This document shows, piece by piece, positions 1-64,000 of a stretch of 64,000 nucleotides of DNA (position 1 is the stretch's first letter; each line of letters opens with the position of its first letter). Position numbers and translations under genes: made by a program. The stretch lies in the NCBI RefSeq assembly GCF_003206615.1, contig NZ_PZJW01000005.1, positions 124,001 to 188,000 on the forward strand, in the 5' to 3' direction. Origin of the DNA: Salinicola acroporae. GTDB taxonomy: Bacteria; Pseudomonadota; Gammaproteobacteria; Pseudomonadales; Halomonadaceae. The notes beneath the pieces are model-generated. The model saw only the letters and a program-made list of their open reading frames with translations, made no database searches and was not told where the DNA came from.

Positions 1-647
1 GGGTCCAGACGCGAGTGCACCAGCTGTCGGCTCAGTGCCGCGACCAGATTGGTCCCGTGCTCCCGCTCGATGAAAGCCATCATCAGATCGAGACTGGCCG
101 CGCCGCCGCCGCCCGTCAGACGCTGCCGATCGAACCGGTAGCGGGCGTCGCTCAGGGCGAGACCGGGGAACTCTTCCGCGAAGGCCGGTGCGCTCTCCCA
201 GTGGAGGGCCACTTCGAAGCCGTCGAGCAACCCGGCCCGAGCCAGAATGAACGCCCCCGTCTCCAGCGCCGCGAGTAGTCCGCCATGGGCCGCGACCTGG
301 CGCAACGCCGCCCAGTGCGACGAGGCCACCGTCGCTTCGGCCTCATACGAGGCCACGACGAACAGATTGTCGAAGATCGGCGTTCGCCCCAGCGCCGCGT
401 CGACATCGACGGTCACGCCGTTGCTGGCGGTCACCGGCCGACCATCGTTGGAAAACAGCCGCCACGCGAACAGCGGGCGGCCGAATCGATTGGCGACGCG
501 CAGCGGCTCGAGCAGACAATAAAGCGTCAGCATCGAGAACTTCGGCAGCAACCAGAGATTGACCGTGACATCAGCCTCCTCGGGCGACAGCACGGGCGGC
601 AGATCGGGGCGGGGATAGAGCCATTCCGGCGTCGAATGATCGGACAT
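1..647 (-). CDS. GlxA-family (DJ-1/PfpI + AraC) transcriptional regulator, 3' end outside window
   Basis: The visible 215 codons give the N-terminal DJ-1/PfpI-like sensor domain of the GlxA/CdhR/GbdR group. The motif LETGAFILARAGLLDG, followed by a His-Trp pair, is the family's nucleophile-elbow region; no Cys stands at the usual position, so it is a ligand-sensing and not an enzymatic domain. The C-terminal AraC helix-turn-helix must lie left of the window. Known relatives (CdhR, GbdR) sense carnitine or glycine betaine in Pseudomonas. It diverges from the oxygenase/HD/binding-protein genes at 743-3461, so it probably activates them in response to a trimethylammonium compound; this is inference from context. 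Start chosen at the ATG ending at 647. Confidence 0.85.
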   Translation of the reverse strand, partial: MSDHSTPEWLYPRPDLPPVLSPEEADVTVNLWLLPKFSMLTLYCLLEPLRVANRFGRPLFAWRLFSNDGRPVTASNGVTVDVDAALGRTPIFDNLFVVASYEAEATVASSHWAALRQVAAHGGLLAALETGAFILARAGLLDGFEVALHWESAPAFAEEFPGLALSDARYRFDRQRLTGGGGAASLDLMMAFIEREHGTNLVAALSRQLVHSRLD

Positions 648-742
648 GGCGAAAAGCGTCGCCGATACGGCCAAAAATATCAATTGCCTTCACGCGACAC
701 CGCCTAGGGTATCAGGACACTGATCCACCGAGAGATGTCGCC
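648..742. promoter_or_regulatory. Divergent promoter region of the regulator and the tmpA-like operon
   Basis: This 95-bp gap separates two divergent genes and must hold both promoters. It is locally AT-rich around 670-685. A small perfect inverted repeat (ATCAG, 4-nt spacer, CTGAT) lies at 711-724, about 20 bp before the oxygenase start codon. No -35/-10 pair is strong enough to name. A binding site for the GlxA-type regulator is expected here but is not proven by the sequence. Confidence 0.4.
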
Positions 743-1873
743 ATGGATGTTTTCGTCGAGATCATTCCCGGCAACCACGCTCGCCAGCTGAGAGTGGTCG
801 AGGGCAATCGGGAAACGCGCTTCCACGCGCTGTGGCTACGCGAGCGCTCCCCCGATGCGGAAACGCTCGATCCTCGCACCGGCCAGCGGCTGATCGAGGC
901 GGCCACCTTGCCGCTGGATCTGGCGCTGACCGACGCAGGCTGCGACGGCGAGACGGTCGATTTGACGTTCAGCGACGGACATCGTGCCCGTTTCACCTTG
1001 CGCGACTTGCATCCGGAACCGCCGGCCGGCGCCGTCCATGAGCACTGGGATGCGTCACTGGCGATCATGCCGAGTGCCGATTTCAGCCAGGCGCTGGAGC
1101 GCGACGATGCCCTGTCGGAGATGCTCGAGGCGCTCGAGCGCTACGGTTTCGTCAAGGTCGGCGGCGTGCCGCTGACGCGCGATGGCATGATGCCGCTGGT
1201 GGAGCGCCTGGGGCCGTTGCGCCGAACCAACTGGGGCGGCATCGCCGACGTCAAGTCGATCGCCGATGCCTTTGATCTGACCATGACGCAGCGCGGACTC
1301 GAACCGCACACCGATAACCCCTATCGCGACCCGATACCCGGCTATATCTGGCTGCACTGCCTGAGCAACGCCGACAGCGGCGGTGACAGCACTCTGACCG
1401 ATGGCTTCATGGCCGCGGAGCGCCTGCGCAAGGACGATCCCGACGCCTTCGACTGCTTGACCCGGACCTCGACACGATTTCGCTATGTCGACGATGACGC
1501 CCACCTGGAAAGCGAGGGCCCGCTGATCGAGCTCGACGCCCGTGGCAAGGTGATCCGGGTACGCTACAACAATCGCACCGAGCGCATCCCGCCGTTGCCG
1601 CCAGAGCAACTGGAGCGCTACTACGCGGCCCGGCGCGCCTTCTTCGCGCTGATCACGGCGCCGGAACTGACCCTGACGCCCAAGTTGGCACCCGGCGAGA
1701 TGCTGATCATGGACAACTACCGGCTGCTGCACGGACGCACTGCCTTCCAGCTCAGCCAGGGCGTTCGCCATCTGCGCCAGGGGTACGTCGATCGCGACAC
1801 CACCGCCAGCCGACGACTGACGTTGCGTCGCCAGGCCGGTGCCCCACTCCACTCGCTGCAGGAGTCCGCATGA
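743..1873 (+). CDS. tmpA: 2-oxoglutarate/Fe(II) oxygenase, TmpA-like (gamma-butyrobetaine hydroxylase family)
   Basis: 376 residues: an N-terminal DUF971-like domain (about 10-95) and a TauD/TfdA double-stranded beta-helix domain (about 110-365). The iron facial triad is visible as His189-x-Asp191 and distal His330 (LLHGR). Such proteins are usually named gamma-butyrobetaine hydroxylase. The 4-bp overlap with a PhnZ-like HD gene instead matches TmpA, which hydroxylates 2-(trimethylammonio)ethylphosphonate at C1. The N-terminal Cys-x-Cys-x2-Cys zinc ligands of carnitine-making enzymes are absent (residues 31-43 contain no Cys). The TmpA assignment rests on the gene pair; carnitine synthesis remains the alternative. 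ATG start with a GAGAG-type ribosome site. Confidence 0.72.
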   Translation: MDVFVEIIPGNHARQLRVVEGNRETRFHALWLRERSPDAETLDPRTGQRLIEAATLPLDLALTDAGCDGETVDLTFSDGHRARFTLRDLHPEPPAGAVHEHWDASLAIMPSADFSQALERDDALSEMLEALERYGFVKVGGVPLTRDGMMPLVERLGPLRRTNWGGIADVKSIADAFDLTMTQRGLEPHTDNPYRDPIPGYIWLHCLSNADSGGDSTLTDGFMAAERLRKDDPDAFDCLTRTSTRFRYVDDDAHLESEGPLIELDARGKVIRVRYNNRTERIPPLPPEQLERYYAARRAFFALITAPELTLTPKLAPGEMLIMDNYRLLHGRTAFQLSQGVRHLRQGYVDRDTTASRRLTLRRQAGAPLHSLQESA

Positions 1874-2448
1874 ACGCCACGTTTACCCGGTTCGATCATA
1901 GCCAGGCGGATGACTGGCAAGAGATCGACGCCCACTTTCGCGACTACCGCGAAGGCGTGGTCGAGCGTGTGATCGCGCATCTCCTGCGTCTCGAGGGCGA
2001 CACGCACGGCTACCCCGTCGACCGTTATACCCACTGCCTGCAGACGGCGACGCGCGCCGAGCGCGCCGGTGCCGACGAAGAGACCGTCGTCTGTGCCTTG
2101 CTTCACGATATCGGCGACGACCTGGCCCCGGACAACCACGCCGAGATCGCCGCCGCGATCCTGGAGCCGTTCGTCGACCCGCTGAACCTGTGGATGATCC
2201 GTCATCACGAGCTGTTCCAAGGCTATCATTACCGCCACTTCTACGGCCTGGACCGCCACGCCCGTGACGACTATCGCGATCACCCTGCCTACGCGCGCAC
2301 GGTCCGCTTCTGTGACGAATGGGACCAGACCTCGTTCGACCCCGACTACGACACGCTGACGCTCGCGCATTTCCGCCCGGCACTCGAACGGGTTCTGGGG
2401 CGTCCGCCGTTCGACGGCGCCGGGCTGCCAGAGGTCCGGGACGAATGA
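1870..2448 (+). CDS. tmpB: HD-domain mixed-valent diiron oxygenase, TmpB/PhnZ-like
   Basis: 192 residues, close in length to PhnZ. The HD-fold metal ligands are visible: His55, His79-Asp80, His90, the pair His112-His113, and Asp149. The stretch DRYTHCLQTATRAERAGADE followed by ALLHDIGDDLAP is typical of PhnZ/TmpB oxygenases, which cleave the C-P bond of an alpha-hydroxyphosphonate and are often misnamed phosphohydrolases. In the known pathway TmpB converts the TmpA product to glycine betaine and phosphate. Its ATG overlaps the upstream stop codon (ATGA), implying translational coupling. No phosphonatase or C-P lyase gene is nearby. Assignment is by motif and context; no activity can be read from sequence. 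Confidence 0.7.
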   Translation: MNATFTRFDHSQADDWQEIDAHFRDYREGVVERVIAHLLRLEGDTHGYPVDRYTHCLQTATRAERAGADEETVVCALLHDIGDDLAPDNHAEIAAAILEPFVDPLNLWMIRHHELFQGYHYRHFYGLDRHARDDYRDHPAYARTVRFCDEWDQTSFDPDYDTLTLAHFRPALERVLGRPPFDGAGLPEVRDE

Positions 2449-2504
2449 GCGGAGCCCGGCCCCGGAACCGGCACCCGACATTGACATAACAACGAGGAGT
2501 CATC

Positions 2505-3461
2505 ATGACACTACGCCCCGCACTCTTGGCCGCCAAGCTGCTGCCACTCTCGCTGATGACCGCATCGGTCGCGGCCTTCGCTCAAAGCCCGCAACCGGAC
2601 GAGGCCGAGAGCGTCAATTTCGTCGTCCCCCCCTGGCCCGGGGTCACGGTCAAGACCGAGGTCTTCAGCCAACTGATCGAACCGCTCGGCTATGACAGCG
2701 AGACCCAGGAGGTCAGCAGCACGGTCGGCTACCAGACGCTGCAGACCGGTGACAGTGACGTGTTCCTGGCCGGCTGGATGCCGGCCCAGCAGGAGAGCCA
2801 CGATCAGGCGATGGCCAGCGGCAAGATCGAGGATCTCGGCACCAACGTCACCGGTGCGAGGATGGGCTTCGCGGTGCCCGGTTACGTCTACGACGCCGGC
2901 ATTCACAGCGCCGAGGACCTGGCTGCGCATCGCGACCGGTTCGGCGGTCGTTTCTACTCGATCGAGTCCGGCTCGACGGTCAGCACGTTCATCCACGACG
3001 CCCAGGACCGAGACCTCTACGGGCTGGGCGACTGGCAGATTCTCGAATCCTCGACGCCGGGCATGCTGTCGGAGGTCGATACCGCGTTCAACGACAAGCG
3101 CTGGATCGTCTGGTACGGCTGGACCCCGCACTGGATGGCGCCGGCCTACGACATGCACATTCTCGACGACCCGGAGTCGGTCTACGGCCCCGACAACGGC
3201 AAGAGCGAGGTTCGAACCATCGTCAACAAGGCGTTCGCCGAGGCCAACCCCAACCTGATGGCACTGCTCGGGCAGTTCACCCTGACCGCCGACGAGCAGA
3301 GCGAATTCATCGACGGCTATGGCCGCCAGGAACGCTCGGCCGAGGCGGTCGCCCGGGAGTGGTTGCAGGATCACCCCGACCGCGTTGCCGAGTTCCTCGA
3401 TGGCATCACCACCCGCGACGGCCGACCGGCACTCGACGCGGTAAAAGCCAGCCTGCAGTAA
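2505..3461 (+). CDS. Periplasmic glycine betaine/choline-type ABC substrate-binding protein
   Basis: 318 residues with a Sec signal peptide (cleavage near residue 26, after AFAQ). The mature part is an OpuAC/ProX-type binding protein. Trp residues in PPWPG, LAGWMP and WYGWTPHWM are the sort that build the aromatic cage around a quaternary ammonium group. It follows the tmpB-like gene by 56 bp with a strong AACGAGGAG ribosome site, so it is very likely in the same transcript. No ATPase or permease gene is adjacent, so it must use a transporter core encoded elsewhere. Likely ligand: a trimethylammonium compound such as the TmpA substrate, carnitine or betaine. Confidence 0.85.
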   Translation: MTLRPALLAAKLLPLSLMTASVAAFAQSPQPDEAESVNFVVPPWPGVTVKTEVFSQLIEPLGYDSETQEVSSTVGYQTLQTGDSDVFLAGWMPAQQESHDQAMASGKIEDLGTNVTGARMGFAVPGYVYDAGIHSAEDLAAHRDRFGGRFYSIESGSTVSTFIHDAQDRDLYGLGDWQILESSTPGMLSEVDTAFNDKRWIVWYGWTPHWMAPAYDMHILDDPESVYGPDNGKSEVRTIVNKAFAEANPNLMALLGQFTLTADEQSEFIDGYGRQERSAEAVAREWLQDHPDRVAEFLDGITTRDGRPALDAVKASLQ

Positions 3462-3506
3462 CGTCTCGGCCCGGCCGGCACCGCTCTGCGGGCGCCGACA
3501 AGGCGG

Positions 3507-3549
3507 CGAACAGCCGCCGAGCAGGCACGCCCCGCTCGGCGGCTGTTCG
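3507..3549 (+). terminator. Long perfect hairpin after the binding-protein gene
   Basis: A perfect 16-bp stem (3507-3522 with 3534-3549) and an 11-nt loop lie 45 bp after the binding-protein stop codon. There is no good T-tract after the stem, so it may act as a terminator with help or as an mRNA 3' stabiliser. It marks the end of the first operon, before the aminotransferase gene. Confidence 0.6.
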
Positions 3550-3621
3550 TGGCAACGCGGAATCGTTAGTCTGTCACTATCAGCCTGCTTCCACTCCGCG
3601 ACTCGCCACCACGGGACCACC

Positions 3622-4872
3622 ATGCGTTCAACCGATCCACACTCCCCGTCGCCCCGCTTTGCCCAATTGACCCGACGCATCGCCGGCGAGGGCGCCAGCG
3701 CCTGGAACATCCACTTCCGTGCCAAGGCACGCCAGGCCCGAGGCGACGACGTGATCGTCCTCTCGGTGGGCGATCCCGATTTCGACACCCCGCCCTCGAT
3801 CGTCGATGCCGCTGTCGACAGTCTGCGGCGCGGCGTGACCCATTACGCCGACGTTCAGGGCAAGCCGGTCCTGCGCGAGCGCATCGCGGCCTTTCATCGC
3901 GCCCATGGCGGCCAGCCCGGGACGAGCGCGGACCACGTCGCCGTTCTCGCCGGCGCACAGTGCGGTCTCTACGCCACGGCGCAGTGCCTGCTCGATCCAG
4001 GCAACGAGGTGATCATCCCCGAACCGGCCTACGTCACCTACGAGGCGGTAGTACAGTCCACCGGCGCGGTGCCGGTGTGGGTCCCGCTGCCGGCCGACGA
4101 AGGCTTCCAGCCCCGATCGGCCGACATCGAGGCGGCGATCACCTCCCGCACCAAGGCGATCCTGATCAACAGCCCGCACAACCCAACCGGCCAGTGCCTG
4201 ACACCGGCGCTGTGGCAATCGATCGCCACGCTCTGCCGCGATCACGACCTGTGGCTGATCGTCGATGCCGTCTACGCCGACCTGGTCTTCGACGGCGAGC
4301 ACCTTAGCCCCGACAGCCTGCCGGACATGGCAGAGCGCACCGTGGTGATCAGCAGCCTGTCGAAATCCCACGCCATGACCGGCTGGCGGCTCGGCTGGGT
4401 CATCGGTCCGCGGCCCCTGATGACCCATCTGGTCAACCTCGCCCTGTGCATGCTCTATGGCTGCCAGCCGTTCATCCAGGACGCGGCCATCGCCGCCCTC
4501 GACGCACCGCCAGCAGCGCTGGAGGCGATGCGCGAGACCTATCGTCAGCGCCGCGATGCGGTGGTCGAGACCCTGCACGACAGCGAGACCGTCGCCACCC
4601 TGCCGCCCGCCGCCGGGATGTTCATGATGATCGACATTCGCGCGACCGGACTCAGCACCCACGCCTTCGCCGACCGCCTGCTCGACGAGCATGGCGTATC
4701 GGTGCTCGCAGGCGAGGCGTTCGGCGCTTCCGCCGCGGGCTTCGTGCGGCTGAGCCTGACCGTGGATGCCGACCGCCTGCGCGAGGCATGTCGGCGAATC
4801 GAGCGCTGCGCCCAGGAGTGCCAGGGCGAGTCCCGACTGGCGGCCCGACCGCTCAACGGCATGACAAGCTGA
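3622..4872 (+). CDS. PLP-dependent class I/II aminotransferase, AruH (arginine:pyruvate transaminase)-like
   Basis: 416 residues, fold-type I aminotransferase. The PLP lysine is Lys248 in [15 protein letters not shown]; the N-terminal region has [11 protein letters not shown], and SPHNPTG supplies the cofactor Asn. As I recall it, the whole length resembles Pseudomonas AruH, including [15 protein letters not shown] and [12 protein letters not shown]. AruH moves the alpha-amino group of arginine to pyruvate, giving 2-ketoarginine and alanine. The downstream aru genes for 2-ketoarginine are not in the window, so the substrate is not certain. The next gene, argC, starts 62 bp later on the same strand. 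Confidence 0.8.
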
Positions 4873-4934
4873 CCCCGAACCCCCACAATAGCGCGATCAC
4901 GATATCGTCAAAGATCACTGGCAGGACAACGCCC

Positions 4935-5906
4935 ATGGCATCTCCGGACTCATCCCAGCGCACCTTCAAGGTCTACGTCGACGGCCAGGAAGGGACCACC
5001 GGCTTGCGCCTGTTCGACTATCTCCAGGTCCGCGACGATATCGAGCTGCTGCGCATCGATAGTGACAAGCGCAAGGATCCGGCCGAGCGAGCACGCCTGC
5101 TCAATGCCGCCGACGTCGCCTTTCTGTGCCTGCCGGACGCGGCTTCCCGCGAAGCCGCGGCGATGGTCGAGAACCCGGAAACCTGCCTGATCGATGCCAG
5201 CACGGCGTTTCGTACCGACCCGAGCTGGGTCTACGGGCTGCCGGAGCTCGACGAGGGCCAGCGCGATCGGATTCGCGCCAGCAAGCGCATCGCCAACGTC
5301 GGCTGTCACGCCAGCGCCTTCATCCTGCTGGTTCGGCCACTGGTGGACGCCGGGCTGCTGCCGGCGGACTATCCGCTCTCTGCCTTCTCGCTGACCGGCT
5401 ACAGCGGTGGCGGCAAGGCGATGATCGCCGACTACCAAAATGACAGTGACGGTCGCCTGAACGCGCCACGCCCCTATGCCATGGCGCTCGGCCACAAGCA
5501 CCTGCCGGAGATGCAGCAGCATGGCCGACTGGCGCAGCCACCGGTGTTCTCGCCGATCGTCGGCCCGTTTCTGAAGGGGTTGATGGTCAGCGTACCGCTG
5601 CAGCTCTCGCAGCTGCCGGCGGGCGTAGACGTGGAGGACCTGCTCGGCGCCTATCGCGCGCACTACGCCGACGAACCGTTCGTCCGGGTACGGCCGTTCG
5701 AGGCGCTCGACAATCTGGACAACGGCTTCTTCGACGTCCAGGGCGCCAACGAGACCAACCGTGTCGACCTGTTCGTGTTCGGCAACGACGAGCGCGTCTG
5801 CCTGGTATCGCGGCTAGACAACCTCGGCAAGGGTGCCGCGGGCTCCGCCGTGCAGAACATGAACGTGCATCTGGGGGTGGACGAGACCACGGGCCTCGGC
5901 GTCTGA
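4935..5906 (+). CDS. argC: N-acetyl-gamma-glutamyl-phosphate reductase, type 2
   Basis: 323 residues. Arginine biosynthesis enzyme reducing N-acetylglutamyl phosphate with NADPH. The N-terminal nucleotide motif is [11 protein letters not shown], and the catalytic Cys124 lies in [16 protein letters not shown] follows. Length and the short N-terminus fit the type-2 ArgC class (about 310 residues) and not the 340-residue type 1. The chosen ATG at 4935 begins MASPDSSQ; an in-frame open stretch upstream belongs to the preceding gene region and has no family similarity. It lies next to an arginine transaminase-like gene, an unusual catabolic/biosynthetic pairing. Confidence 0.88.
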
Positions 5907-5956
5907 CACCTCGCCCGCCGGGGCCATCGTCCAGTCCGGCCCTGGCAGGCTCGACA

Positions 5957-5980
5957 ACCGCTATCGGCGACGATAGCGGT
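5957..5980 (+). terminator. Hairpin in the convergent argC / oxidoreductase junction
   Basis: A perfect 10-bp inverted repeat (5957-5966 and 5971-5980, 4-nt loop) lies 51 bp after argC. It overlaps the last codons and stop of the convergent oxidoreductase gene. It could end argC transcription; the lack of a T-run makes this tentative. Confidence 0.4.
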
Positions 5981-6848
5981 CCAGGTACGCGTGGATCGCC
6001 GCGATATCCTGCTCGCCATGGCCGGCATTGACCGCGTCGAACCAGAGATTGCGGATCTGGGCCAGTGACGGCAGCGCCTCGTCGTCTCCCGCTTCCAGTG
6101 CGAGCCCAGCATCCTTCAGCCCCCACTGCAGCGCCATCTGCGGATCGAAGTCGCCACTGGCGATCGTGTCCAGCTTGAGCTTCATGTAGGGCGTGGCCAG
6201 CGGACCCCCTTCGAGCACCTGCCACAGGTCGTCGGCCGCGAAGCCGAGCGCATCGGCGAGGTGGGCGGTCTCGGCGATTCCCTGCATCATCGAGATCAGC
6301 CAGGCGTTGATGACGACCTTCATCCGCGCGCCCTGCCCGGCCTCCCCCAGCCAGTGGGTCTGTTTGCCCAGCACCTCGAAGATCGGCTCGACGATACCTG
6401 CCGCGCGATCTCGATCGCCACTGGCCAGTATGACCACCGAGCCCTGCTCGGCCGGGGCCTTGGTGCCGGAAACCGGCGCGTCGATGAAGACGATGTCGTC
6501 TCGCGCTTCCTCCACCTCGGCGATCAGCCGATCGGTCTCGGCAACGCCGAGCGTCCCCATCTGAACCAGCACCGCGCCTTTTGCCATCCCCGCCAACGCC
6601 CCGTGGTCGCCCAGCAGGAGATCACGGGTTATCGCCAGATCCGGCAGCATGACGATGACGGCCTGCGCATCGGCAACGGCATCGGCGGCGGAATCGGCAA
6701 GTCTGGCGCCACCATTGACCAGATCGTCAGCCTTGCCGGGCGAGCGGTTCCAGACACTGACATCGAAGCCGGCCTCGAGCAGGTTGGCGGCGAAAGCGTG
6801 GCCCATGGCACCCAGGCCCAGTACGGCGACGGAGCGGGAATCGGACAT
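5961..6848 (-). CDS. NAD(P)-dependent beta-hydroxyacid dehydrogenase family oxidoreductase
   Basis: 295 residues. The N-terminal Rossmann motif is VLGLGAMGHAFAANL. The substrate motif DAPVSGTKAPAEQGS and the catalytic-lysine segment GQGARMKVVINAW are in the order seen in 3-hydroxyisobutyrate dehydrogenase, glyoxylate/succinic semialdehyde reductases and related enzymes. NRSPGK after the second strand suggests NADP preference. The substrate cannot be told. The ATG at 6848 has a GAGGA site 8 nt upstream, better than the in-frame TTG 6 nt earlier. It is read away from the cupin gene's stop with a 75-bp gap, so the two could be cotranscribed (cupin first). Confidence 0.85.
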   Translation of the reverse strand: MSDSRSVAVLGLGAMGHAFAANLLEAGFDVSVWNRSPGKADDLVNGGARLADSAADAVADAQAVIVMLPDLAITRDLLLGDHGALAGMAKGAVLVQMGTLGVAETDRLIAEVEEARDDIVFIDAPVSGTKAPAEQGSVVILASGDRDRAAGIVEPIFEVLGKQTHWLGEAGQGARMKVVINAWLISMMQGIAETAHLADALGFAADDLWQVLEGGPLATPYMKLKLDTIASGDFDPQMALQWGLKDAGLALEAGDDEALPSLAQIRNLWFDAVNAGHGEQDIAAIHAYLDRYRRR

Positions 6849-6923
6849 CAGCAAGATCCTCGATAAAGTGTAGGCTCCTAACTATAGACGACACCGCCGT
6901 TGTTCAAGCACGAGAGGCTACCT

Positions 6924-7430
6924 TTACTGCCATAGCGACGGCAGCGATCCGCCGACAGGATCGGCATCCGGCAACGCGACAGCGGCAACCCGCCGGCAGG
7001 CGGCGGCGAATCGAGCGGGGTCGCCACGTTCGACTTCCCAGCGCTGCCCCGGGGGATAGGCGCCGACCATGGCGAAGTCGTCGCTGGAAGCGAGATTGGC
7101 GTGGCCGACGCCCGCCGGCAGCACCAGCACGTCGCCGGCAGCGATCTCGTGCTGGCTGCCGTGGGGGCCGCCCAGCCGGATCCGCGCCCGGCCGCGAAAC
7201 ACGCCCAGCGCCTCGTGGGCGGTGGAGTGGAAATGGTCGAAATCGAACAGACCGTAACGCCACTCGGGCGGCCACCGATGGGCCGCGAACAGTGCCTCGA
7301 ACGTCGACGCCGCGCGCTCTCCTGCGGCATCGATGAGCTGTCGATAAATCAGCACCGGCAGTGGCGAATTGGGAAAGCCACTGGCCTCGTCGGCGTCGAT
7401 CAGCAAGGCTTCAGGGCGGGATACCGGCAT
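6924..7430 (-). CDS. YjlB-type cupin protein
   Basis: 168 residues with a single cupin barrel. The metal-binding motif appears as FDFDHFHSTAHEALGVFRG (His residues plus Glu) and the second half as LVLPAGVGHAN. This matches the YjlB-like cupins, whose biochemical role is not established. No signal peptide. It lies 35 bp downstream of the MFS gene on the same strand, so it may form an operon with that gene and the following oxidoreductase. Confidence 0.75.
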   Translation of the reverse strand: MPVSRPEALLIDADEASGFPNSPLPVLIYRQLIDAAGERAASTFEALFAAHRWPPEWRYGLFDFDHFHSTAHEALGVFRGRARIRLGGPHGSQHEIAAGDVLVLPAGVGHANLASSDDFAMVGAYPPGQRWEVERGDPARFAAACRRVAAVALPDADPVGGSLPSLWQ

Positions 7431-7465
7431 CGCTCTCTCCTCTAGACGGGCACGCCTCTCGAAGC

Positions 7466-8707
7466 CTAGGTGGACCCCGCCGTTCCGTCATCCTCGCGTG
7501 CCGTCATCGGCATCCGCCGGACGGCGGCCAGACTCGCTGCCGCGAACGCCAGCATCGGCCATAGCGACAGGCTGGCGCGGGCGAACGCTTCCGCCATCCA
7601 GCCGCCGACCATCGGCATGACGAAGGCCAGGGTGTAGCCGACGAAAGACATGCCGGCGGTCAGCGAGGCCACCGCCTCACCGCGCTCCAGGCAAGGCGGC
7701 AAGGCCATGATCAGGGTGAGCTCGAGGGTGATGCCGAAACCGGAAATCACCAGCGCGACCAGGGCGGGCCAACCCTCCATCGCCAGGAACCCGACCAGCC
7801 CCAGCACGCCGAGCGCGGCGAAGATGCCCACTAGCCAGCGCCGGCCGATCCAGCGTCGCCCCCGCCACAGCATGACGAGCGAGGCCGCCAGCGGACTGGC
7901 ATTGTAGAACAGCAGCGCCAGGGCCAGCAGGTCGGTCTCGCCGCGGGCATCGAGTATGCTGCTCATGTAGGCATTGGTCGCCATGAAGAGCCCGACCGAC
8001 GCGGCCAACGGCACGCCCATCAGCCAGACACGGCGCGAGCGCAGCGAGATACCGCGCCGGGAGCCACTCTCGGCCCCCGACGCCTCGCGGGTATCTCGCG
8101 GCGCCTTGCGCAGCTTCAAGACCAGTAGCGCCACGATCATCAACGCCGGCAACGACCACAGCAGCATCGCCACCTGCCAGTCGCCGCCGGCCAGTTTCAA
8201 CACGATGGGACGGGTGGCGCCGGCGCCGATCAGTTCGCCCACCGTCATGCCGTTGAGATAGACCGTGCTGCCCAGCGCCAGGTGGCGTGGTGTCCAGTCA
8301 CGCAACAGCGCCGGTACGGTCACCTGCATCAGCGCCAGACCCAGCCCCATCACCACCGAGGCGGAGAACAGCACGGGAGCGGAGAGCGTCAAGCCGCGCG
8401 CGCCGGAACCGAGCGTCACGATGACCAGCGCCAGCACCAACGCTCGCAACATGCCGATTCCCCGGGCAAACCGCACCGCCAGAATCATGCTCAGGGCCAG
8501 CACCACGTAGGGCACGGTGGTCAACGCCCCCACCGCCGCGCTTCCCAGCGAGAGCGCCTCGGCGATATCCCCGGCCAGCGGCGGCGCGATCAGAATCGGC
8601 AGCCGCATGTAGAGACCCACCAGCCAGAGCAGGGCCAGCGGGCTCCAGGGCAGTGCCCCACGGGCGACCGACAGCGTCACGATGCGTTTGCGAGAAAGAG
8701 ATCCCAT
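7466..8707 (-). CDS. MFS transporter of the CynX/NimT family
   Basis: About 413 residues from the ATG at 8707 (an ATG at 8719 is the alternative). The frame stays open further upstream, but those residues are not membrane-like and run into the LysR promoter. Around 12 hydrophobic segments and GLYMRLPILIAPPLAGDIAE near the N-terminus are typical of the CynX (cyanate) / NimT (2-nitroimidazole) group. The substrate is unknown. It diverges from a LysR gene that probably controls it. The cupin and oxidoreductase genes follow on the same strand. Confidence 0.82.
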   Translation of the reverse strand: MGSLSRKRIVTLSVARGALPWSPLALLWLVGLYMRLPILIAPPLAGDIAEALSLGSAAVGALTTVPYVVLALSMILAVRFARGIGMLRALVLALVIVTLGSGARGLTLSAPVLFSASVVMGLGLALMQVTVPALLRDWTPRHLALGSTVYLNGMTVGELIGAGATRPIVLKLAGGDWQVAMLLWSLPALMIVALLVLKLRKAPRDTREASGAESGSRRGISLRSRRVWLMGVPLAASVGLFMATNAYMSSILDARGETDLLALALLFYNASPLAASLVMLWRGRRWIGRRWLVGIFAALGVLGLVGFLAMEGWPALVALVISGFGITLELTLIMALPPCLERGEAVASLTAGMSFVGYTLAFVMPMVGGWMAEAFARASLSLWPMLAFAAASLAAVRRMPMTAREDDGTAGST

Positions 8708-8894
8708 GATGCCACCCATGAACGACGACTCGAGCTTGCCGCCTCGCGAGTGCGGGGCGGCCCCGGCTGCCGAATCCCCCGTCGACTTGTTCGTCGATGA
8801 GAAAAAATCACCGACTCGGGGTTTCGCGACTGCCGACCTGTCTCGCAATCTAGGCAAATGGCCGACTGACGACAAAGAGAGACTTGTTGCCATA

Positions 8895-8917
8895 ATGGAT
8901 GAGTTATTTTCATCCAT
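8895..8917. promoter_or_regulatory. Perfect inverted repeat upstream of the LysR gene, possible operator
   Basis: ATGGATGA (8895-8902) and TCATCCAT (8910-8917) are perfect complements with a 7-nt AT-rich spacer. The repeat sits in the divergent region between the MFS gene and the LysR gene and overlaps two potential upstream ATG codons of the latter. A dyad of this size fits a LysR autoregulatory site; binding is inferred. Confidence 0.5.
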
Positions 8918-8930
8918 GGGGCCACGCCCG

Positions 8931-9845
8931 ATGCGCTACCTGCCGTCACTCAACGCCTTGCGCGCCTTCGAGGCCGCGGCCAGACACGAAAGCTTCCATC
9001 ACGCCGCCGAAGAACTCCACGTCACGGCATCGGCGATCAGTCATCAGGTGCGCGGCTTGGAGAGCGCGCTGCAGACCACGCTGTTCGTGCGCCGCACCCG
9101 CCAGGTCGTGCTGACCGACTCGGGGCGCCGTCTGCTCGAAGGCGTGCGCGACGGGCTGGATCGCATCGGCGAAGCCGTCGCCGCGGTCACCCCCAGGCCG
9201 GAGGACCCCGTGCTGACAGTCTCGACGGTGCCGTTCTTCGCCAGCGGGTGGCTGATTCCGCGACTGGCCGATTTCCAGTCCCGCTACCCGGCCTACCAGG
9301 TAAGGCTGGAGACTTCCGTCGATCTCGTCGATGTCGAGCAGGCGGACGTCGACATGGCGATCCGCTATCTCTCCAGGCCACCGGCCGCCAGTCTCGAGAC
9401 ACGGTTCCTGTTCCACGAGAGGCTGACCGTGGTCTGCTCGCCCGCCCTGGCGGAGAGGCTGCAGACGCCAGAGGATCTCACCGGGGTGACCCATATCCAG
9501 ACCCGGCTGCGCCCGGAGGGCTGGCGGGCATGGCTCACTCCCCGAGGCCTCGCCCACCTGGACCATGGCAGCGGCCCGACCTTCGACAACGATACGCTGG
9601 CGCTCGAGGCGGTGATGACCGGGCTCGGCGTTGCCATCACGCATCAGGAGATCGCCCACCCGCTGATCGCCAGCGGCCGCCTGATCGAACCTTTCGGTGC
9701 CGGCCACGTGATCGGCCTGAGCTGCTACTGGGTCTGCACCCATCGGCGCAGCCGGCTGCCCAAGGTGGTCGCCTTTCGCGACTGGCTGCTCGAGCGCCTG
9801 GCCGACGAGGGCCTGCTCGACGCCAGCCGCCCGACCCACCGTTGA
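8931..9845 (+). CDS. LysR-family transcriptional regulator, GcvA-like
   Basis: 304 residues from the ATG at 8931. The winged HTH (residues 1-65; LPSLNALRAFEAAARHESF, AISHQVRGLE) is followed by a periplasmic-binding-protein-like effector domain. The typical GcvA-group opening MRYLPSLNALRAFE supports this start; in-frame ATGs at 8895 and 8916 fall inside an inverted repeat. It diverges from the CynX-like transporter and is probably its regulator. The oxidoreductase gene at 9946 follows 100 bp later on the same strand. Confidence 0.86.
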   Translation: MRYLPSLNALRAFEAAARHESFHHAAEELHVTASAISHQVRGLESALQTTLFVRRTRQVVLTDSGRRLLEGVRDGLDRIGEAVAAVTPRPEDPVLTVSTVPFFASGWLIPRLADFQSRYPAYQVRLETSVDLVDVEQADVDMAIRYLSRPPAASLETRFLFHERLTVVCSPALAERLQTPEDLTGVTHIQTRLRPEGWRAWLTPRGLAHLDHGSGPTFDNDTLALEAVMTGLGVAITHQEIAHPLIASGRLIEPFGAGHVIGLSCYWVCTHRRSRLPKVVAFRDWLLERLADEGLLDASRPTHR

Positions 9846-9945
9846 GGAGCCGGCCAGGAGACGCACTAGACGGAAGGCGTATGGTCCGAGCGCCCGACTT
9901 GACCGACAGTAGTTGTCATACAAACCCTGGATAAGGCGGCAGCCG

Positions 9946-10812
9946 ATGACGATGAGCCTTGCATTGATCGCCCCCGGCGCCATGGGCGCCGCCATCGCCC
10001 GGCGCCTGACCGACCATGGCGCCGACGTCATGACCACCCTGGCGGGGCGCAGCGACGGCAGCATCGAGCGTGCGCGGCGCGCGGGGATGCGCGACGTCGA
10101 CCTCGCCCAACTGATGCACGCCGACCTGCTGCTCTCGGTGGTCCCTCCCGCCGAGGCGGAGTCGCTGGCGCGGCAACTGGCACCACTGATGGCCGCCAGC
10201 GAGGCGCCACCGATCTACTGCGACTTGAATGCCGTCAGCCCCGCCACGCTCGCTCGCGTCGAACGGATCGTCCACGCCAGCGGCGCGGCGTTCGTGGATG
10301 GCGGCATCATCGGCCCGCCGCCGTCGGACAGGGCCATGCCGCGGGTCTACGTGGCCGGCGAACGGGCCGCGGCGCTGGCCAGGCTCAACGATCTCGGCCT
10401 CGATGTCCGTGTCCTCGAAGGCGGGACCGGTAGCGCCTCGGCGCTGAAGATGTGTTTCGCCGGCATCAACAAGGGCATGACGGCACTGACCACGCTGATG
10501 CTGATCGCGGCCGGCCGCAGTGGCGCCGGCGGTGCCCTTCGCGCGGAACTCGAACACAGTCTGCCGGAGGTCGTTGCCCGCATCGACAATGGCATTCCGG
10601 ACATGCTGCCCAAGGCGTGGCGCTGGCACCCGGAAATGCGCGAGATCGCCGACTTCCTGGATGCCACCGCCCCGGACGGCGAAAACATCGCCGGCCGTCA
10701 CGCTTTCGAGGGATTCGCGGCACTCTACGAACAGCTCGGGGACAGTGCCCGCAACCAGGAGACGAAATGCCTCCTCGACAGCCTGATCAAGCCGTCCCCC
10801 GCCAAGGCGTAA
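9946..10812 (+). CDS. NAD(P)-binding oxidoreductase with DUF1932 C-terminal domain
   Basis: 288 residues. The N-terminal 6-phosphogluconate-dehydrogenase-like nucleotide fold has APGAMGAAIARRL, and FVDGGIIGPPP lies at the active-site strand. The C-terminal half (about 185-275; LKMCFAGINKGMTAL, LPKAWRW) matches the DUF1932 domain of putative phosphogluconate dehydrogenases. The reaction is unknown. The ATG at 9946 is preceded by a weak AAGGCGG site; the in-frame upstream extension lacks family similarity. It may be cotranscribed with the LysR gene before it. Confidence 0.8.
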   Translation: MTMSLALIAPGAMGAAIARRLTDHGADVMTTLAGRSDGSIERARRAGMRDVDLAQLMHADLLLSVVPPAEAESLARQLAPLMAASEAPPIYCDLNAVSPATLARVERIVHASGAAFVDGGIIGPPPSDRAMPRVYVAGERAAALARLNDLGLDVRVLEGGTGSASALKMCFAGINKGMTALTTLMLIAAGRSGAGGALRAELEHSLPEVVARIDNGIPDMLPKAWRWHPEMREIADFLDATAPDGENIAGRHAFEGFAALYEQLGDSARNQETKCLLDSLIKPSPAKA

Positions 10813-11095
10813 GCTCTCCCCGGGAGATCGACGCGCGGCGGCCAGGCAAGGCGGAGATCAGCGACAGAGCGCAAGGATTGGCGACTGGGGCAGCGCCACT
10901 GCGCAAAGAGCGAGCGACAAGGATGTCGCAAGTCAAAAAAGGATGTCCCGCGTCAAGAGAGCACCGGGCCAGCGCTCCCGTTTATCCGAGCCAATGCGCC
11001 TTCTACACGGGCTGGCGCGCCAGTGGATAACCCAGACCCTATGGTTGGAGCACAGACATTGTTCAGACAGGACAGGGCGCGTTCACCCGGTGCGG

Positions 11096-11791
11096 CTACA
11101 TGCCGTGCTTGATCCCGCGATCGATCAGCACCCAGTTGGCGGGGTAGGAGGTCATGAAGCCGACCAGCATCGCGACCTGCATCATGAACCAGAACGGCGC
11201 GGTGAATGCATCCATCTCCCCCAGCCAGGCGTGTAGCGCGATCAGCATCCACAGGTACATGCCGATCTGGAACGCGATCAGCGACAGCGTGTCGGCCTTG
11301 ATCGCGTCTCGCAGCGCCGCGCCCGGGCCTGAATCGCTCATCGCCCGAATCGGCAGATACTGGAACAGCACCCCGAACAGGTAGGCGCCGACGAACGCCA
11401 GCGCGAAGTGCCCCAGCACCGTCGAACCCAGCAGTGCGAACCCGGTCGCCGTCGCGATCGGTGCGGTGACCACATCGCCTAGGGTGCAGCCGCCGCCGCA
11501 GTGGGTGGCGGAGACGAACACGCTCTGCCACTTCGGTTTGTCGCCGCCGTGATGATGCCCCTGGTAGCCATGGCCGTGATCGTGGTGCTGCCGGGCCTGC
11601 TGCGACCCGGTTGGCGCGCGCCCCATCCGGCGATACGCCCACCAGCCGATCAGCGGCATGTAGAGCCCCGTGATCGGCCAGGTCACGTTCATGATCGACA
11701 TCGGCTGGGGCCGCCTCGAGACGTCAACGGCAATTGCCAATGCGGTGGCGATCCCCAGCAGCAGAAAGCCCCAGGACCAGACAGTCAACAT
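11096..11791 (-). CDS. DUF4396 membrane protein with His-rich loop
   Basis: 231 residues with about five to six hydrophobic segments. A cytoplasmic or periplasmic loop at 69-84 is strongly His-rich (nine His, with Asp and Gly), followed by THCGGGCTLGD (residues 97-106), the signature Cys motif of DUF4396. The family has no established function. Clustered His plus a CxxxC motif at the membrane suggests metal (Cu, Zn, Ni) binding or transport; this is inference. A strong AAAGGAGG site precedes the ATG. It diverges from the sugar symporter gene across a 470-bp gap. No partner gene is adjacent. Confidence 0.8.
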   Translation of the reverse strand: MLTVWSWGFLLLGIATALAIAVDVSRRPQPMSIMNVTWPITGLYMPLIGWWAYRRMGRAPTGSQQARQHHDHGHGYQGHHHGGDKPKWQSVFVSATHCGGGCTLGDVVTAPIATATGFALLGSTVLGHFALAFVGAYLFGVLFQYLPIRAMSDSGPGAALRDAIKADTLSLIAFQIGMYLWMLIALHAWLGEMDAFTAPFWFMMQVAMLVGFMTSYPANWVLIDRGIKHGM

Positions 11792-12262
11792 GGCATCGTC
11801 CTCCTTTACGATTCACTGGCGCCGGATATCCGGATCCGGCTGATGACAAAGGTGTGTCCTAGTTATAGAAACGCTCGACGTCGTCCACAAGCGACATCCC
11901 GGACACAGGTTGAAAGGCGGCACGTGCCATGGTCTCACGGCTTTACCACGAGACTTCCAAAGCCTCGCCTGGCAACACGGCGTTAAATTACCTAAATAAA
12001 CAAGAATCCTGCCAGAAACGGCGTAATAACCGGCAATATTGAATAAAGATTACGAAACTTTCGAGCACAGGTGTCGACAGGCGTCAATACCACCATGGTC
12101 CGGCGCGTGGGAGGCAATAATTCCCTTACCGTTCTAATGATGAACGACTACTTTATAAGCCACCTCGCTTAATGCATCATCTCGCGCCAGCAAACGCGCT
12201 GACACGACGGGGTCGGGTCGGTAACGCTCATTTCAGGACTTGTCATCACGAGGATTTCGCTC
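11792..12262. promoter_or_regulatory. Long divergent intergenic region, AT-rich in its right half
   Basis: 471 bp without a convincing gene. The stretch around 11980-12170 is much richer in A/T than its surroundings and should hold the promoter of the sugar symporter gene. The left end holds the DUF4396 gene's ribosome site and promoter. I see no riboswitch-like structure or strong dyad. Confidence 0.4.
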
Positions 12263-13561
12263 ATGCCCGACATGCAAAGACCGAACTATCGCAGCGCGCT
12301 GGTCGTCGTCACGACGATCTTCTTCATGTGGGGATTCATCACCTGTCTCAATGACATTCTGATCCCCCACCTGAAGGCGGTCTTCTCGCTCAACTACACC
12401 CAGACCATGCTGATCCAGTTCACCTTCTTCGGCGCCTATTTCATCATGTCGTTGCCGATGGGCAAGGTGCTGGCGAGGATCGGCTACAAGAACGCGATCA
12501 GCCTGGGCCTGCTGATCGCGGCCGTGGGCGCGGTGATGTTCTACCCCGCCGCCCGGGCGCCTTCCTATCCGCTGTTTCTGACTGCCCTGTTCGTGCTCGC
12601 CAGCGGGGTGACGATGCTGCAGGTCGCGGCCAATCCCTATGTCAGCCTGCTGGGGCCGGAAGGCTCCGCTTCCAGCCGGCTCAACCTGGCCCAGGCGTTC
12701 AACTCACTCGGCACCACGCTGGCGCCCTATTTCGGCGGGATGCTGATCCTGGGCGCGGCGGTGCTGGGCGCCAGCGAGCTGGCCGACATGTCCAGTGCCG
12801 ACCGGATGGCCTACAAGGTCCAGCAGGCCCAGAGCGTGCAGCTCCCCTACCTGCTGCTGGCGGCGGTGCTCGCCATCCTCGCGGTCGTGATCTACCTCTG
12901 GAAGCTGCCCAACTTCAAGGACCAGGCTCGCGACGACAGCCCCACCGAAAACGTCACCGCCGCCCAGGCACTGCGCCATCCTCACGTGCTGTTCGGTGTG
13001 ATCGGCATCTTCGCCTACGTCGGTGCCGAGGTATCCATCGGCAGCTTTCTGATCAACTACATTTCGCTGCCGGAAATCGGCAACATGAGCGAGAGCGATG
13101 CCGCCAGCTATGTCGCCTACTACTGGGGCGGCGCGATGATCGGCCGCTTCATCGGGTCGGCATTGATGCAGAAGATACGCCCCAGCCTGCTGCTGGGCCT
13201 GTTCGCCATCGTGGCGGCGCTGCTCACGGTGACCACCATGCTGGCGTCCGGTCACACCGCCATGTGGAGCATCGTCGCCATCGGCCTGTTCAACTCGATC
13301 ATGTTCCCGACCATCTTCACGCTGGGCATCGCCAAGCTCGGCCCGTTGACCAGCAAGGCGTCGAGCCTGCTGATCATGGCCATCGTGGGTGGCGCCATTC
13401 TGCCGGTCGCCCAAGGCGCGATCGCCGACACCGTTGGTATTCACCACGCCTTCATACTGCCGCTGATCTGCTACCTGTTCATCGCCTTCTACGGTTTCCG
13501 TGGCTCGCGGGTCATCGCCCCGCATTCGTCGGTCCGGGACGCCCACGCCGCCTCGTCCTGA
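12263..13561 (+). CDS. FucP-family sugar:H+ symporter (FHS family MFS)
   Basis: 432 residues, 12 predicted membrane segments. The N-terminal segment FFMWGFITCLNDILIPHLK is diagnostic of the FHS family, which imports L-fucose, glucose/galactose or N-acetylglucosamine-type sugars. LQVAANPYVSLLGP and SRLNLAQAFNSLGT are further family motifs. The exact sugar cannot be told. The ATG at 12263 has a GAGGAT site. The gene stands alone and ends in a clear terminator. No sugar-catabolic gene is adjacent. Confidence 0.85.
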   Translation: MPDMQRPNYRSALVVVTTIFFMWGFITCLNDILIPHLKAVFSLNYTQTMLIQFTFFGAYFIMSLPMGKVLARIGYKNAISLGLLIAAVGAVMFYPAARAPSYPLFLTALFVLASGVTMLQVAANPYVSLLGPEGSASSRLNLAQAFNSLGTTLAPYFGGMLILGAAVLGASELADMSSADRMAYKVQQAQSVQLPYLLLAAVLAILAVVIYLWKLPNFKDQARDDSPTENVTAAQALRHPHVLFGVIGIFAYVGAEVSIGSFLINYISLPEIGNMSESDAASYVAYYWGGAMIGRFIGSALMQKIRPSLLLGLFAIVAALLTVTTMLASGHTAMWSIVAIGLFNSIMFPTIFTLGIAKLGPLTSKASSLLIMAIVGGAILPVAQGAIADTVGIHHAFILPLICYLFIAFYGFRGSRVIAPHSSVRDAHAASS

Positions 13562-13580
13562 ACGCCCCGGCGACCACCTG

Positions 13581-13606
13581 AAACGCCCCTACCGCGAGGG
13601 GCGTTT
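13581..13606 (+). terminator. Rho-independent terminator after the sugar symporter gene
   Basis: A 10-bp perfect stem (AAACGCCCCT with AGGGGCGTTT, 6-nt loop) ends in TTTT, 19 bp after the stop codon. This is a classic intrinsic terminator. Confidence 0.85.
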
Positions 13607-13986
13607 TCGATGGGACCACTGGCCCGGAGTGACCAGGCATGGGCCATCGATCCGTGGTCCGGCTGGTCAATGGTTTGGCTGATCGCGTGCCATCCGCCCA
13701 TCGCCCGAGGCGCGCGACCTTAGTCGTGACCCCCTTGAAAGTCATACAACCACATCGGGATAATCGCTTAGCGAGCAAAACATAGACGTGTTATCGATTC
13801 GCCGGCTTCCTTCATCGACGCCCCTTTCGCCGCAGCCACGAAAGCCCCGGCGTCGTCTCCCGCCAGAGCCAGCAACCGATCGCCCCCTCGCGACGGCTGG
13901 GGCTGGCTCCATGGCGTGCCCATCAACCGACAAGGACTTCCATTGCCTCTCATGACCCGGACGATCGCCAGCCAGGGCAACGACGC
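13607..13986. other. Intergenic region, no gene seen
   Basis: 380 bp between the terminator and the efflux-pump gene. Short open frames here have no recognisable similarity or ribosome site. The AT-rich patch around 13740-13795 is the likely promoter area for the downstream MFS/HlyD pair. Confidence 0.4.
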
Positions 13987-15540
13987 ATGACCCAGGTCGA
14001 GCAGCTGTTCGAGCGCTACGGCCCTCGCTATCGACTATGGGTCACGCTGACGGTGATGCTGGGGCTGGTGGCGCTGGGCATGTCGATCACCATCGTCAAC
14101 GTGGCCATCCCCTACATCAAGGGAGCCTTCGGCATGAGCGACTCCCAGGTTCAGTGGCTCTCCACCAGATTCCTCGCCTCGACCACGGTATCGCTGCTGA
14201 TCGCTCCCTGGCTGGTGGCGGCGGTCGGCCAGCGTGCCACCTTCGTGGGGCTGCTGCTGGCCTTCATCGCGGCTTCGATCCTGGGTGGCCTGGGCCAGGG
14301 CATGGCGGCGCTGGTGGCGGCCAGGATCGTCCAGGGCGGCATGACCGGGTTGATCCGCCCGGTGGCCATGCAGGCGCTGTTTGCCGCCTATCCGCCGGAA
14401 GGTCGAGGCATGGCCACCGCGATGTACGGCATGTGCCTGGGGCTGCCGTTGACGCTGGCGACCGTGGTCGGCGGCTGGCTGGTGGAGCACTTCACCTGGC
14501 GCTACGTCTTCTTCGTGACCCTGCCGATCTGCTTCGCAGCCATCGTCATGGGGCTGTTCTTTCTGCCGACCCGGGAGCAAAAGGGCCCTCGTCCACCGTT
14601 CGACTGGGCCGGTGTCGTGCTGCTGTTCATCGGTGTCTTCTCGCTGCTGGCGGCGCTCTCCAACGGCCAGCGCTGGGGCTGGTACGATCCGCGAGTGCCC
14701 GAGCTGATCCTGACCTCGGTGCTCTGCGGTGCCGCCTTCATCGCCTGGCAGAGACGTATCGCCCACCCGCTGCTCGACCTGGCGATCTTCCGCAACCGGC
14801 TGTTCGTCGTCGGCACGCTGGCGATGTGCCTGTTCGGTGGCACCTTCTACGGCATCATGTACCTGCTGCCGCAATTCGTGCAGGCGGTGCTGCACTACAG
14901 TCCGATCACCGCCGGCCAGATATTCCTGCCCTCCACTGCCGTACTCGGCATCCTGGTACCGCTGGTGGGCTGGCTCAGCGACCGTTATCCGCCCCACTGG
15001 ATCACCCTGCCGGGGCTGGCCTGTACCCTGTTCTCGGTATGGCTGATGGCGCAGATGGACTGGAATACCTCGTTTTTCTACCTCGCCATGGCGATGGGCA
15101 TTCTCTCCATCGGCATGGCCTCGTTCCCGCCACCGACGCTCTCCAACGCCATTGCCGGCCTGCCCGGCCACCTCACCGGCCACGGCTCCGGCGCGATCAA
15201 CTTCGCCCTGCAACTGGGCGGCGCGCTGGGCACGGCCGGGCTGGTCATCCTGCTGGATCGCCAGACTGCCTATCACGGCCAGATCCTGAATGCCGGCGTC
15301 AACGCCGGCAACACCACCGCCCTCCAGACCCTGGGACAGCTGACCGACCTGGTGGGCCGCCTCGGCGTACCGGACATTCACCAGCCGGCCATGGCAGGTT
15401 ATCTGCTGGGCCGCATCGAGGCGATCTGGGCGTCGATTCTCGCCTATCAGGATGGCTTCTGGATCCTGATAGCCAGCTTGCTGCTGGTGGTGATTCCCTC
15501 GCTGCTGCTCAGCCGCTGGCGCCGTTCGCCACACGCCTGA
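13987..15540 (+). CDS. DHA2 (EmrB-type) MFS efflux transporter, 14 TMS
   Basis: 517 residues with about 14 hydrophobic segments. MSITIVNVAIPYIKGAFGMS at the N-terminus and the 14-helix length match the EmrB/QacA (DHA2) drug:H+ antiporters. A periplasmic loop near 425-475 precedes the last helix. An HlyD/EmrA gene follows 37 bp later, so the two likely form an inner-membrane plus adaptor pump. No TolC-type outer-membrane gene is present, so it would use one encoded elsewhere. Substrate unknown. Confidence 0.87.
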   Translation: MTQVEQLFERYGPRYRLWVTLTVMLGLVALGMSITIVNVAIPYIKGAFGMSDSQVQWLSTRFLASTTVSLLIAPWLVAAVGQRATFVGLLLAFIAASILGGLGQGMAALVAARIVQGGMTGLIRPVAMQALFAAYPPEGRGMATAMYGMCLGLPLTLATVVGGWLVEHFTWRYVFFVTLPICFAAIVMGLFFLPTREQKGPRPPFDWAGVVLLFIGVFSLLAALSNGQRWGWYDPRVPELILTSVLCGAAFIAWQRRIAHPLLDLAIFRNRLFVVGTLAMCLFGGTFYGIMYLLPQFVQAVLHYSPITAGQIFLPSTAVLGILVPLVGWLSDRYPPHWITLPGLACTLFSVWLMAQMDWNTSFFYLAMAMGILSIGMASFPPPTLSNAIAGLPGHLTGHGSGAINFALQLGGALGTAGLVILLDRQTAYHGQILNAGVNAGNTTALQTLGQLTDLVGRLGVPDIHQPAMAGYLLGRIEAIWASILAYQDGFWILIASLLLVVIPSLLLSRWRRSPHA

Positions 15541-15577
15541 CTCCGCCCACCCGATCGACGAAGGATCCGCTCTCACC

Positions 15578-16723
15578 ATGACCGCCGACGCTTCCCCGCC
15601 CCGCAAACGCCACCTGCCGCGCAGCGCCAAGCTGCTGATACTCGCCATCGCCGTGGTGCTGTGTCTGCTCTGGATCGGCCTGGCCGTCGCCCATCGCCTG
15701 ACCCATGTCAGCGCCCAGGACGCTCGCGTCATGACCGATGAGGTGACCGTCAGCAGTCGTCTCGAAGGCTGGGTGACGACGTTCGACCTGATCGAGGGCG
15801 CCACCCTGCAGCGCGGCGATGCCGTCGCCGCGCTCTACAGCAAGCCCGACCAGCGCCAGCGCGAAGCGCTGACGGCCAAGGTCGCGACCCAGCAGGCGCG
15901 CCTGGCGTACGAGCAGGCACGGCTGGCGACGGCCGAGAAGCAGTTGAAAGGCGGCATCAGCCTGATGCAGCGTCAACTGGAGGCGAGCAAGGCTGCAGAG
16001 AAGGCCTCCCAGGCTCGGCTGACCGAAGCCGAGCGCGACTTCCGGCGCTCCGACACGCTCTACCAGAAACGCTCGGTCTCGGAGCAGCGCCGCGATCAGG
16101 ACTACTACGCCTATCAGGCCGCACTCGCGGAACACGCTCAGGCGCAGCAGGAGGTTCGGGTCAGCCAGGCACTGGCCGATAACGCCGAGGTCGGCTTCAT
16201 CAACGGTTCGCAGATGCCGCTTCCCAACCCCGATGTGTTGAGACAGCAGGTGCGGATCGCCCGCCAGCAGTTGGCCGAAACCCGAGCAACGCTGGAGGAG
16301 GAAGAGCTGCGCATCGCCGACCTCGAGATCGACAGCCCCGTCGACGGCGTGGTCGACAAGACGCTCATCGACCAAGGTGAGTACGTCAGCGCCGGCCAGC
16401 CGATCGTGATGATGCACGACCCCTCGAAGCTGTGGGTGGAAGCCAATATCAAGGAGACCGATGTTGGCGCGCTGCGAACCGGCCAGCCCGTCGCCATCAG
16501 CGTCGATGCCTTCCCCGACCGGACCTTCAGCGGCCATGTCGCCGTCATCGGGCGCGCCGCGACCAGCCAGTTCGCGCTGCTGCCGGACCCCAACCCTTCC
16601 GGCAACTTCACCAAGATCACCCAGCGAATCCCCGTGCGCATCCGCTTCGACGACGGCCCCACCGAACTGATCGGTCCCGGCATGATGGTGGAAGTGGATA
16701 TCGATGTCGGCGGCACCGGCTGA
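15578..16723 (+). CDS. HlyD/EmrA-family membrane fusion protein
   Basis: 381 residues. One N-terminal membrane anchor (about 18-42) is followed by a split biotinyl-lipoyl domain (EGWVTTFDLIEGATLQRGD; second half SPVDGVVDKTLIDQGEYV). A coiled-coil hairpin rich in Gln, Ala and Arg (about 85-200) comes between them. The C-terminal beta-barrel includes FALLPDPNPSGNFTK, an EmrA-like motif. It is the periplasmic adaptor for the preceding DHA2 pump and ends 72 bp before the LysE gene. Confidence 0.87.
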   Translation: MTADASPPRKRHLPRSAKLLILAIAVVLCLLWIGLAVAHRLTHVSAQDARVMTDEVTVSSRLEGWVTTFDLIEGATLQRGDAVAALYSKPDQRQREALTAKVATQQARLAYEQARLATAEKQLKGGISLMQRQLEASKAAEKASQARLTEAERDFRRSDTLYQKRSVSEQRRDQDYYAYQAALAEHAQAQQEVRVSQALADNAEVGFINGSQMPLPNPDVLRQQVRIARQQLAETRATLEEEELRIADLEIDSPVDGVVDKTLIDQGEYVSAGQPIVMMHDPSKLWVEANIKETDVGALRTGQPVAISVDAFPDRTFSGHVAVIGRAATSQFALLPDPNPSGNFTKITQRIPVRIRFDDGPTELIGPGMMVEVDIDVGGTG

Positions 16724-16795
16724 AGGCAATATTCTTCAAGATTCTCCGCCCACCGCCACATACGCTCCTCTTCTCCCAGCCAAGAGGAGCCCTCC

Positions 16796-17416
16796 ATGTC
16801 ATCCGCTATCGTCGTCTCCATGGCCGCGTTCGCCCTGGCAGCCTCGCTATCTCCCGGCCCGGTCAACCTGGTCGCGTTGAGCACCGGGCTGAGCTACGGC
16901 TTTCGCCACAGCCTTCGCCACGTGGGCGGTGCCACATGCGGCTTTACCTTGCTGCTGCTGTCGATCGGCGGGGCGCTGCAGCCGGTTCTGGATTGGCCGC
17001 CCGCCATGATCGCGATTCGCTGGGGCGGCGTGCTTTTCCTGCTCTACATGAGCGTCGGCCTGGCGCTCGACGACGGCCATCTCCGCGTCCGCGGCCCTCG
17101 TCGCGCGTCGTTTCGCCGTGGGGCACTCATGCAATGGCTGAACCCCAAGGCATGGATGGCCTCGGCGGCGGGTACCGGCGCCTACACGACCGCCGGCAGC
17201 GCCGGTTCCGTCGCCCTGTTCGCGCTGATCTTCTTCGTCATCTGCTATCTCAGCCTGGCAAGCTGGGCCGCGCTGGGTGCCTGGCTGGGAAGGCGCCTGC
17301 CGACGCCACGCCAGGTGCGCTGGATCAATCGTGGCCTGGCTTTGATGCTGCTGCTCAGCGCCTCGAGTCTTGCGGTCGTCCCACTCGGCGATACTGGTCA
17401 GGCGTTGCTGCGGTGA
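16796..17416 (+). CDS. LysE/RhtB-family amino acid exporter
   Basis: 206 residues with about six hydrophobic segments. The opening AASLSPGPVNLVALSTGLSYGFR is the LysE/RhtB signature, and QWLNPKAWMAS is the second conserved motif. It would export an amino acid or similar metabolite across the inner membrane. A GAGGAG site precedes the ATG. Its last 62 bp overlap the end of the convergent AraC-family gene. Confidence 0.87.
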   Translation: MSSAIVVSMAAFALAASLSPGPVNLVALSTGLSYGFRHSLRHVGGATCGFTLLLLSIGGALQPVLDWPPAMIAIRWGGVLFLLYMSVGLALDDGHLRVRGPRRASFRRGALMQWLNPKAWMASAAGTGAYTTAGSAGSVALFALIFFVICYLSLASWAALGAWLGRRLPTPRQVRWINRGLALMLLLSASSLAVVPLGDTGQALLR

Positions 17417-18221
17417 AGCGCTTGAAGGTCCGCTGAAAATGAGACTGGTCGGCGAACCGGCATGCAAGCGCCACATCGGCGATGGCACCTCCCGCTTTCA
17501 GGGCGGCCTGGCCATGGCGAACGCGACAGTCGGTCAAGAAGGCATGCGGGGTGATTCCATACTGGCGCTTGAAGCTTCGCACCAGGTGACTCGGCGATAA
17601 CCCGGCTTCGGCGGCGATGCGCTCGAGCGGCAAGCACTCGGTGCAGTGGTCGCGAATGAAGTCGACCACCGGCTGCAGCGCGGAGCCGGCCCGCCGTGGC
17701 TCGGCCCTATAGGCCCCTGGCCGTGCCAACAACTGCCGGAAGAACGACTCGCTCGCCGCGACCTTGGCGACCGGCGGGCAGTCGGCGTCGAACAGCTTGT
17801 CGCACAACCCCAGCAGATCGCGGTAGAGCGCTGGCACGCGCGTCATGTGCAGCGCCAACGGCCGGAAGTCTCCATCGCTCATGCCGGCCTCTCGCTGCAG
17901 CGCCGCCAGCCAGCGGGCGTCGACGTAGAGCATGATGTAGGACCAGGGCGTGTCGTCGAGCGGATTGCAGGCGTGGATCTCGAATGGATTCATGACCACC
18001 ACAGCCCCTTCGGACAGCGGTAGCGCCCGCAACGATTCGCCGGGTACCTGGTACTCGTAGAGACTGCGTCCCGCCAGCACCGCGCCGATCGAAAACGCCT
18101 CGTGGCTGTGCCGTGCATAGCCCACATCCCGTCCATCCCGGGTCAGTCTCGCTTCCACGAACGGCAGTTCGCCGCTGCGCCAGAAGCGCATCTCGCCGCG
18201 TTGGCGTGAATATCCACTCAT
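17355..18221 (-). CDS. AraC-family transcriptional regulator
   Basis: 288 residues. The N-terminal AraC-type cupin ligand domain (HSHEAFSIGAVLAGRSLYEY, VVMNPFEIHACNP) is followed by two C-terminal helix-turn-helix motifs (LERIAAEAGLSPSHLVRSFK; ADQSHFQRTFKRFTAATPDQY). AraC proteins with this sensor often control neighbouring LysE exporters, and here the two genes converge with a 62-bp tail overlap. The signal ligand is unknown. Confidence 0.86.
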   Translation of the reverse strand: MSGYSRQRGEMRFWRSGELPFVEARLTRDGRDVGYARHSHEAFSIGAVLAGRSLYEYQVPGESLRALPLSEGAVVVMNPFEIHACNPLDDTPWSYIMLYVDARWLAALQREAGMSDGDFRPLALHMTRVPALYRDLLGLCDKLFDADCPPVAKVAASESFFRQLLARPGAYRAEPRRAGSALQPVVDFIRDHCTECLPLERIAAEAGLSPSHLVRSFKRQYGITPHAFLTDCRVRHGQAALKAGGAIADVALACRFADQSHFQRTFKRFTAATPDQYRRVGRPQDSRR

Positions 18222-18256
18222 GAACTGATCGCCGATGCCTCGATGGGGACAGGTTG

Positions 18257-18275
18257 CGGGCCGCGATGCGGCCCG
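18257..18275 (-). terminator. GC-rich hairpin between the MBL and AraC genes
   Basis: An 8-bp perfect stem with a 3-nt loop (18257-18264, 18268-18275) lies 20 bp after the MBL gene's stop. It lacks a T-tract, so termination is only possible, not certain. Confidence 0.3.
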
Positions 18276-18295
18276 ATCTCCCTAGTATGCCATCC

Positions 18296-19129
18296 CTAAC
18301 GTCCGACCTCGGCGGCATCCGGACTCGCCACTCCTCCCCCCAGCGCCCGGCAGTGACGCTGTGCCGACTCCTCGATGACGCGTTTGGCGTCGACCAGGAT
18401 CTCGCGACCCCAGAAGGCGGAGTAGGCGCTATCGAACGCGAGCGGTTCCAGGCGTCGGGCGATGCCCGCCACCGTCCCCGCGTCCAGCGGCACGTTGTTG
18501 GGATAGGACCACATGAACGACGCCATCCGATCCGGCGTGACCATCAGCGTGTCGCCCGTCAGCAGGACCCCGTGTTCCGCCCAGTGCAGCACGCTGGCGC
18601 CGGGGAAATGGCCGCCCAGACTAAACACGGTGACTCCGGGCAGTATCTCGCGCGAGGCACCTTCCCAGAACTCGATGCGTGCGTCCGGCACGCTGACCCA
18701 TTCGCGATCCGCGGCGTGAACGTGGACCGGACAGTCGAACGCCTGCGCCCACTCGGCCATGGTGGTAAAGAAATGCGGGTGGGACAGCACGATGGCGTCG
18801 AGCCCGCCGAGTCCTTCGATGATCTCGATGGTCGCCTCGTCGAGCAGCGTCAGGCAATCCCAAAGCACGTTGCCGGCCGGCGTCCGCAACAGGAAGGCGC
18901 GCTGGCCGATGGCGAAACTGGGCGTGGTGCCGATTGCCATCAGGCCGGGCGCCATATGGCGAAAGGTGTTGGTGTGACTGGCCGCCAACTGGGTTGGCGT
19001 TGTCCAGCGCTGCCCCTCGACCGGGACGAACTGGCGCTCGTCTTCACAGATATCGCAGTGCTCCGGTGGCGTATCGCTCTTTGGATATTGCAGGCCACAC
19101 GTGGCGCAGATGAAACCGGTGTTATGCAT
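18296..19129 (-). CDS. Metallo-beta-lactamase-fold protein with N-terminal zinc ribbon
   Basis: 277 residues from the ATG at 19129, which has a perfect GGGAGG site 5 nt upstream. The N-terminus has two CxxC pairs (Cys8/Cys11, Cys25/Cys28), a rubredoxin/zinc-ribbon-like knuckle. An MBL fold follows. The usual HxHxDH motif reads His117-Pro-His119-Phe-Phe-Thr, so Asp and His of the second metal site are missing, while His174 and Asp193 are present. A mononuclear or altered metal site is likely. The substrate is unknown. I believe the degenerate motif recurs in related proteins and is not damage. Confidence 0.8.
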   Translation of the reverse strand: MHNTGFICATCGLQYPKSDTPPEHCDICEDERQFVPVEGQRWTTPTQLAASHTNTFRHMAPGLMAIGTTPSFAIGQRAFLLRTPAGNVLWDCLTLLDEATIEIIEGLGGLDAIVLSHPHFFTTMAEWAQAFDCPVHVHAADREWVSVPDARIEFWEGASREILPGVTVFSLGGHFPGASVLHWAEHGVLLTGDTLMVTPDRMASFMWSYPNNVPLDAGTVAGIARRLEPLAFDSAYSAFWGREILVDAKRVIEESAQRHCRALGGGVASPDAAEVGR

Positions 19130-19186
19130 GTCTACCTCCCCGATCCAGAACGAAACATCATCCTGCCTCCTCAACTTAGCTTGAGG

Positions 19187-20122
19187 TCAAGGCTTTGCCA
19201 GGCGTGGTCGAGTACCTGAACGTCGCAGGACCAGCCAGCCCGAGATCAGGATCACCGTCATGCCGAGCCAGGTCGCCGCGTCGGGAACCTCGTCGAACCA
19301 CAGGGCGCCCCAGACGGCGGCAAAGGGAAGGTAGGCGTAATCGAACGTTCCCACCAGCGAGGAGGGAGCGATCTGATAGGCTCGCGCCACGCCCGTGTTG
19401 ACGCTCACCATCAGGAGCGCATAAAGCAGGATCAGGGCGGCCTCGGCGAGGTCGAGCGGTTGCCACGGGCGACTCAGGAAACCCCGGGGCAGTGCCTGAT
19501 CATCGACCCACATCGCCACCAGGCCACTCCCCGCCACACCGGCCAGCGCGAAGCAGAGATTCAGTCCCAGGGCCAACACCAGCGGACGCTCTCTGGCGCA
19601 GTGGCGACGCGTCAGTACCATGGCACCGGCGTAGCAGCACGCCGCCGCCACCGGCAATGTCATGGCGAGGGAGAACACCCCCAGGCCCGGTCGCAGCACC
19701 AGCAGCACACCACCGAAGCCGAGCCCGATCGCCGCCCAGCTCCCGCGCGTGAGCTGCTCTTCGCCGATGGCCGACGCGAGAACCGCGATGAACAGCGGCG
19801 TGGTATAGACGCCCACGGCCGCGGTAGCGAGCGGGATCAGGGGCAGCGACGCATAGAACAGCAGCCACATCCCCAGTAGCAGCAGACTGCGCAGTATCAC
19901 CCACCCCGGTCGCTCGGGGAGCAGCGCCCTCCAGCCGCCGCGCAAAAGCAGGCATCCCGCGAGGAGCGGAATCGATATCGACGATGCCAATGCCAGCAAC
20001 TGCCAGAGCGATGGCCCAGCGCCGAGAGACTTGACCAGCGCATCGGATAACGCCAGCAGGCAGACCGACCCGACGATCAGCGCCACACCCTGGCGACGGT
20101 TGTCATGGCGTTCGGGGTGCAT
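19187..20122 (-). CDS. EamA/DMT-family inner-membrane transporter
   Basis: 311 residues, about ten hydrophobic segments in two EamA repeats. The ATG at 20122 has GGAG 6 nt upstream; a TTG four codons earlier is weaker. Such RhaT/RarD-like carriers export metabolites or amino acids; the substrate is unknown. It diverges from the LysR gene at 20217, its likely regulator. Confidence 0.84.
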   Translation of the reverse strand: MHPERHDNRRQGVALIVGSVCLLALSDALVKSLGAGPSLWQLLALASSISIPLLAGCLLLRGGWRALLPERPGWVILRSLLLLGMWLLFYASLPLIPLATAAVGVYTTPLFIAVLASAIGEEQLTRGSWAAIGLGFGGVLLVLRPGLGVFSLAMTLPVAAACCYAGAMVLTRRHCARERPLVLALGLNLCFALAGVAGSGLVAMWVDDQALPRGFLSRPWQPLDLAEAALILLYALLMVSVNTGVARAYQIAPSSLVGTFDYAYLPFAAVWGALWFDEVPDAATWLGMTVILISGWLVLRRSGTRPRLAKP

Positions 20123-20216
20123 GATGATCTCCAAGGGTTCGCAATGGGTCTCACCATGCCCGCGGAGCCTGTCATCCGACCAACGACTTCTGCGTCGTCA
20201 TCCATGAGCTCAGGTT

Positions 20217-21131
20217 ATGAATTGGCTAGGTAAATCGTTGCCGCCCCTGTCGACGCTACTGCCCTTCGAGGCGGCGGCACGGCTCGAGAGCATCTCGCGC
20301 GCGGCGGACGAGCTGCACCTCACCCAGGCTGCCGTCAGCCGCCAGGTTCGCGCGCTGGAGGAGAATCTCGGGCTGGTGCTGTTCGAGCGCCGCAATCGCG
20401 GGGTCTTTCTCACCCCGGCCGGTCGCGAGCTGGCGGCGACCGTCTCTCGTTCCCTGCGCGCCATGGCCGATCAAGCCAATGACATGCGCGGCCCCGCTCG
20501 CGGCGCCCAGGTCACCCTCTTCTGCCAACTCTGTGAGGCGTTCTACTGGCTGATGCCGCGCCTGGCCGCCTTCAATCGTCGTCATCCCGATATCGACCTG
20601 AAACTGGCCACCTCCACGCGTCCCCTCGAGGAACATCGCGACCCGTTCGATATTGCCCTGCAGACGAGCGGCAGGCCCAGCGGTCGTCATCCGCTGGCAC
20701 TCACGGCCGGCGACGAGATCTATCCCGTCTGCAGCCCGGCGCATCCCGCGGCACACGATGCCCCCCGCTCGCTGGCATCGCTGATGGCGTTCGACCTGCT
20801 TCATCACCATGCCACGCCGCCGGACTGGGTGGAGTGGTCCGACTGGCTCGGGGCGATGGGACATTCGCTGGCTCCCCCGCTCCCCGGAAAGACCTTCGAT
20901 AGCTATCCGCTGATGCTTCAGGCGACCCTGGAAGGCCACGGCGTGGCGCTGGGCTGGCGGCGCACGACCGAGCGGCTGATCACCTCGGGCGAGCTGGTTC
21001 GCCCCGTGCGCGAGAGCCTGCAGCAACCGCAGGCTCTCGCCATCTACACGAGACGGGGCTCGCCGGAACGCCCCGCCACCCGGGCACTGCTCGACTGGTT
21101 GCAGGAAGCGCTGGAGAGCGACGAGTACTAG
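20217..21131 (+). CDS. LysR-family transcriptional regulator, GcvA-like
   Basis: 304 residues. The N-terminal winged HTH has LPPLSTLLPFEAAARLESIS and LTQAAVSRQVRALEENLG; the effector-binding domain follows. The 94-bp divergent gap to the EamA transporter gene suggests that it controls that carrier and itself. The effector is unknown. Confidence 0.86.
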   Translation: MNWLGKSLPPLSTLLPFEAAARLESISRAADELHLTQAAVSRQVRALEENLGLVLFERRNRGVFLTPAGRELAATVSRSLRAMADQANDMRGPARGAQVTLFCQLCEAFYWLMPRLAAFNRRHPDIDLKLATSTRPLEEHRDPFDIALQTSGRPSGRHPLALTAGDEIYPVCSPAHPAAHDAPRSLASLMAFDLLHHHATPPDWVEWSDWLGAMGHSLAPPLPGKTFDSYPLMLQATLEGHGVALGWRRTTERLITSGELVRPVRESLQQPQALAIYTRRGSPERPATRALLDWLQEALESDEY

Positions 21132-21194
21132 CGGCGGGCACCGAAGCCCTGGCATTGCTGACGTTTCCGCGCGGGCGGGTATGACACGCCGCTC

Positions 21195-22124
21195 CTAGAC
21201 GAGAATGTCCGAGGGCCCGCGAATCTCCGTCTCGATCCGTGTGCCTGTCTCGCGCTCCTCGTTGGAGAACCCGTCGAATTCGACCAGGTTGCCGAAGTCG
21301 AGCCCGGCCAGCTCCCCGATCCGGGCCACGCTGCGCTGGTAGGTCCTGTACTGCCCGAACATGAAGCCGAGCCCTTCGAGCTCCTCGACCTGCTCGATCA
21401 TGTAAGCCGTGGCCGAAGGTTGACCATCTGCCATGAACGCCACCACCTTCCAGTACGCCTCGGGGATTATCACGCCTCGGTAGCGGCGGTCGTCCTCACG
21501 AAATACGGGCCCGGTGAAGACCGTGATTCGCTGCCCGTCGGCGCGAGCGTTCTCCAGCAGGTAATCTTCCAGCCCCAGCCAGGTCTGCTGGTTGAACCCC
21601 GCCATCTGTGGCGTGCAGTTGGTGAAGTGAAAGGTATCGGCATTGGCCTGCTCGGCCTCTGGTCCCCAGTTGGCTGAACTGCGGCGAACCAGGTGCCCCC
21701 GATCCAGCGGGTTGCGCGCGTAGAGCGATTCGCCGACCTGAAGCGATTCGTCGATCCGGGGATCGAAACGCCAGTTGTCGTTGCGCCTGGGCACGCTTTC
21801 CAGCCGGCTACCATCGAGATTGAGGGCAGTAAAGATCGCCAGCCTGCGGGAGCGCGACATCACGACCGAGAAATGCGTGTAGTCGAGCCGGCCGTCGTTA
21901 CGTCCGGGCACCGGCGTCACGTCCTCCTCGCGCACACCGATGGGCGCCGGCAGCGGCACGACGAAGTCGCCCAGAAACGCCGTGTCGTACCCTTGGCGGT
22001 CGCTCAGCGACTCGCTATCGACGATGCCCATCGACTGCGCCACCGCCTTCGATCCCGCGGTGCCTGGGACAGCCAGCCGACGCAGGTCGCGCAGGCCGGG
22101 ACGACGAAATTCCTTGTGGGACAT
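21195..22124 (-). CDS. NUC1-type DNA/RNA non-specific endonuclease
   Basis: 309 residues from the ATG at 22124. The beta-beta-alpha-metal nuclease signature is present: DRGH at 141-144 with catalytic His144, then TNCTPQMAGFNQQTW (168-182) with Asn178 as the likely metal ligand. Related secreted enzymes (Serratia nuclease, NucA) carry signal peptides, but here the N-terminus is Arg-rich and hydrophilic with no hydrophobic core, so no Sec export is evident. Its role could be intracellular, or it may be released another way. It is encoded just downstream of poxB on the same strand (82-bp gap). Confidence 0.82.
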   Translation of the reverse strand: MSHKEFRRPGLRDLRRLAVPGTAGSKAVAQSMGIVDSESLSDRQGYDTAFLGDFVVPLPAPIGVREEDVTPVPGRNDGRLDYTHFSVVMSRSRRLAIFTALNLDGSRLESVPRRNDNWRFDPRIDESLQVGESLYARNPLDRGHLVRRSSANWGPEAEQANADTFHFTNCTPQMAGFNQQTWLGLEDYLLENARADGQRITVFTGPVFREDDRRYRGVIIPEAYWKVVAFMADGQPSATAYMIEQVEELEGLGFMFGQYRTYQRSVARIGELAGLDFGNLVEFDGFSNEERETGTRIETEIRGPSDILV

Positions 22125-22206
22125 GGGATTCGCTCTTGAGGGGCCGATCGGGGCGGCCATCGGCCCGCCACGGGTCTTGAGTGCCGCGTGACAGGCCGAC
22201 GACGAC

Positions 22207-23916
22207 TCATTTCCAGAAGTTGCTCTTCACCAGGTCGACGACATCGCTCATGCGGCCATCGAGCACGGCCTTGCCCGAGTAGAGCGCGGTGGAGGTGACC
22301 TGCCCCGGCTCGATCTTGGGCGGCATCACCAGCTCCATGCGATTGACCTTGACGTCGAGAATCGCCGGACCCGGCTGGGCCAGCCATTCGGCAATGGCGT
22401 GCTTTAGCTCGTGCTCGCGCTCGACACGTCGCCCCCACAGGCCAATCGATTGCGCCAGCAGCCCGAAATCGGGGTTGTCGAGGTTGGTGTAGCTGTCCAG
22501 CAGACCATCGACCTTCTGTTCCAGTTCGACGAAGCCCAGCGAGCTGTTGTTGAAGACGACGATCTTGAGCGGGATCTTCTCCTGTTTCAGGGTCAGCAGA
22601 TCGCCCATCAGCATGGTCATGCCGCCGTCACCGCACATGGCGATGACCTGACGCTCAGGGAACGCCTTCTGGATGCCGATCGCCTGGGGATAGGCGTTGG
22701 CCATGGTGCCGTGGACCAGGCTGGAGAGCGTGCGTCGCTTGCCGTTGGCGCGGATGTGACGCAGCATCCACACCATCGGGCTGCCGCCGTCGGCGGTGAA
22801 GAACGCATCGTCGTGGGCAGCTTCGTTCAGCGCCAGCGTCAGCTCCTGCGGGTGAATCAGCGCATCGTCATCGGACTCGTGGGCGTCGTGCTCCAGCGCC
22901 TTGTGATAGCTCTTGCGGCAGCGTTCCAGCCAGGACGTGTCGCTCTGCTCGTCGACGATCTGGGCCAGTGCCGCGCAGGTGTCGCGCACGCTGCCGAGCA
23001 GCCCGATATCGACAGGGTGACGCTTGCCGATCTGCTGCGGATCGATATCCACCTGGATGATCGTCGCCTTGTCGGGATAGAACTGCGTCCAGGCGAAGTT
23101 GCAGCCCAGCAGCAGCAAGGTGTCGCAGTCGGCAACGGCATGGTAGCCGCCAGCCAGGCCGAAAACCCCGGTCATGCCGACTTCGAAGGGATTGTCGGGT
23201 TCGATGAAATCCTTGGCGCGCGAGGTCCAGGCCACCGGCGCATTGAGCTTGGCCGCCAGCACCATCACCTCGTTGCGCGCGTGCTCGCAGCCCGCTCCCG
23301 CGAAAATGGATATCTTGCCGCCGGCATTGAGTGCCTTGATCGCCGGCACCAGCTCCTCGGCGTTGGGCCGGGTGATCGGATCGAAGCGGTGCGTCCGATA
23401 AGGCAGGTCCTGGCTCGGCTTCTGGGTGAACAGGTCGCCATGCACGATCAGCACCGCGACGCCGTTCTTCGCCAGCGCCGCCTGGGCCGCCAATGTCGTC
23501 AGCCGCCGCACCTGATCGGGGTTGATGATCGTTTCGCAGAAGACGCTGTACTGTTCATAGATCGGCTTGGGATCGACATCCTGAGGGAAGCCGATGCCGG
23601 TATCGGCGGTGCCGACCTGGGAAGCGATCAGCACCACCGGCGAACCGCTGCGGTGAGCCTCGAACAGACCGTTGACGAAGTGCAGCGTGCCCGGCCCGCA
23701 GGTGCCGGCGCACAGCGCCAGCTCGCGGGTCATGTAGGCTTCGCCGCCAGCGGCGAAACCGCCGACCTCCTCGTGGCGGACATGAACCCATTCGAGATCG
23801 CTGCGGCGGACGGCATCGGTGAAGTGGTTGATGGTATCCCCCACCACGCCGTAGCAACGCTTGGCGCCGGCACTGGAGAGGGTTTCGACGATGATTTCGG
23901 CGACGTTCTGACTCAT
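22207..23916 (-). CDS. poxB: Thiamine pyrophosphate-dependent pyruvate oxidase/dehydrogenase (quinone), PoxB-like
   Basis: 569 residues. Three-domain TPP enzyme: PYR domain with the catalytic Glu in VRHEEVGGFAAGGEAY, a central FAD-type domain, and the PP domain with the GDGGMTMLMGDLLTLKQEKI cofactor motif. PoxB converts pyruvate to acetate and CO2 and passes electrons to quinone at the membrane. The C-terminal tail (VVDLVKSNFWK) is compatible with lipid association. AAGGAG precedes the ATG. It is the only poxB-like gene in the window. Confidence 0.86.
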   Translation of the reverse strand: MSQNVAEIIVETLSSAGAKRCYGVVGDTINHFTDAVRRSDLEWVHVRHEEVGGFAAGGEAYMTRELALCAGTCGPGTLHFVNGLFEAHRSGSPVVLIASQVGTADTGIGFPQDVDPKPIYEQYSVFCETIINPDQVRRLTTLAAQAALAKNGVAVLIVHGDLFTQKPSQDLPYRTHRFDPITRPNAEELVPAIKALNAGGKISIFAGAGCEHARNEVMVLAAKLNAPVAWTSRAKDFIEPDNPFEVGMTGVFGLAGGYHAVADCDTLLLLGCNFAWTQFYPDKATIIQVDIDPQQIGKRHPVDIGLLGSVRDTCAALAQIVDEQSDTSWLERCRKSYHKALEHDAHESDDDALIHPQELTLALNEAAHDDAFFTADGGSPMVWMLRHIRANGKRRTLSSLVHGTMANAYPQAIGIQKAFPERQVIAMCGDGGMTMLMGDLLTLKQEKIPLKIVVFNNSSLGFVELEQKVDGLLDSYTNLDNPDFGLLAQSIGLWGRRVEREHELKHAIAEWLAQPGPAILDVKVNRMELVMPPKIEPGQVTSTALYSGKAVLDGRMSDVVDLVKSNFWK

Positions 23917-24087
23917 GAAGCGACTCCTTTCGCGGGCGAAAATCGCTGCGAGGCCCGATCGAGAGCGTCGGCGAATCCGCCATGAACAGGCCCGATGAAC
24001 TGGGCAGTGAAATCACGATGAACAACGGCGCCAGCAGAAGCCTGGCGCCCTTCCCAGCATAGTCCGCAATCGGCCGCGACGACGAAT

Positions 24088-25551
24088 TCAGGCCACCTGG
24101 GCCGGATCCGGCACTCGCGGGAAGCGTGGGGGATGCGCCTGCATGTAGGCGTGGCAGGCACGCAGCACTCGCACATCGTCGTGCTTGCCACCGGCGAGTT
24201 GGAAACCGACCGGCAGGCCGGATTCCGTGAAACCGCAGGGGACCGAGGCCGCCGGCTGCTGGCTCAAGTTGAACGGGTAGGAGAACGGTGCCCACTCCTC
24301 CCAGTCGCGCATGCCACTGCCCGGCGGGACTTCGTGGCCCGTGGCGAACGGCTCGATGGGCACCGTCGGCGTCATCAGCAGATGGTACTCCTGGTTGAAG
24401 CGTTCCAGACACTCGGTGAAATTGGCCCGGCGCCCCAGCGCCTGGAACAGGTCGAGCGCGCTCCACCGCTGGGCGGCGCGGGCGTTGTCGACCAGCCCGG
24501 GGTCGAGCTGCTCGCGCTTCCGATCGCTGCATTTCGACCAGAAGTCCAGCGAGGCGGTGAACCAGAGCTTCTGAAAGATATCGATCGGCGACTCGAAGCC
24601 GGGGTGAACCTCCTCGACCTCCGCGCCCAACTGCTCCAGATTGCGGGCCGCCTCGCGCACGCGTGCCGCAATCTGTTCGTCGACCTCGGCGTAGCCCAGC
24701 GTCGGCGAGTAGGCGATTCGCAGTCCCCTCAGATCCTGATCGATGTCCGCCCCCCAATCATCCGGCTGGCCGCGGGTGGCGTAAGGGTCGCGATAATCGT
24801 AGCGACCGATGACGTTGAGCATACGCACGGCGTCCTTGACACTACGGGTCAGCGGACCGATATGAGATAACGATGGCTCCGTGGCCGGCGGCCACTGGGG
24901 CGTCCAGCCGTAGGTCGGCTTGAAGCCGAACACGCCGGTGAAGGCGGCGGGAATGCGTATCGAACCGCCGGAGTCGCCCCCCTGGTGCAGCACCCCCATG
25001 TTGAGCGCCGCCGCCGCTGCCGCCCCGCCCGAAGAACCGCCCGGGGTCAGGCGCGTGTCCCAAGGATTGCTGGTGGCGCCGAAGACCCGGTTGTCGGTCA
25101 CCGCCTTCCAGCCGAATTCAGGCGTATTGGTCTTGCCGAGAATCACGGCGCCCGCTTCCCGAAGCATGCGCGCCGGCGGACAATCCTCTTCGCACGCCGC
25201 CGCCGACGAGGTCAACGAACCGCCGCGAGCTGGCATGCCGGCCACTTCGGCCAGGTCCTTCATCGATACCGGGATGCCGTCGATGGCGCTCAGCGGCTTG
25301 CCCTGCCCCCATCGCCTGGCCGATGCCTTGGCGGCCTTCTCCGCGCCCTCGTGATCGACATGGACGTAGGCGTTCACCGCATCGTTGAAACGCTCGATAC
25401 GCTCGAGCGACGCCCGGGTCGCCTCCAGCGGGGAGGCTTCGCGGGATCGATACAGCCGCTCTAGCTTGGCGGCATCCATGTTGCCAAGATCCGTTTCTGA
25501 GTCTGTGCCGTTCACAATCGGCTCCACGTCCTGTGGTGTATGGAATATCAC
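24088..25551 (-). CDS. Amidase signature family amidohydrolase
   Basis: 487 residues from the GTG at 25551; an ATG at 25479 (24 codons in) is an equally plausible start because neither has a strong ribosome site. The Ser-cisSer-Lys triad is visible: Lys98 (VSMKDLAE), Ser173 (GGSSGG) and Ser197 (GGDSGGSIRIPA). The usual GTDxGGS is altered to GGDSGGS. It hydrolyses an amide of unknown identity; GatA is unlikely because no gatB or gatC gene is adjacent. It is read toward poxB across a 171-bp gap. Confidence 0.85.
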   Translation of the reverse strand: MIFHTPQDVEPIVNGTDSETDLGNMDAAKLERLYRSREASPLEATRASLERIERFNDAVNAYVHVDHEGAEKAAKASARRWGQGKPLSAIDGIPVSMKDLAEVAGMPARGGSLTSSAAACEEDCPPARMLREAGAVILGKTNTPEFGWKAVTDNRVFGATSNPWDTRLTPGGSSGGAAAAAALNMGVLHQGGDSGGSIRIPAAFTGVFGFKPTYGWTPQWPPATEPSLSHIGPLTRSVKDAVRMLNVIGRYDYRDPYATRGQPDDWGADIDQDLRGLRIAYSPTLGYAEVDEQIAARVREAARNLEQLGAEVEEVHPGFESPIDIFQKLWFTASLDFWSKCSDRKREQLDPGLVDNARAAQRWSALDLFQALGRRANFTECLERFNQEYHLLMTPTVPIEPFATGHEVPPGSGMRDWEEWAPFSYPFNLSQQPAASVPCGFTESGLPVGFQLAGGKHDDVRVLRACHAYMQAHPPRFPRVPDPAQVA

Positions 25552-25628
25552 GCTGCCCCGAGGCTAGTCGGTGATCACGGCGGGGCGCAATGTCGATGGG
25601 CAGCGCCTCGTCGAGGCCCGTTGCGCGC

Positions 25629-25988
25629 TCAAAAATCGTGTTCCGCCTCGGCCGGTGATGTCGCATGGGCGTTCATTCGCTGGAGATGCAGGCGTCGAGT
25701 CAGGCGAATGACCGGCCGAATCAGCATCTCGATGCTGCCGATCAAGAACAGCCAGGTACCGTAGTAGGTCAATGATTCGTAGAAAAAGAAGAAGCTACCG
25801 ATGACGAACCAGATGCCGATGAGAATATCGTTGACGATACTCAGCACTTCGTAACGCCGACGGATGATGAGCTCGTCACGACCGAAATGCAGTATCAGCC
25901 GCTGATTGACGCCGGTGGATCGAGCAGACCGCCCCGGGTCGCGACCCTGCGTGCCGGTGCTGCCTATCTCCGAACGGTCACCACGCAT
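25629..25988 (-). CDS. YrhK-domain small membrane protein
   Basis: 119 residues. After a polar N-terminus of about 35 residues comes a YrhK-like domain: FGRDELIIRRRYEVLSIVND, then two closely spaced hydrophobic segments (about 52-92). The function of the family is unknown. It diverges from zwf across 188 bp and is followed by the amidase gene only on the far side of a 77-bp gap that contains no clear terminator. Confidence 0.75.
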   Translation of the reverse strand: MRGDRSEIGSTGTQGRDPGRSARSTGVNQRLILHFGRDELIIRRRYEVLSIVNDILIGIWFVIGSFFFFYESLTYYGTWLFLIGSIEMLIRPVIRLTRRLHLQRMNAHATSPAEAEHDF

Positions 25989-26176
25989 GTGATACTCCCC
26001 CTGTCTTGGCTAGCGTTTCGGTCGATTCAGTCTGGCTCAGCTCGCCAGGGTGCGCAAAGTCGGCGCGGGCGGTACCGGCGAACGCCGCATTCGCTGGCCC
26101 CCGGTCGGATTGTCTTCCATGATGAAGTCGGACCACGCGACCGACTCCCGGCAACCCACATGACGAGGTGAGAGCC

Positions 26177-27769
26177 GTGCCCCATTCGACGCGAGCGAAG
26201 TACGAACAGACGCCTGCCGCCGACGACACCACGATGTTCATCTTCGGCGCCGGCGGCGACCTGGTGAAGCGATTGCTGATCCCTTCACTCTACAATCTGG
26301 ACCGGGACCGCCTGATCGCCCCGGAGATGCGGATCGTCGGCATCGATCTCGCCGAGCACGACGACGAGAGCTTCCGTCGACACCTCAAGGACTTCATCGC
26401 CGACAAGGCCGCCGACAACCACTCGGAGAGCCGTGAAGGCTCCCTGGACGAGTCCCACTGGCGGGATTTCGAGAAGCGGCTGCACTATCGACAGGGCGAT
26501 TTCACCGATGACGCCGTCTACCGCCAGATCGAGGAGGTCATCGCCGCCTCGGACAGCGACAACGCGCTCTTCTACTGCGCCACCTCATCGCGCTTCTTCA
26601 GCGATATCGCCAGACAGCTCGGGCGCGCCGGATTGCTCGAGGAGCGTAACGGGCGATATCGCCGGCTCGTGGTCGAGAAGCCGTTCGGTCACGACCTCGA
26701 GTCCGCTCGGGAACTGAATGCCGACCTGCTTGAGGTGATGCAGGAAGAGCAGATCTACCGGATCGATCATTTCCTGGGCAAGGAGACGGTCCAGAACATC
26801 CTCGTCGCCCGCTTCGCCAACGTCCTGTTCGAGCCGTTCTGGAACAACCACTACATCGACCACATCCAGATCACCGCCGCGGAAACGGTCGGCGTCGAGG
26901 AGCGTGCCGCCTTCTACGACAAGGCCGGCGCGATGCGCGACATGGTGCCCAACCACCTGTTTCAACTGCTGGCGATGGTCGCGATCGAACCGCCGGCCGC
27001 ATTCGGTGCCGACTCCCTGCGCAGCGAGAAGTCGAAGGTACTGGGCGCCATCCGCCCCTGGACGACCGAAGAAGCCAACCGCTACTCCGCCCGTGGCCGC
27101 TACGCCAAAGGCACCCTCGGCGACCGCCAGGTGCCCGGTTATCTGGACGAGCACGGCGTCGATGCAGAGAGCGAGACCGAAACCTTCGTTGCCATGAAGG
27201 TGATGGTCGACAACTGGCGCTGGGTCGACGTGCCCTTCTACCTGCGCACCGGCAAGCGCATGAGCGCACGGGATACCGAAATCGCGATCTGCTTCAAGCC
27301 GGCGCCCTACGCCCAGTTTCGCAACACCGACGTGGAACGCATGGCCTCCAACTGGCTGATCATCCAGATCCAGCCCAACGAAGGCATGTGGTTCGATTTC
27401 CAGGCCAAACGCCCTGGCCCCGAGTTGGAAATGGATACCGTCAAGATGGGGTTCGCCTACAAGGACTTCTTCGATCTGCCCGCGGTCACCGGCTACGAGA
27501 CCCTGATCTACGACTGCCTGACCGGCGATCAGATGCTGTTCCAGCGCGCCGACACCATCGAGAACGGCTGGCGCGCGGTGCAGCCGTTCCTGGATGCCTG
27601 GTCCGAGCAGTCCAAGGCGGGTAAACCCGATATCGAAGAGTACGCTGCCGGCACTGATGGGCCGGCTGGTGCCCACGAACTGATCCAGCGTGACGGCCGC
27701 GTGTGGCACAAGGTAGGAGAAGCAACGGGGCCGGGCGTGGCACCCGTACCAACCCAGAGCAAGCGCTGA
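26177..27769 (+). CDS. zwf: Glucose-6-phosphate 1-dehydrogenase
   Basis: 530 residues. Oxidises glucose 6-phosphate to 6-phosphogluconolactone, feeding the Entner-Doudoroff and pentose phosphate routes. The NADP motif is GAGGDLVKRLLIPSLYN, and the active-site segment RIDHFLGKE contains His198. VEKPFGHD is also conserved. The GTG at 26177 has GAGGTGA just upstream; an in-frame GTG 9 nt earlier is possible. It converges on the GNAT gene with a 9-bp gap. No pgl, edd or eda gene is adjacent, but the gluconate genes lie at 52-55 kb. Confidence 0.92.
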   Translation: MPHSTRAKYEQTPAADDTTMFIFGAGGDLVKRLLIPSLYNLDRDRLIAPEMRIVGIDLAEHDDESFRRHLKDFIADKAADNHSESREGSLDESHWRDFEKRLHYRQGDFTDDAVYRQIEEVIAASDSDNALFYCATSSRFFSDIARQLGRAGLLEERNGRYRRLVVEKPFGHDLESARELNADLLEVMQEEQIYRIDHFLGKETVQNILVARFANVLFEPFWNNHYIDHIQITAAETVGVEERAAFYDKAGAMRDMVPNHLFQLLAMVAIEPPAAFGADSLRSEKSKVLGAIRPWTTEEANRYSARGRYAKGTLGDRQVPGYLDEHGVDAESETETFVAMKVMVDNWRWVDVPFYLRTGKRMSARDTEIAICFKPAPYAQFRNTDVERMASNWLIIQIQPNEGMWFDFQAKRPGPELEMDTVKMGFAYKDFFDLPAVTGYETLIYDCLTGDQMLFQRADTIENGWRAVQPFLDAWSEQSKAGKPDIEEYAAGTDGPAGAHELIQRDGRVWHKVGEATGPGVAPVPTQSKR

Positions 27770-27778
27770 CGGACGACA

Positions 27779-28363
27779 TCAGGCTCGGGGTCGAGGGACA
27801 AGCGGTCGCGCCATCAGCTTTTCGACCAGCGGCTGGCCCGCGATCTCGAAGTTCTGGTCGAGTTCGCGGTCGCGGAAGCCGCAGCGCTGGTAGAAGCGGA
27901 CGGCCGGCGCATTGCCGGCGATGACCCACAGCCCCACCTCGCGATAGCCCTGGTCGAGACACCACGCCAGGGCGGCCTGCCACAGGGCGCTGCCGACGCC
28001 CTGGCCCTGCGCCCGCGGGGCGACGTAGAAGCCGTAGAGTTCGACCCAGCCGGGAGTGAGCGTCCGGACTTCGGGCCGCGCACTCTCGCTCTGGCGGAAA
28101 GGTCCGACACTCACCCAGCCGAGCAGCTCATCGGTATGCGTGTCTGCATGGATATCTGCATGAGTGCCGGCGAAGACCACCGCCCCCGCCTCGAGCTGCG
28201 AGCGCCAAGCCGCGGCACGCGCGGCGACATCCAGGCCCGCCAGCGTGGTCTCGGCGATCCAGCCGCGATAGTTGTGGCGCCAGGCGTCGACATGAATGCC
28301 TGCGATCGATGCCGCATCGTCCCGAGTTGCCCGGCGTACGCTAACGCCGTCCGCCAAGTTCAC
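27779..28363 (-). CDS. GNAT-family N-acetyltransferase coupled to eutC
   Basis: 194 residues. The acetyl-CoA motif A is ELYGFYVAPRAQGQGVGSAL (residues near 108-127), followed by GLWVIAGNAPAVRFYQRCGF. An insert rich in His, Thr and Asp at about 66-78 (THADIHADTHTDE) is unusual. Its GTG start overlaps the eutC stop codon (GTGA), so it should be translationally coupled to the hydroxyectoine genes. The acceptor is unknown; an amine or diamino acid produced during ectoine breakdown is an inference from position. Confidence 0.8.
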   Translation of the reverse strand: MNLADGVSVRRATRDDAASIAGIHVDAWRHNYRGWIAETTLAGLDVAARAAAWRSQLEAGAVVFAGTHADIHADTHTDELLGWVSVGPFRQSESARPEVRTLTPGWVELYGFYVAPRAQGQGVGSALWQAALAWCLDQGYREVGLWVIAGNAPAVRFYQRCGFRDRELDQNFEIAGQPLVEKLMARPLVPRPRA

Positions 28364-29307
28364 CCCGCCAGCCGGCCCAGCGCAAAGCCAGCGATGGCGG
28401 TATCCTGCACGCCGGTCCCGGTGAGATCGCAGACAGTAATCTGGGAACCCGCAGTACGCAGACGGCTCCCGCTGGCAATCACCGCACCCAGCTCGGTGAT
28501 GGTGAATGGCGCCGCGTGGCCGGCGTAGGCCTTGAGCTCGCCGTTGTGCTCGCTCTGGGCGCGGGTATCGGCCACGAAATGATCGGCCCGTTCCATCACC
28601 GACGAATCGAGCTCGCGCTTGTCCGGACTATCGGACCCCATCGCGGTGATATGCACGCCCTCGCGCAGGTGCTCTCCGGAAAGCAGCGGTGACCGCGACG
28701 GCGTGGTGGTGACGATGATGTCCGCCTCGCGACAAGCCTCGCCGAGATCGGTATGCACCGCCACGGTCAGACCGTAGGCCTCCTGCATCCGCGCCGCGTA
28801 GGCCTCGGCCTTGGCGACGTCACGGGCCCAGACGTCGAGCGTCTCGATGTCGCGCACGAGCCTGAGCGCGGCGACCTGCAGCTCCGCCTGCAGCCCGGCG
28901 CCGAGGACGGTGACGCGCCGGCTGTCAGCCCGCGAGAGATGCTTGGCGGCGATGGCGCCGGCCAGCGCGGTGCGAATATCGGTGAGATAGCCCTCGTCGA
29001 ACAGCACCGCCTCGACCAGCCCGGTCTTGGCCGAGAACACGATCATCAGCCCGTTGAGACTCGGCAGGCCGAGCTTGGGGTTGTCGAAAAAGCCGGGGCT
29101 GACCTTGATCGCGAAGCGCGAATTGCCCCGGATATGGGCGGTCTTGACGTCGACCTCGCCGTTGGACTCTTCGATCGCCATCGACAGGATCGGCGGCTGG
29201 ACGACGTTGCCTTCTCCCAGCGCCCGAAAACCGGCTTCGACGGCATCCAGTGCGGCATGATCGAGTTTGACGACATCCTGAATCTGCTGTCGGTTATAGA
29301 GTTCCAT
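28360..29307 (-). CDS. eutC: Ornithine cyclodeaminase/mu-crystallin family protein, EutC
   Basis: 315 residues from the ATG at 29307 (AAGGA site 8 nt upstream). The NAD-binding motif VTVLGAGLQAELQ lies at 132-144, and FDEGYLTDIRTALAGAIAAK and ITAMGSDSPDKRELD are conserved family segments. EutC works with the PLP enzyme EutB encoded just upstream; the pair is thought to convert 5-hydroxyectoine to ectoine. The gene pair and the doe genes nearby make this assignment much better than ornithine cyclodeaminase. Confidence 0.85.
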   Translation of the reverse strand: MELYNRQQIQDVVKLDHAALDAVEAGFRALGEGNVVQPPILSMAIEESNGEVDVKTAHIRGNSRFAIKVSPGFFDNPKLGLPSLNGLMIVFSAKTGLVEAVLFDEGYLTDIRTALAGAIAAKHLSRADSRRVTVLGAGLQAELQVAALRLVRDIETLDVWARDVAKAEAYAARMQEAYGLTVAVHTDLGEACREADIIVTTTPSRSPLLSGEHLREGVHITAMGSDSPDKRELDSSVMERADHFVADTRAQSEHNGELKAYAGHAAPFTITELGAVIASGSRLRTAGSQITVCDLTGTGVQDTAIAGFALGRLAG

Positions 29308-29440
29308 ATGCAATCCTTCTAACCCGTTCCATAGCGATGGTTGAGATCGAGCGAGTCTGAAAAGTTGGCGAGCGACGGCCAGTCCGGGGCGCGCGGCCAA
29401 TTTGTAGGCCGCATACCGAGCGCAGGCCATTTTCAGCCGC

Positions 29441-30427
29441 TCAGCGCGCCGGATAGTCGGTCAGGGTTCTCGCCCGCATCAGCGTCTCAGCATCCACGCC
29501 GTTGCCCGAGACGATCAACACCACCTTCTGACCGCGGATGTCGAGGGCGTGCTCCTCGATCGCGGCCAGTCCCACTACCGCGGCACCCTCGACCAACATC
29601 TTCTCCTGTTCGAAGAAGTGCAGCATGGCACGGGCAATCGCCGGCTCCGAGACCCGGTGATGGTCGTCCATCACCTCGCGCACCAGCGCGAAGGTACAGC
29701 GGTTGTCGAGTCCGATCCCGCCCCCGAGCGAATCGGCCAGCGACGCTTCCTCCTCGACCTCCACCGGCCTGCCCGCCGCCAGGCTGTCGATCATCGCCGC
29801 GCCCTTCTCCATGCTCACCCCGGTCACCTGGACCCTGGGGTTGATGCCTTTGACGGCACGCCCGATGCCGCCGAGCAGCCCACCGCCGGAAAGCCCGATC
29901 AACACGCGGTCGAGTCCCGGCAGATCCTCCATCAGCTCGAGGCCGATGGTGCCCTGGCCGGCTGCGATCAGCGGGTCGTCGAAGGGTTCGATCAATGCCA
30001 TGCCTTCCTCGGCGACCAGGCGCCGCGCCTCGATGAAGGCGTCGTCCTGGGAGCGCCCGATCACCCGCGCTTGCGCCCCCAGCGCTTCGATGGCAGCGAC
30101 CTTATTGGCCGGCACCAGCTCGGAGAGACAGATCATCGCCCGCGCACCGAGTCGCTTGGCCGCCCATGCCACCGCCCGGCCGTGATTGCCGGTGGAGGCA
30201 GTGGTGACGCCACGTTCGAGCTGCTCGGCACTGAGCGAGGCGAGCTTGTTGAGCGCGCCGCGCAGCTTGAACGCGCCGCTTGGCTGTAGCGTCTCGAGTT
30301 TGAGATAGACCTCGGCCTCGAAGCGCGTCGACAGGCTCTGGGAAAGCACCAGCGGCGTGCGTGCCGCCTGCCCGGCGATACGACTTCTCGCCAGATAAAT
30401 GTCATGCAGCGTGACGGAGTCGGACAT
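29441..30427 (-). CDS. eutB: Threonine dehydratase-like PLP enzyme, EutB (hydroxyectoine utilisation)
   Basis: 328 residues from the ATG at 30427. Fold-type II PLP enzyme: Lys54 in SGAFKLRGALNK is the Schiff-base lysine, TGNHGRAVAWAAKRLG binds substrate, and GLSGGGLLGG (178-187) is the phosphate loop. It lacks the C-terminal ACT regulatory domain of biosynthetic threonine dehydratase. With EutC 133 bp downstream it forms the hydroxyectoine-specific entry step of ectoine catabolism. Confidence 0.86.
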   Translation of the reverse strand: MSDSVTLHDIYLARSRIAGQAARTPLVLSQSLSTRFEAEVYLKLETLQPSGAFKLRGALNKLASLSAEQLERGVTTASTGNHGRAVAWAAKRLGARAMICLSELVPANKVAAIEALGAQARVIGRSQDDAFIEARRLVAEEGMALIEPFDDPLIAAGQGTIGLELMEDLPGLDRVLIGLSGGGLLGGIGRAVKGINPRVQVTGVSMEKGAAMIDSLAAGRPVEVEEEASLADSLGGGIGLDNRCTFALVREVMDDHHRVSEPAIARAMLHFFEQEKMLVEGAAVVGLAAIEEHALDIRGQKVVLIVSGNGVDAETLMRARTLTDYPAR

Positions 30428-30432
30428 ACAGG

Positions 30433-30700
30433 CTCCCGAATCGATAAATTGGCTTCGCACTGCTCAGTATCGGCTACGCCCTGATCATGCTCTTGGCGAT
30501 TACCCGGGCTGCCAACGATCTCGGCATCGCTCCCGGCGAGGCAATTGCCAGCGTCGCGACACCCGGTTACGGCGCGAAGTTGCTCGATCCAGCGGCGATT
30601 GGTTTCGCCTCGCACCCGATCGGCCTGCACTATGCCTTTGCCCTGCTCGGCGCCCTGGCGTTGCCGATCGCTGCGCTGGCTATTGCCATGAAAAGGCTTT
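30433..30700 (+). pseudogene. Decayed C-terminal fragment of a membrane transporter gene
   Basis: A reading frame covering about 85 codons encodes two hydrophobic helices (near 30445-30510 and 30625-30690) ending in MKRLCHHP, like the last two helices of a secondary transporter. There is no start codon with a ribosome site, no N-terminal part upstream (eutB begins there on the other strand) and no stop at the natural end; the frame runs on through the hairpin at 30718. I read it as the remnant of a deleted gene. The family is not certain. Confidence 0.45.
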
Positions 30701-30717
30701 GTCATCACCCGAAAACG

Positions 30718-30742
30718 ACAACGCCCGGCAGGCGGGCGTTGT
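30718..30742 (-). terminator. Terminator downstream of the lipoprotein gene
   Basis: A perfect 10-bp stem (30718-30727 with 30733-30742, 5-nt loop) lies 40 bp after the lipoprotein stop codon. Read on the minus strand it is followed by CGTTTTC. It could also have served the decayed transporter gene on the plus strand. Confidence 0.7.
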
Positions 30743-30782
30743 TAGGACTCGGTCGTGATCCGCTCGAACCTGCGATTCACGC

Positions 30783-31214
30783 CTACATCAAGGACCAATG
30801 GCTGACGACATCGTTGCTGTCGAACCAGAAAATGACTTCATCGCCCCGCCGTTCCGTACTGCCAGAAGCCTTATCGGCCGCGTGCGAGACATTCTGAGCC
30901 GAATCCTGCGCACTGTTGGCACTACTGAAAGCGCCGGACACCGAGCTCGCCCCAGGGATCATGCCACTGATGGACTGCAACGTGCTCAGCGTACTGGACT
31001 TGTCGTATTCCCAAGCGTAGGAGGCACCCGAGGAAATCGTATCATCCGGTGCGCCGTAAAGTGCCTTGATGTCATTGGCGTTGGTTTTTCCCTCGACGAC
31101 GTGCGCCTTAATATAACTGGCGCTGAATTGATCCTCGCTGCCCATCAGACCACTGCTGGCACACCCCGTCAGCGATAAAACGGAGATAATTGCCAATATC
31201 GAAGACAATTTCAT
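30783..31214 (-). CDS. Small BamE/SmpA-like outer-membrane lipoprotein
   Basis: 143 residues. The signal peptide ends in the lipobox LTGC with Cys18; Ala at +2 favours the outer membrane. The mature part has HVVEGKTNANDIKALYGAPD, like the first repeat of the BamE/SmpA/OmlA fold, then a Ser/Ala-rich linker and a final strand VIFWFDSNDVVSHW. It is too divergent to be BamE itself. Codon use and GC content look lower than in neighbours, and the upstream region is AT-rich, hinting at acquisition. It stands alone between eutB and doeD. Confidence 0.78.
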   Translation of the reverse strand: MKLSSILAIISVLSLTGCASSGLMGSEDQFSASYIKAHVVEGKTNANDIKALYGAPDDTISSGASYAWEYDKSSTLSTLQSISGMIPGASSVSGAFSSANSAQDSAQNVSHAADKASGSTERRGDEVIFWFDSNDVVSHWSLM

Positions 31215-31591
31215 TTTTTTGATCCCGTGATAGACGCTTTATCCGCCGTCTGACTTGGTAAACACCAGACCTTCGAACAAAGCCTCAACAGGCAACACTA
31301 GGTTACCATTTGGTTTCTTTTTATTGCTTATTTGATCAGCCACGCTTCGCCGCCGCAGCTGAAGAAAATATAATTCACGTAAAAAATGATTGTCCACCAA
31401 AACGATACTGACAACAGCCTAACTTTTTAGCGCCGTATGCTGGACGGGAAAACTGATCCTAGGAGGAGATCGTCTGAGCTATTGCGTCGATCGACTGACC
31501 GCAGATAAAGCGGCAGGGCTTTCACCCTGCCGCAGATCACGGATGGCGACAACGACGATGGCCCCTGATGAGAGACAAAGATCGGTGCGAT
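31215..31591. promoter_or_regulatory. AT-rich intergenic region upstream of the lipoprotein gene
   Basis: 377 bp without a gene. The part from 31215 to 31440 is AT-rich and should hold the lipoprotein promoter (read leftward). The right end holds the doeD terminator at 31510-31533. An AGGAGG sequence near 31462 has no start codon at a useful distance, so I do not call a small gene. Confidence 0.4.
31510..31533 (-). terminator. Terminator of doeD
   Basis: A perfect 9-bp stem with a 6-nt loop (31510-31518, 31525-31533) lies about 58 bp beyond the doeD stop. On the minus strand it is followed by TTTATC, a short T-tract. A plausible intrinsic terminator. Confidence 0.7.
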
Positions 31592-32986
31592 CTACAGCGC
31601 CTGCTCACGGGTCAGTTCGTCAGTCACGCGATCGATGGCGCGCTTGGCACGATCGATGACTTCGTCGACCTGGCCGCGATCGATCACCAGCGGCGGCGCG
31701 AAGCCGAGGATATCCCCGTTGGGCATGGCGCGGGCGATCAGGTTCTCCTCGAGCGCCGCCGCGGCGACCCGGGCGCCGACCTTGAGCGCCGGGTCGAACG
31801 GCGTGTATTCGCCCTTCTCCGGCGCGAACTCCAGTGCGGCCATCAACCCTTCGCCGCGCACGTCACCGACCAGCGGATGCTCGCCGAAGGCCTTCTTCAG
31901 CTGCGCGTTGAAGTAGGCGCCAGTCTCGGCGGCATTACCCACCAGATTCTCGCGCTCGATGATGTCGAGATTCGCCATCGCGGCGGCGGCGCCCAACGGA
32001 TGGCCGGAGTAGGTCCAGCCGTGGCCGATCGGGCCATATTCGCCGGTGCCGGCTTCCAGCGCCTTCCACACGCGTTCTCCGACGATCACCCCGGAGAGCG
32101 GCTGATAGGCGCTGGTCAGCCCCTTGGCGATGGTGACCAGATCCGGCTGGATGCCGTAGTGCTGGAAGCCGAACTGGCTGCCGAGTCGGCCAAATCCGCT
32201 AACGACTTCGTCAGCGATCAGCAGGATGTCATGGCGCTTGAGCACGGCCTGGATCGCCTCCCAGTAACCTTCGGGCGGCGGAATGATGCCGCCGGTGCCG
32301 AGTACCGGCTCGCCGATGAAGGCGCCGATGGTTTCCGGGCCTTCGCGTTGGATCAGCGCCTCGAGCTGCTCGGCACAGTAGGTCGAGAACTCGCGCTCGC
32401 TCATGTCGCCGCGCTCCCTCCGGTAATAATAGGGCGCCTTGGTATGCAGGATCCCCTCGATGGGCAGATCGAAGTGCTGGTGGAAAGCGGGCAGGCCGGT
32501 GAGCGAACCGGCGGCGATGCTGGAGCCATGGTAGCCACGCTGGCGCGCGATGATCTTTTTCTTCTTCGGCTGGCCGGTGACGTTGTGGTAATAGCGCACC
32601 AGCTTGATCTGGGTCTCGTTGGCGTCACTGCCGGAGAGCCCGTAGTAGACCTTGCTCAAGCCGCTGCCGGCGAGCTTGGCGATCCGCTCGGAGAGGGCGA
32701 TCAGCGGCTCGTTGGAGTGGCCGACATAGGTGTGGTAGTACGCCAGTTCCTTGGCCTGGGCGTAGATCGCCTCGGCGATCTCGGTGCGGCCGTAGCCGAT
32801 ATTGACGCAGTAGAGCCCGGCGAAGGCATCGATCATCTCGCGGCCGTCACGATCGACGATGGAGATTCCCTGGCCGCCGGTGATGATACGTCCTGGCGCG
32901 TCGCCGTGGGCGTAGTCCCGAAGGTGGGTGGACGCGTGAAAGACGTGGCGGCGATCGTTGTCGATCAGGCTACGCGTATCGGTCAT
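31592..32986 (-). CDS. doeD: Class III aminotransferase, DoeD-like (L-2,4-diaminobutyrate transaminase)
   Basis: 464 residues. Class III PLP aminotransferase: [16 protein letters not shown] binds PLP phosphate, Asp259 lies in [13 protein letters not shown], and the Schiff-base Lys288 lies in [15 protein letters not shown]. The family includes SpuC/omega-aminotransferases and Halomonas DoeD, which turns diaminobutyrate from DoeB into aspartate semialdehyde. Position next to doeC supports DoeD. AAGGAA precedes the ATG. A polyamine:pyruvate transaminase is the main alternative. Confidence 0.82.
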
Positions 32987-33307
32987 GACGTTTTCCTTAT
33001 TGAAGGCGGAACCACCATTGCGACTGGCGATGGTGTTTGATGGCGGTTCCCGGCGGGCGCAGCGGTCACCGTGACCCTTGTGTTATACCCGCTTGAAGCG
33101 TGCGATCTTGCGGCTGGAGAGCCCTCTCCAGCCGATAACTGTCGATCTCGGGAAGACGAGCAGAGGCATCATTGTCGCCCTTGGCAACGTCAACGAGCGA
33201 GCTAGCCCCTGATCCGGGGCGCCCGCCCGAGCCAGCGCGATTGGCGCCAGCCAATCAGCATGGCGGAGTGGCCGCGACCCCCTCGCAGCGACACGCCGCC
33301 GCTGTCG
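32987..33307. promoter_or_regulatory. doeC-doeD intergenic region with several inverted repeats
   Basis: 321 bp without a gene but dense in dyads: GGTCAC-C-GTGACC at 33064-33076, a 10-bp arm repeat with 2-nt spacer at 33112-33133, and a 7-bp arm repeat at 33239-33256. The first lies about 80 bp upstream of doeD and may be an operator. The last is about 50 bp past the doeC stop and may be a weak terminator. So doeD probably has its own promoter and is not simply cotranscribed with doeC. Confidence 0.5.
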
Positions 33308-34771
33308 TCAGGACGAACTGGCCGAGGGCATATTGCCGAGGCAGTAGTACTTGGTATCGAGATATTCGTCGAGTCCCGCAGCGCCGCCCTCGCGGCCCAG
33401 ACCGGACTGCTTCACGCCACCGAACGGGATCGGCGCGCCGGTCATCTTGACGCTGTTGACGCTGACCATGCCGTACTCGAGCCCGCGCATCAGCCTCCAG
33501 ATACGACGCACGTCGTGGGTATAGACGTAGGCCGCGAGCCCGTACTCGGTGTCGTTGGCGAGCCGGATCACCTCGTCGTCGTCGTCGAACGCGCAGACAC
33601 CGGCGACCGGCGAGAAGGTCTCCTCGCGGAACACGCGCATCTCCGGGGTAATGTCCGCCAGCAGCGTTGGCATGAAGAAGTTCTCTCCGGGCGGTCGCCC
33701 CTCTCCGCCCAACTGGCGGGCGCCCTTGCTGACACCGTCCTCCACGAAGCCCTTGGCCATGTCGACCGCGCGCTTGTGAATCAGTGGACCGATGTCGCTC
33801 TCCTCGAGACCATTGCCGACCTTCAACGCCTGCATGTGCACCAGGAAGCGCTCAATGAAGGCATCATAGATCTTGCGATGAACGAACAGCCGATTGGCGG
33901 CGAGACAGTCCTGGCCGGCGGTCTGGAACTTGGCGGCGACCGCCTCTTTCGCCGCCACATCCGGATCCATGTCATCGCAGACGATGAAGGGCGCGTTGCC
34001 ACCCAGCTCCAGCGACATGCGCTTGACGCTCGACGAACTCTGGCGCATCAGCAGCTTGCCGACGCGGGTCGAGCCGGTGAACGAGATGTTGCGAATGCGG
34101 TTGTCGTTGCACAGCACCTCGGAAACCGTCGCCGGATCGCCGGTAACGACGTTGAATACCCCGGCCGGAATGCCCGCCCGCTCGGCCAGCTCAGCCAGCG
34201 CCAGGGCCGAATAAGGCGTCTCGTTGGCCGGCTTGACGATCACCGTGCAACCGGCCGCCAGCGCCGCCCCGGCCTTGCGGGTGATCATCGCCAGCGGGAA
34301 GTTCCACGGCGTGAACATCGCCGACACGCCCACCGGCTCCTTGATCGTGCCCAGTGCGGCGTTGGGGATATGACTCGGGATGGTCACCCCGTAGGCGCGC
34401 TTGGCCTCTTCCGCGAACCACTGGATGAAGCTGGCACCGTAGTCGACCTCCCCACGCGCATCCTTGAGCGGCTTGCCCTGCTCGTAGGTCATCAGCAACG
34501 CCAGGTCTTCCTTGTGCTCGTGCAGCAGGCGATACCACGCGTTGAGCTTCTCGGCCCGTTCGTGGACGTTGATCGCCCGCCAATCGGCGAAGGCACTCTC
34601 GGCGGCGGTCACGGTCTCGGTGATCTGGGCCGCTTCCAGCAACGCGCAGTGGCCGAGGATCTCTCCCGTGGCGGGATCGACGACCGCTTCCTCGCGCCCC
34701 TCGCTGCCATGGGTCCACTTGCCGTCGATATAGGCGTACTGACGGAAAAGCCGGGGATCGTTGAGTTTCAT
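33308..34771 (-). CDS. doeC: Aldehyde dehydrogenase, DoeC-like (aspartate-semialdehyde dehydrogenase)
   Basis: 487 residues, GabD-like aldehyde dehydrogenase. The catalytic residues are visible: Asn157 (TPWNFPL), Lys180 (IVKPANETP), Glu255 (LELGGNAP) and the nucleophile Cys289 (AGQDCLAANR). In ectoine degradation DoeC oxidises the semialdehyde made by DoeD to aspartate. By sequence alone succinate-semialdehyde dehydrogenase is equally possible; the doe context decides. A strong AGGAGG site precedes the ATG, and the 174-bp upstream gap suggests its own promoter. Confidence 0.82.
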   Translation of the reverse strand: MKLNDPRLFRQYAYIDGKWTHGSEGREEAVVDPATGEILGHCALLEAAQITETVTAAESAFADWRAINVHERAEKLNAWYRLLHEHKEDLALLMTYEQGKPLKDARGEVDYGASFIQWFAEEAKRAYGVTIPSHIPNAALGTIKEPVGVSAMFTPWNFPLAMITRKAGAALAAGCTVIVKPANETPYSALALAELAERAGIPAGVFNVVTGDPATVSEVLCNDNRIRNISFTGSTRVGKLLMRQSSSSVKRMSLELGGNAPFIVCDDMDPDVAAKEAVAAKFQTAGQDCLAANRLFVHRKIYDAFIERFLVHMQALKVGNGLEESDIGPLIHKRAVDMAKGFVEDGVSKGARQLGGEGRPPGENFFMPTLLADITPEMRVFREETFSPVAGVCAFDDDDEVIRLANDTEYGLAAYVYTHDVRRIWRLMRGLEYGMVSVNSVKMTGAPIPFGGVKQSGLGREGGAAGLDEYLDTKYYCLGNMPSASSS

Positions 34772-34945
34772 GTCGCCTCCTGCAAGGTGTCGGCGGTGGG
34801 CAGAACGGTTTGCCTATCCTGCGAGTGCGACCATGGTATCGATTCTGCAGCGCGTACTTTTTTTGTCCCAAGCGATTTACCGTACGTTTTCTTTCGAAAG
34901 GCCTGCCAGGAGTTACGGTTTTTTTGGTACCAGTTGGCTATCTCA

Positions 34946-35878
34946 TCAGTAGCCCTTGAACCGATCGATCTCTCCGCGCATCGGCTCGCCGGCGCGATGC
35001 CGGGCGATATTGGCAATCACGGCTTCTATGGCGCTGTCGGGATTCGTCACGCTGCCGATATGCGGTGTCAGCAGGATGCGCTGGTGCGACCAGACCGGAT
35101 GACCTGGCGGCGGCGGTTCCGGTTCGAAGACATCCAGCACCGCGCCCGCGAGTTGCCCCCTGTCGAGCGCGGCGACCAGGTCGTCGAACCGCAGATGCCC
35201 GCCCCGCCCCATGTTGACGAGCGAAGCCCCCCTCGGCAGTGCGGCGAAGAGCGCCGCGTTGAGGAAGCCTCGCGTTGCCGCCGTCAGTGGCAGCAGGCAG
35301 ACCAGTACCTCGCTCTCGGCCAGAAAGGCCCCCAAGGCGCTGTTACCGGCGTGACAGCGCACGTCCGGCAACGCTTTCGGCGTCCGGCTCCAGCCACTGC
35401 AGGGAAATCCCAGGGCAGTCAGACGTGCGGCTACCGCCGCGCCCATCTGTCCCAGCCCAAGAATCCCCACTCTGCGCCGCGCCGCAGGCAGCACCGCCGC
35501 TGGCAACCAGGCACCGCGACGCTGCTGTTCGAGATAGATTGGAAGGTCCCGATGTAGCGCCATGACGGCCAGCGTCGCGTAATCCTGCATCATGCCGACG
35601 ATGCCGGGCTCTTCCAGCCTCACCAGCGCAACGCCGGGCGGCACCAGACTGAGATCGAACTGATCCACGCCAGCGCCAAGCGCAAAGATCACCTCCAGGG
35701 AGGGGAAGCGCGAGTAATCCGCCAACGGTGCCCAAGTCCCCAGATAATGCACGGTAGCGTCGACGTCCCCCTCGAGCTCTGACACAACTCGGCAATCGAT
35801 CGCCGGCATGCGCTCGGCGAATAGCCGCGCCCAGAGGCGTCCGCGCTGGAGATCACCGCGGTAGGCGAAGGACGTCAT
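34946..35878 (-). CDS. GhrA-type D-2-hydroxyacid dehydrogenase, last gene of the pot-like operon
   Basis: 310 residues from the ATG at 35878. NAD(P) motif VGILGLGQMGAAVAARL, catalytic Arg in NMGRGGHLR, Glu near EPEPPPPGHP, and catalytic His in LLTPHIGS. This is the glyoxylate/hydroxypyruvate reductase A subgroup. It follows the potC-like gene by 61 bp on the same strand and probably belongs to that operon, where it might reduce a 2-oxoacid released by the FAD oxidoreductase (inference). A second GhrA gene lies at 48068. Confidence 0.84.
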   Translation of the reverse strand: MTSFAYRGDLQRGRLWARLFAERMPAIDCRVVSELEGDVDATVHYLGTWAPLADYSRFPSLEVIFALGAGVDQFDLSLVPPGVALVRLEEPGIVGMMQDYATLAVMALHRDLPIYLEQQRRGAWLPAAVLPAARRRVGILGLGQMGAAVAARLTALGFPCSGWSRTPKALPDVRCHAGNSALGAFLAESEVLVCLLPLTAATRGFLNAALFAALPRGASLVNMGRGGHLRFDDLVAALDRGQLAGAVLDVFEPEPPPPGHPVWSHQRILLTPHIGSVTNPDSAIEAVIANIARHRAGEPMRGEIDRFKGY

Positions 35879-35939
35879 GACCCCGTCATCTCTTCTCGCC
35901 CACATCGTCGATAGCCAGTCGCCGGGCTAGCAAGGAGGA

Positions 35940-36728
35940 TCATGCCGTCGCCCGCTGTCGCGCCATCGCCACCAACATCACCATGGCGAACGAGGTCGCC
36001 GTCAATAGCGTGCTGATCGCGGCGATGGTCGGATCGATCTCGTCACGTAGCGCAGTGAACATGCGCACCGTCAGGGTCTGATTCTGACCACCGGCAATGA
36101 ACAGTGCCACCATGGTCTCGTCGAGTGCCTGTATGAACGCGAAGATCGCACCGGTAATGACACTGGGCTTGATCTGCGGCAACACGACGACCATGAATGC
36201 GCGGAAACGATTCATGCCGAGGCTTCTGGCGACCATCTCCTGACTGTTGTCGAAACCCTGCAATCCAGCGGCGACAGCCGTGATCACGTAAGGCAGCGCC
36301 AGCATGACATCCGCCATGATCAGTCCAGGCAAGCTATGTAGCAGTCCCGTCATGGCATAACTGAGAAACACACCGGCAGCGACGATGATGATCGGCACGA
36401 TCAGTGGCAGTAGCAGCAGTAACTTGAGATAGCGCACGCTCCAGTGGGTCGAGGCGTTGAGCCCGTAGGCGGCAGCCACACCGACCGGTGTCGCGATCAA
36501 TGCGGTCGAGATGGCAGCGATAAGGCTGGTTTTCGCCGCCGACATCCATCCGTTGCTGCTGAAGAAGGCGTCGTACCAACGCAGCGAGTAACCCGGCGGG
36601 GGGAATGACAGGAAGCGGCTATCCGAGAACGACATCGGGATCACGATCAGCACCGGCAGCACCAGGAACAGAAGTACCAGGGTGACATAGCCGATGAAGA
36701 GTACCCGGCTTAGGCTAGATCGATTCAT
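35940..36728 (-). CDS. PotC-type ABC transporter permease
   Basis: 262 residues, about six hydrophobic segments. The EAA loop appears as EMVARSLGMNRFRAFMVVVLPQIKPSV, typical of binding-protein-dependent permeases of the polyamine/Fe3+ (CUT1-like PotC) type. Its ATG overlaps the stop of the PotB-like gene (ATGA), so the pair is translationally coupled. The substrate is not known; see the operon finding. Confidence 0.88.
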   Translation of the reverse strand: MNRSSLSRVLFIGYVTLVLLFLVLPVLIVIPMSFSDSRFLSFPPPGYSLRWYDAFFSSNGWMSAAKTSLIAAISTALIATPVGVAAAYGLNASTHWSVRYLKLLLLLPLIVPIIIVAAGVFLSYAMTGLLHSLPGLIMADVMLALPYVITAVAAGLQGFDNSQEMVARSLGMNRFRAFMVVVLPQIKPSVITGAIFAFIQALDETMVALFIAGGQNQTLTVRMFTALRDEIDPTIAAISTLLTATSFAMVMLVAMARQRATA

Positions 36729-37627
36729 TTGACCCCCAGGATGCGTTCCATCGAGACCAGCCTGCTGACCAGATAGAATATCGTCACCACCATGAGCAGC
36801 AGGACCACGCTGACCGCACTCGCTGCGCCCCACTCGACATAGAGCTGGATGTTGCGGCTCACCAGCATCGACGCCATCACGGTGCGTCCACCCCCCATCA
36901 GTTCGGGCGTGATGTAGAAGCCGAGACAGAGCACGAAGACCAGCGTCATGCCGGCCAAGACCCCGCTCAGCGAGAGTGGGAAGAACACACGCCAGAAGAT
37001 GTGCATCGGTGAGCCGCCAAGGCTGGACCCTGCCAGCATCAAGTCCCGCGGAATTTTCTGCATGGTGGCGTAGAGGGGGAGCACCATGAACGGCAGGAGA
37101 ATGTGGACCGTCGCGACGATCGTACCGAACTCGTTATGTACCAGCGCCAGCGGCGCGTCGGTGAGCCCCAGCCCCATCAATGTCTGGTTGATGACGCCTG
37201 AGCGCTGCAGAAGAATCAGCCAGGCGTAGGCGCGTACGAGCACGCTGGTCCAGAACGGCACGATGACCAGCGCCAGAATCATCAGCGACCAGCGTCTCGG
37301 CAGCACCGTCGCGGCGTAAGCGAGGGGGTATCCCAGTAACAACGCCGCCAACGTCACGATGAAGCTGATACGAAAGGTCAGCCCGAACGTGCGCCAATAG
37401 ACCCCGTCGGTCAGCACGCGCTCGTAGTGCTCCAGGCTGAAGCTGCCGTCCACCTGGAACGACTGCGCGATCATCCAGCCCAGCGGCACGATCAGTAACA
37501 GCGTAACGATCAGCAGCGCCGGCATCAGCAGCGCCAGCATCAGGTGGTGCTCGCGTCGCTGAAACCTCGCCGAATTATCCTTCGGCATCGCTTGCAGCCC
37601 CGGATTGGGTAGCGTCGTCTCTTTCAA
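36725..37627 (-). CDS. PotB-type ABC transporter permease
   Basis: 300 residues from a TTG at 37627, chosen because GGAGGG stands 6 nt upstream; an ATG at 37588 and an upstream in-frame start lack such a site. About six hydrophobic segments; the EAA loop is DLMLAGSSLGGSPMHIFWRV. It is the partner of the PotC-like permease in an inner-membrane ABC importer of the spermidine/putrescine class. Confidence 0.85.
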   Translation of the reverse strand: MKETTLPNPGLQAMPKDNSARFQRREHHLMLALLMPALLIVTLLLIVPLGWMIAQSFQVDGSFSLEHYERVLTDGVYWRTFGLTFRISFIVTLAALLLGYPLAYAATVLPRRWSLMILALVIVPFWTSVLVRAYAWLILLQRSGVINQTLMGLGLTDAPLALVHNEFGTIVATVHILLPFMVLPLYATMQKIPRDLMLAGSSLGGSPMHIFWRVFFPLSLSGVLAGMTLVFVLCLGFYITPELMGGGRTVMASMLVSRNIQLYVEWGAASAVSVVLLLMVVTIFYLVSRLVSMERILGVK

Positions 37628-37662
37628 GGGATTCCCTCCGTGCAGGTCAGACGGTCTTGGAG

Positions 37663-37689
37663 TTGCCCGTGCGCGCAACGCACGGGCAA
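37663..37689 (-). other. Intra-operon hairpin between binding protein and permease genes
   Basis: A perfect 11-bp stem with a 5-nt loop (37663-37673, 37679-37689) starts a few bases after the binding-protein stop codon and ends 36 bp before the permease start. Such structures commonly protect the binding-protein message so that more of it is made than of the membrane parts. No T-run follows, so full termination is unlikely. Confidence 0.6.
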
Positions 37690-37694
37690 GGACC

Positions 37695-38765
37695 TCACTG
37701 CTGCATGAACTCCAGCCAGCGTCGTTCAGCTTCCACGCCCTCCGGCGAGGACCACCACTCGTACGCCATCAACGCCTGTTTGGCGGCATTCTCGGGCGAG
37801 CTGGGCAATTCGGCGGCGCGCGCTTTCGAAATGCGATCGGTCTGGAAGGCGGCCGGATTGCCCGGTCCGTAATCGATGTACTTCGGCAAGTCGGCCTGAA
37901 CGTCGGGAGCGATTGCGGCATTGACGAACTTCATCGCCGTATCGAGATGTGGGGCATCCTTGATCACACAGAGGTGGGTACTCTGCAGCACGCCCTGGTT
38001 GTAGGTGAACGCGGCCTGAGCTCCCGCATCGATGATCGAGCTGACGCGACCGTTCCACATCATGATCATGTCGACCTCTCCGTCGTGGAGAAGCTGGGCT
38101 GACTGGCCACCGGAAGTCCACCATGTCGCGACGTATGGCTTGATCTCCTCGAGCTTCTCGTAGGCACGATCGACATCGAGAGGATAAAGCTCATCCGGCG
38201 CCACGCCATCGGCCATCAATGCGGCTTCGAGCGTTCCCAGAGGATTGTTACGCAGCGCCCGGGGGCCTGGAAAGTTATCGATATCCCAGAAATCCTTCCA
38301 TGTCTGGGGCGGATGATCCCCATACGTTTCCGGATTATAGGCCAGCACGCTTGAATAGAATTCGTAGGCGACCGAATAGGGCGTCTTGTAACCATCCGGC
38401 ATGGATTCCGCATTGGGGATACGCGAGAAATCCAGCGGTTCGATTAGCCCTTGCTCACCTCCACGAATGCAGTTGAACGTCGGCGTATCAACAACGTCCC
38501 AAATCGGCTGCCCCGTGGCTCCCTGGGTACGAATCATCGGCCAGGCATCGGGAGCACTCTCCTGATTGATGGTGATGCCGAGGGACTGGGCCACCGGATC
38601 AAGAATCGCTTTCGTTTGCGCTTCCTGATAGGCGCCTCCCTGCGAAACGAAGGTAATCTGGTCGGCATGAGCGACCTGAGCGGTCGTTGCCAATGGCAGT
38701 GCTAAAATCGAGAAGGCTGCCAGTTGAGTAGTCACTTTTCGCGTGAAGCATTGGATCTGGTTCAT
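37695..38765 (-). CDS. PotD/PotF-type periplasmic substrate-binding protein
   Basis: 356 residues from the ATG at 38765 (GGAG site). The signal peptide ends near residue 34 (TTAQVAHA). The mature start ITFVSQGGAYQEAQTKAILDP is typical of polyamine-class extracellular binding proteins. A Trp/Tyr-rich hinge region (KPYVATWWTSGGQ) may form the ligand site. Which amine or amino acid it binds cannot be told. It is central to the operon potA - HAD - FAD oxidoreductase - binding protein - potB - potC - dehydrogenase. Confidence 0.85.
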   Translation of the reverse strand: MNQIQCFTRKVTTQLAAFSILALPLATTAQVAHADQITFVSQGGAYQEAQTKAILDPVAQSLGITINQESAPDAWPMIRTQGATGQPIWDVVDTPTFNCIRGGEQGLIEPLDFSRIPNAESMPDGYKTPYSVAYEFYSSVLAYNPETYGDHPPQTWKDFWDIDNFPGPRALRNNPLGTLEAALMADGVAPDELYPLDVDRAYEKLEEIKPYVATWWTSGGQSAQLLHDGEVDMIMMWNGRVSSIIDAGAQAAFTYNQGVLQSTHLCVIKDAPHLDTAMKFVNAAIAPDVQADLPKYIDYGPGNPAAFQTDRISKARAAELPSSPENAAKQALMAYEWWSSPEGVEAERRWLEFMQQ

Positions 38766-38809
38766 GTTGTTGTCTCCGCTTCCATTTTGAATTTGTGAAT
38801 CTTCTTCGT

Positions 38810-40114
38810 TTAGCGCCCCATTGCGTCCAATAGTTGATACCAGCCCGCAGTCAGTCGGATACCGAATTCCCGCAACGGATAGCACGGCACGCGGCGGAAA
38901 TTCGAGGCCCCGAAAAGACTGACATCGGGACTGTCTCCCAGGGAAAAATCCGCCGCCAGCCGCCCCATATAGTTCGATAAAGAAACGCCGGCACCATTGT
39001 AACCAGCCGCAAAAACCATACGGTCATCAAAGCGTCCGACATGGGGAAGCGCGTCCAGCGTCATCCCGACATGCCCCGACCAGCGATACGCAACCTTCAC
39101 GTTCGCGAGATCAGGAAAGAGCGAGATCATGGAGCGCTGCAGGGCATCGAAGGCGACACGCGAGTCGTGTTTTCCAAAGGCGCCGCGCCCACCGAAAAGG
39201 AACCGCCCGTCCACCTTTCGGAACCAACGCATCATCCGACGCGTTTCACCATAACTGCGATTGTTGACCAGGAGTCGCTGCTGGACCGCCGGGGCCAGCG
39301 GCTCCGTGGCGATGATCGAGCTGCGAAAGGGCACCAGCCGGGTACGGATCCTTTCTCCGGCTTCGGTCTGCCCGCTGTAGGCGTTGGTAGCCAGAATCAC
39401 CTGCCTGGCGCGGACCTCTCCACCCGGGGTGATGACGCTGACACCGCCGTCGGTACGTCGAATTCCCGTAGCGGGTGTCTGTTCGAACAGCGCAAGCCCG
39501 TGACGCTTGACCAGCACCTCGGCCAATCCTTCCACATAGGCCAGCGGCAGCAGCGTCCCCACGCCTTCGCTGAGCACCCCTCCAAAGAAGGCGCGAGAGC
39601 CCGTCTCATCGTGCACCGCCTCGGCACTGAGCACGCGCTGGTCGCCATCCCCCAAAGCACGCTGAAGCCACTCTGCCTCGTCGGCAATACTCTTGAAGGC
39701 TCGCTCATGATGAGCGCAGCGCAGATTACCGCAGCGTTGGAATCCCGCCTGGGTCAGCCCCAGCGCCTCGATCAGAGCCTCCAGCTCGTCCACCGCCGTG
39801 TGGCAGAGCCGGTGGACCGACCGTGCCGTTTCCAGCCCATGCTGGGCGGCGATCGCTGGGAACGACTGCCGCACCTTCGCTGATACCACCCCACCGTTGC
39901 GACCACTGGCGCCCCATCCGATCCGATTGGCTTCGAGCACGACCGTAGCCACGCCTCTCTCGATCAGGCGATGCGCCGCCGCGAGTCCGGTGTAGCCACC
40001 ACCGACGATGACGACATCGGTATCGCGATCGTTCTGCAACGACGGTAGCTCCGACCGGCCCCCGCTCATTTCACGCCACAGCGACGGGATATTGGCGATG
40101 ACCGACGAAGTCAT
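38810..40114 (-). CDS. FAD-dependent oxidoreductase of the DAO/PuuB-OrdL family
   Basis: 434 residues from the ATG at 40114, one base after the HAD stop codon. The FAD motif DVVIVGGGYTGLAAAHRL is near residue 33, and GWGASGRNGGVVSAK is the signature of gamma-glutamylputrescine oxidase-like enzymes. The C-terminal segment VFAAGYNGAGVSLSNYMGRL closes the FAD site. It should oxidise an amine or N-substituted amino acid taken up by the transporter encoded in the same operon. Substrate unknown; no puuA (glutamylputrescine synthetase) gene is present, which speaks against the Puu pathway. Confidence 0.85.
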   Translation of the reverse strand: MTSSVIANIPSLWREMSGGRSELPSLQNDRDTDVVIVGGGYTGLAAAHRLIERGVATVVLEANRIGWGASGRNGGVVSAKVRQSFPAIAAQHGLETARSVHRLCHTAVDELEALIEALGLTQAGFQRCGNLRCAHHERAFKSIADEAEWLQRALGDGDQRVLSAEAVHDETGSRAFFGGVLSEGVGTLLPLAYVEGLAEVLVKRHGLALFEQTPATGIRRTDGGVSVITPGGEVRARQVILATNAYSGQTEAGERIRTRLVPFRSSIIATEPLAPAVQQRLLVNNRSYGETRRMMRWFRKVDGRFLFGGRGAFGKHDSRVAFDALQRSMISLFPDLANVKVAYRWSGHVGMTLDALPHVGRFDDRMVFAAGYNGAGVSLSNYMGRLAADFSLGDSPDVSLFGASNFRRVPCYPLREFGIRLTAGWYQLLDAMGR

Positions 40115-40115
40115 C

Positions 40116-40814
40116 TCAGACGCCTTCCACTGCATCGGCAAGAGCCTTGAGCGTGGAAAAATGGAAGTCGGGTCGAGTGACGCTCTCTGGATCCGGGGTA
40201 CCACCAAATCCCTTCAACCCCTGGCGCCGTTCGATCCAGCAGGTCGTGTAGCCTAGCGACTTTGCCACGCCGATATCGTGATACTGACTCTGCGCCACAT
40301 GCAGAATCTCGTCGAACTTGTAACCGTAGGCAGCCTGGCGCCCGCGGTTGTACGCGAAGAAGAGCGGATCGGGTTTGGCCACCCCGGTATCATCGCAGGT
40401 AACGCTGTCGTCGAAAGGGCAACCCAACGTCATCGCATAATTGGAAAAGGCCGTACGATCGGCATTGGTCATCGCGACAAGACGGTAGTGCTTGCGCAAG
40501 CGCTTGAGTGCCGCGACCGAATCAGAGAAGGCGGGCCAATTGAGCACCGACAGCTGAAAAGACTCAGCCGAGGCGTCGTCGGCCGGCAGGCCAGACTCGG
40601 CCGCCAATGATCGATAGACATCGGCCATCGCGCTGCTGGAGCGCCCGTAGTACCTGTCGCGACCGCGCTTGTAGACCTCGAAGATATCGTCGTCGCTCAT
40701 CGCCTCCGTTGCACTGCCGCCAATGCGCCGCACGGCGGCGAGGACACCGGATTCGAAATCGATCAGCGTGCCGACAACATCGAAAGTGAGCACCTTGAAG
40801 TTGCTGAGTTCCAT
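40116..40814 (-). CDS. Haloacid dehalogenase type II-like HAD protein
   Basis: 232 residues. Motif I is LTFDVVGTLIDFE (Asp nucleophile near residue 11), motif II AMTNADR, motif III Lys in GVAKPDP, and motif IV VAQSQYHDIGVAKSLG. The lack of an acid at Asp+2 fits L-2-haloacid dehalogenases rather than phosphatases. The role beside an amine oxidoreductase is unclear; a repair or side-product hydrolase is possible. It is separated by 63 bp from the ATPase gene and by one base from the FAD gene. Confidence 0.82.
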   Translation of the reverse strand: MELSNFKVLTFDVVGTLIDFESGVLAAVRRIGGSATEAMSDDDIFEVYKRGRDRYYGRSSSAMADVYRSLAAESGLPADDASAESFQLSVLNWPAFSDSVAALKRLRKHYRLVAMTNADRTAFSNYAMTLGCPFDDSVTCDDTGVAKPDPLFFAYNRGRQAAYGYKFDEILHVAQSQYHDIGVAKSLGYTTCWIERRQGLKGFGGTPDPESVTRPDFHFSTLKALADAVEGV

Positions 40815-40877
40815 ATCGTCAATGACTCCCGTTGTTATGACGTTATTGAGGGTGATAACAGCGTTTCTGGGGGCGTG

Positions 40878-41990
40878 TCAGGCGGCGTTGGCGGTCCGCT
40901 TCTGCAGATCGGACACGACGACGGTGTCGGCCGAGTGCAGGACCACGGTGAGCGAAGCGCCGACTGGCGGAATCTGTTGCTGTCCGAAATGGTGACCGGG
41001 CTGGCGCAGGCTGACGGTAGCGCCATCGCCAAGCTCCAGAAAAAGCCTCAGGCTGTCGCCCTGATAGACGACCTCTCGGACGCGGGCCTCGAGCCGGTTG
41101 TACGCCTCGTCGAGCTGGTTGCCGGTGTCGATGAGCAATTTTTCGGTCTGCACAGCCAGATAGAGCCGAGCTTCGTTCGGCACGGCTCGAGCGCAGGCCA
41201 GCCGTTGGCTTCCGAGCTGCACATGATGATCATCGAGGCGTGTGACCGGCAGGAGCGTCGAATCGCCAATAAAGCTCGCCACGAAGGCGTCCCGTGGTGA
41301 GTCGTAGAGCGTTCGCGGGGCGTCGACCTGGACCAGGCGACCGTCTTTGAGGATCGCGATGCGATCACTCATGGTCAGCGCTTCACGCTGATCGTGGGTC
41401 ACATAGATAACGGTCGCGCCCAGTTTCTTGTGCAGCTGGCGCAGCTCGATCTGCATGGTTTCCCGTAACTGCTTGTCGAGCGCAGAGAGAGGTTCGTCCA
41501 TCAGAATGAGGCGCGGCTCGAACACTATTGCCCTGGCCAGCGCCACTCGCTGGCGTTGGCCACCGGAGAGCTGGGCGATGCTCCGGTCCTGATAGCCGTC
41601 CAGTTCGACCATCGCCAAGGCCCGTTTGACCTTGTCTGCCCAACCCGATCTCGGCTGACGGCGAGCCCTCAGAGGAAAGGCGACGTTGTCCCCCACACTC
41701 ATATGGGGAAAAAGCGCATAGCTTTGAAAAACCACGCCAATATCACGCTTGTGAGGTGGCATCCAGGTGACATCGCGATCGCCGATATGGACCGTGCCGG
41801 AACTCGGCATCACGAACCCGCCAAGTGCACCGAGAAGCGTGGTTTTCCCCGAACCGGAGGGGCCGAGGAGCGAGACGAACTCACCAGGTTGAATGTCGAG
41901 ACTGACATCATCGAGAACGAGATTACGGCCATATCGCTTGCTAACGGCGCGAATGGACACACCGACGCTGCCGCTATCATTTTGGCTCAT
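40878..41990 (-). CDS. PotA-type ABC transporter ATPase, first gene of the operon
   Basis: 370 residues. Walker A GPSGSGKTT, signature LSGGQRQRVALARA, Walker B LILMDEPLSALD and the H-loop THDQ are all intact. The C-terminal TOBE-like domain (about 270-350) matches the PotA/CysA class. It energises import through the two permeases encoded further along the operon. It diverges from the LysR gene at 42096 across 105 bp. AAGGAG precedes the ATG. Confidence 0.9.
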   Translation of the reverse strand: MSQNDSGSVGVSIRAVSKRYGRNLVLDDVSLDIQPGEFVSLLGPSGSGKTTLLGALGGFVMPSSGTVHIGDRDVTWMPPHKRDIGVVFQSYALFPHMSVGDNVAFPLRARRQPRSGWADKVKRALAMVELDGYQDRSIAQLSGGQRQRVALARAIVFEPRLILMDEPLSALDKQLRETMQIELRQLHKKLGATVIYVTHDQREALTMSDRIAILKDGRLVQVDAPRTLYDSPRDAFVASFIGDSTLLPVTRLDDHHVQLGSQRLACARAVPNEARLYLAVQTEKLLIDTGNQLDEAYNRLEARVREVVYQGDSLRLFLELGDGATVSLRQPGHHFGQQQIPPVGASLTVVLHSADTVVVSDLQKRTANAA

Positions 41991-42095
41991 GATGCATAGC
42001 TCCTTGTTCTTGTCTTCATGCTATTGAGAGCAGTAGAGCAAAAGGCGGGAGACGACTCAATTGCGAAATATTTGCATCCGGTATAACGTAGGGTT

Positions 42096-43055
42096 ATGTC
42101 AACCCTTCGTCGTAAACTGCCCAGCGCCAACGCTCTCTTCGTCTTCGAGGCGGCGGCGCGTTGCGGCAGTTTCACTCGTGCCGCCGCTCAATTAGGCGTC
42201 ACCCAACCGGCTGTCAGTCGCATGTTGTCGTTACTGGAAGCTCACTTGGAGGTTCAGCTTTTCATTAGGACGTCGGGAGGCATTTCACTTACCGAGAACG
42301 GCAACACTCTCTACCGAGGCATCGAGGACGGTTTTCGACATATCGAGGATGCCATCCAGGAAATTCGCGCTCGCCATACCGGTATGGAGACGATCACGCT
42401 CTCGGTATCGACTGCGTTCACTACCCACTGGTTGATGCCGCGGATGCATCGTCTGCAACAGGAATTTCCTACCGTCGACCTACGCTTTCAATTGATATCG
42501 GGTTCGGTCAAGGGATCGGTCGAGGATGTCGACCTGGGTCTTCGGTTCATCACCCAGGCAGATAAAGAGCACGTCAGCGCGTTGATCATGCCGGAGATTC
42601 TCATCCCGGTGTGCAGCGACGCCTATCGCGCCCAGCACTTCCCGGCGGCAAGTAAGCCGAGAGAACTGACGCTAATCAGCTTGAGCGACAGCCGCGCGAG
42701 TTGGTCCGATCTCTTTCCCGAGCTCGTCGGGGTGGGGCCTACCCCGCCTCACGCGCTCAACTTTTCGGATTATGCCGTCGTGCTCCAGGCAGCCATGCTA
42801 GGCCAAGGGGTGGCAATCGGTTGGCTCAATGTCACGACACATTGGTTCACTAAAGGTACTTTGGTTCCGGCCATCTCCCGCGCAATAATGACCGAGAGGC
42901 AATGTCACTTCATCCACTCCCGCAAAAAGCCGCCGAGCGACGCAACGCTGCGAGTACGTGACTGGCTGATCGAGGAGGTCCGCTCCGAAACCCGTCAAGT
43001 CATGCAGCACTATCCGGAACTTGCGCTGGAACGCCATCTCGTCGGCTGTCTCTGA
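42096..43055 (+). CDS. LysR-family regulator of the pot/FAD/HAD operon
   Basis: 319 residues. The N-terminal HTH (LPSANALFVFEAAARCGSFT; LGVTQPAVSRMLSLLEAHLE) places it in the GcvA-like group. It is divergent from the ATPase gene and most likely controls the seven-gene operon on the minus strand. The GC content of this gene appears a little lower than the ectoine genes around it, in line with a separate origin of this module. Inducer unknown. Confidence 0.86.
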   Translation: MSTLRRKLPSANALFVFEAAARCGSFTRAAAQLGVTQPAVSRMLSLLEAHLEVQLFIRTSGGISLTENGNTLYRGIEDGFRHIEDAIQEIRARHTGMETITLSVSTAFTTHWLMPRMHRLQQEFPTVDLRFQLISGSVKGSVEDVDLGLRFITQADKEHVSALIMPEILIPVCSDAYRAQHFPAASKPRELTLISLSDSRASWSDLFPELVGVGPTPPHALNFSDYAVVLQAAMLGQGVAIGWLNVTTHWFTKGTLVPAISRAIMTERQCHFIHSRKKPPSDATLRVRDWLIEEVRSETRQVMQHYPELALERHLVGCL

Positions 43056-43382
43056 AGTCTGTTGGACAGGCAGCCCGTATCGAGAGGGCCAGAGTTTCCC
43101 TCGCCGTGCGTCTTTGGTCTTCGGTAACAGAACTCATCAAGCGAATCTTGAGCTCTATCTGAAAAGTCGATGCGCGAAGGCTAGGTCAGGCAAAAGTTGG
43201 TGAAGACGTACCGGGCTGGCGCTCCTGCTTACGGGGTGTCGATGAGCCGATTTTTAACGCCGCATGGGCGAGCGTAGTACTTTTTCGACGGTGCCTAACG
43301 CTCGGTCGCAGAGAACCCCACAGGCGCCGGGTTCTCCGTACGGGGAAAGCCGACATGGCATCGACACCCGGGAACCTGCCCC
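43056..43382. other. Intergenic region between the LysR gene and doeX
   Basis: 327 bp with no gene seen. An inverted repeat with 8-bp arms and a 10-nt loop (43311-43318, 43329-43336) lies 47 bp past the doeX stop and may be its terminator, though no T-run follows. Confidence 0.4.
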
Positions 43383-43856
43383 TCAGCCGTCGGGATCGGG
43401 CAGCGCCGGCGGTCCTTCGCGCTTGACCGTCTTGGTGACGATATAGGTGAAGTAGCGCTCGATGCCGAGGTCGGACACCAGCCAGGCGTCGATCAGCCGC
43501 TGGTAGGCGTCGATGCTGTCGGCGGCGATCTTGACCAGGTAGTCGACACCGCCGCCGACCGCGACGCATTCCGCCACCGCATCGGTTTCCGACACCATTC
43601 GCTCGAAGCGGGCAAAGCTCTCGGCGTTGTGCTGCTTCAGCTCTATCTGAACCCATACCGGAGTGCGCTTGACGATGGCATCGGAGTTGACCCTGGCGCT
43701 GTAGCCCTCGATGACCCCAGCCTTTTCCAGCCGCTTGACCCGCTCCCAGCAGGGGCTGACGGAGAGGCTGATCGCCTCCGCCAGGCGCGACTTGGTAATC
43801 CGGCCGTCGCGGCTGAGGATCTCCAGGATCTTGAGGTCGTAGCGATCAAGCTTCAT
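43383..43856 (-). CDS. doeX: Lrp/AsnC-family regulator, DoeX
   Basis: 157 residues from the ATG at 43856 (a second ATG four codons upstream lacks a good ribosome site). The N-terminal HTH (LKILEILSRDGRITKSRLAEA, SVSPCWERVKRLEKAGVI) and the C-terminal RAM ligand-binding domain (VAVGGGVDYLVKIAADS) are intact. In Halomonas DoeX is encoded after doeAB and binds near doeA. Here it is the third gene of doeA-doeB-doeX. It presumably tunes ectoine catabolism together with EnuR. Confidence 0.85.
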   Translation of the reverse strand: MKLDRYDLKILEILSRDGRITKSRLAEAISLSVSPCWERVKRLEKAGVIEGYSARVNSDAIVKRTPVWVQIELKQHNAESFARFERMVSETDAVAECVAVGGGVDYLVKIAADSIDAYQRLIDAWLVSDLGIERYFTYIVTKTVKREGPPALPDPDG

Positions 43857-43991
43857 ACCAGACACCATCCAAACGGATCACGCTCGGCCATCCCTCGTTG
43901 AACGCTGTTTCAAAACGCGCATTCCTCATTCGTAAACTCTGCTTTTTCAACAGCGCTCGCCTCGTCTGGCCCTCACTCATTGGCGTTGGGT

Positions 43992-45029
43992 CTAGCTGCG
44001 ATCCTGGTCACGTTCCAAAGACTCGACCACTTCCGCGACCACAGCGATGGTATCGCCCATGCCGACCTTGGCCGGGAACCGCCGGGCGATCAGCACACCG
44101 TCGCGCTGGGCACGGTATTCGACCGGCACCGCGCCGGTGCGACTCATGTCATGGACCCGCGCCAGCACGTCGCCCTGCTTGACCATTTCCCCCAGTGAGA
44201 CCGTCAATTCCAGCAGGCCGGAGTGCTCGCTCTGGACATAGCAGCTGGCATCCGGCATGTCGACATAGATCATGGGTTCGGTCGGCGTCTCGACCTCGCC
44301 TTCCACCAGACCGTAGTGGACGAGAAAGTTGCGCACGCCCCGCTCGGTCACGGCCAGGCTTGCCGGTGTCGAGGTGCCGCCGCCGCCCAGCTCGGTGGTA
44401 ACGAAGGTCTTGCCCTGGGACTCCACCGCCGTGTCGTAGAGTTTGGTTGCGTCGAGCTCGAACATCATCATCGCGTAGGGCGCGCCGAAAGCTACCGCAC
44501 CGGCCAGGCTCGCGCGCTCCTGGCCGATATCGTCGAGCCGGTGTGCGGCGGCGAAGGGGACGATATCCAGCGTGCGGCCGCCGGAGTGCAGATCCAGCGC
44601 CACGTCGCACATCGGCACCAGCACGCGGTTGAAATAATCGGCGATCTGCGAGGTGACCCCGCCATTGGGGTCGCCGGGGAAACTCCGATTGAGGTTGCCG
44701 CCATCCAGCGGCGACGTCCGCTTGCCTGCTTCCGCCGCCGGCATGTTCATCATCGGCACGATGATGACGCGGCCCCGCACGTCTTCGGCCCGGAGCGTGC
44801 TGGCGAGCTTGAGCAGCGAGGTGATGCCTTCGTACTCGTCGCCGTGGTTGCCGCCGGTCAGCAGCGCCGTTGGCCCTTCGCCGTTGGCGACCACGGTAAC
44901 CGGGATCATCACCGCGCCCCATGCGGAAGTGTCGATGGAGATCGGCAGCTTGAGAAAGCCATGCTGAACGCCCGGGGCATCGAAGTCGACGGTGGCGCTG
45001 ATCGGGCTGGGACGCAGGGATGCGGACAT
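43992..45029 (-). CDS. doeB: N-alpha-acetyl-L-2,4-diaminobutyrate deacetylase, DoeB
   Basis: 345 residues from the ATG at 45029 (GGAG 7 nt upstream). Zinc carboxypeptidase/aspartoacylase fold: His62 and Glu65 in GGNHGDEYEG, and His148 in ALDLHSGG bind zinc. The C-terminal beta-barrel (LLELTVSLGEMVKQGDVLARV) is typical of the succinylglutamate desuccinylase/AstE branch. DoeB removes acetate from the DoeA product to give diaminobutyrate for DoeD. It lies 102 bp after doeA in the same direction. Confidence 0.9.
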   Translation of the reverse strand: MSASLRPSPISATVDFDAPGVQHGFLKLPISIDTSAWGAVMIPVTVVANGEGPTALLTGGNHGDEYEGITSLLKLASTLRAEDVRGRVIIVPMMNMPAAEAGKRTSPLDGGNLNRSFPGDPNGGVTSQIADYFNRVLVPMCDVALDLHSGGRTLDIVPFAAAHRLDDIGQERASLAGAVAFGAPYAMMMFELDATKLYDTAVESQGKTFVTTELGGGGTSTPASLAVTERGVRNFLVHYGLVEGEVETPTEPMIYVDMPDASCYVQSEHSGLLELTVSLGEMVKQGDVLARVHDMSRTGAVPVEYRAQRDGVLIARRFPAKVGMGDTIAVVAEVVESLERDQDRS

Positions 45030-45131
45030 GCGAACTCTCCTCAATGAAGCGGATGACGCGCCATGAGCACAAGGCCGACTGGCGCGTCATTGAAAGACAC
45101 GGAGTGACGTGGCGACCCCGTCAAAGCGGGC

Positions 45132-46331
45132 TTACTTGACGAACAGCTGACGCGGAAAATGGCATAGCGGCTCGGCACCTTGCTCGGTGATCAGGATACT
45201 CTCGGTGATCTCCAGGCCCCAGTCGTCCATCCACATGCCCGGCATGAAGTGGAAGGTCATGCCGGGTTCGAGAATCGTCTCGTCGGAAGGACGCAGACTC
45301 ATGGTGCGCTCGCCCCAATCCGGCGGGTAGCTGATACCGATCGGATAGCCGCAGCGCGCCCCGCCACGGTCGAAGCCGTACTTGTCCATGGCCGCACCCA
45401 GCGCCAGCGCGATATCGGCGCAGCGATTGCCGGGCTTGGCCACCGCCAGCCCATTGTCGATCCCTTCGAGCAGAGCCGACTCGCCACGGATGAAGTCCTG
45501 CGGCGGCTTGCCGAGGAAGACGGTCCGCGACAGCGGCGCGTGGTAGCGCTTGTAACAGCCGGCGATCTCGAAGAACGTCCCTTCGCCCTTGCGAAACGGA
45601 GTGTCGTCCCAGGTCAGATGAGGCGCGGCGGCGTCGCTGCCGGTCGGCAGCAGCGGCACGATGGCGGGATAGTCGCCGCCGTGGACCGTGCCATGCTCGT
45701 CGGTCCAGCCTTCGGTGCCGACCCGATAGATCTCCGAGACCAGCTTGCTCTTGGCCAGGCCGGGCTCGATCATCTCGATGATCCGGGTGTGCATGCACTC
45801 GACGATTCTCGCCGCCGTGCGCATGTAGGCGATCTCCTGCGGCGACTTGATCGCCCGACACCAGTTGACCAGCGCCGTGGCATCGACCAGCCGGGCATGT
45901 GGCAACTCCTTGAGCAAGCTGGTGTAGGCCTTGCCCGAGAAGTAATAGTTGTCCATCTCCAGCCCGACATTGCCGGTGTGCCAGCCATACTCCGGCAGCA
46001 CCGACTGGGCCAGATACTCCATCGGGTGCATGTCCGGATTCTGGACATAGTAATCCGGGTAGTAGCGCACCCGCTCGGCATCCATCCAGCAGGTGCGCCA
46101 GGCCCCGTTGGCATCCTGACGCCGACCGTACCAGACCGGTTCGCTCTCCAGCCCTATCAACACGCACTGGTGAACGTAGAACGACCATCCGTCGTACCCC
46201 GTCAGCCAGCCCATGTTGGAAGGGTCGCTGACAACGAGAACATCAATTCCGCGGCTCGCCATGGAAACGCGCACTTTGTGCAAACGACTGGCGTACTCTT
46301 CACGCGAGAAAGGCAAAGAAACCTGAAACAT
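45132..46331 (-). CDS. doeA: Ectoine hydrolase, DoeA/EutD (M24 family)
   Basis: 399 residues with the creatinase-type N-domain and the pita-bread M24 domain. It opens the tetrahydropyrimidine ring of ectoine to N-alpha-acetyl-diaminobutyrate. The classical M24 metal ligands are changed: the segment FFEIAGCYKRYHAPLSRTV carries Glu255 where peptidases have Asp, fitting the metal-free mechanism through Glu255 that I recall for the Halomonas enzyme. GCGYPIGISYPPDWGE-like residues near the end complete the site. It is the first gene of doeABX and diverges from enuR across 196 bp. Confidence 0.92.
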   Translation of the reverse strand: MFQVSLPFSREEYASRLHKVRVSMASRGIDVLVVSDPSNMGWLTGYDGWSFYVHQCVLIGLESEPVWYGRRQDANGAWRTCWMDAERVRYYPDYYVQNPDMHPMEYLAQSVLPEYGWHTGNVGLEMDNYYFSGKAYTSLLKELPHARLVDATALVNWCRAIKSPQEIAYMRTAARIVECMHTRIIEMIEPGLAKSKLVSEIYRVGTEGWTDEHGTVHGGDYPAIVPLLPTGSDAAAPHLTWDDTPFRKGEGTFFEIAGCYKRYHAPLSRTVFLGKPPQDFIRGESALLEGIDNGLAVAKPGNRCADIALALGAAMDKYGFDRGGARCGYPIGISYPPDWGERTMSLRPSDETILEPGMTFHFMPGMWMDDWGLEITESILITEQGAEPLCHFPRQLFVK

Positions 46332-46422
46332 GGAGCCACTCGACTAACGGGACCGAATTGTTGGGACCTCGACAGTCGAGGGGATCGAGCCGAGTGTCCT
46401 GCCGCTTGCCGACCGGGTGTGA

Positions 46423-46459
46423 AATTGTCATGATTTATTTACCAATATTCATGACAATT
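46423..46459. promoter_or_regulatory. Perfect 11-bp inverted repeat in the doeA-enuR divergent region, likely EnuR operator
   Basis: AATTGTCATGA (46423-46433) and its exact complement TCATGACAATT (46449-46459) flank a 15-nt AT-rich spacer. The same half-site recurs at the enuR start codon. The position between the MocR regulator gene and ectoine hydrolase makes an operator the simplest reading. Binding is inferred. Confidence 0.65.
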
Positions 46460-46525
46460 ATCGGTCAATGCATCGACGATGATAGTAGCATCGTCGCTCA
46501 GCGTGCCGTCAAAGGCTTTATTGCA

Positions 46526-46535
46526 TCATGACAAT
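46526..46535 (+). promoter_or_regulatory. Third copy of the TCATGACAAT half-site over the enuR start codon
   Basis: This decamer equals ten of eleven bases of the right arm at 46449-46459, in the same orientation, 77 bp away. It includes the ATG of enuR, so protein bound here would block translation-proximal transcription, consistent with autoregulation. The coding constraint on Met-Thr-Ile could produce it by chance. Confidence 0.5.
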
Positions 46536-47934
46536 CGACCTGACGCCCTTCCTCGGCGGGCACGGCCCCAAATACCTTTCCATCGCTCGCGCCCTCGCCG
46601 AGGCAGTTCGCCATGGCGTGCTCTCGCCAGGCATGCGCCTGCCGACCCATCGCGAACTCGCCGAGACGCTGGGGGTCAGCGTGCAGACCGTGTCGCGGGC
46701 TTACGAGCAGGCCGAGAAGAGCGGCCTCGTCCAGGCCCGGGTCGGCAGCGGCACCTGGATCCGCGATGCCGAGGGCGATTCCGAGAACGAATACCTGCGG
46801 GCGCCGGCCGCGGTCAGCGACGACGCCCCCATCGACCTGTCGATCGCCCATCCGGTCTGCCCGCCCTCTCACCACCGGCGCTTTCGCGAAGCGTTGGCGG
46901 GACTCGCCAGATCCGCCCACGCCGACGTCATCGGCGCCAGCCGCCCGATTGCCGGCCTGCTGCATCAGCGCGAGCGAGCCAACGTCTGGCTGAAGGAGCG
47001 CCTCGGCGTCCCCGGCGAGACCGATGACCGGCTGCTCTGCAATGGCGCCGCCCATGGGCTGATGCTGGCGATCGCCACCGTCGTCCAGCACGGCGATATC
47101 GTGCTGACGGAGACGCTGACCGATCACGGCCTGATCGCGCTGGCGCGCACCCTCGGCTTCCAACTGCACGGCGTGGCGATCGACGAGCAGGGCGTCATCC
47201 CTGACGCGCTGGAAGCGGCCATCGTGAGATACCGCCCGCGAGCCGTCTGCCTGACCCCGACCCAGCTCAACCCCACCGGCGCGACCATGGAGAACGCCCG
47301 CCGCGACGTCGTGGCGGAGATCCTGCTGCGTCACGATGTGTGGCTGATCGAGGACGACGTCCATGCACTGCTGGAGCCCGCGGGCCTCACCTCCCTGACC
47401 GCCAGACTGCCCCAGCAGAGCTTCCACGTCACCAGTCTGACCAAGGCCACCGTCCCCGGGCTGCGCGCCGGCTACCTCAGCGTGCCCCGCGGCCAGATGC
47501 ACCACACCTTGCCGAGGTTACGCGCCACCAGTTGGATGGCCACCCCGCTGGTGTTCGAATTGGCGGATTACTGGCTGGCCAGCGGCATGGTCGACACGCT
47601 CGCCCACGAACAGCGCCAGTTGCTGGCGGAACGCCAGCAACTGGCTTCACGCAAGCTGGCGGGGCACGCCATCGAATCGCGCCCCAGCAGCCTGCATATC
47701 TGGCTGACGCTGCCGGAGCCGTGGCGGGCGGAAGAGCTGCAGCAGCAGGCCCGCCAGGAAGGCGTCGCTATCACTACCGCCCAGCCGTTCCTGGTCGAGC
47801 CGTCCGCCATGCCAAGGCGCGTTCGCATCAGTTTGGGGGCCGAACCGGATCTGGCACGCTTGGCCAGCGGCCTGGACGTGCTGAGCCAACTGCTCGGCGA
47901 ATCGCCGCCGCCAATGCTGGAGATCGCTTACTAA
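46528..47934 (+). CDS. enuR: MocR/GntR-family PLP-dependent regulator, EnuR
   Basis: 468 residues. The N-terminal GntR winged helix (LPTHRELAETLGVSVQTVSRAY, residues 39-59) is fused to an aminotransferase-like domain. Lys306 in VTSLTKATVPGLRAGYL is the PLP Schiff-base lysine; ECT-catabolic EnuR of Ruegeria has the equivalent lysine near 302. EnuR represses ectoine uptake/catabolic genes until N-alpha-acetyl-diaminobutyrate or diaminobutyrate reacts with PLP. It diverges from doeA. ATG start with weak ribosome site. Confidence 0.88.
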   Translation: MTIDLTPFLGGHGPKYLSIARALAEAVRHGVLSPGMRLPTHRELAETLGVSVQTVSRAYEQAEKSGLVQARVGSGTWIRDAEGDSENEYLRAPAAVSDDAPIDLSIAHPVCPPSHHRRFREALAGLARSAHADVIGASRPIAGLLHQRERANVWLKERLGVPGETDDRLLCNGAAHGLMLAIATVVQHGDIVLTETLTDHGLIALARTLGFQLHGVAIDEQGVIPDALEAAIVRYRPRAVCLTPTQLNPTGATMENARRDVVAEILLRHDVWLIEDDVHALLEPAGLTSLTARLPQQSFHVTSLTKATVPGLRAGYLSVPRGQMHHTLPRLRATSWMATPLVFELADYWLASGMVDTLAHEQRQLLAERQQLASRKLAGHAIESRPSSLHIWLTLPEPWRAEELQQQARQEGVAITTAQPFLVEPSAMPRRVRISLGAEPDLARLASGLDVLSQLLGESPPPMLEIAY

Positions 47935-47937
47935 AGG

Positions 47938-47955
47938 CTACGAGCTACGAGCTAC
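47938..47955. repeat. Short tandem repeat CTACGAG
   Basis: Two full copies and four bases of a third of the 7-mer CTACGAG follow the enuR stop. It may reflect replication slippage; no function is apparent. Confidence 0.5.
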
Positions 47956-48067
47956 ACGAACAGTGTCAACTGGTTAGCAAACCCGCCAAGCCACGCGGTG
48001 ATTTCTTTCGCCGAGGCCAACCTGCCATGATGACAAGACATGACCCAACAGCGACGATGGAGCCAAG

Positions 48068-49009
48068 ATGCGAGTTCTGATCTACCACGATGACGCCGAG
48101 CAGTGGCGCAATACCCTGCTCGCACGCCTGCCGGACGCCGAGATTCTGATCGCGGCGGACAGCGGCAACCCGCAGGTGGACTACCTGGTCGCCTGGAAAC
48201 CGCCCGCCTCGGTCTTCGAGGAACAGACGGCACTCAAGGGCATCGTCAACCTCGGCGCCGGGGTCGATGCCCTGCTGCAGAACCCCGCACTCCCCCGCGA
48301 GATCCCCATCGTCAAACTGCGCGATGCCGGCATGGGCGAACTGATCGGCGACTACGCCCGCTATGGCGTACTGCATTTCCAGCGCGACTTCGACCGCTAT
48401 CGCCGCCACCAGGCCAACAGCGAATGGCGCGAGGTGCCGGTCGTCGACAAGCCCGACTGGCCGGTGGGCGTGCTGGGACTCGGCGCGATCGGCACGCGGG
48501 TGGCACAGATGCTCGCCGCCGATGGCTACCCCATCCACGGCTGGAGCCGCTCGCCCAAACGAATCGAAGGCATCGCTTGCCACCACGGCGACGCGGGACT
48601 CGACACGCTGCTGCGCCAGGTCAAGACGCTGATCACGCTGCTCCCCGACACCCCCGCCACGCGGCACATCATCGACCGCGACAACCTGGCCAAGCTCCCC
48701 GCCGGCGCCAGCCTGATCAACCCAGGTCGCGGCACGCTGATCGACGAGCCAGCCCTGCTCGAAGCCTTGGGTCGTGGAGAGCGCGACGGCGAATCCGAGG
48801 GCCATTTGCGCGGCGCGCTGCTGGATGCCTTCCCGAGTGAACCGCTGGCGGCGGAGAGCCCGCTGTGGCGCCATCCGCGCATTCTGATCACCCCGCACAT
48901 GGCAGGCCCCACGCCGATCGGCGCCGCCGCCGACCAGGTCGGCGATGCACTGGATGCGATGTCGAAAGGCGAGGCGGTCGAGACCGTCGATCCCGAAGCG
49001 GGGTATTGA
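48068..49009 (+). CDS. ghrA: Glyoxylate/hydroxypyruvate reductase A
   Basis: 313 residues. Cofactor motif GVLGLGAIGTRVAQML; catalytic Arg in NPGRGTLIDE; Glu near AAESPLWRHP and His in LITPHMAGPT. It reduces glyoxylate, hydroxypyruvate and similar 2-oxoacids with NAD(P)H. An ATG at 48068 follows a GGAGCC-like site. The nuclease gene begins directly at its stop codon. A paralogue lies at 34946; the two bracket the doe/enuR genes. Confidence 0.88.
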   Translation: MRVLIYHDDAEQWRNTLLARLPDAEILIAADSGNPQVDYLVAWKPPASVFEEQTALKGIVNLGAGVDALLQNPALPREIPIVKLRDAGMGELIGDYARYGVLHFQRDFDRYRRHQANSEWREVPVVDKPDWPVGVLGLGAIGTRVAQMLAADGYPIHGWSRSPKRIEGIACHHGDAGLDTLLRQVKTLITLLPDTPATRHIIDRDNLAKLPAGASLINPGRGTLIDEPALLEALGRGERDGESEGHLRGALLDAFPSEPLAAESPLWRHPRILITPHMAGPTPIGAAADQVGDALDAMSKGEAVETVDPEAGY

Positions 49010-50128
49010 GTGGCGATCGAACAGGGTATCTGGAAGCTGGCCAGCGGCGTGGGCGAACACCCGCAGCGGCTACGCCCCGCCGGGCTGGCCGATGAGGGGC
49101 TGCTGGAAGCGCAGATCATGCAGGACGTCTCGATTCTCAATCGGGACTGGCTGCTGATCGGCCGGCAGGTGCGCACGGCCTTCGACAAGCTGATCGACCT
49201 GTTGGCGATCGATGCCAACGGCACGGTGATCATCATCGAACTCAAGCGAGACAAGACGCCTCGCGAGGTCGTCGCCCAGACCATCGACTACGCCTCGTGG
49301 ATCGCGGGCCTGGGGGACAGCGAGATCGTCGATATCTATCTCGACTTCGCCAGACGCTACTCACGCCCGCACGAGACGCTGGACGAGGCGTTCCAGGCCA
49401 AGTTCGGCATCGCGCTGTCGGACGCCTCGGTCAACGAACAGCATCAGATGGTAGTCGTCGCGACCAAGCTGGATGCCAGTACCGAGCGCATCATCACCTA
49501 TCTCAACGACTACGCGCAGATGTCCATCAACGCCCTGTTCTTCGCGGCGTTCGAGGATGGCGGCAACCGCTACCTGAGTCGCGCCTGGATGATCGATCCG
49601 GACGAGAGCCAGGAGCGCGCCATCACCAAGGGCCGCAAGGAGCCCTGGAACGGCGAGTTCTACGCCTCGTTCGGTGACGACAGGCCATGGTCGCTGGCAA
49701 GACGACTGGGCTTCATCGCCGGCGGCGGCGCGACCTGGTACTCGAAGACGTTATCCATGCTTTCCGAGGGGGATCGCGTCTGGGTGAATATTCCCAAGAC
49801 GGGTTATGTCGGTGTCGGCATCGTCACCGGCGAGCGCTGCCGGGCCGATGAATACCGGTTCGAGAATGAAGGTGGAAGAACGCTGCCGGAGATCATTGAC
49901 CAAGACACTGGTCTCTCGCACGAATCGTACCCGCATCTTTTTCAAACCGGGTTCGATGAAGAGGAGGCGGAGTATCTCGTGCCCGTGCGCTGGATCCATA
50001 CGGTAGCGAGGAACGACGCGTTCAGCGAGGTGGGGTTGTTCGGTAACCAGAACACCGTCTGCAAGCCGACGACGCCGAAGTGGCAACACACGGTAGAGCG
50101 GCTCGGCAGAGTGTGGCCCGTCGCCTGA
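49010..50128 (+). CDS. DUF91/NucS-like PD-(D/E)XK nuclease with an unidentified C-terminal domain
   Basis: 372 residues from a GTG directly abutting the ghrA stop (TGAGTG). The N-terminal restriction-like nuclease core has Glu33 (LLEAQI), Asp63 (LIDLLAIDANG) and Glu77-Leu-Lys79 (IIIELKRDK), the PD-(D/E)XK triad seen in NucS/DUF91 proteins. A second domain (about 215-345; GDRVWVNIPKTGYVGVGIVTG) resembles a PUA/EVE-like barrel and may bind modified or structured nucleic acid. The pairing with ghrA appears positional. A repair or defence role is possible; neither is proven. Confidence 0.75.
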   Translation: MAIEQGIWKLASGVGEHPQRLRPAGLADEGLLEAQIMQDVSILNRDWLLIGRQVRTAFDKLIDLLAIDANGTVIIIELKRDKTPREVVAQTIDYASWIAGLGDSEIVDIYLDFARRYSRPHETLDEAFQAKFGIALSDASVNEQHQMVVVATKLDASTERIITYLNDYAQMSINALFFAAFEDGGNRYLSRAWMIDPDESQERAITKGRKEPWNGEFYASFGDDRPWSLARRLGFIAGGGATWYSKTLSMLSEGDRVWVNIPKTGYVGVGIVTGERCRADEYRFENEGGRTLPEIIDQDTGLSHESYPHLFQTGFDEEEAEYLVPVRWIHTVARNDAFSEVGLFGNQNTVCKPTTPKWQHTVERLGRVWPVA

Positions 50129-50208
50129 TCCAGCCTGATGATCGGGAACACCGGCGGCGGCTCGGCGTCTGAAAGGGATAGATCGCCGATTCGCTTTCGA
50201 GGATGTTC

Positions 50209-50928
50209 ATGTCATACCGAATTTCGACTCTCAAGGCCCTTGCCGCTCTGCTCCTGACGACCGTCAGCTCCTTGGCACTGGCGGCACCGACGCCGTTCAC
50301 CGCCCACTACCGGCTCGACATCAGCGGCTGGCCGGATGCGACGATCACCCACCAGCTCTCGCACCGGGGCAATGACCTGCAAACCGGCGATGTCTGGGAG
50401 AGTGACATGCGAGCCAGCATCAAGGTCGCCAGTGGCGAGGAGCGCGGCCAATTTCAGCTCGATGGCGATCGCGTGCAGGCGCTGGACTACACCAGTGCCT
50501 ACTCGCTGGTGGGAATCGGCGACGACTATCATCTGGACCGGTCCCAGTTGCAGGCGCTACCGGACCGCCAGACCGCCCTTTTCGATCTCTCGCGCAAGGC
50601 GCCGGGTGCCCGCTGTGCCAGCACTCAGGTCTCGCCCTGCCAGCTCGACTATCAGAATCACAAGGGCAAGACGGAGATGCTCTACTACCGGGTGGTCGAT
50701 CGTAGCGACATCGAGACGCCCGCCGGCACGTTTCCGGGCGTTACCGTGGACACCTGGGACCCCGACAAACAGGGCCGACATCTCTACTTCACCTTTCACC
50801 GCGAGATCCCCGGACTGCTGCTCAAGATGCGCTACGTGCGCGACGACGAGGAACGTAGCCACCTGACCCTCACCGATCTGACGCTCGCCCCCTCCAGCGC
50901 AGCCCCGGCAAGCACCAACGGCGGATAA
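50209..50928 (+). CDS. DUF3108 periplasmic/outer-membrane-associated protein
   Basis: 239 residues from the ATG at 50209 (GAGGA site; an ATG two codons earlier is possible). A Sec signal peptide ends at LALA near residue 26. The rest is a beta-rich DUF3108 domain (FTAHYRLDISGWPDA; ETPAGTFPGVTVDTW; the closing strands at LLLKMRYVRDDEE). Two Cys residues near 142 and 149 could form a disulfide. The function of the family is unknown. It ends in a strong terminator. Confidence 0.8.
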   Translation: MSYRISTLKALAALLLTTVSSLALAAPTPFTAHYRLDISGWPDATITHQLSHRGNDLQTGDVWESDMRASIKVASGEERGQFQLDGDRVQALDYTSAYSLVGIGDDYHLDRSQLQALPDRQTALFDLSRKAPGARCASTQVSPCQLDYQNHKGKTEMLYYRVVDRSDIETPAGTFPGVTVDTWDPDKQGRHLYFTFHREIPGLLLKMRYVRDDEERSHLTLTDLTLAPSSAAPASTNGG

Positions 50929-50984
50929 CCGGCCAGCCGTTCTTCCCTCTTCAGCGCGTATCCTCTAGAGTTCATTGCCAATCA

Positions 50985-51016
50985 CGGGCGCCGATTCATC
51001 GGCGTCCGTTTTTTTC
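50985..51016 (+). terminator. Rho-independent terminator after the DUF3108 gene
   Basis: An 11-bp stem (50985-50995 with 51000-51010, one G-T pair, 4-nt TTCA loop) runs into a tract of seven T. It stands 57 bp past the DUF3108 stop and 48 bp before lysO, so lysO needs its own promoter or readthrough; no lysine riboswitch is evident. Confidence 0.9.
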
Positions 51017-51063
51017 GTGCCGCATCGTTGTCGGTGACTCATGGGTTCGCTTCGGGAGAGGTC

Positions 51064-51993
51064 ATGCTGCTGGGGTTGTTGTGGATACTGCTGCCATTGA
51101 TCGTGGGCTACCTGATCCCCGTTCGCCAGGCTGGGATTCGTCAGGCCATCGATCGCGGCGTCAGTGCCTCGGTCTACGTGATCCTGCTGCTGATGGGCAT
51201 CAGTCTGGGCGGGATGGAGAACCTGCTCGGGCAGTTGTCCCGCATCGGATCCACGGCACTGATTCTGTTCCTGGTGATCTCGCCGATCAATCTGCTGGCG
51301 CTGGCATGGTTGTCGCGTCGACGACTGGCGCGCCGTCAATCGCGGGTGGAGAGCCAGGACCACACGGCGCCCGCCGGCAAGCTCCAAGCGATACTGGGCT
51401 CGCTGCAGCTCGCAGGCGTGGTACTGCTCGGCGTGGTCGTCGGTGCGGCTGCTCAGGGACTGGGATGGCACCTGGCCTCGCTGGCGGAGACACTGGCGAC
51501 CTGGACGCTGTACGCGCTGCTCTTCCTGATCGGCTGCCAGCTTCGCAACTCCGGACTCGGACTGCGCCAGATCCTGCTCAATCGACTGGGCCTGGCAATC
51601 GCGGTGACCGTGTTCGCGAGTTCGATGCTGGCGGGGCTGATTGCGGCACCGCTGCTCCAGTTATCCTGGAACGAGGGGATGGCGATGGCGGCGGGGTTTG
51701 GCTGGTATTCACTCTCCGGCATTCTGATCGGCGACCAGCTCGGCCCGGTGCTCGGCGGCGCCGCCTTCTTCAACGACCTGGCCCGGGAGCTGCTCGCCTT
51801 CCTGCTGGTACCGCTGTTCATTCGTCGCGCCATGCCGCTGGCGATCGGCTACGCCGGCGCGACGTCGATGGATGTGAGCCTGCCGGTGATCCAGCAGTAC
51901 GGCGGCATCACCTGCGTGCCCCTGGCCATCGTCAGCGGGTTCCTGCTCTCGCTGCTCTCGCCGCCACTGATACTGCTGTTGCTATCGTTCTGA
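51064..51993 (+). CDS. lysO: Lysine exporter LysO family protein (YbjE-like)
   Basis: 309 residues from the ATG at 51064, which has GGAGAGG 4 nt upstream. About eight hydrophobic segments; GFGWYSLSGILIGDQLGPVLG and RRAMPLAIGYAGATSMDVSLP are the LysO signatures. In E. coli LysO exports L-lysine and its toxic analogue thialysine. Transcription likely starts near or within the preceding terminator region. The downstream neighbour is the gluconate regulator gene. Confidence 0.86.
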   Translation: MLLGLLWILLPLIVGYLIPVRQAGIRQAIDRGVSASVYVILLLMGISLGGMENLLGQLSRIGSTALILFLVISPINLLALAWLSRRRLARRQSRVESQDHTAPAGKLQAILGSLQLAGVVLLGVVVGAAAQGLGWHLASLAETLATWTLYALLFLIGCQLRNSGLGLRQILLNRLGLAIAVTVFASSMLAGLIAAPLLQLSWNEGMAMAAGFGWYSLSGILIGDQLGPVLGGAAFFNDLARELLAFLLVPLFIRRAMPLAIGYAGATSMDVSLPVIQQYGGITCVPLAIVSGFLLSLLSPPLILLLLSF

Positions 51994-52078
51994 CCCATTC
52001 ACGACACTTTTGCCACAATGCACTACGACCATGGGTCCAGAGAGTCCGCCAGCGCCAACGTGCTAATCTGACCGTCAA

Positions 52079-52090
52079 GTTACCGGTAAC
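52079..52090. promoter_or_regulatory. GntR operator upstream of gntR
   Basis: GTTACCGGTAAC, a perfect 12-bp palindrome, lies 34 bp before the gntR start codon. An identical copy lies before gntP at 53894-53905. It resembles the known enterobacterial GntR box, so autoregulation is likely. Confidence 0.78.
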
Positions 52091-52123
52091 CACCGGGCAC
52101 AAGAATCGATTCCGGGGATTGTC

Positions 52124-53131
52124 ATGCCACGTCGTTCCTCTGGACGGGTGACGCTTCAGCACATCGCCGAGCGTGTCGGCGTCACCAAGATCACGGTGTC
52201 ACGAGCCCTGCGCGAGCCCCACCGGGTTTCGGCCGCGTTGCGGTTGCGCATCGAATCCGCCATCGACGAGCTCGGCTACATCCCTAACCACTCCGCCGGC
52301 ACCCTGGCCAGCGGCCGATCCCACAGTGTGGCGCTGTTGATTCCCTCGCTCTCCAACTCGGTATTCTCGGAGATCCAGCGGGGGATCCAGGAGGGCCTGG
52401 GTGACGCGGGTTATCAGGTACTGATCGGTCATACCGGCTACTCGATCCTGGAAGAAGAACGGCTGATAGAGACCTACCTGCGCTACGGCGTCGAGGCGCT
52501 GGTTCTGCCCGGCACACGCCACACCGATCATGCCTGCCGCCTGTTGGCGCGGGCCCGGGTGCCGGTGGTCGAGACGCTGGAGCTGACCGAGACGCCGCTG
52601 GACATCAATGTCGGGCTCGACCAGCACGAGGCCGGCATGGCGATGACGCAGGCGTTTCTCGACCGCGGATATCGGAGGATAGGCTTTCTCGGTGCGCGCA
52701 TGGACTACCGTGCGCAACTGCGCATGGCGGGATGGGAAGCGGCGATGAGACGGACACGCCTCTCAACCGAACGCTGCCTGACCACGCCCCATCCCTCATC
52801 CTACCGCCTGGGCGGGGAGATGCTGGGCTCGATGCTGGAGCGCTGGCCGGATATGGAGGCGGTGTTCTGCTGCAATGACGACCTCGCCGCCGGCGCGCTG
52901 TTCGAGTGTCAGCGGCGCCGGCTCGAGGTCCCCGGGGCGCTGGCGCTGGCCGGCTTCAACGGTCTCGACATCGTAGAGGCGACCGCGCCGCCGCTGGCGA
53001 CGGTGGTGACGCCGAGGCGGCGCATCGGGGATATCATTGCCGTGCGCCTGCTGGCGCGCCTCCAGGGCGCCCCGCGACAACCAACCAGCGAAAATCTGGG
53101 ATTCGAGGTCCGCGTTGGCGGGAGCCTGTGA
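52124..53131 (+). CDS. gntR: LacI-family gluconate repressor
   Basis: 335 residues. The N-terminal LacI HTH with hinge (VTLQHIAERVGVTKITVSRAL; IDELGYIPNHSAGTLASG) precedes the periplasmic-binding-like ligand domain with EAVFCCNDDLAAGALFECQR. GntR represses gluconate uptake and phosphorylation genes and is released by gluconate or 6-phosphogluconate. The adjacent gntK and gntP genes and the shared palindrome support the name. It converges on gntK with a 48-bp gap. Confidence 0.86.
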   Translation: MPRRSSGRVTLQHIAERVGVTKITVSRALREPHRVSAALRLRIESAIDELGYIPNHSAGTLASGRSHSVALLIPSLSNSVFSEIQRGIQEGLGDAGYQVLIGHTGYSILEEERLIETYLRYGVEALVLPGTRHTDHACRLLARARVPVVETLELTETPLDINVGLDQHEAGMAMTQAFLDRGYRRIGFLGARMDYRAQLRMAGWEAAMRRTRLSTERCLTTPHPSSYRLGGEMLGSMLERWPDMEAVFCCNDDLAAGALFECQRRRLEVPGALALAGFNGLDIVEATAPPLATVVTPRRRIGDIIAVRLLARLQGAPRQPTSENLGFEVRVGGSL

Positions 53132-53179
53132 CCGTCGCCACCGATGGCGGCCACTCTGTTCTAGGCGGTGGCAGGTGCC

Positions 53180-53713
53180 TCAGCGCCTGTCGGCTAACGA
53201 CCGCTTCTCGAGTTTCAGCACCGCCTCGTTGACCACCTGCTCGAGGGTACCGGCGATATCGACGGTGACCGCCTCATCCTCGCCGGGCGCCTCGAGAGTC
53301 GCCAGCTGGCTGTCCAGCATCGCCTCACCCTTGAAGAAGTGATCGCGGCGCGACTGGATCCGTTGCAGCAGCAGCTCGCGGCTTCCAGCGAGATGCACGA
53401 AGGTCAGCGCTTCATCGCCCTGGCGCAGCGTATCGCGATAGCGTTTCTTGAGCGCAGAGCAGCCGATGACCAGCGTCTCGTCCTCGACCCGGGCCTCGGC
53501 CAGAAACACCGCCAGTCGCTCCAGCCAACCGGCCCGATCGTCGTCGTCGAGGGGTTCGCCGCGCGACATCTTGGCGACGCTTTCCGGCGAGTGGTAGTCA
53601 TCTCCATCGAGGAAGCGCCCTCCCAGAGCGGTTGCCAGCCGTTGCCCGACTTCGGTCTTGCCGCAGCTGGATACGCCCATTACGACGATGCGCCGACTCA
53701 TCTTTGCGTCCAT
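53180..53713 (-). CDS. gntK: Gluconokinase
   Basis: 177 residues. Phosphorylates D-gluconate to 6-phosphogluconate. The P-loop reads GVSSCGKT (13-20) in place of the usual GVSGSGKS; the Lys is kept. FLDGDDYHSPESVAKM and CSALKKRYRDTLR are conserved family motifs. GGAAGG precedes the ATG at 53713. It diverges from gntP, and both share the operator at 53894. Confidence 0.92.
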   Translation of the reverse strand: MDAKMSRRIVVMGVSSCGKTEVGQRLATALGGRFLDGDDYHSPESVAKMSRGEPLDDDDRAGWLERLAVFLAEARVEDETLVIGCSALKKRYRDTLRQGDEALTFVHLAGSRELLLQRIQSRRDHFFKGEAMLDSQLATLEAPGEDEAVTVDIAGTLEQVVNEAVLKLEKRSLADRR

Positions 53714-54001
53714 GACGTTGCCTTCCGATTGGTACCAGGGTTGCTACGTAGGTAGCGACTACATCGGTAAACGATACCTCTGTGACTGGTACAGGGTGAT
53801 TGGTGCCGTGCGCGCTTGCCGGCCTGGCAATGGCCTATCCCGATTGGATAGAGGTTGTCTCTACACCTTTAGGCGCATTGTTGGGACCGATCTGTTACCG
53901 GTAACATCCATTCTCGCCAACTCCACCGCGAAGCACAACGCCACCAATGGCGTATATCCGGCCTCCGACGCCGCGTGCTTTCACCAAGGAATGTCGTCGA
54001 C
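53714..54001. promoter_or_regulatory. gntK-gntP divergent promoter region
   Basis: 288 bp. It contains the perfect operator GTTACCGGTAAC at 53894-53905, extended by one base pair each side (TGTTACCGGTAACA), 96 bp before gntP and 180 bp before gntK. A weaker dyad GCTAC-4-GTAGC lies at 53743-53756, close to the gntK start. Both genes should be de-repressed together by gluconate. Confidence 0.75.
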
Positions 54002-55348
54002 ATGGATAGCCCAACTTCTCTCATACTCGCCGCGCTGGGCAGCATCATCATGCTGCTTTATCTGGTCATGAAGCTGCGCCTGCACGCCTTCGTCGCGCTG
54101 CTCGTCGTCAGTGGTCTGGTCGGGCTGGCCACCGGCATGAACGTCGACCAACTGCTGGATACGGTCGAGAAGGGCATGGGCGGTACGCTTGGCTTCGTCG
54201 CCACCGTGGTCGGCCTGGGCGCGATGTTCGGCAAGATGCTGGAGGTCTCCGGCGGGGTCGACCGCCTCGCCAGCACACTGCTCGACAAGTTCGGCGAGAA
54301 CCGCTCGCAGTGGGCAATGGGGGTCACAGGTTTCCTCGTCGCGATTCCGGTATTCCTCGATGTCGCCTTCATCATCCTGGTACCACTGATCTATGCCCTC
54401 ACCCGCCGCACCGGCCGCTCGTTGCTCTATTACGGCATTCCGCTGCTGGCCGGGCTCGCGGTGACGCATTCTTTCATTCCGCCGACGCCGGGGCCGATCG
54501 CGGTGGCCAAGCTGATCGGTGCCGATCTCGGCTACGTGATCCTGTTCGGGGCGATCTGCGGCCTGCCGGCCATGATCATTGCCGGCCCGCTGTTCGGGCG
54601 CTGGATCGCCAAGCGCATCGATGCCCAGATCCCGGATTACATGGAGCTGCCGAAAAGCGATATCGATACCGCCGGCCTGCCCAGCTTCAAGCTGATCCTG
54701 TCGATCATCCTGCTGCCGCTGGCCCTGATCGTCCTCAACACCGTCTCCGGCGTGATCCTGCCGGCGGACAGCCCGGTGCTGGCCGCACTGACCTTCCTCG
54801 GTCACCCCTTCGTGGCGTTGACCCTGGCCACGCTGCTCGCCTTCACCCTGCTGGGGACGCGCCGCGGCATGAAGCGGGAGCAGGTGATGGAAGTCGCCAC
54901 CAAGGCGCTGGAACCGGCCGGCATCATCATTCTGGTCACCGGTGCCGGCGGCGTGTTCAAGCAGGTGCTGATCGATTCCGGCGTCGGTGAAGTGATGGGC
55001 AACATCATGGCCGAAAGCGCCCTGCCGCCGATCCTGCTGGCTTTCCTGATCTCCACCGCGGTCCGCGTGATCCAGGGCTCGGCCACCGTCGCGATGATCA
55101 CCGCCGCCGGCCTGATGGCACCGGTGATCACCACGCTGAATCTCGACGGCCCGGTGCTCGGCCTGCTGGTCATCGCGATCGCTTCCGGCGCCACGGTGCT
55201 GAGCCACGTCAACGACTCCGGCTTCTGGCTGGTCAACCGTTACTTCGGTCTCACCGAGGCGCAGACGCTCAAGAGCTGGACGGTGATGGAGACGATCATC
55301 GGTCTGACCGGGCTGGTCATGGCGCTGATCGTGGGCCTGTTCGTCTGA
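54002..55348 (+). CDS. gntP: GntP-family gluconate:H+ symporter
   Basis: 448 residues from the ATG at 54002, the usual family length; an upstream in-frame ATG gives nine extra polar residues. About 12 hydrophobic segments. The motifs GLGAMFGKMLEVSGGVDRLA, HSFIPPTPGPIAVAKLIGAD and LSHVNDSGFWLVNRYFG are diagnostic of GntP-type gluconate carriers. It imports gluconate for GntK. It ends in a terminator shared with cca. Confidence 0.92.
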   Translation: MDSPTSLILAALGSIIMLLYLVMKLRLHAFVALLVVSGLVGLATGMNVDQLLDTVEKGMGGTLGFVATVVGLGAMFGKMLEVSGGVDRLASTLLDKFGENRSQWAMGVTGFLVAIPVFLDVAFIILVPLIYALTRRTGRSLLYYGIPLLAGLAVTHSFIPPTPGPIAVAKLIGADLGYVILFGAICGLPAMIIAGPLFGRWIAKRIDAQIPDYMELPKSDIDTAGLPSFKLILSIILLPLALIVLNTVSGVILPADSPVLAALTFLGHPFVALTLATLLAFTLLGTRRGMKREQVMEVATKALEPAGIIILVTGAGGVFKQVLIDSGVGEVMGNIMAESALPPILLAFLISTAVRVIQGSATVAMITAAGLMAPVITTLNLDGPVLGLLVIAIASGATVLSHVNDSGFWLVNRYFGLTEAQTLKSWTVMETIIGLTGLVMALIVGLFV

Positions 55349-55372
55349 CCCGATCCTAGGCCATCAAAACGC

Positions 55373-55413
55373 AAAACGCCCGCTGCGGGGTTCCGAACCC
55401 TGCAGCGGGCGTT
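55373..55413. terminator. Bidirectional terminator between gntP and cca
   Basis: A 13-bp perfect stem (55373-55385 with 55401-55413) continues through a G-T pair into a further 5-bp stem with a CCG loop. A-rich flank on the left and TTT on the right allow it to work for both converging genes. Confidence 0.88.
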
Positions 55414-55430
55414 TCGCTGTCACGGGCTCG

Positions 55431-56588
55431 CTAGCGGGGTGCCAGCGCCTCCCGCACCGTCGCCTCCCGGCGCCGGGACAACTCCTCGCCCAGCGCCGGT
55501 CCACGAAACCCTTCATCGAGCAGGGCTTTGGGCAGGATCTGGGAGGCCAGCCGCCAGGCCAGTGCCAGATCGTCCGCCAGCTCGCCGTCGTCATGGGCGA
55601 TCAGGGCCAGCAACGGCGAGACGCGCTCGGGCCGTCGCCAGGCGTCGATCCCGTCCAGCCAGGTCATGATCGCGTCGGCACGATCCTCTTCGCCTTCGGG
55701 CCGCTGGCCACCGATGCGATGACGCAATCGGCAAGACAGGGACGCCAGCCGCATGGCATCCCGGAAGGCGTTGGGCGCCTTGACGGCATCGTTGAGCCGG
55801 GTCTGCTCTTCATCCACGAGGTGCTCGCCGAGCCGCGCCCAGCGCCATAGCGCCACGCTGTGGGAAGCGGATTCGTCGGGGACCGGCTCGAGTCGCGCCA
55901 GCGCCTCGGGTAGCGACGGCGTCGCCAGTGGCGGCATCAGCACCGCCAGCGCCCCGCACGCTTCCAGCGTCTGGAAATAGGCGGCAGGGTCGACTTCGCC
56001 CAGCGCCTTGTGCGTCTCCGTCCACACCCGCTCGGCGACCAGATACCGCATTTCACCGCTGTCGGTGAGCTGGCGCATCAACGCCATCGTCTCCGCGGCG
56101 ATGGTGAAACCAAGCTTGCGGTAACGCGCCAGGAAGCGCGCCGCACGCAACACCCGCAACGGGTCCTCGATGAACGCGGCCGAGACATGCCTGAGCCTCC
56201 TGGCCGCAAGATCGTCGGCGCCGCCATAGGGGTCGACCAGTTCGCCCGTCGGGGTCTCGGCCATGGCGTTGATGGTGAAATCCCGTCGCGCCAGATCGGC
56301 TTCCAGCGTCACCTCGGGGCTGGCGTGCACCTCGAACCCGGTGTAGCCGTGGCCCTGCTTGCGCTCGGTACGGGCCAGCGCGTACTCCTCGTGGGTATCG
56401 GGATGCAGGAAGACCGGAAAATCGCGACCGACGGGCTTGAACCCGCGCTGGCGCAGGGCCTCCGGCGTGGCGCCGACCACCACCCAGTCACGATCGCCCA
56501 CCGGCCAGCCCAAACGGGCGTCGCGAACGGCGCCACCCACCAGGTAGACCTCCAGCCCGTCGAGACGGGGATCGCGGGGCATGCTCAT
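55431..56588 (-). CDS. cca: CCA-adding tRNA nucleotidyltransferase
   Basis: 385 residues, class II nucleotidyltransferase. The catalytic core is [12 protein letters not shown] and the DxD motif in [26 protein letters not shown] and [16 protein letters not shown] are the nucleotide-selecting motifs. It adds or repairs the 3' CCA of tRNAs. The protein has the length expected for a form without the full HD phosphohydrolase tail of E. coli Cca (412 residues). It is the last gene of the lptD-to-cca run, 12 bp after glpE. Confidence 0.9.
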
Positions 56589-56600
56589 GTCGCGAGACCG

Positions 56601-56927
56601 CTAGCGTTCGACATGGTCGGGCCGGCGATGCGCCCAGTCGACGAACCCGCCATCCAGGCTGTAGACCTCGTCGAAGCCCTGCCCGGCAAGCCAGGAGGCG
56701 GCCTGTTGACTGGAGTGACCGTGATAGCAGACCACCACCACGGGCGTGTCGCCGGGCGTCTTGTCCACCAGTTCCGCCACCGTGGTATTGTCGAGGTGGT
56801 AGCTGCCGGGGATGTGGCCCTGGGCAAAACTCATGGGGTCGCGAATGTCGACGAGCTTGAACGAGCGTCCTTCGCTCAGCCACTGTGCCAGCGTCGTCGG
56901 ATCGAGATGGGCGAAAGACTGGGTCAT
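56601..56927 (-). CDS. glpE: Thiosulfate sulfurtransferase GlpE (rhodanese)
   Basis: 108 residues, a single rhodanese domain. The active-site loop is VVCYHGHSSQQAASWL with the catalytic Cys near residue 67. It transfers sulfane sulfur from thiosulfate to cyanide or thioredoxin in the cytoplasm. Length equals E. coli GlpE. Position between apaH and cca is conserved in this lineage; no glycerol-phosphate gene is near. Confidence 0.88.
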   Translation of the reverse strand: MTQSFAHLDPTTLAQWLSEGRSFKLVDIRDPMSFAQGHIPGSYHLDNTTVAELVDKTPGDTPVVVVCYHGHSSQQAASWLAGQGFDEVYSLDGGFVDWAHRRPDHVER

Positions 56928-56976
56928 GAATCACTCCTGAAAAGGCTTGACTGTAGGCGACCGGCAGCGTAACCGC

Positions 56977-57798
56977 TCATCGGTCTGCCGAGCGGGACGG
57001 CACCGAGATCCGCTCGCCGCTATCGAGATCGAGGGCGGTCAGGGACCCGCCCCATACGCAGCCGGTATCCAGCGCTTGCGCGTCAACCCTGGCCCCTGGG
57101 GTGCGCCCCTCCAGCGCGGCCCAATGGCCGAACAGCAGCATCAGGTCGTCGGCGCGGGGATAGGTGAACCAGGGAGCATAACCCGCCGGCGCGCTGTCCA
57201 GTCCCTCCTTGGCGGCAAAATCCAGGGTGCCGTCGCCGTCGATGAAGCGCATGCGGGTGAAGACGTTGACAATGGCCCGGATACGATCCGTGCCGGTCAG
57301 GTCGGGCTCGAAGCGGGCCGGATGGTTGCCGTACATCACGCTCAGAAAAGCATCCACGTCGTCCGATCGCAAGACCGCTTCCGCCTCCGCCGCCAATTCG
57401 CTCGCCCGGGCGAGCGACCATCGCGGCAGCAGCCCGGCATGGGTCATCACGCAACGGCGCGCGGGGTCGGCGACCAGCAGCGGCTGATGGCGCAGCCATT
57501 CGAGCATCTGGTGCCGGTCCGGGGCTTCGAGAATATCGCTCAGGGTGTCGTTGCGCTTGAGCTTGCCATGGCCCCGCGCGACAGCCAGCAGGTGCAGATC
57601 GTGATTGCCCAGCACTACGCTGGCGGCACCGTCCAGCGCGACGCTCCTGCGCAGGCAACCCAGCGAATCGGGGCCGCGGTTGACCAGGTCACCGGCCAGC
57701 CACAGGCGATCCCGTGAGGGCGAGAAGTCGAGCTGCTCGAGCAGGGCTTCGAATTCGGCGTGACAGCCCTGCAGGTCGCCGATTGCGTAGGTCGCCAT
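56977..57798 (-). CDS. apaH: Symmetrical bis(5'-nucleosyl)-tetraphosphatase
   Basis: 273 residues. Metallophosphatase motifs GDLQGCHAEFEALL, LAGDLVNRGPDSLG and VLGNHDLHLLA supply the two-metal site; MTHAGLLPRW is the next motif. It splits Ap4A to two ADP and helps de-cap Np4-capped RNA. It follows apaG by 83 bp, as in many gammaproteobacteria. Confidence 0.94.
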   Translation of the reverse strand: MATYAIGDLQGCHAEFEALLEQLDFSPSRDRLWLAGDLVNRGPDSLGCLRRSVALDGAASVVLGNHDLHLLAVARGHGKLKRNDTLSDILEAPDRHQMLEWLRHQPLLVADPARRCVMTHAGLLPRWSLARASELAAEAEAVLRSDDVDAFLSVMYGNHPARFEPDLTGTDRIRAIVNVFTRMRFIDGDGTLDFAAKEGLDSAPAGYAPWFTYPRADDLMLLFGHWAALEGRTPGARVDAQALDTGCVWGGSLTALDLDSGERISVPSRSADR

Positions 57799-57881
57799 GC
57801 GCTTCCTCGTGTTGGTGGTGCGGCTCCGTTGCGCGATCCGCGCCGGCGCAGCGGTGGACGTGAATGGCGATCGTCCGCCGC

Positions 57882-58265
57882 TCAGTGGACCTGATTGGGG
57901 CCGGCCAGGCGAAACGGCGCGATGGCGACATCAAAGGTGGCCTGGCTGGCCAGATCGATACAGGTATAACTGCCCTGCATGACGCCGACGGGACATTCGA
58001 TCACCGCACGGCTGGTATAGCGAAAGCTGTGCCCGGCGGTGATCGTCGGCTGCTTGCCGACCACCCCGTTGCCCCGCACTTCCTGCACCTTGCCGTGGCC
58101 CTGGGTGATCTTCCAGTAACGCGACAGCAACTGCACGCTGCGGTCGGAGTGATTGTGCACGGTCACCGTGTAGCTGAACACGAAACGGTTGTCGCCGGGC
58201 GACGATTCGTCCTCGCGAAACGCCGGCTCGACGTCGACGGTGACGGCGGGTGCGATCTCGCTCAT
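57882..58265 (-). CDS. apaG: ApaG protein
   Basis: 127 residues from the ATG at 58265, which overlaps the rsmA stop by 4 bp (ATGA). The fold is the single immunoglobulin-like ApaG domain: NRFVFSYTVTVHNHSDRSVQL, GNGVVGKQPTITAG and PVGVMQGSYTCIDL are conserved. It has been linked to Co2+/Mg2+ tolerance; its exact role is unresolved. Confidence 0.92.
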   Translation of the reverse strand: MSEIAPAVTVDVEPAFREDESSPGDNRFVFSYTVTVHNHSDRSVQLLSRYWKITQGHGKVQEVRGNGVVGKQPTITAGHSFRYTSRAVIECPVGVMQGSYTCIDLASQATFDVAIAPFRLAGPNQVH

Positions 58266-59110
58266 GAACACGTCTCCGTGGCGGCAGGGTTCTCGGGCTG
58301 GAGACCCGCGAGATGGTTGCTGATGGCGACGAACTCCTCGACCCGCAGCGTCTGTGGCCGACGGCCCGGGTCGATCCCCAGCGCCGCCAGTGCCTCCGCG
58401 TCGATCATCCCCTTGAGATTGTTGCGCAGGGTCTTGCGACGCTGACCGAACGCCTCTCTCACCACATCGGCAAAGTGGGCCTCGTCGAGGGCCGGTGAAG
58501 GCAACTCGGCATGAGGCGTCAGCCGCACGATCGCCGAATCCACCTTGGGTTGCGGCACGAAGGCGCCGGGCGGCACCACGAACAGCGACTCGACCGCGCA
58601 GTGATACTGGGTCATCACCGACAGCCGACCCCAATCGGGCCCGCCGGGCTCGGCGGCAAGGCGCTCGACGACCTCCTTCTGCAGCATGAAATGCATGTCC
58701 CGGATGGCGCCGCGGGCCGACAGCAGATGGAAGATCAGCGGCGTCGAGATGTTGTAAGGCAGATTGCCCACGACGCGCAGCGGACGGCCATCCTGCTGCG
58801 ATAGCGCATGGAAATCGAACTTGAGCGCATCCCCCTCGTGAATCGTGAACTCGGGGTAGTCATAGAACTGCACCCGCAGGCCGGGGATCAGATCGCGATC
58901 CAGCTCGATCACTTCCAGCGCGCCGGTAGCCTCGAGTAGCGGGCCGGTCAGGGCGCCCTGGCCGGGGCCGATCTCGACCAGGCGCTCGCCACTGCGGGGC
59001 CCGATGGCCCGGACGATGCGCGAGATCACGCCGCCGTCGCGGAGAAAGTTCTGGCCGAACCGTTTCCGGGCGCGAGGCATCGGTGAACGATCGGAGGAGC
59101 GTGTAGCCAT
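58262..59110 (-). CDS. rsmA: 16S rRNA (adenine1518/1519-N6)-dimethyltransferase
   Basis: 282 residues. RKRFGQNFL opens the KsgA fold; EIGPGQGALT is the SAM motif and NLPYNIS the adenine-binding NLPY motif. It dimethylates two adenines in helix 45 during 30S maturation. It starts 15 bp after pdxA and is coupled to apaG. Confidence 0.95.
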   Translation of the reverse strand: MATRSSDRSPMPRARKRFGQNFLRDGGVISRIVRAIGPRSGERLVEIGPGQGALTGPLLEATGALEVIELDRDLIPGLRVQFYDYPEFTIHEGDALKFDFHALSQQDGRPLRVVGNLPYNISTPLIFHLLSARGAIRDMHFMLQKEVVERLAAEPGGPDWGRLSVMTQYHCAVESLFVVPPGAFVPQPKVDSAIVRLTPHAELPSPALDEAHFADVVREAFGQRRKTLRNNLKGMIDAEALAALGIDPGRRPQTLRVEEFVAISNHLAGLQPENPAATETCS

Positions 59111-59125
59111 GACAACAAGATTCCT

Positions 59126-60133
59126 TCAGTGAGCGCGGGCGGTCATCTGCCGAGCCACCTGCAGCGCGACCCGGAGGCTACCCACTTCGGCCAGGCCGGT
59201 GCCAGCGAGATCCAAGGCAGTACCGTGGTCGACAGAAGTGCGGACCATCCCCAGGCCCAGGGTGATATTGGCGGCCTGGCCGAATCCGGCGTACTTGAGT
59301 ACCGGCAGGCCCTGATCGTGATACATCGCCAGCACGGCATCGGCATGATCGAGATGACGGGGTGTGAACAGCGTATCCGCCGGCAGCGGCCCCACCAGGT
59401 CGAGGCCCTCGTCGCGCAGCCGCGCCAACGTCGGCGCGATGACCTCGATCTCCTCGCGTCCCAGGTGCCCGTCCTCCCCGGCGTGGGGGTTGAGCCCACA
59501 GACGAGGATCCGGGGCGACGCGATGCCGAAGCGCCGGGTCAGCTCCGCCGCCAGGACCCGGATGACACGAGTCAGGCCCGCGTCGGTGATCGCCTCGGCT
59601 ACCCGGGAGAGCGGCAGATGGGTGGTCGCCAGCGCGACCCGCAGCGGCCGGGAAGTGCGTTCGGTGGCAAGCATCATCACCACCTCCTCGACACCGCAGG
59701 CGTCGCGAAGATACTCGGTATGGCCGGTGAAGCCGGGGTATCCGCCCTCGATGATCGCTCCCTTGTGAAGCGGCGCCGTCACCATGGCGTCGGCGGCCCC
59801 CCGCCGACAGGCCTCGATGGCGAGATCGAGCGTCTCCAGCACGTAGCCGGCGTTGGCGGGGTCCAGCCGGCCAGGCGTCGACGGCCTCGCCAGCGACACC
59901 GGCCAGACCGGCAGCCGACCGTCGCTGGGCGGCGGCAACTCCGCCCCTGGAGAGACGATCTCGAGTTCGATCGGCCAGCCGAGCAGCCGGGAACGCTCGG
60001 CCAGCAGGTCAGGGTCTCCCACGGCGACCACCGTCGCCGCCAGTTGCCGCCAGTCCCGGACCACCGCGAGCGCGAGTTCGGGGCCGACGCCAGCCGGTTC
60101 GCCGGTGGTCAGTGCCAATACCGGCAAGGTCAT
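59126..60133 (-). CDS. pdxA: 4-hydroxythreonine-4-phosphate dehydrogenase
   Basis: 335 residues. The N-terminal TTGEPAGVGPELAL and the metal-binding His in FTGHTEYLRDA are diagnostic; CGLNPHAGEDGHLG and YHDQGLPVLKY are further conserved motifs. It acts in pyridoxal 5'-phosphate synthesis, oxidising 4-phosphohydroxythreonine. Its ATG overlaps the surA stop (TAATG). Several PLP enzymes in this window depend on its product. Confidence 0.95.
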   Translation of the reverse strand: MTLPVLALTTGEPAGVGPELALAVVRDWRQLAATVVAVGDPDLLAERSRLLGWPIELEIVSPGAELPPPSDGRLPVWPVSLARPSTPGRLDPANAGYVLETLDLAIEACRRGAADAMVTAPLHKGAIIEGGYPGFTGHTEYLRDACGVEEVVMMLATERTSRPLRVALATTHLPLSRVAEAITDAGLTRVIRVLAAELTRRFGIASPRILVCGLNPHAGEDGHLGREEIEVIAPTLARLRDEGLDLVGPLPADTLFTPRHLDHADAVLAMYHDQGLPVLKYAGFGQAANITLGLGMVRTSVDHGTALDLAGTGLAEVGSLRVALQVARQMTARAH

Positions 60134-61092
60134 TAGCCGTTGTCGAGACGGTTGTCGATATAGGCGCTGGCGCGAATCTCCTGCGTCCAGGCTTCCAGCT
60201 CGTCACTGACCTTGCGCTGGAAGATCGCCTGGCTGGCCTGGTCCCGGGTCATCTGTCCGCTGTCGCCACCACGGGTGTCGATCAGCTTGACCAGGTGGAA
60301 ACCGCTGGGGCTGCGAATCGGCTCGCTGACTTCCCCCTTGGACAGATCGGGGATCACGTCGGCGAAGATGGAGGGAATCTGCGCCGCCTGGCGCCAACCG
60401 AGATCCCCCCCCTGCAACGCCTGCGCGTCATCGGACTCGGCCACGGCCAGCTGCTGGAAGTCGGCGCCCTCCTGCAGTTGCTGATAGAGCTTCTGCGCCT
60501 CGGCCAGTGCCTGGGTCACCTGATCCGGCGTCGGCGACTGCGGCACGGCGATCAGGATCTGGGCGAGGTGGTAGGCGACATTGCTGTTCTCGCCGCGCTG
60601 CGCCAGAAAACGATCGACCTCGCGATCGGAGACCGTGACTCTGCTGGCGACGCGATCCTGCTGCACTTTTCGTATCAGCAACTCCCGGCGCACCTGCTCA
60701 CGCACTTCCGCCAGGGTCTGGCCCTGTTGCTCCAGCGTGTTCGCGAACTCGTCCAAGGTCATCCCGTTGTTCTGGGCGATACCGCGCATGGTGCTGTTGA
60801 GTTGGGTCTCGTCGATGCTCAGCTTCGCATTCTCGGCCATCTGCAACTCGATCTGTTCGGTGATCATGCGGTCCAACACCTGACGCTCCAGCGCCCGTTC
60901 CGGCGGCATCTGGATGTTGTTGGCCTGGAGCTGATCGCGCGCCTGGGCGACCCGCCGTTCGAGCTGGCTATGCATGATGGCATCGTCGTTGACCACGGCG
61001 ACGATACGATCCAGCTGCACCACTTCCGCCATCGCGGACAACGGCGACAGCAGCATTACCAGCGCCAGGGGGATCCATACTCTAGGACGCAT
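60133..61092 (-). CDS. surA: Periplasmic chaperone/peptidyl-prolyl isomerase SurA, one parvulin domain
   Basis: 319 residues from the ATG at 61092 (GAGAGGT site). The signal peptide ends at SAMA near residue 23. The N-terminal chaperone domain (VVQLDRIVAVVNDDAIMHSQ onward) and C-terminal helix (FQRKVSDELEAWTQEIR) are intact. Only one parvulin domain is visible (about 170-280; GGDLGWR, PSGFHLVKLID), whereas E. coli SurA (428 residues) has two. It escorts outer-membrane proteins, including LptD encoded just upstream. Confidence 0.92.
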   Translation of the reverse strand: MRPRVWIPLALVMLLSPLSAMAEVVQLDRIVAVVNDDAIMHSQLERRVAQARDQLQANNIQMPPERALERQVLDRMITEQIELQMAENAKLSIDETQLNSTMRGIAQNNGMTLDEFANTLEQQGQTLAEVREQVRRELLIRKVQQDRVASRVTVSDREVDRFLAQRGENSNVAYHLAQILIAVPQSPTPDQVTQALAEAQKLYQQLQEGADFQQLAVAESDDAQALQGGDLGWRQAAQIPSIFADVIPDLSKGEVSEPIRSPSGFHLVKLIDTRGGDSGQMTRDQASQAIFQRKVSDELEAWTQEIRASAYIDNRLDNG

Positions 61093-61170
61093 GCCTACCT
61101 CTCTTGCTTGATGGAAAGGCGAGCCGTTCGAGCTCGCCGTGAACATGGATTGATCGGAACAGTCGAGTCA

Positions 61171-63636
61171 TCAGAACTGCGTCGCTTCGTAGCCCGGTAC
61201 CGCCTGGGCGAAGTAGCTGTCGGCTTCCTGGCCGACGCCGCCCAGCCCCTTGAACACGAAGCGCAGGAATAGGCCTCGATCGGTGTAGTCGTCATCGATG
61301 GTGTTGGCGGTATCGTTGTCTTCGACCCACTCACGCCATACCACCTGGACCGCGCTGCAGCAGCTGTTGAACTGGACGCCGGCCAGCGTTTCCAGGTCGC
61401 GGCTATTGGTGTTGTCGTAGAGATAACGGCCTATCAGGTCCAACGATGAGGTGGCCTTGTAGGCGAACGACACGTCGAAATCCTCGCGACTGTAGTTAAG
61501 ACGATCCTCTTCGTCTCCCGACGGATCGAACCCTTGGATCTGCCAACGGTAGCCAAGGTTCAAGACATGGCCGGCTGGACTCAGGTACTGGAGATAGGCC
61601 GACGCCTTTTCGGTCTTGGAGCGATCGGGGTCGTAGAACCACTCGTAACGCGAGCGCCACTGATCGTTGATACGCCAGTCGAGCTGGGTGATGACCGGTG
61701 AACGGTCGCGGGTGGCACGATACCAGTCCTCGTAGTCGGTCTCCTTGTTCGGCAGCGTGTTCGGGTCACCCTCGATATCGATCTTGCGATCCGAGAAGTA
61801 GGCGCTCTGCCCCACGGAAAGCGACAGACGTTCGCGACCGGTATCGTCCTCGAGGAAGCGCGTCGAGGCGCCGTAGGAGAGCTTGTTGACATCACCCACC
61901 CGGTCGGCCCCGGTGAAGCGATAGGGCGACCAGAGCTGGCTCCACGAGATCGGCAGCTCGTCGGTGTCGAAATCGGGAAACTCCGACTGATTCCGTTCCG
62001 GTACGTAGGCGTAGTAGAGCCGCGGCTCGAAGGTCTGCTTCCAATCGCTGTCGAACAGCGTGACATCACGCTGGAAAATCAGGCCGGAGTCGACCGAGTA
62101 GACCGGTACCGTGCGCGACAGGCTCTCGTCCCGATCGGTGTCGCGATTGCCGTAGTCGAGCTCGTAGTTGGTCTGCCACAGCTGGAAGCGCGGCTCCAGG
62201 AAGCCCCAGCTTGGCTGGGCGCGCCAGCCGATGGCCGGGGTCAGGTTGATACGCGACCCGTTGGCCGCCTCGCGCAGCCGGATCTGGAGGGTATCGCCGG
62301 TCTCCTCGTCTTCCCAGAAACCGTCGCTGTCGACGCCATGCAGATCGCGCCAGAAGTAGGTCGCGTTGGAATTCCACTCCTGATAGAAGCCGCTATCCTG
62401 CTGCCAGCGGGCATTGGCGGTCAGGCTGGGCAACTTGTAGAACGGCCGATCGTCCTCGTCGAGAGGAAAATCCATGCGCTGATAGCCCTGGGCACGGGCA
62501 TCCAGATGCCAGGTGGTCCCCTGATAGCTCAGTCGTGCCAGGCGCTCGAGGTACTCGGTATCCTGTTCGCCGAAGTCACGCCCGAAGTCGTCGAAATAGC
62601 GCCCATCGCTGGCGGCGCCGTAACGCATGGCGTAATCCAGCCGGTCGCTGAAGTAGCCATAGTGGCTGTAGTCGATGTACCAGCGATCCTCCCCGTCGAA
62701 GGCATCGTTGGGATCGTTGGGGTTGTCGTTCTCGCCGCCATTGTCATTGGGCAGATAGGCGCCCTCGATGGACCCCTGGTCGCTGCCGAACAGATAGCGA
62801 AACTCGCCGCCCAGCATGAAGCCGTGGTCGGAGATGACCCGTGGCGTGAGGGTCGCATCGTAATTGGGCGCCAGATTGAGGTAGTACGGCTGGCTGTAGT
62901 CGAGCCCGTCGCTGGAGAGCCCCACGGTCGGCCACAGAAACCCGCTCTGGCGGCGATCGTCGATGGGAAAGCGGACCCACGGCCAGTAGAAGACCGGCAC
63001 GTCACCCATCTCGAGTCGCGCATTGGAAGCCGTGCCGAAGCCCTGCTCGCGATCGATGGTGACGTCGCTGCCCACGATCCGCCATAGTCGGCTATCCGGG
63101 GCACAGGTGGTGAAACTGGCTTCGGTCATGCGATAGCGGCCGTCGTCGAGACGTTGCATCGACTGGGCATCCCCGCGCAACCGCTGTTCGTGGACGACGT
63201 AGTGGGCGTCATCGATGCGCGCCGCATCGCTGTCCAGCGAGACCTGGCCATCGTCACCGCGCACCAGCATGCCCGGATAGCGGATCGTCAGGGGGCCATC
63301 GGCGAAGGCGGTGTCCCGGGCAGCATTGACTCGCACCCGTGGCGACTCCAGTTGGCTTTCGCCGCGCCGCAGCACCACATTGCCCCCCAGTATGGTCTCG
63401 CCATCATCGCCGTACTCGGCCGATCCCGAGTTGGACAGCACCTCTTCGGGGGTCTTGCCCTCGGGCAGCAGGTAGCCAGGTTCGATATAGCGACCACCGC
63501 AAAGCGCGCCAGCCGGGGCCTGATCCCCCCACGGAGACCAATCCAGCTGGTCCGCCGGTAGGGGGGCGGGGGGCGCCGCCTGGGCCGTCGATGAAATCAG
63601 GCCGGTGAGGGCAGTCCAGACCAGTCGCTTGCCCAT
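61171..63636 (-). CDS. lptD: LPS-assembly protein LptD
   Basis: 821 residues. The signal peptide ends near residue 20 (STAQA). The OstA-like N-terminal jellyroll (SGSAEYGDDGETILGGNVVLRRGE) precedes a C-terminal 26-strand beta-barrel. Four Cys residues (Cys46, one near 174, and a Cys-Cys pair in FNSCCSAV) match the disulfide pattern needed in E. coli LptD. It inserts lipopolysaccharide into the outer leaflet with LptE. It heads the lptD-surA-pdxA-rsmA-apaG-apaH-glpE-cca run. Confidence 0.95.
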   Translation of the reverse strand: MGKRLVWTALTGLISSTAQAAPPAPLPADQLDWSPWGDQAPAGALCGGRYIEPGYLLPEGKTPEEVLSNSGSAEYGDDGETILGGNVVLRRGESQLESPRVRVNAARDTAFADGPLTIRYPGMLVRGDDGQVSLDSDAARIDDAHYVVHEQRLRGDAQSMQRLDDGRYRMTEASFTTCAPDSRLWRIVGSDVTIDREQGFGTASNARLEMGDVPVFYWPWVRFPIDDRRQSGFLWPTVGLSSDGLDYSQPYYLNLAPNYDATLTPRVISDHGFMLGGEFRYLFGSDQGSIEGAYLPNDNGGENDNPNDPNDAFDGEDRWYIDYSHYGYFSDRLDYAMRYGAASDGRYFDDFGRDFGEQDTEYLERLARLSYQGTTWHLDARAQGYQRMDFPLDEDDRPFYKLPSLTANARWQQDSGFYQEWNSNATYFWRDLHGVDSDGFWEDEETGDTLQIRLREAANGSRINLTPAIGWRAQPSWGFLEPRFQLWQTNYELDYGNRDTDRDESLSRTVPVYSVDSGLIFQRDVTLFDSDWKQTFEPRLYYAYVPERNQSEFPDFDTDELPISWSQLWSPYRFTGADRVGDVNKLSYGASTRFLEDDTGRERLSLSVGQSAYFSDRKIDIEGDPNTLPNKETDYEDWYRATRDRSPVITQLDWRINDQWRSRYEWFYDPDRSKTEKASAYLQYLSPAGHVLNLGYRWQIQGFDPSGDEEDRLNYSREDFDVSFAYKATSSLDLIGRYLYDNTNSRDLETLAGVQFNSCCSAVQVVWREWVEDNDTANTIDDDYTDRGLFLRFVFKGLGGVGQEADSYFAQAVPGYEATQF

Positions 63637-63975
63637 GTCCTCTATGTCCTTGCCGAGTGAAGCCGGTATTATACAGACCTCGACGGGAGTTGCCGCGAAG
63701 CCATTCCTTGTTGAGCCGTCTGGACGCCGCGCGGGCGCGTCGCAACCTCGGCGGAGGCCAGGCCGAGTGCGATGGTGTCCGAACGCGGCATTGATCGCTG
63801 GCCGCCGGATGCTACCCTGTCGCGCTCCTGGCGCACCGCTCGATACCGTGAAAATTGGCGCGGCGATTCCGGATTAGCGCCCAGCATGCGGTGCCAGTTC
63901 CGGCCCGTCAACTCGCGGCAAGCGCTGTCATCGGCAGTGCGCCGCCACGCTCTCTCATTATCAGCGGAAGCCTGC
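63637..63975. promoter_or_regulatory. Divergent region upstream of lptD
   Basis: 339 bp with no gene seen. It must hold the lptD promoter on the minus strand and the promoter of the rightward gene starting near 63976. An envelope-stress (RpoE-type) promoter would be expected for lptD, but I could not identify a clear one by eye. Confidence 0.4.
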
Positions 63976-64000
63976 ATGACCCTGCGCCTGGATGCTCTTC
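63976..64000 (+). CDS. First codons of a divergent gene, possibly an AmgK-like sugar kinase
   Basis: An ATG at 63976 with GGAAG upstream opens a frame (MTLRLDAL) that leaves the window after eight codons. A gene for an aminoglycoside-phosphotransferase-like sugar kinase (AmgK) commonly sits divergent to lptD, and its N-terminus is similar, but eight codons cannot prove this. Confidence 0.35.

What the first reader, a model, noticed from the sequence alone, without database searches (positions are those of the whole stretch)
743..3461. Probable trimethylammonium-phosphonate (TmpA/TmpB) pathway with its own binding protein and regulator
A BBOX-like oxygenase (His189, Asp191, His330) overlaps by 4 bp an HD gene with PhnZ-type ligands (His55, His79-Asp80, His112/113, Asp149). 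Both members are usually misnamed (carnitine hydroxylase, phosphohydrolase). The known TmpA/TmpB pair makes glycine betaine plus phosphate from 2-(trimethylammonio)ethylphosphonate. Here the pair is joined to a betaine-type binding protein and a divergent GlxA regulator, which would link phosphorus scavenging to osmolyte supply in a halophile.
Basis: partly seen in the sequence, partly recalled or inferred. Interest (0 to 1): 0.75.

Follow-up and report, generated by a model that had tools for sequence, protein, structure and literature searches.

The report
Sister pair to TmpA and TmpB
Two neighbouring genes in a salt-loving bacterium look like a known pair of phosphonate-degrading iron enzymes but belong to a separate lineage with a differently built active site, found beside arginine- and carnitine-degrading genes, so they probably break down another compound.

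Summary
The gene pair is real and lies where stated (a Salinicola genome), but the TmpA/TmpB reading is only partly right. The oxygenase (743-1873) is nearest to TmpA among characterised enzymes, yet falls in a supported sister clade (100/99) whose adjacent HD genes, in the loci classified, are never TmpB but another HD family. It keeps TmpA's Arg288 but has Asp for the phosphonate-binding Asn187 (23 of 23 clade II, 0 of 26 TmpA-clade rows) and has lost two cage aromatics. The HD protein (1870-2448) keeps six diiron-type ligands (the last Asp152, not Asp149) but lacks the PhnZ/TmpB pocket residues (YxxE 0, His62 0, Lys108 0, Arg158 4 of 88 relatives) and scores 40.7 bits against a TmpB cut-off of 300. 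In 40 further Halomonadaceae loci the pair sits with a 2-ketoarginine decarboxylase (33), an aminotransferase (33), a betaine-type binding protein (31) and a divergent GbdR-type regulator (37). Here it abuts carnitine-catabolism genes. Best reading: a hydroxylase plus diiron-oxygenase module cutting a C-C bond of a cationic carboxylate, not the C-P bond of trimethylammonium-phosphonate. The substrate is inferred, not shown.

The parts
743..1873 (+). Fe(II)/2-oxoglutarate oxygenase, TmpA sister clade ('clade IIb'); Fe ligands H189, D191, H330; R278 (= TmpA R288) and N277 (= N287) kept; D178 (for TmpA N187), A168 (for F177) and M181 (for Y190) changed
1870..2448 (+). HD-domain protein of a family distinct from TmpB/PhnZ; six diiron-type ligands H55, H79, D80, H90, H113, D152; YxxE loop, H62, K108, R158 and S126/T129 equivalents absent; predicted fold closest to TmpB and PhnZ
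1870..1873 (+). 4-base stop/start overlap (ATGA) between the two genes
   Evidence: same overlap in 35 of 40 further Halomonadaceae loci by mechanical start calling, earlier HD starts in the other 5
2505..3461 (+). OpuAC-family periplasmic substrate-binding protein, ChoX/CaiX-like, below the ChoX cut-off (269.3 against 379 bits); no permease or ATPase gene beside it in the gene list
3..683 (-). divergent GATase1-AraC regulator (GbdR/CdhR type), cut by the window start; whole gene L024 13628-14683
   Evidence: divergent in 37 of 40 further loci
3622..4872 (+). PLP aminotransferase, kept downstream on the same strand in 33 of 40 further Halomonadaceae loci; AruH-like by recollection, no NCBIfam model over its cut-off (best GntC, 292.5 against 415)

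Best explanation
A two-step oxidative module, sister to TmpA/TmpB, that acts on a carboxylate rather than a phosphonate. Step 1: the Fe/2OG enzyme hydroxylates a carbon close to the acid group of a cationic carboxylate. Step 2: the HD protein, as a diiron oxygenase, chelates the new hydroxy-acid and cuts the adjacent C-C bond with O2, giving a shorter cationic acid. The substrate most likely belongs to the arginine/guanidino or trimethylammonio (trimethyllysine, valerobetaine, butyrobetaine) acids taken up and processed by the surrounding operon, and the product feeds the carnitine/betaine or arginine routes. Shown: sequences, clades, partner rule in the loci classified, conserved metal-ligand set, loss of phosphonate-type residues, operon context. 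Inferred: oxygenase activity of this HD family, C-C rather than C-P cleavage, and the substrate class.
For: Partner rule: in the loci classified, each TmpA-clade oxygenase with an HD gene adjacent has a TmpB/PhnZ-type one, and each sister-clade oxygenase with an HD gene adjacent has a P0002-type one. Residues: Asn187 is Asp in 23 of 23 clade II and 0 of 26 clade I rows; two cage aromatics lost in 16 of 16 rows of the window's subclade (role of N187, N287 and R288 from PMC9296572). HD family: metal ligands 88 of 88; E27 0, H62 0, K108 0, R158 4, Y24 7 of 88, S126/T129 segment absent in 88 of 88, versus 39 of 39 in TmpB/PhnZ types for Y24, E27, H62, K108 and R158. Fold: AF2 model mean pLDDT 90, the ten Foldseek hits with E under 0.001 are all TmpB or PhnZ. 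Context in 40 further loci: divergent regulator 37, 2-ketoarginine decarboxylase 33, aminotransferase 33, betaine-type SBP 31, BBOX-type gene 23 (decarboxylase of L012 752 bits over a cut-off of 500); HisJQMP-type transporter genes in 28-36 of 47 loci. A P. aeruginosa plasmid keeps the order oxygenase-HD-ChoX-choline dehydrogenase-ALDH.
Against: Arg288, Asn287 and the NPYR motif of TmpA are kept in the window protein, which would suit a phosphonate. The oxygenase passes NCBIfam's TmpA cut-off. The HD family occurs mostly without a TmpA-like gene within 1.5 kb (27 of 29 loci), the paired HD genes fall in three places of the HD tree among solo ones, and 6 of 15 genomes with a TmpA-clade gene also carry a P0002-type HD gene, so its activity may be general and is unknown; it may be a hydrolase: R52, three residues before H55, is invariant in 13 sequences, and the phosphatases of the superfamily have an Arg before the first His (PMC8177086). 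Seven of 22 clade II rows have no adjacent HD gene. The arginine and carnitine neighbours point to different substrates, and neither gives a direct reason for this chemistry. In one order of another class the co-occurrence of oxygenase and HD gene is weak (10 of 10 versus 35 of 51, Fisher p 0.05).
Confidence: 0.5

Rival explanations
1. One reading: the oxygenase still makes (R)-1-hydroxy-TMAEP and this other HD family cleaves its C-P bond to glycine betaine and phosphate.
For: Nearest characterised relative is TmpA; R288, N287 and NPYR kept; a sister-clade pair in one genome (L167) lies near what by eye look like betaine-demethylation genes (names recalled); betaine-type binding protein.
Against: N187 to Asp and cage loss; PhnZ/TmpB pocket residues missing from the HD family; no phosphonate-uptake gene among the neighbours named or read; arginine/carnitine context.
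Confidence: 0.2
2. The HD protein is a phosphohydrolase or other hydrolase, not an oxygenase, so there is no two-step oxidative cleavage; the oxygenase works alone on an arginine- or betaine-type compound.
For: Arg52 before the first ligand His resembles the Arg of HD phosphatases (PMC8177086 passages); the family is usually found without a TmpA-like gene (27 of 29 loci).
Against: Six-ligand diiron-type set and a predicted fold closest to the oxygenases TmpB and PhnZ, not to hydrolases; overlap with an oxygenase gene in Halomonadaceae and pairing in several distant lineages.
Confidence: 0.15
3. The oxygenase is a second gamma-butyrobetaine hydroxylase or other enzyme of the carnitine route and the HD gene is a passenger.
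For: Adjacent carnitine dehydrogenase, BKACE-family gene, thioesterase and GbdR/CdhR-type regulators; a relative without adjacent HD gene (L158) is divergent from the same set of carnitine-type genes.
Against: A BBOX-clade gene already sits in the cluster; TmpA-type R288, absent from 24 of 24 BBOX-type rows; HD adjacent in 40 of 40 further loci.
Confidence: 0.08

Closest known systems
TmpA/TmpB (Leisingera caerulea; PDB 6NPB-6NPD, 6NPA)
   Same: two overlapping genes, Fe/2OG oxygenase then HD protein; oxygenase sister to TmpA; six diiron ligands and predicted fold of the HD protein
   Different: separate oxygenase clade with Asp for Asn187 and, in the window's subclade, lost cage aromatics; HD protein of another family without YxxE, His62, Lys and Arg equivalents; other operon context
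PhnY/PhnZ (2-aminoethylphosphonate)
   Same: hydroxylase plus HD diiron oxygenase logic; HD fold
   Different: same missing pocket residues as for TmpB; PhnY itself was not compared
myo-inositol oxygenase (MIOX)
   Same: HD diiron oxygenase that cuts a C-C bond and has no YxxE loop (PMC8177086, passages)
   Different: only a weak structural match (2huo E 0.31, TM 0.51/0.40); no MIOX among the sequence matches
gamma-butyrobetaine hydroxylase (BBOX) and the Pseudomonas carnitine operon caiX-cdhCAB-hocS with divergent cdhR
   Same: oxygenase superfamily; next to a carnitine dehydrogenase, a BKACE-family gene, a thioesterase, GbdR/CdhR-type regulators and an OpuAC-type binding protein (PMC5806209, passages)
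   Different: oxygenase outside the BBOX clade and below its cut-off; the P. aeruginosa operon, in the passages seen, has no TmpA-like/HD pair
Arginine transaminase pathway (AruH, AruI)
   Same: 2-ketoarginine decarboxylase over its NCBIfam cut-off (one member scored) and an aminotransferase in the same run of genes in most of the 40 loci
   Different: the oxygenase and HD genes are not known steps of that pathway (recalled); the window's genome carries its decarboxylase on another contig

Membership tests
TmpA (NF049936) | score over curated cut-off 400 | tested here: met
   428 bits; but the 13 members next to an over-cut-off TmpB score 537-593
TmpA (NF049936) | Fe(II) facial triad HxD...H | tested here: met
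   H189, D191, H330
TmpA (NF049936) | falls in the clade of characterised TmpA | tested here: not met
   sister clade, supports 100/99 and 99/95
TmpA (NF049936) | phosphonate ligands N187, N287, R288 | tested here: not met
   N187 is D178; N287 and R288 are kept as N277 and R278 (roles from PMC9296572)
TmpA (NF049936) | aromatic cage residues F177 and Y190 (BBOX W181, Y194; cage role recalled) | tested here: not met
   A168 and M181
TmpA (NF049936) | hydroxylates TMAEP | not testable with these tools
   needs purified enzyme
TmpB / PhnZ | score over curated cut-off | tested here: not met
   TmpB 40.7 against 300; Phn-HD 43.5 against 214.6
TmpB / PhnZ | six-ligand H...HD...H...H...D diiron motif | tested here: met
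   H55, H79, D80, H90, H113, D152; 88 of 88 family sequences; metal binding itself not tested
TmpB / PhnZ | YxxE substrate-gating loop | tested here: not met
   T45 and Y48 in the window protein; E in 0 of 88, Y in 7 of 88 family sequences, both 39 of 39 in TmpB/PhnZ types
TmpB / PhnZ | His62, Lys108, Arg158 (PhnZ numbering; substrate role recalled) | tested here: not met
   D83, Q117, D149
TmpB / PhnZ | HD oxygenase fold | tested here: met
   predicted model; Foldseek E 1.3e-5 to 9.8e-5, TM 0.61-0.72 over the ten TmpB/PhnZ hits
gamma-butyrobetaine hydroxylase (TIGR02409) | score over cut-off 414.75 and BBOX-clade placement | tested here: not met
   264.7 bits; outside the BBOX-like clade
myo-inositol oxygenase | MIOX sequence or close structure | tested here: not met
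   2huo E 0.31; no MIOX among sequence matches
ChoX choline-binding protein (TIGR03414), for the third gene | score over cut-off 379 | tested here: not met
   269.3 bits

The most novel reading that the evidence does not exclude
The pair is a chain-shortening (alpha-oxidation) machine for cationic carboxylates: the oxygenase puts a hydroxyl next to the carboxylate, the HD diiron oxygenase removes that carboxylate as CO2 and leaves an acid one carbon shorter. The window's subclade, with its opened cage, would act on a longer acid such as 4-guanidinobutyrate or delta-valerobetaine (giving gamma-butyrobetaine for the neighbouring BBOX). The other subclade, with an intact cage and, in one plasmid, a choline-dehydrogenase/ALDH run, would act on beta-alanine betaine, the carboxylate look-alike of TMAEP, giving glycine betaine. 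This would be an HD oxygenase family that cuts C-C bonds of hydroxy-acids.
Probability: 0.18. Interest if true: 0.82.

Novelty: new variant of a known kind. Interest (0 to 1): 0.58.

Why it matters
Public annotation would name this oxygenase TmpA (it passes the NCBIfam cut-off), and so would credit such genomes with a phosphonate route they may not have. If the reading is right, a widespread HD family (59 of 398 Pseudomonadota genomes) is a new group of candidate diiron oxygenases with a constant and different active site, and its gene pairs give a directly testable enzyme system linking arginine, quaternary-ammonium and carnitine metabolism in halophiles.

Tried and rejected
Rejected: a plain TmpA/TmpB assignment; a BBOX assignment; MIOX membership. 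Weak: genome-level co-occurrence of the two genes outside Halomonadaceae, because the HD gene is common there (45 of 61 genomes of one order). All 12 clade II genomes checked do carry the HD gene somewhere, but so do 6 of 15 genomes with a TmpA-clade gene. Led nowhere: contexts of HD genes (29 loci with 1.5 kb flanks; five plasmid stretches) gave no constant neighbour, though a class II aldolase recurs (L026 and L224 beside the HD gene, L225 about 4 kb away). The aminotransferase had no curated name over cut-off, its solved relatives are general aspartate-type enzymes, and two annotated plasmid neighbourhoods of 20 records found showed no decarboxylase beside it; one had amine/amino-acid-type ABC transporter genes. 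The listings of paper searches showed no description of this oxygenase/HD pairing in the held library; this is not proof that none exists. The original TmpA/TmpB paper is not held, so its content is from recollection and from PMC8177086, PMC10574752 and PMC9296572 (passages only).

Rows dropped or altered: before the oxygenase tree I left out the rows of twelve near-identical or duplicate loci and set eleven partner labels by hand where mechanical ORF starts had hidden the neighbour. Two of the seven clade II rows labelled as having no HD neighbour (L140, L142) lie within about 0.6 kb of a contig end on the downstream side, so a neighbour could have been missed; for a third (L146) an HD gene lies about 2.6 kb away. 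Before the HD tree I left out nine loci and kept every fifth TmpB-type row. Of 25 plasmid records with an oxygenase match I read six. The 40 loci are 40 of the 74 non-Salinicola matches of 460 bits or more listed (my count). The 48 loci include at least four records fetched twice (L254/L015, L251/L016, L247/L017, L273/L018, judged by equal contig lengths), so I quote the 40 new ones, recounted; two of these (L267, L268) are from one genome.
Full report
What is there. The window lies on a contig of a Salinicola genome: the tool places it at G000:C28:124001-188000, and the nearest named relatives of the HD protein are ten Salinicola loci, 96 to 82 percent identical. ORF 743-1873 and ORF 1870-2448 overlap by ATGA, and ORF 2505-3461 follows after 56 bases. 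A GATase1-AraC regulator is divergent at 3-683, cut by the window start. An aminotransferase follows at 3622-4872.

The oxygenase. The closest solved structure by sequence is TmpA (223 bits) ahead of human BBOX (158). NCBIfam gives TmpA 428 bits (cut-off 400) and BBOX 264.7 (cut-off 414.75). In 398 Pseudomonadota genomes, 16 have a match over the TmpA cut-off: 13 at 537-593 bits, each with a TmpB over its own cut-off next to it, one at 470 bits with an HD gene at 168 bits beside it, and the two Salinicola genomes at 428 and 423. A maximum-likelihood tree of 68 sequences shows three groups: BBOX-like (22 rows, 98/96), TmpA clade I (22 rows, 99/95, includes 6NPB) and its sister clade II (22 rows, 100/99), which holds the window protein. 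Two long-branched rows, human BBOX (the outgroup) and L135, lie outside.

The partner rule. Clade I rows with an adjacent HD gene have a TmpB/PhnZ-type one (one row, L153, had none found). Clade II rows have either a P0002-type HD gene adjacent (15 of 22) or no HD gene found adjacent (7, of which two lie at contig ends). No row crosses over. The genomes of those 7 all carry a P0002-type HD gene elsewhere. Six oxygenases from plasmids, added afterwards, agree: three with TmpB in clade I, one actinobacterial sequence with a TmpB-like partner at the base of clade I (support 87), one in clade II with a P0002-type HD gene, and one BBOX-like without partner. Pairs of clade II type occur outside Halomonadaceae in L071, L078, L144, L145, L151 and L222.

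The oxygenase pocket. PMC9296572 (passages) states that TmpA binds the phosphonate through N187, N287 and R288. On an alignment of 73 rows, position 187 is Asn in 26 of 26 clade I rows and Asp in 23 of 23 clade II rows. R288 is Arg in all 49 of these and in 0 of 24 BBOX-type rows. The cage position F177 (BBOX W181) is aromatic in 26 of 26 clade I and 7 of 7 clade IIa rows, but Ala, Glu or Thr in 16 of 16 clade IIb rows, among them the window protein. Y190 (BBOX Y194) is Tyr or Phe in clades I and IIa, and Met, Leu or Val in 16 of 16 clade IIb rows. The cage role of these residues is recalled from BBOX structures; the paper's numbering is taken as chain position minus 6, which fits N287, R288 and N187. 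In the window protein the residues are D178, R278, A168 and M181.

The HD protein. It scores 40.7 bits on the TmpB model (cut-off 300) and 43.5 on the Phn-HD model (cut-off 214.6). An AlphaFold model (13 sequences, mean pLDDT 90) matches TmpB and PhnZ best (E 1.3e-5 to 9.8e-5, TM 0.61-0.72); MIOX comes far behind (E 0.31). In an alignment of 88 non-identical members of this family and 39 of TmpB/PhnZ type, the six metal ligands are invariant in both groups. The pocket is not shared: PhnZ E27 is E in 39 of 39 against 0 of 88 (Tyr or Phe instead), H62 is Asp in 88 of 88, K108 is Gln in 88 of 88, R158 is Arg in 4 of 88, and the segment with S126 and T129 is missing in 88 of 88. Y24 is Tyr in 39 of 39 against 7 of 88. 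The YxxE loop is described in PMC8177086 (passages); the roles of H62, K108 and R158 are recalled. The family is separated from TmpB/PhnZ by a branch of length 3.73 with support 100/100. Within it the paired HD genes fall in three places among solo ones, so pairing was gained or lost more than once. The family is common, in 59 of 398 Pseudomonadota genomes, and usually without a TmpA-like gene within 1.5 kb: 27 of 29 loci inspected.

Context in the window's genome. Immediately upstream on the contig (L024) lie a BKACE-family gene (272 bits on 3-keto-5-aminohexanoate cleavage enzyme, cut-off 382), an L-carnitine dehydrogenase over its cut-off (419 against 414 bits), a thioesterase that matches the C-terminal part of carnitine 3-dehydrogenase, a BBOX-type oxygenase (303 bits, below the 414.75 cut-off) and a second GbdR-type regulator. 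BKACE and thioesterase are read as CdhC- and CdhB-like from the Pseudomonas operon described in PMC5806209 (passages). No TmpB is found in the genome; C-P lyase PhnJ is present on another contig.

Context in relatives. P0001 relatives were found in 132 of 201 Halomonadaceae genomes, BBOX-type ones included. Around the clade II gene I fetched 40 further loci, 40 of the 74 non-Salinicola matches of 460 bits or more. Counts: HD 40, divergent regulator 37, 2-ketoarginine decarboxylase 33 (one partial), aminotransferase 33, OpuAC-type binding protein 31, BBOX-type oxygenase 23, class II aldolase 12, carnitine dehydrogenase, BKACE and thioesterase 11 each. The names rest on phmmer similarity to one reference each. 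The decarboxylase of L012 scores 752 bits on the 5-guanidino-2-oxopentanoate decarboxylase model (cut-off 500). Downstream, genes of a HisJQMP-type amino-acid transporter recur in 28-36 of 47 loci; the binding protein of L012 is nearest to the lysine/arginine/ornithine type, below cut-off (216 against 256). Salinicola keeps its decarboxylase elsewhere (748 bits), beside an agmatinase-family gene and an ALDH. On plasmid pF045_1 of P. aeruginosa the order is oxygenase, HD, ChoX (458 bits, over its cut-off), choline dehydrogenase, ALDH.

Reading. TmpA kinship, the HD fold and the overlap make a two-step hydroxylate-then-cleave module likely. The loss of the phosphonate-type pocket in the HD family, the Asn-to-Asp change, the opened cage and the arginine/carnitine neighbours argue that the scissile bond is C-C in a cationic carboxylate. 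I put this at 0.5, the phosphonate reading at 0.2 and a hydrolytic HD protein at 0.15. The exact substrate is open: guanidino and trimethylammonio acids are both compatible with the neighbours.

Limits. I saw no activity data for any clade II member in the listings of the held library (searches named under Tried and rejected). AruH as a name for the aminotransferase is recalled. Identification of betaine-demethylation genes near L167 is by eye. Pair counts are not corrected for kinship.

Noticed in passing
window 743-1873 and L069: The NCBIfam TmpA equivalog cut-off (400 bits) admits the two Salinicola clade II proteins (428 and 423 bits), although the 13 members next to an over-cut-off TmpB score 537 or more.
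   Followed up: yes
L114-L117 (same genes as L060-L063): The BBOX equivalog TIGR02409 scores four TmpB-linked oxygenases over its cut-off (513-523 bits), so TmpA proteins of that group could be named gamma-butyrobetaine dioxygenase.
   Followed up: partly
L222 7082-16814 (plasmid pF045_1, P. aeruginosa): Clade II oxygenase, HD, ChoX, choline dehydrogenase and ALDH in one run, with an 837-residue CoA-transferase and a LysR gene just upstream.
   Followed up: partly
L026 681-1463, L224 5052-5849, L225 2240-3007, L021 11653-12432: A class II aldolase/adducin-family gene recurs near P0002-type HD genes, with or without the oxygenase.
   Followed up: partly
L229 5923-7601 (Embleya plasmid): An actinobacterial TmpA-like gene with a TmpB-like HD gene (163 bits to a TmpB query) sits at the base of the TmpA clade.
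   Followed up: no
L127 (G000:C12:374980-376062): The window's genome has a third TmpA/BBOX-family gene, BBOX-like, followed by another OpuAC-type binding protein.
   Followed up: no
G000:C23:272279-273091 (L233): The genome encodes C-P lyase PhnJ, so it may use phosphonates by a different route.
   Followed up: no
L153 (G452): A clade I oxygenase with no TmpB-type gene detected within the fetched flank.
   Followed up: no
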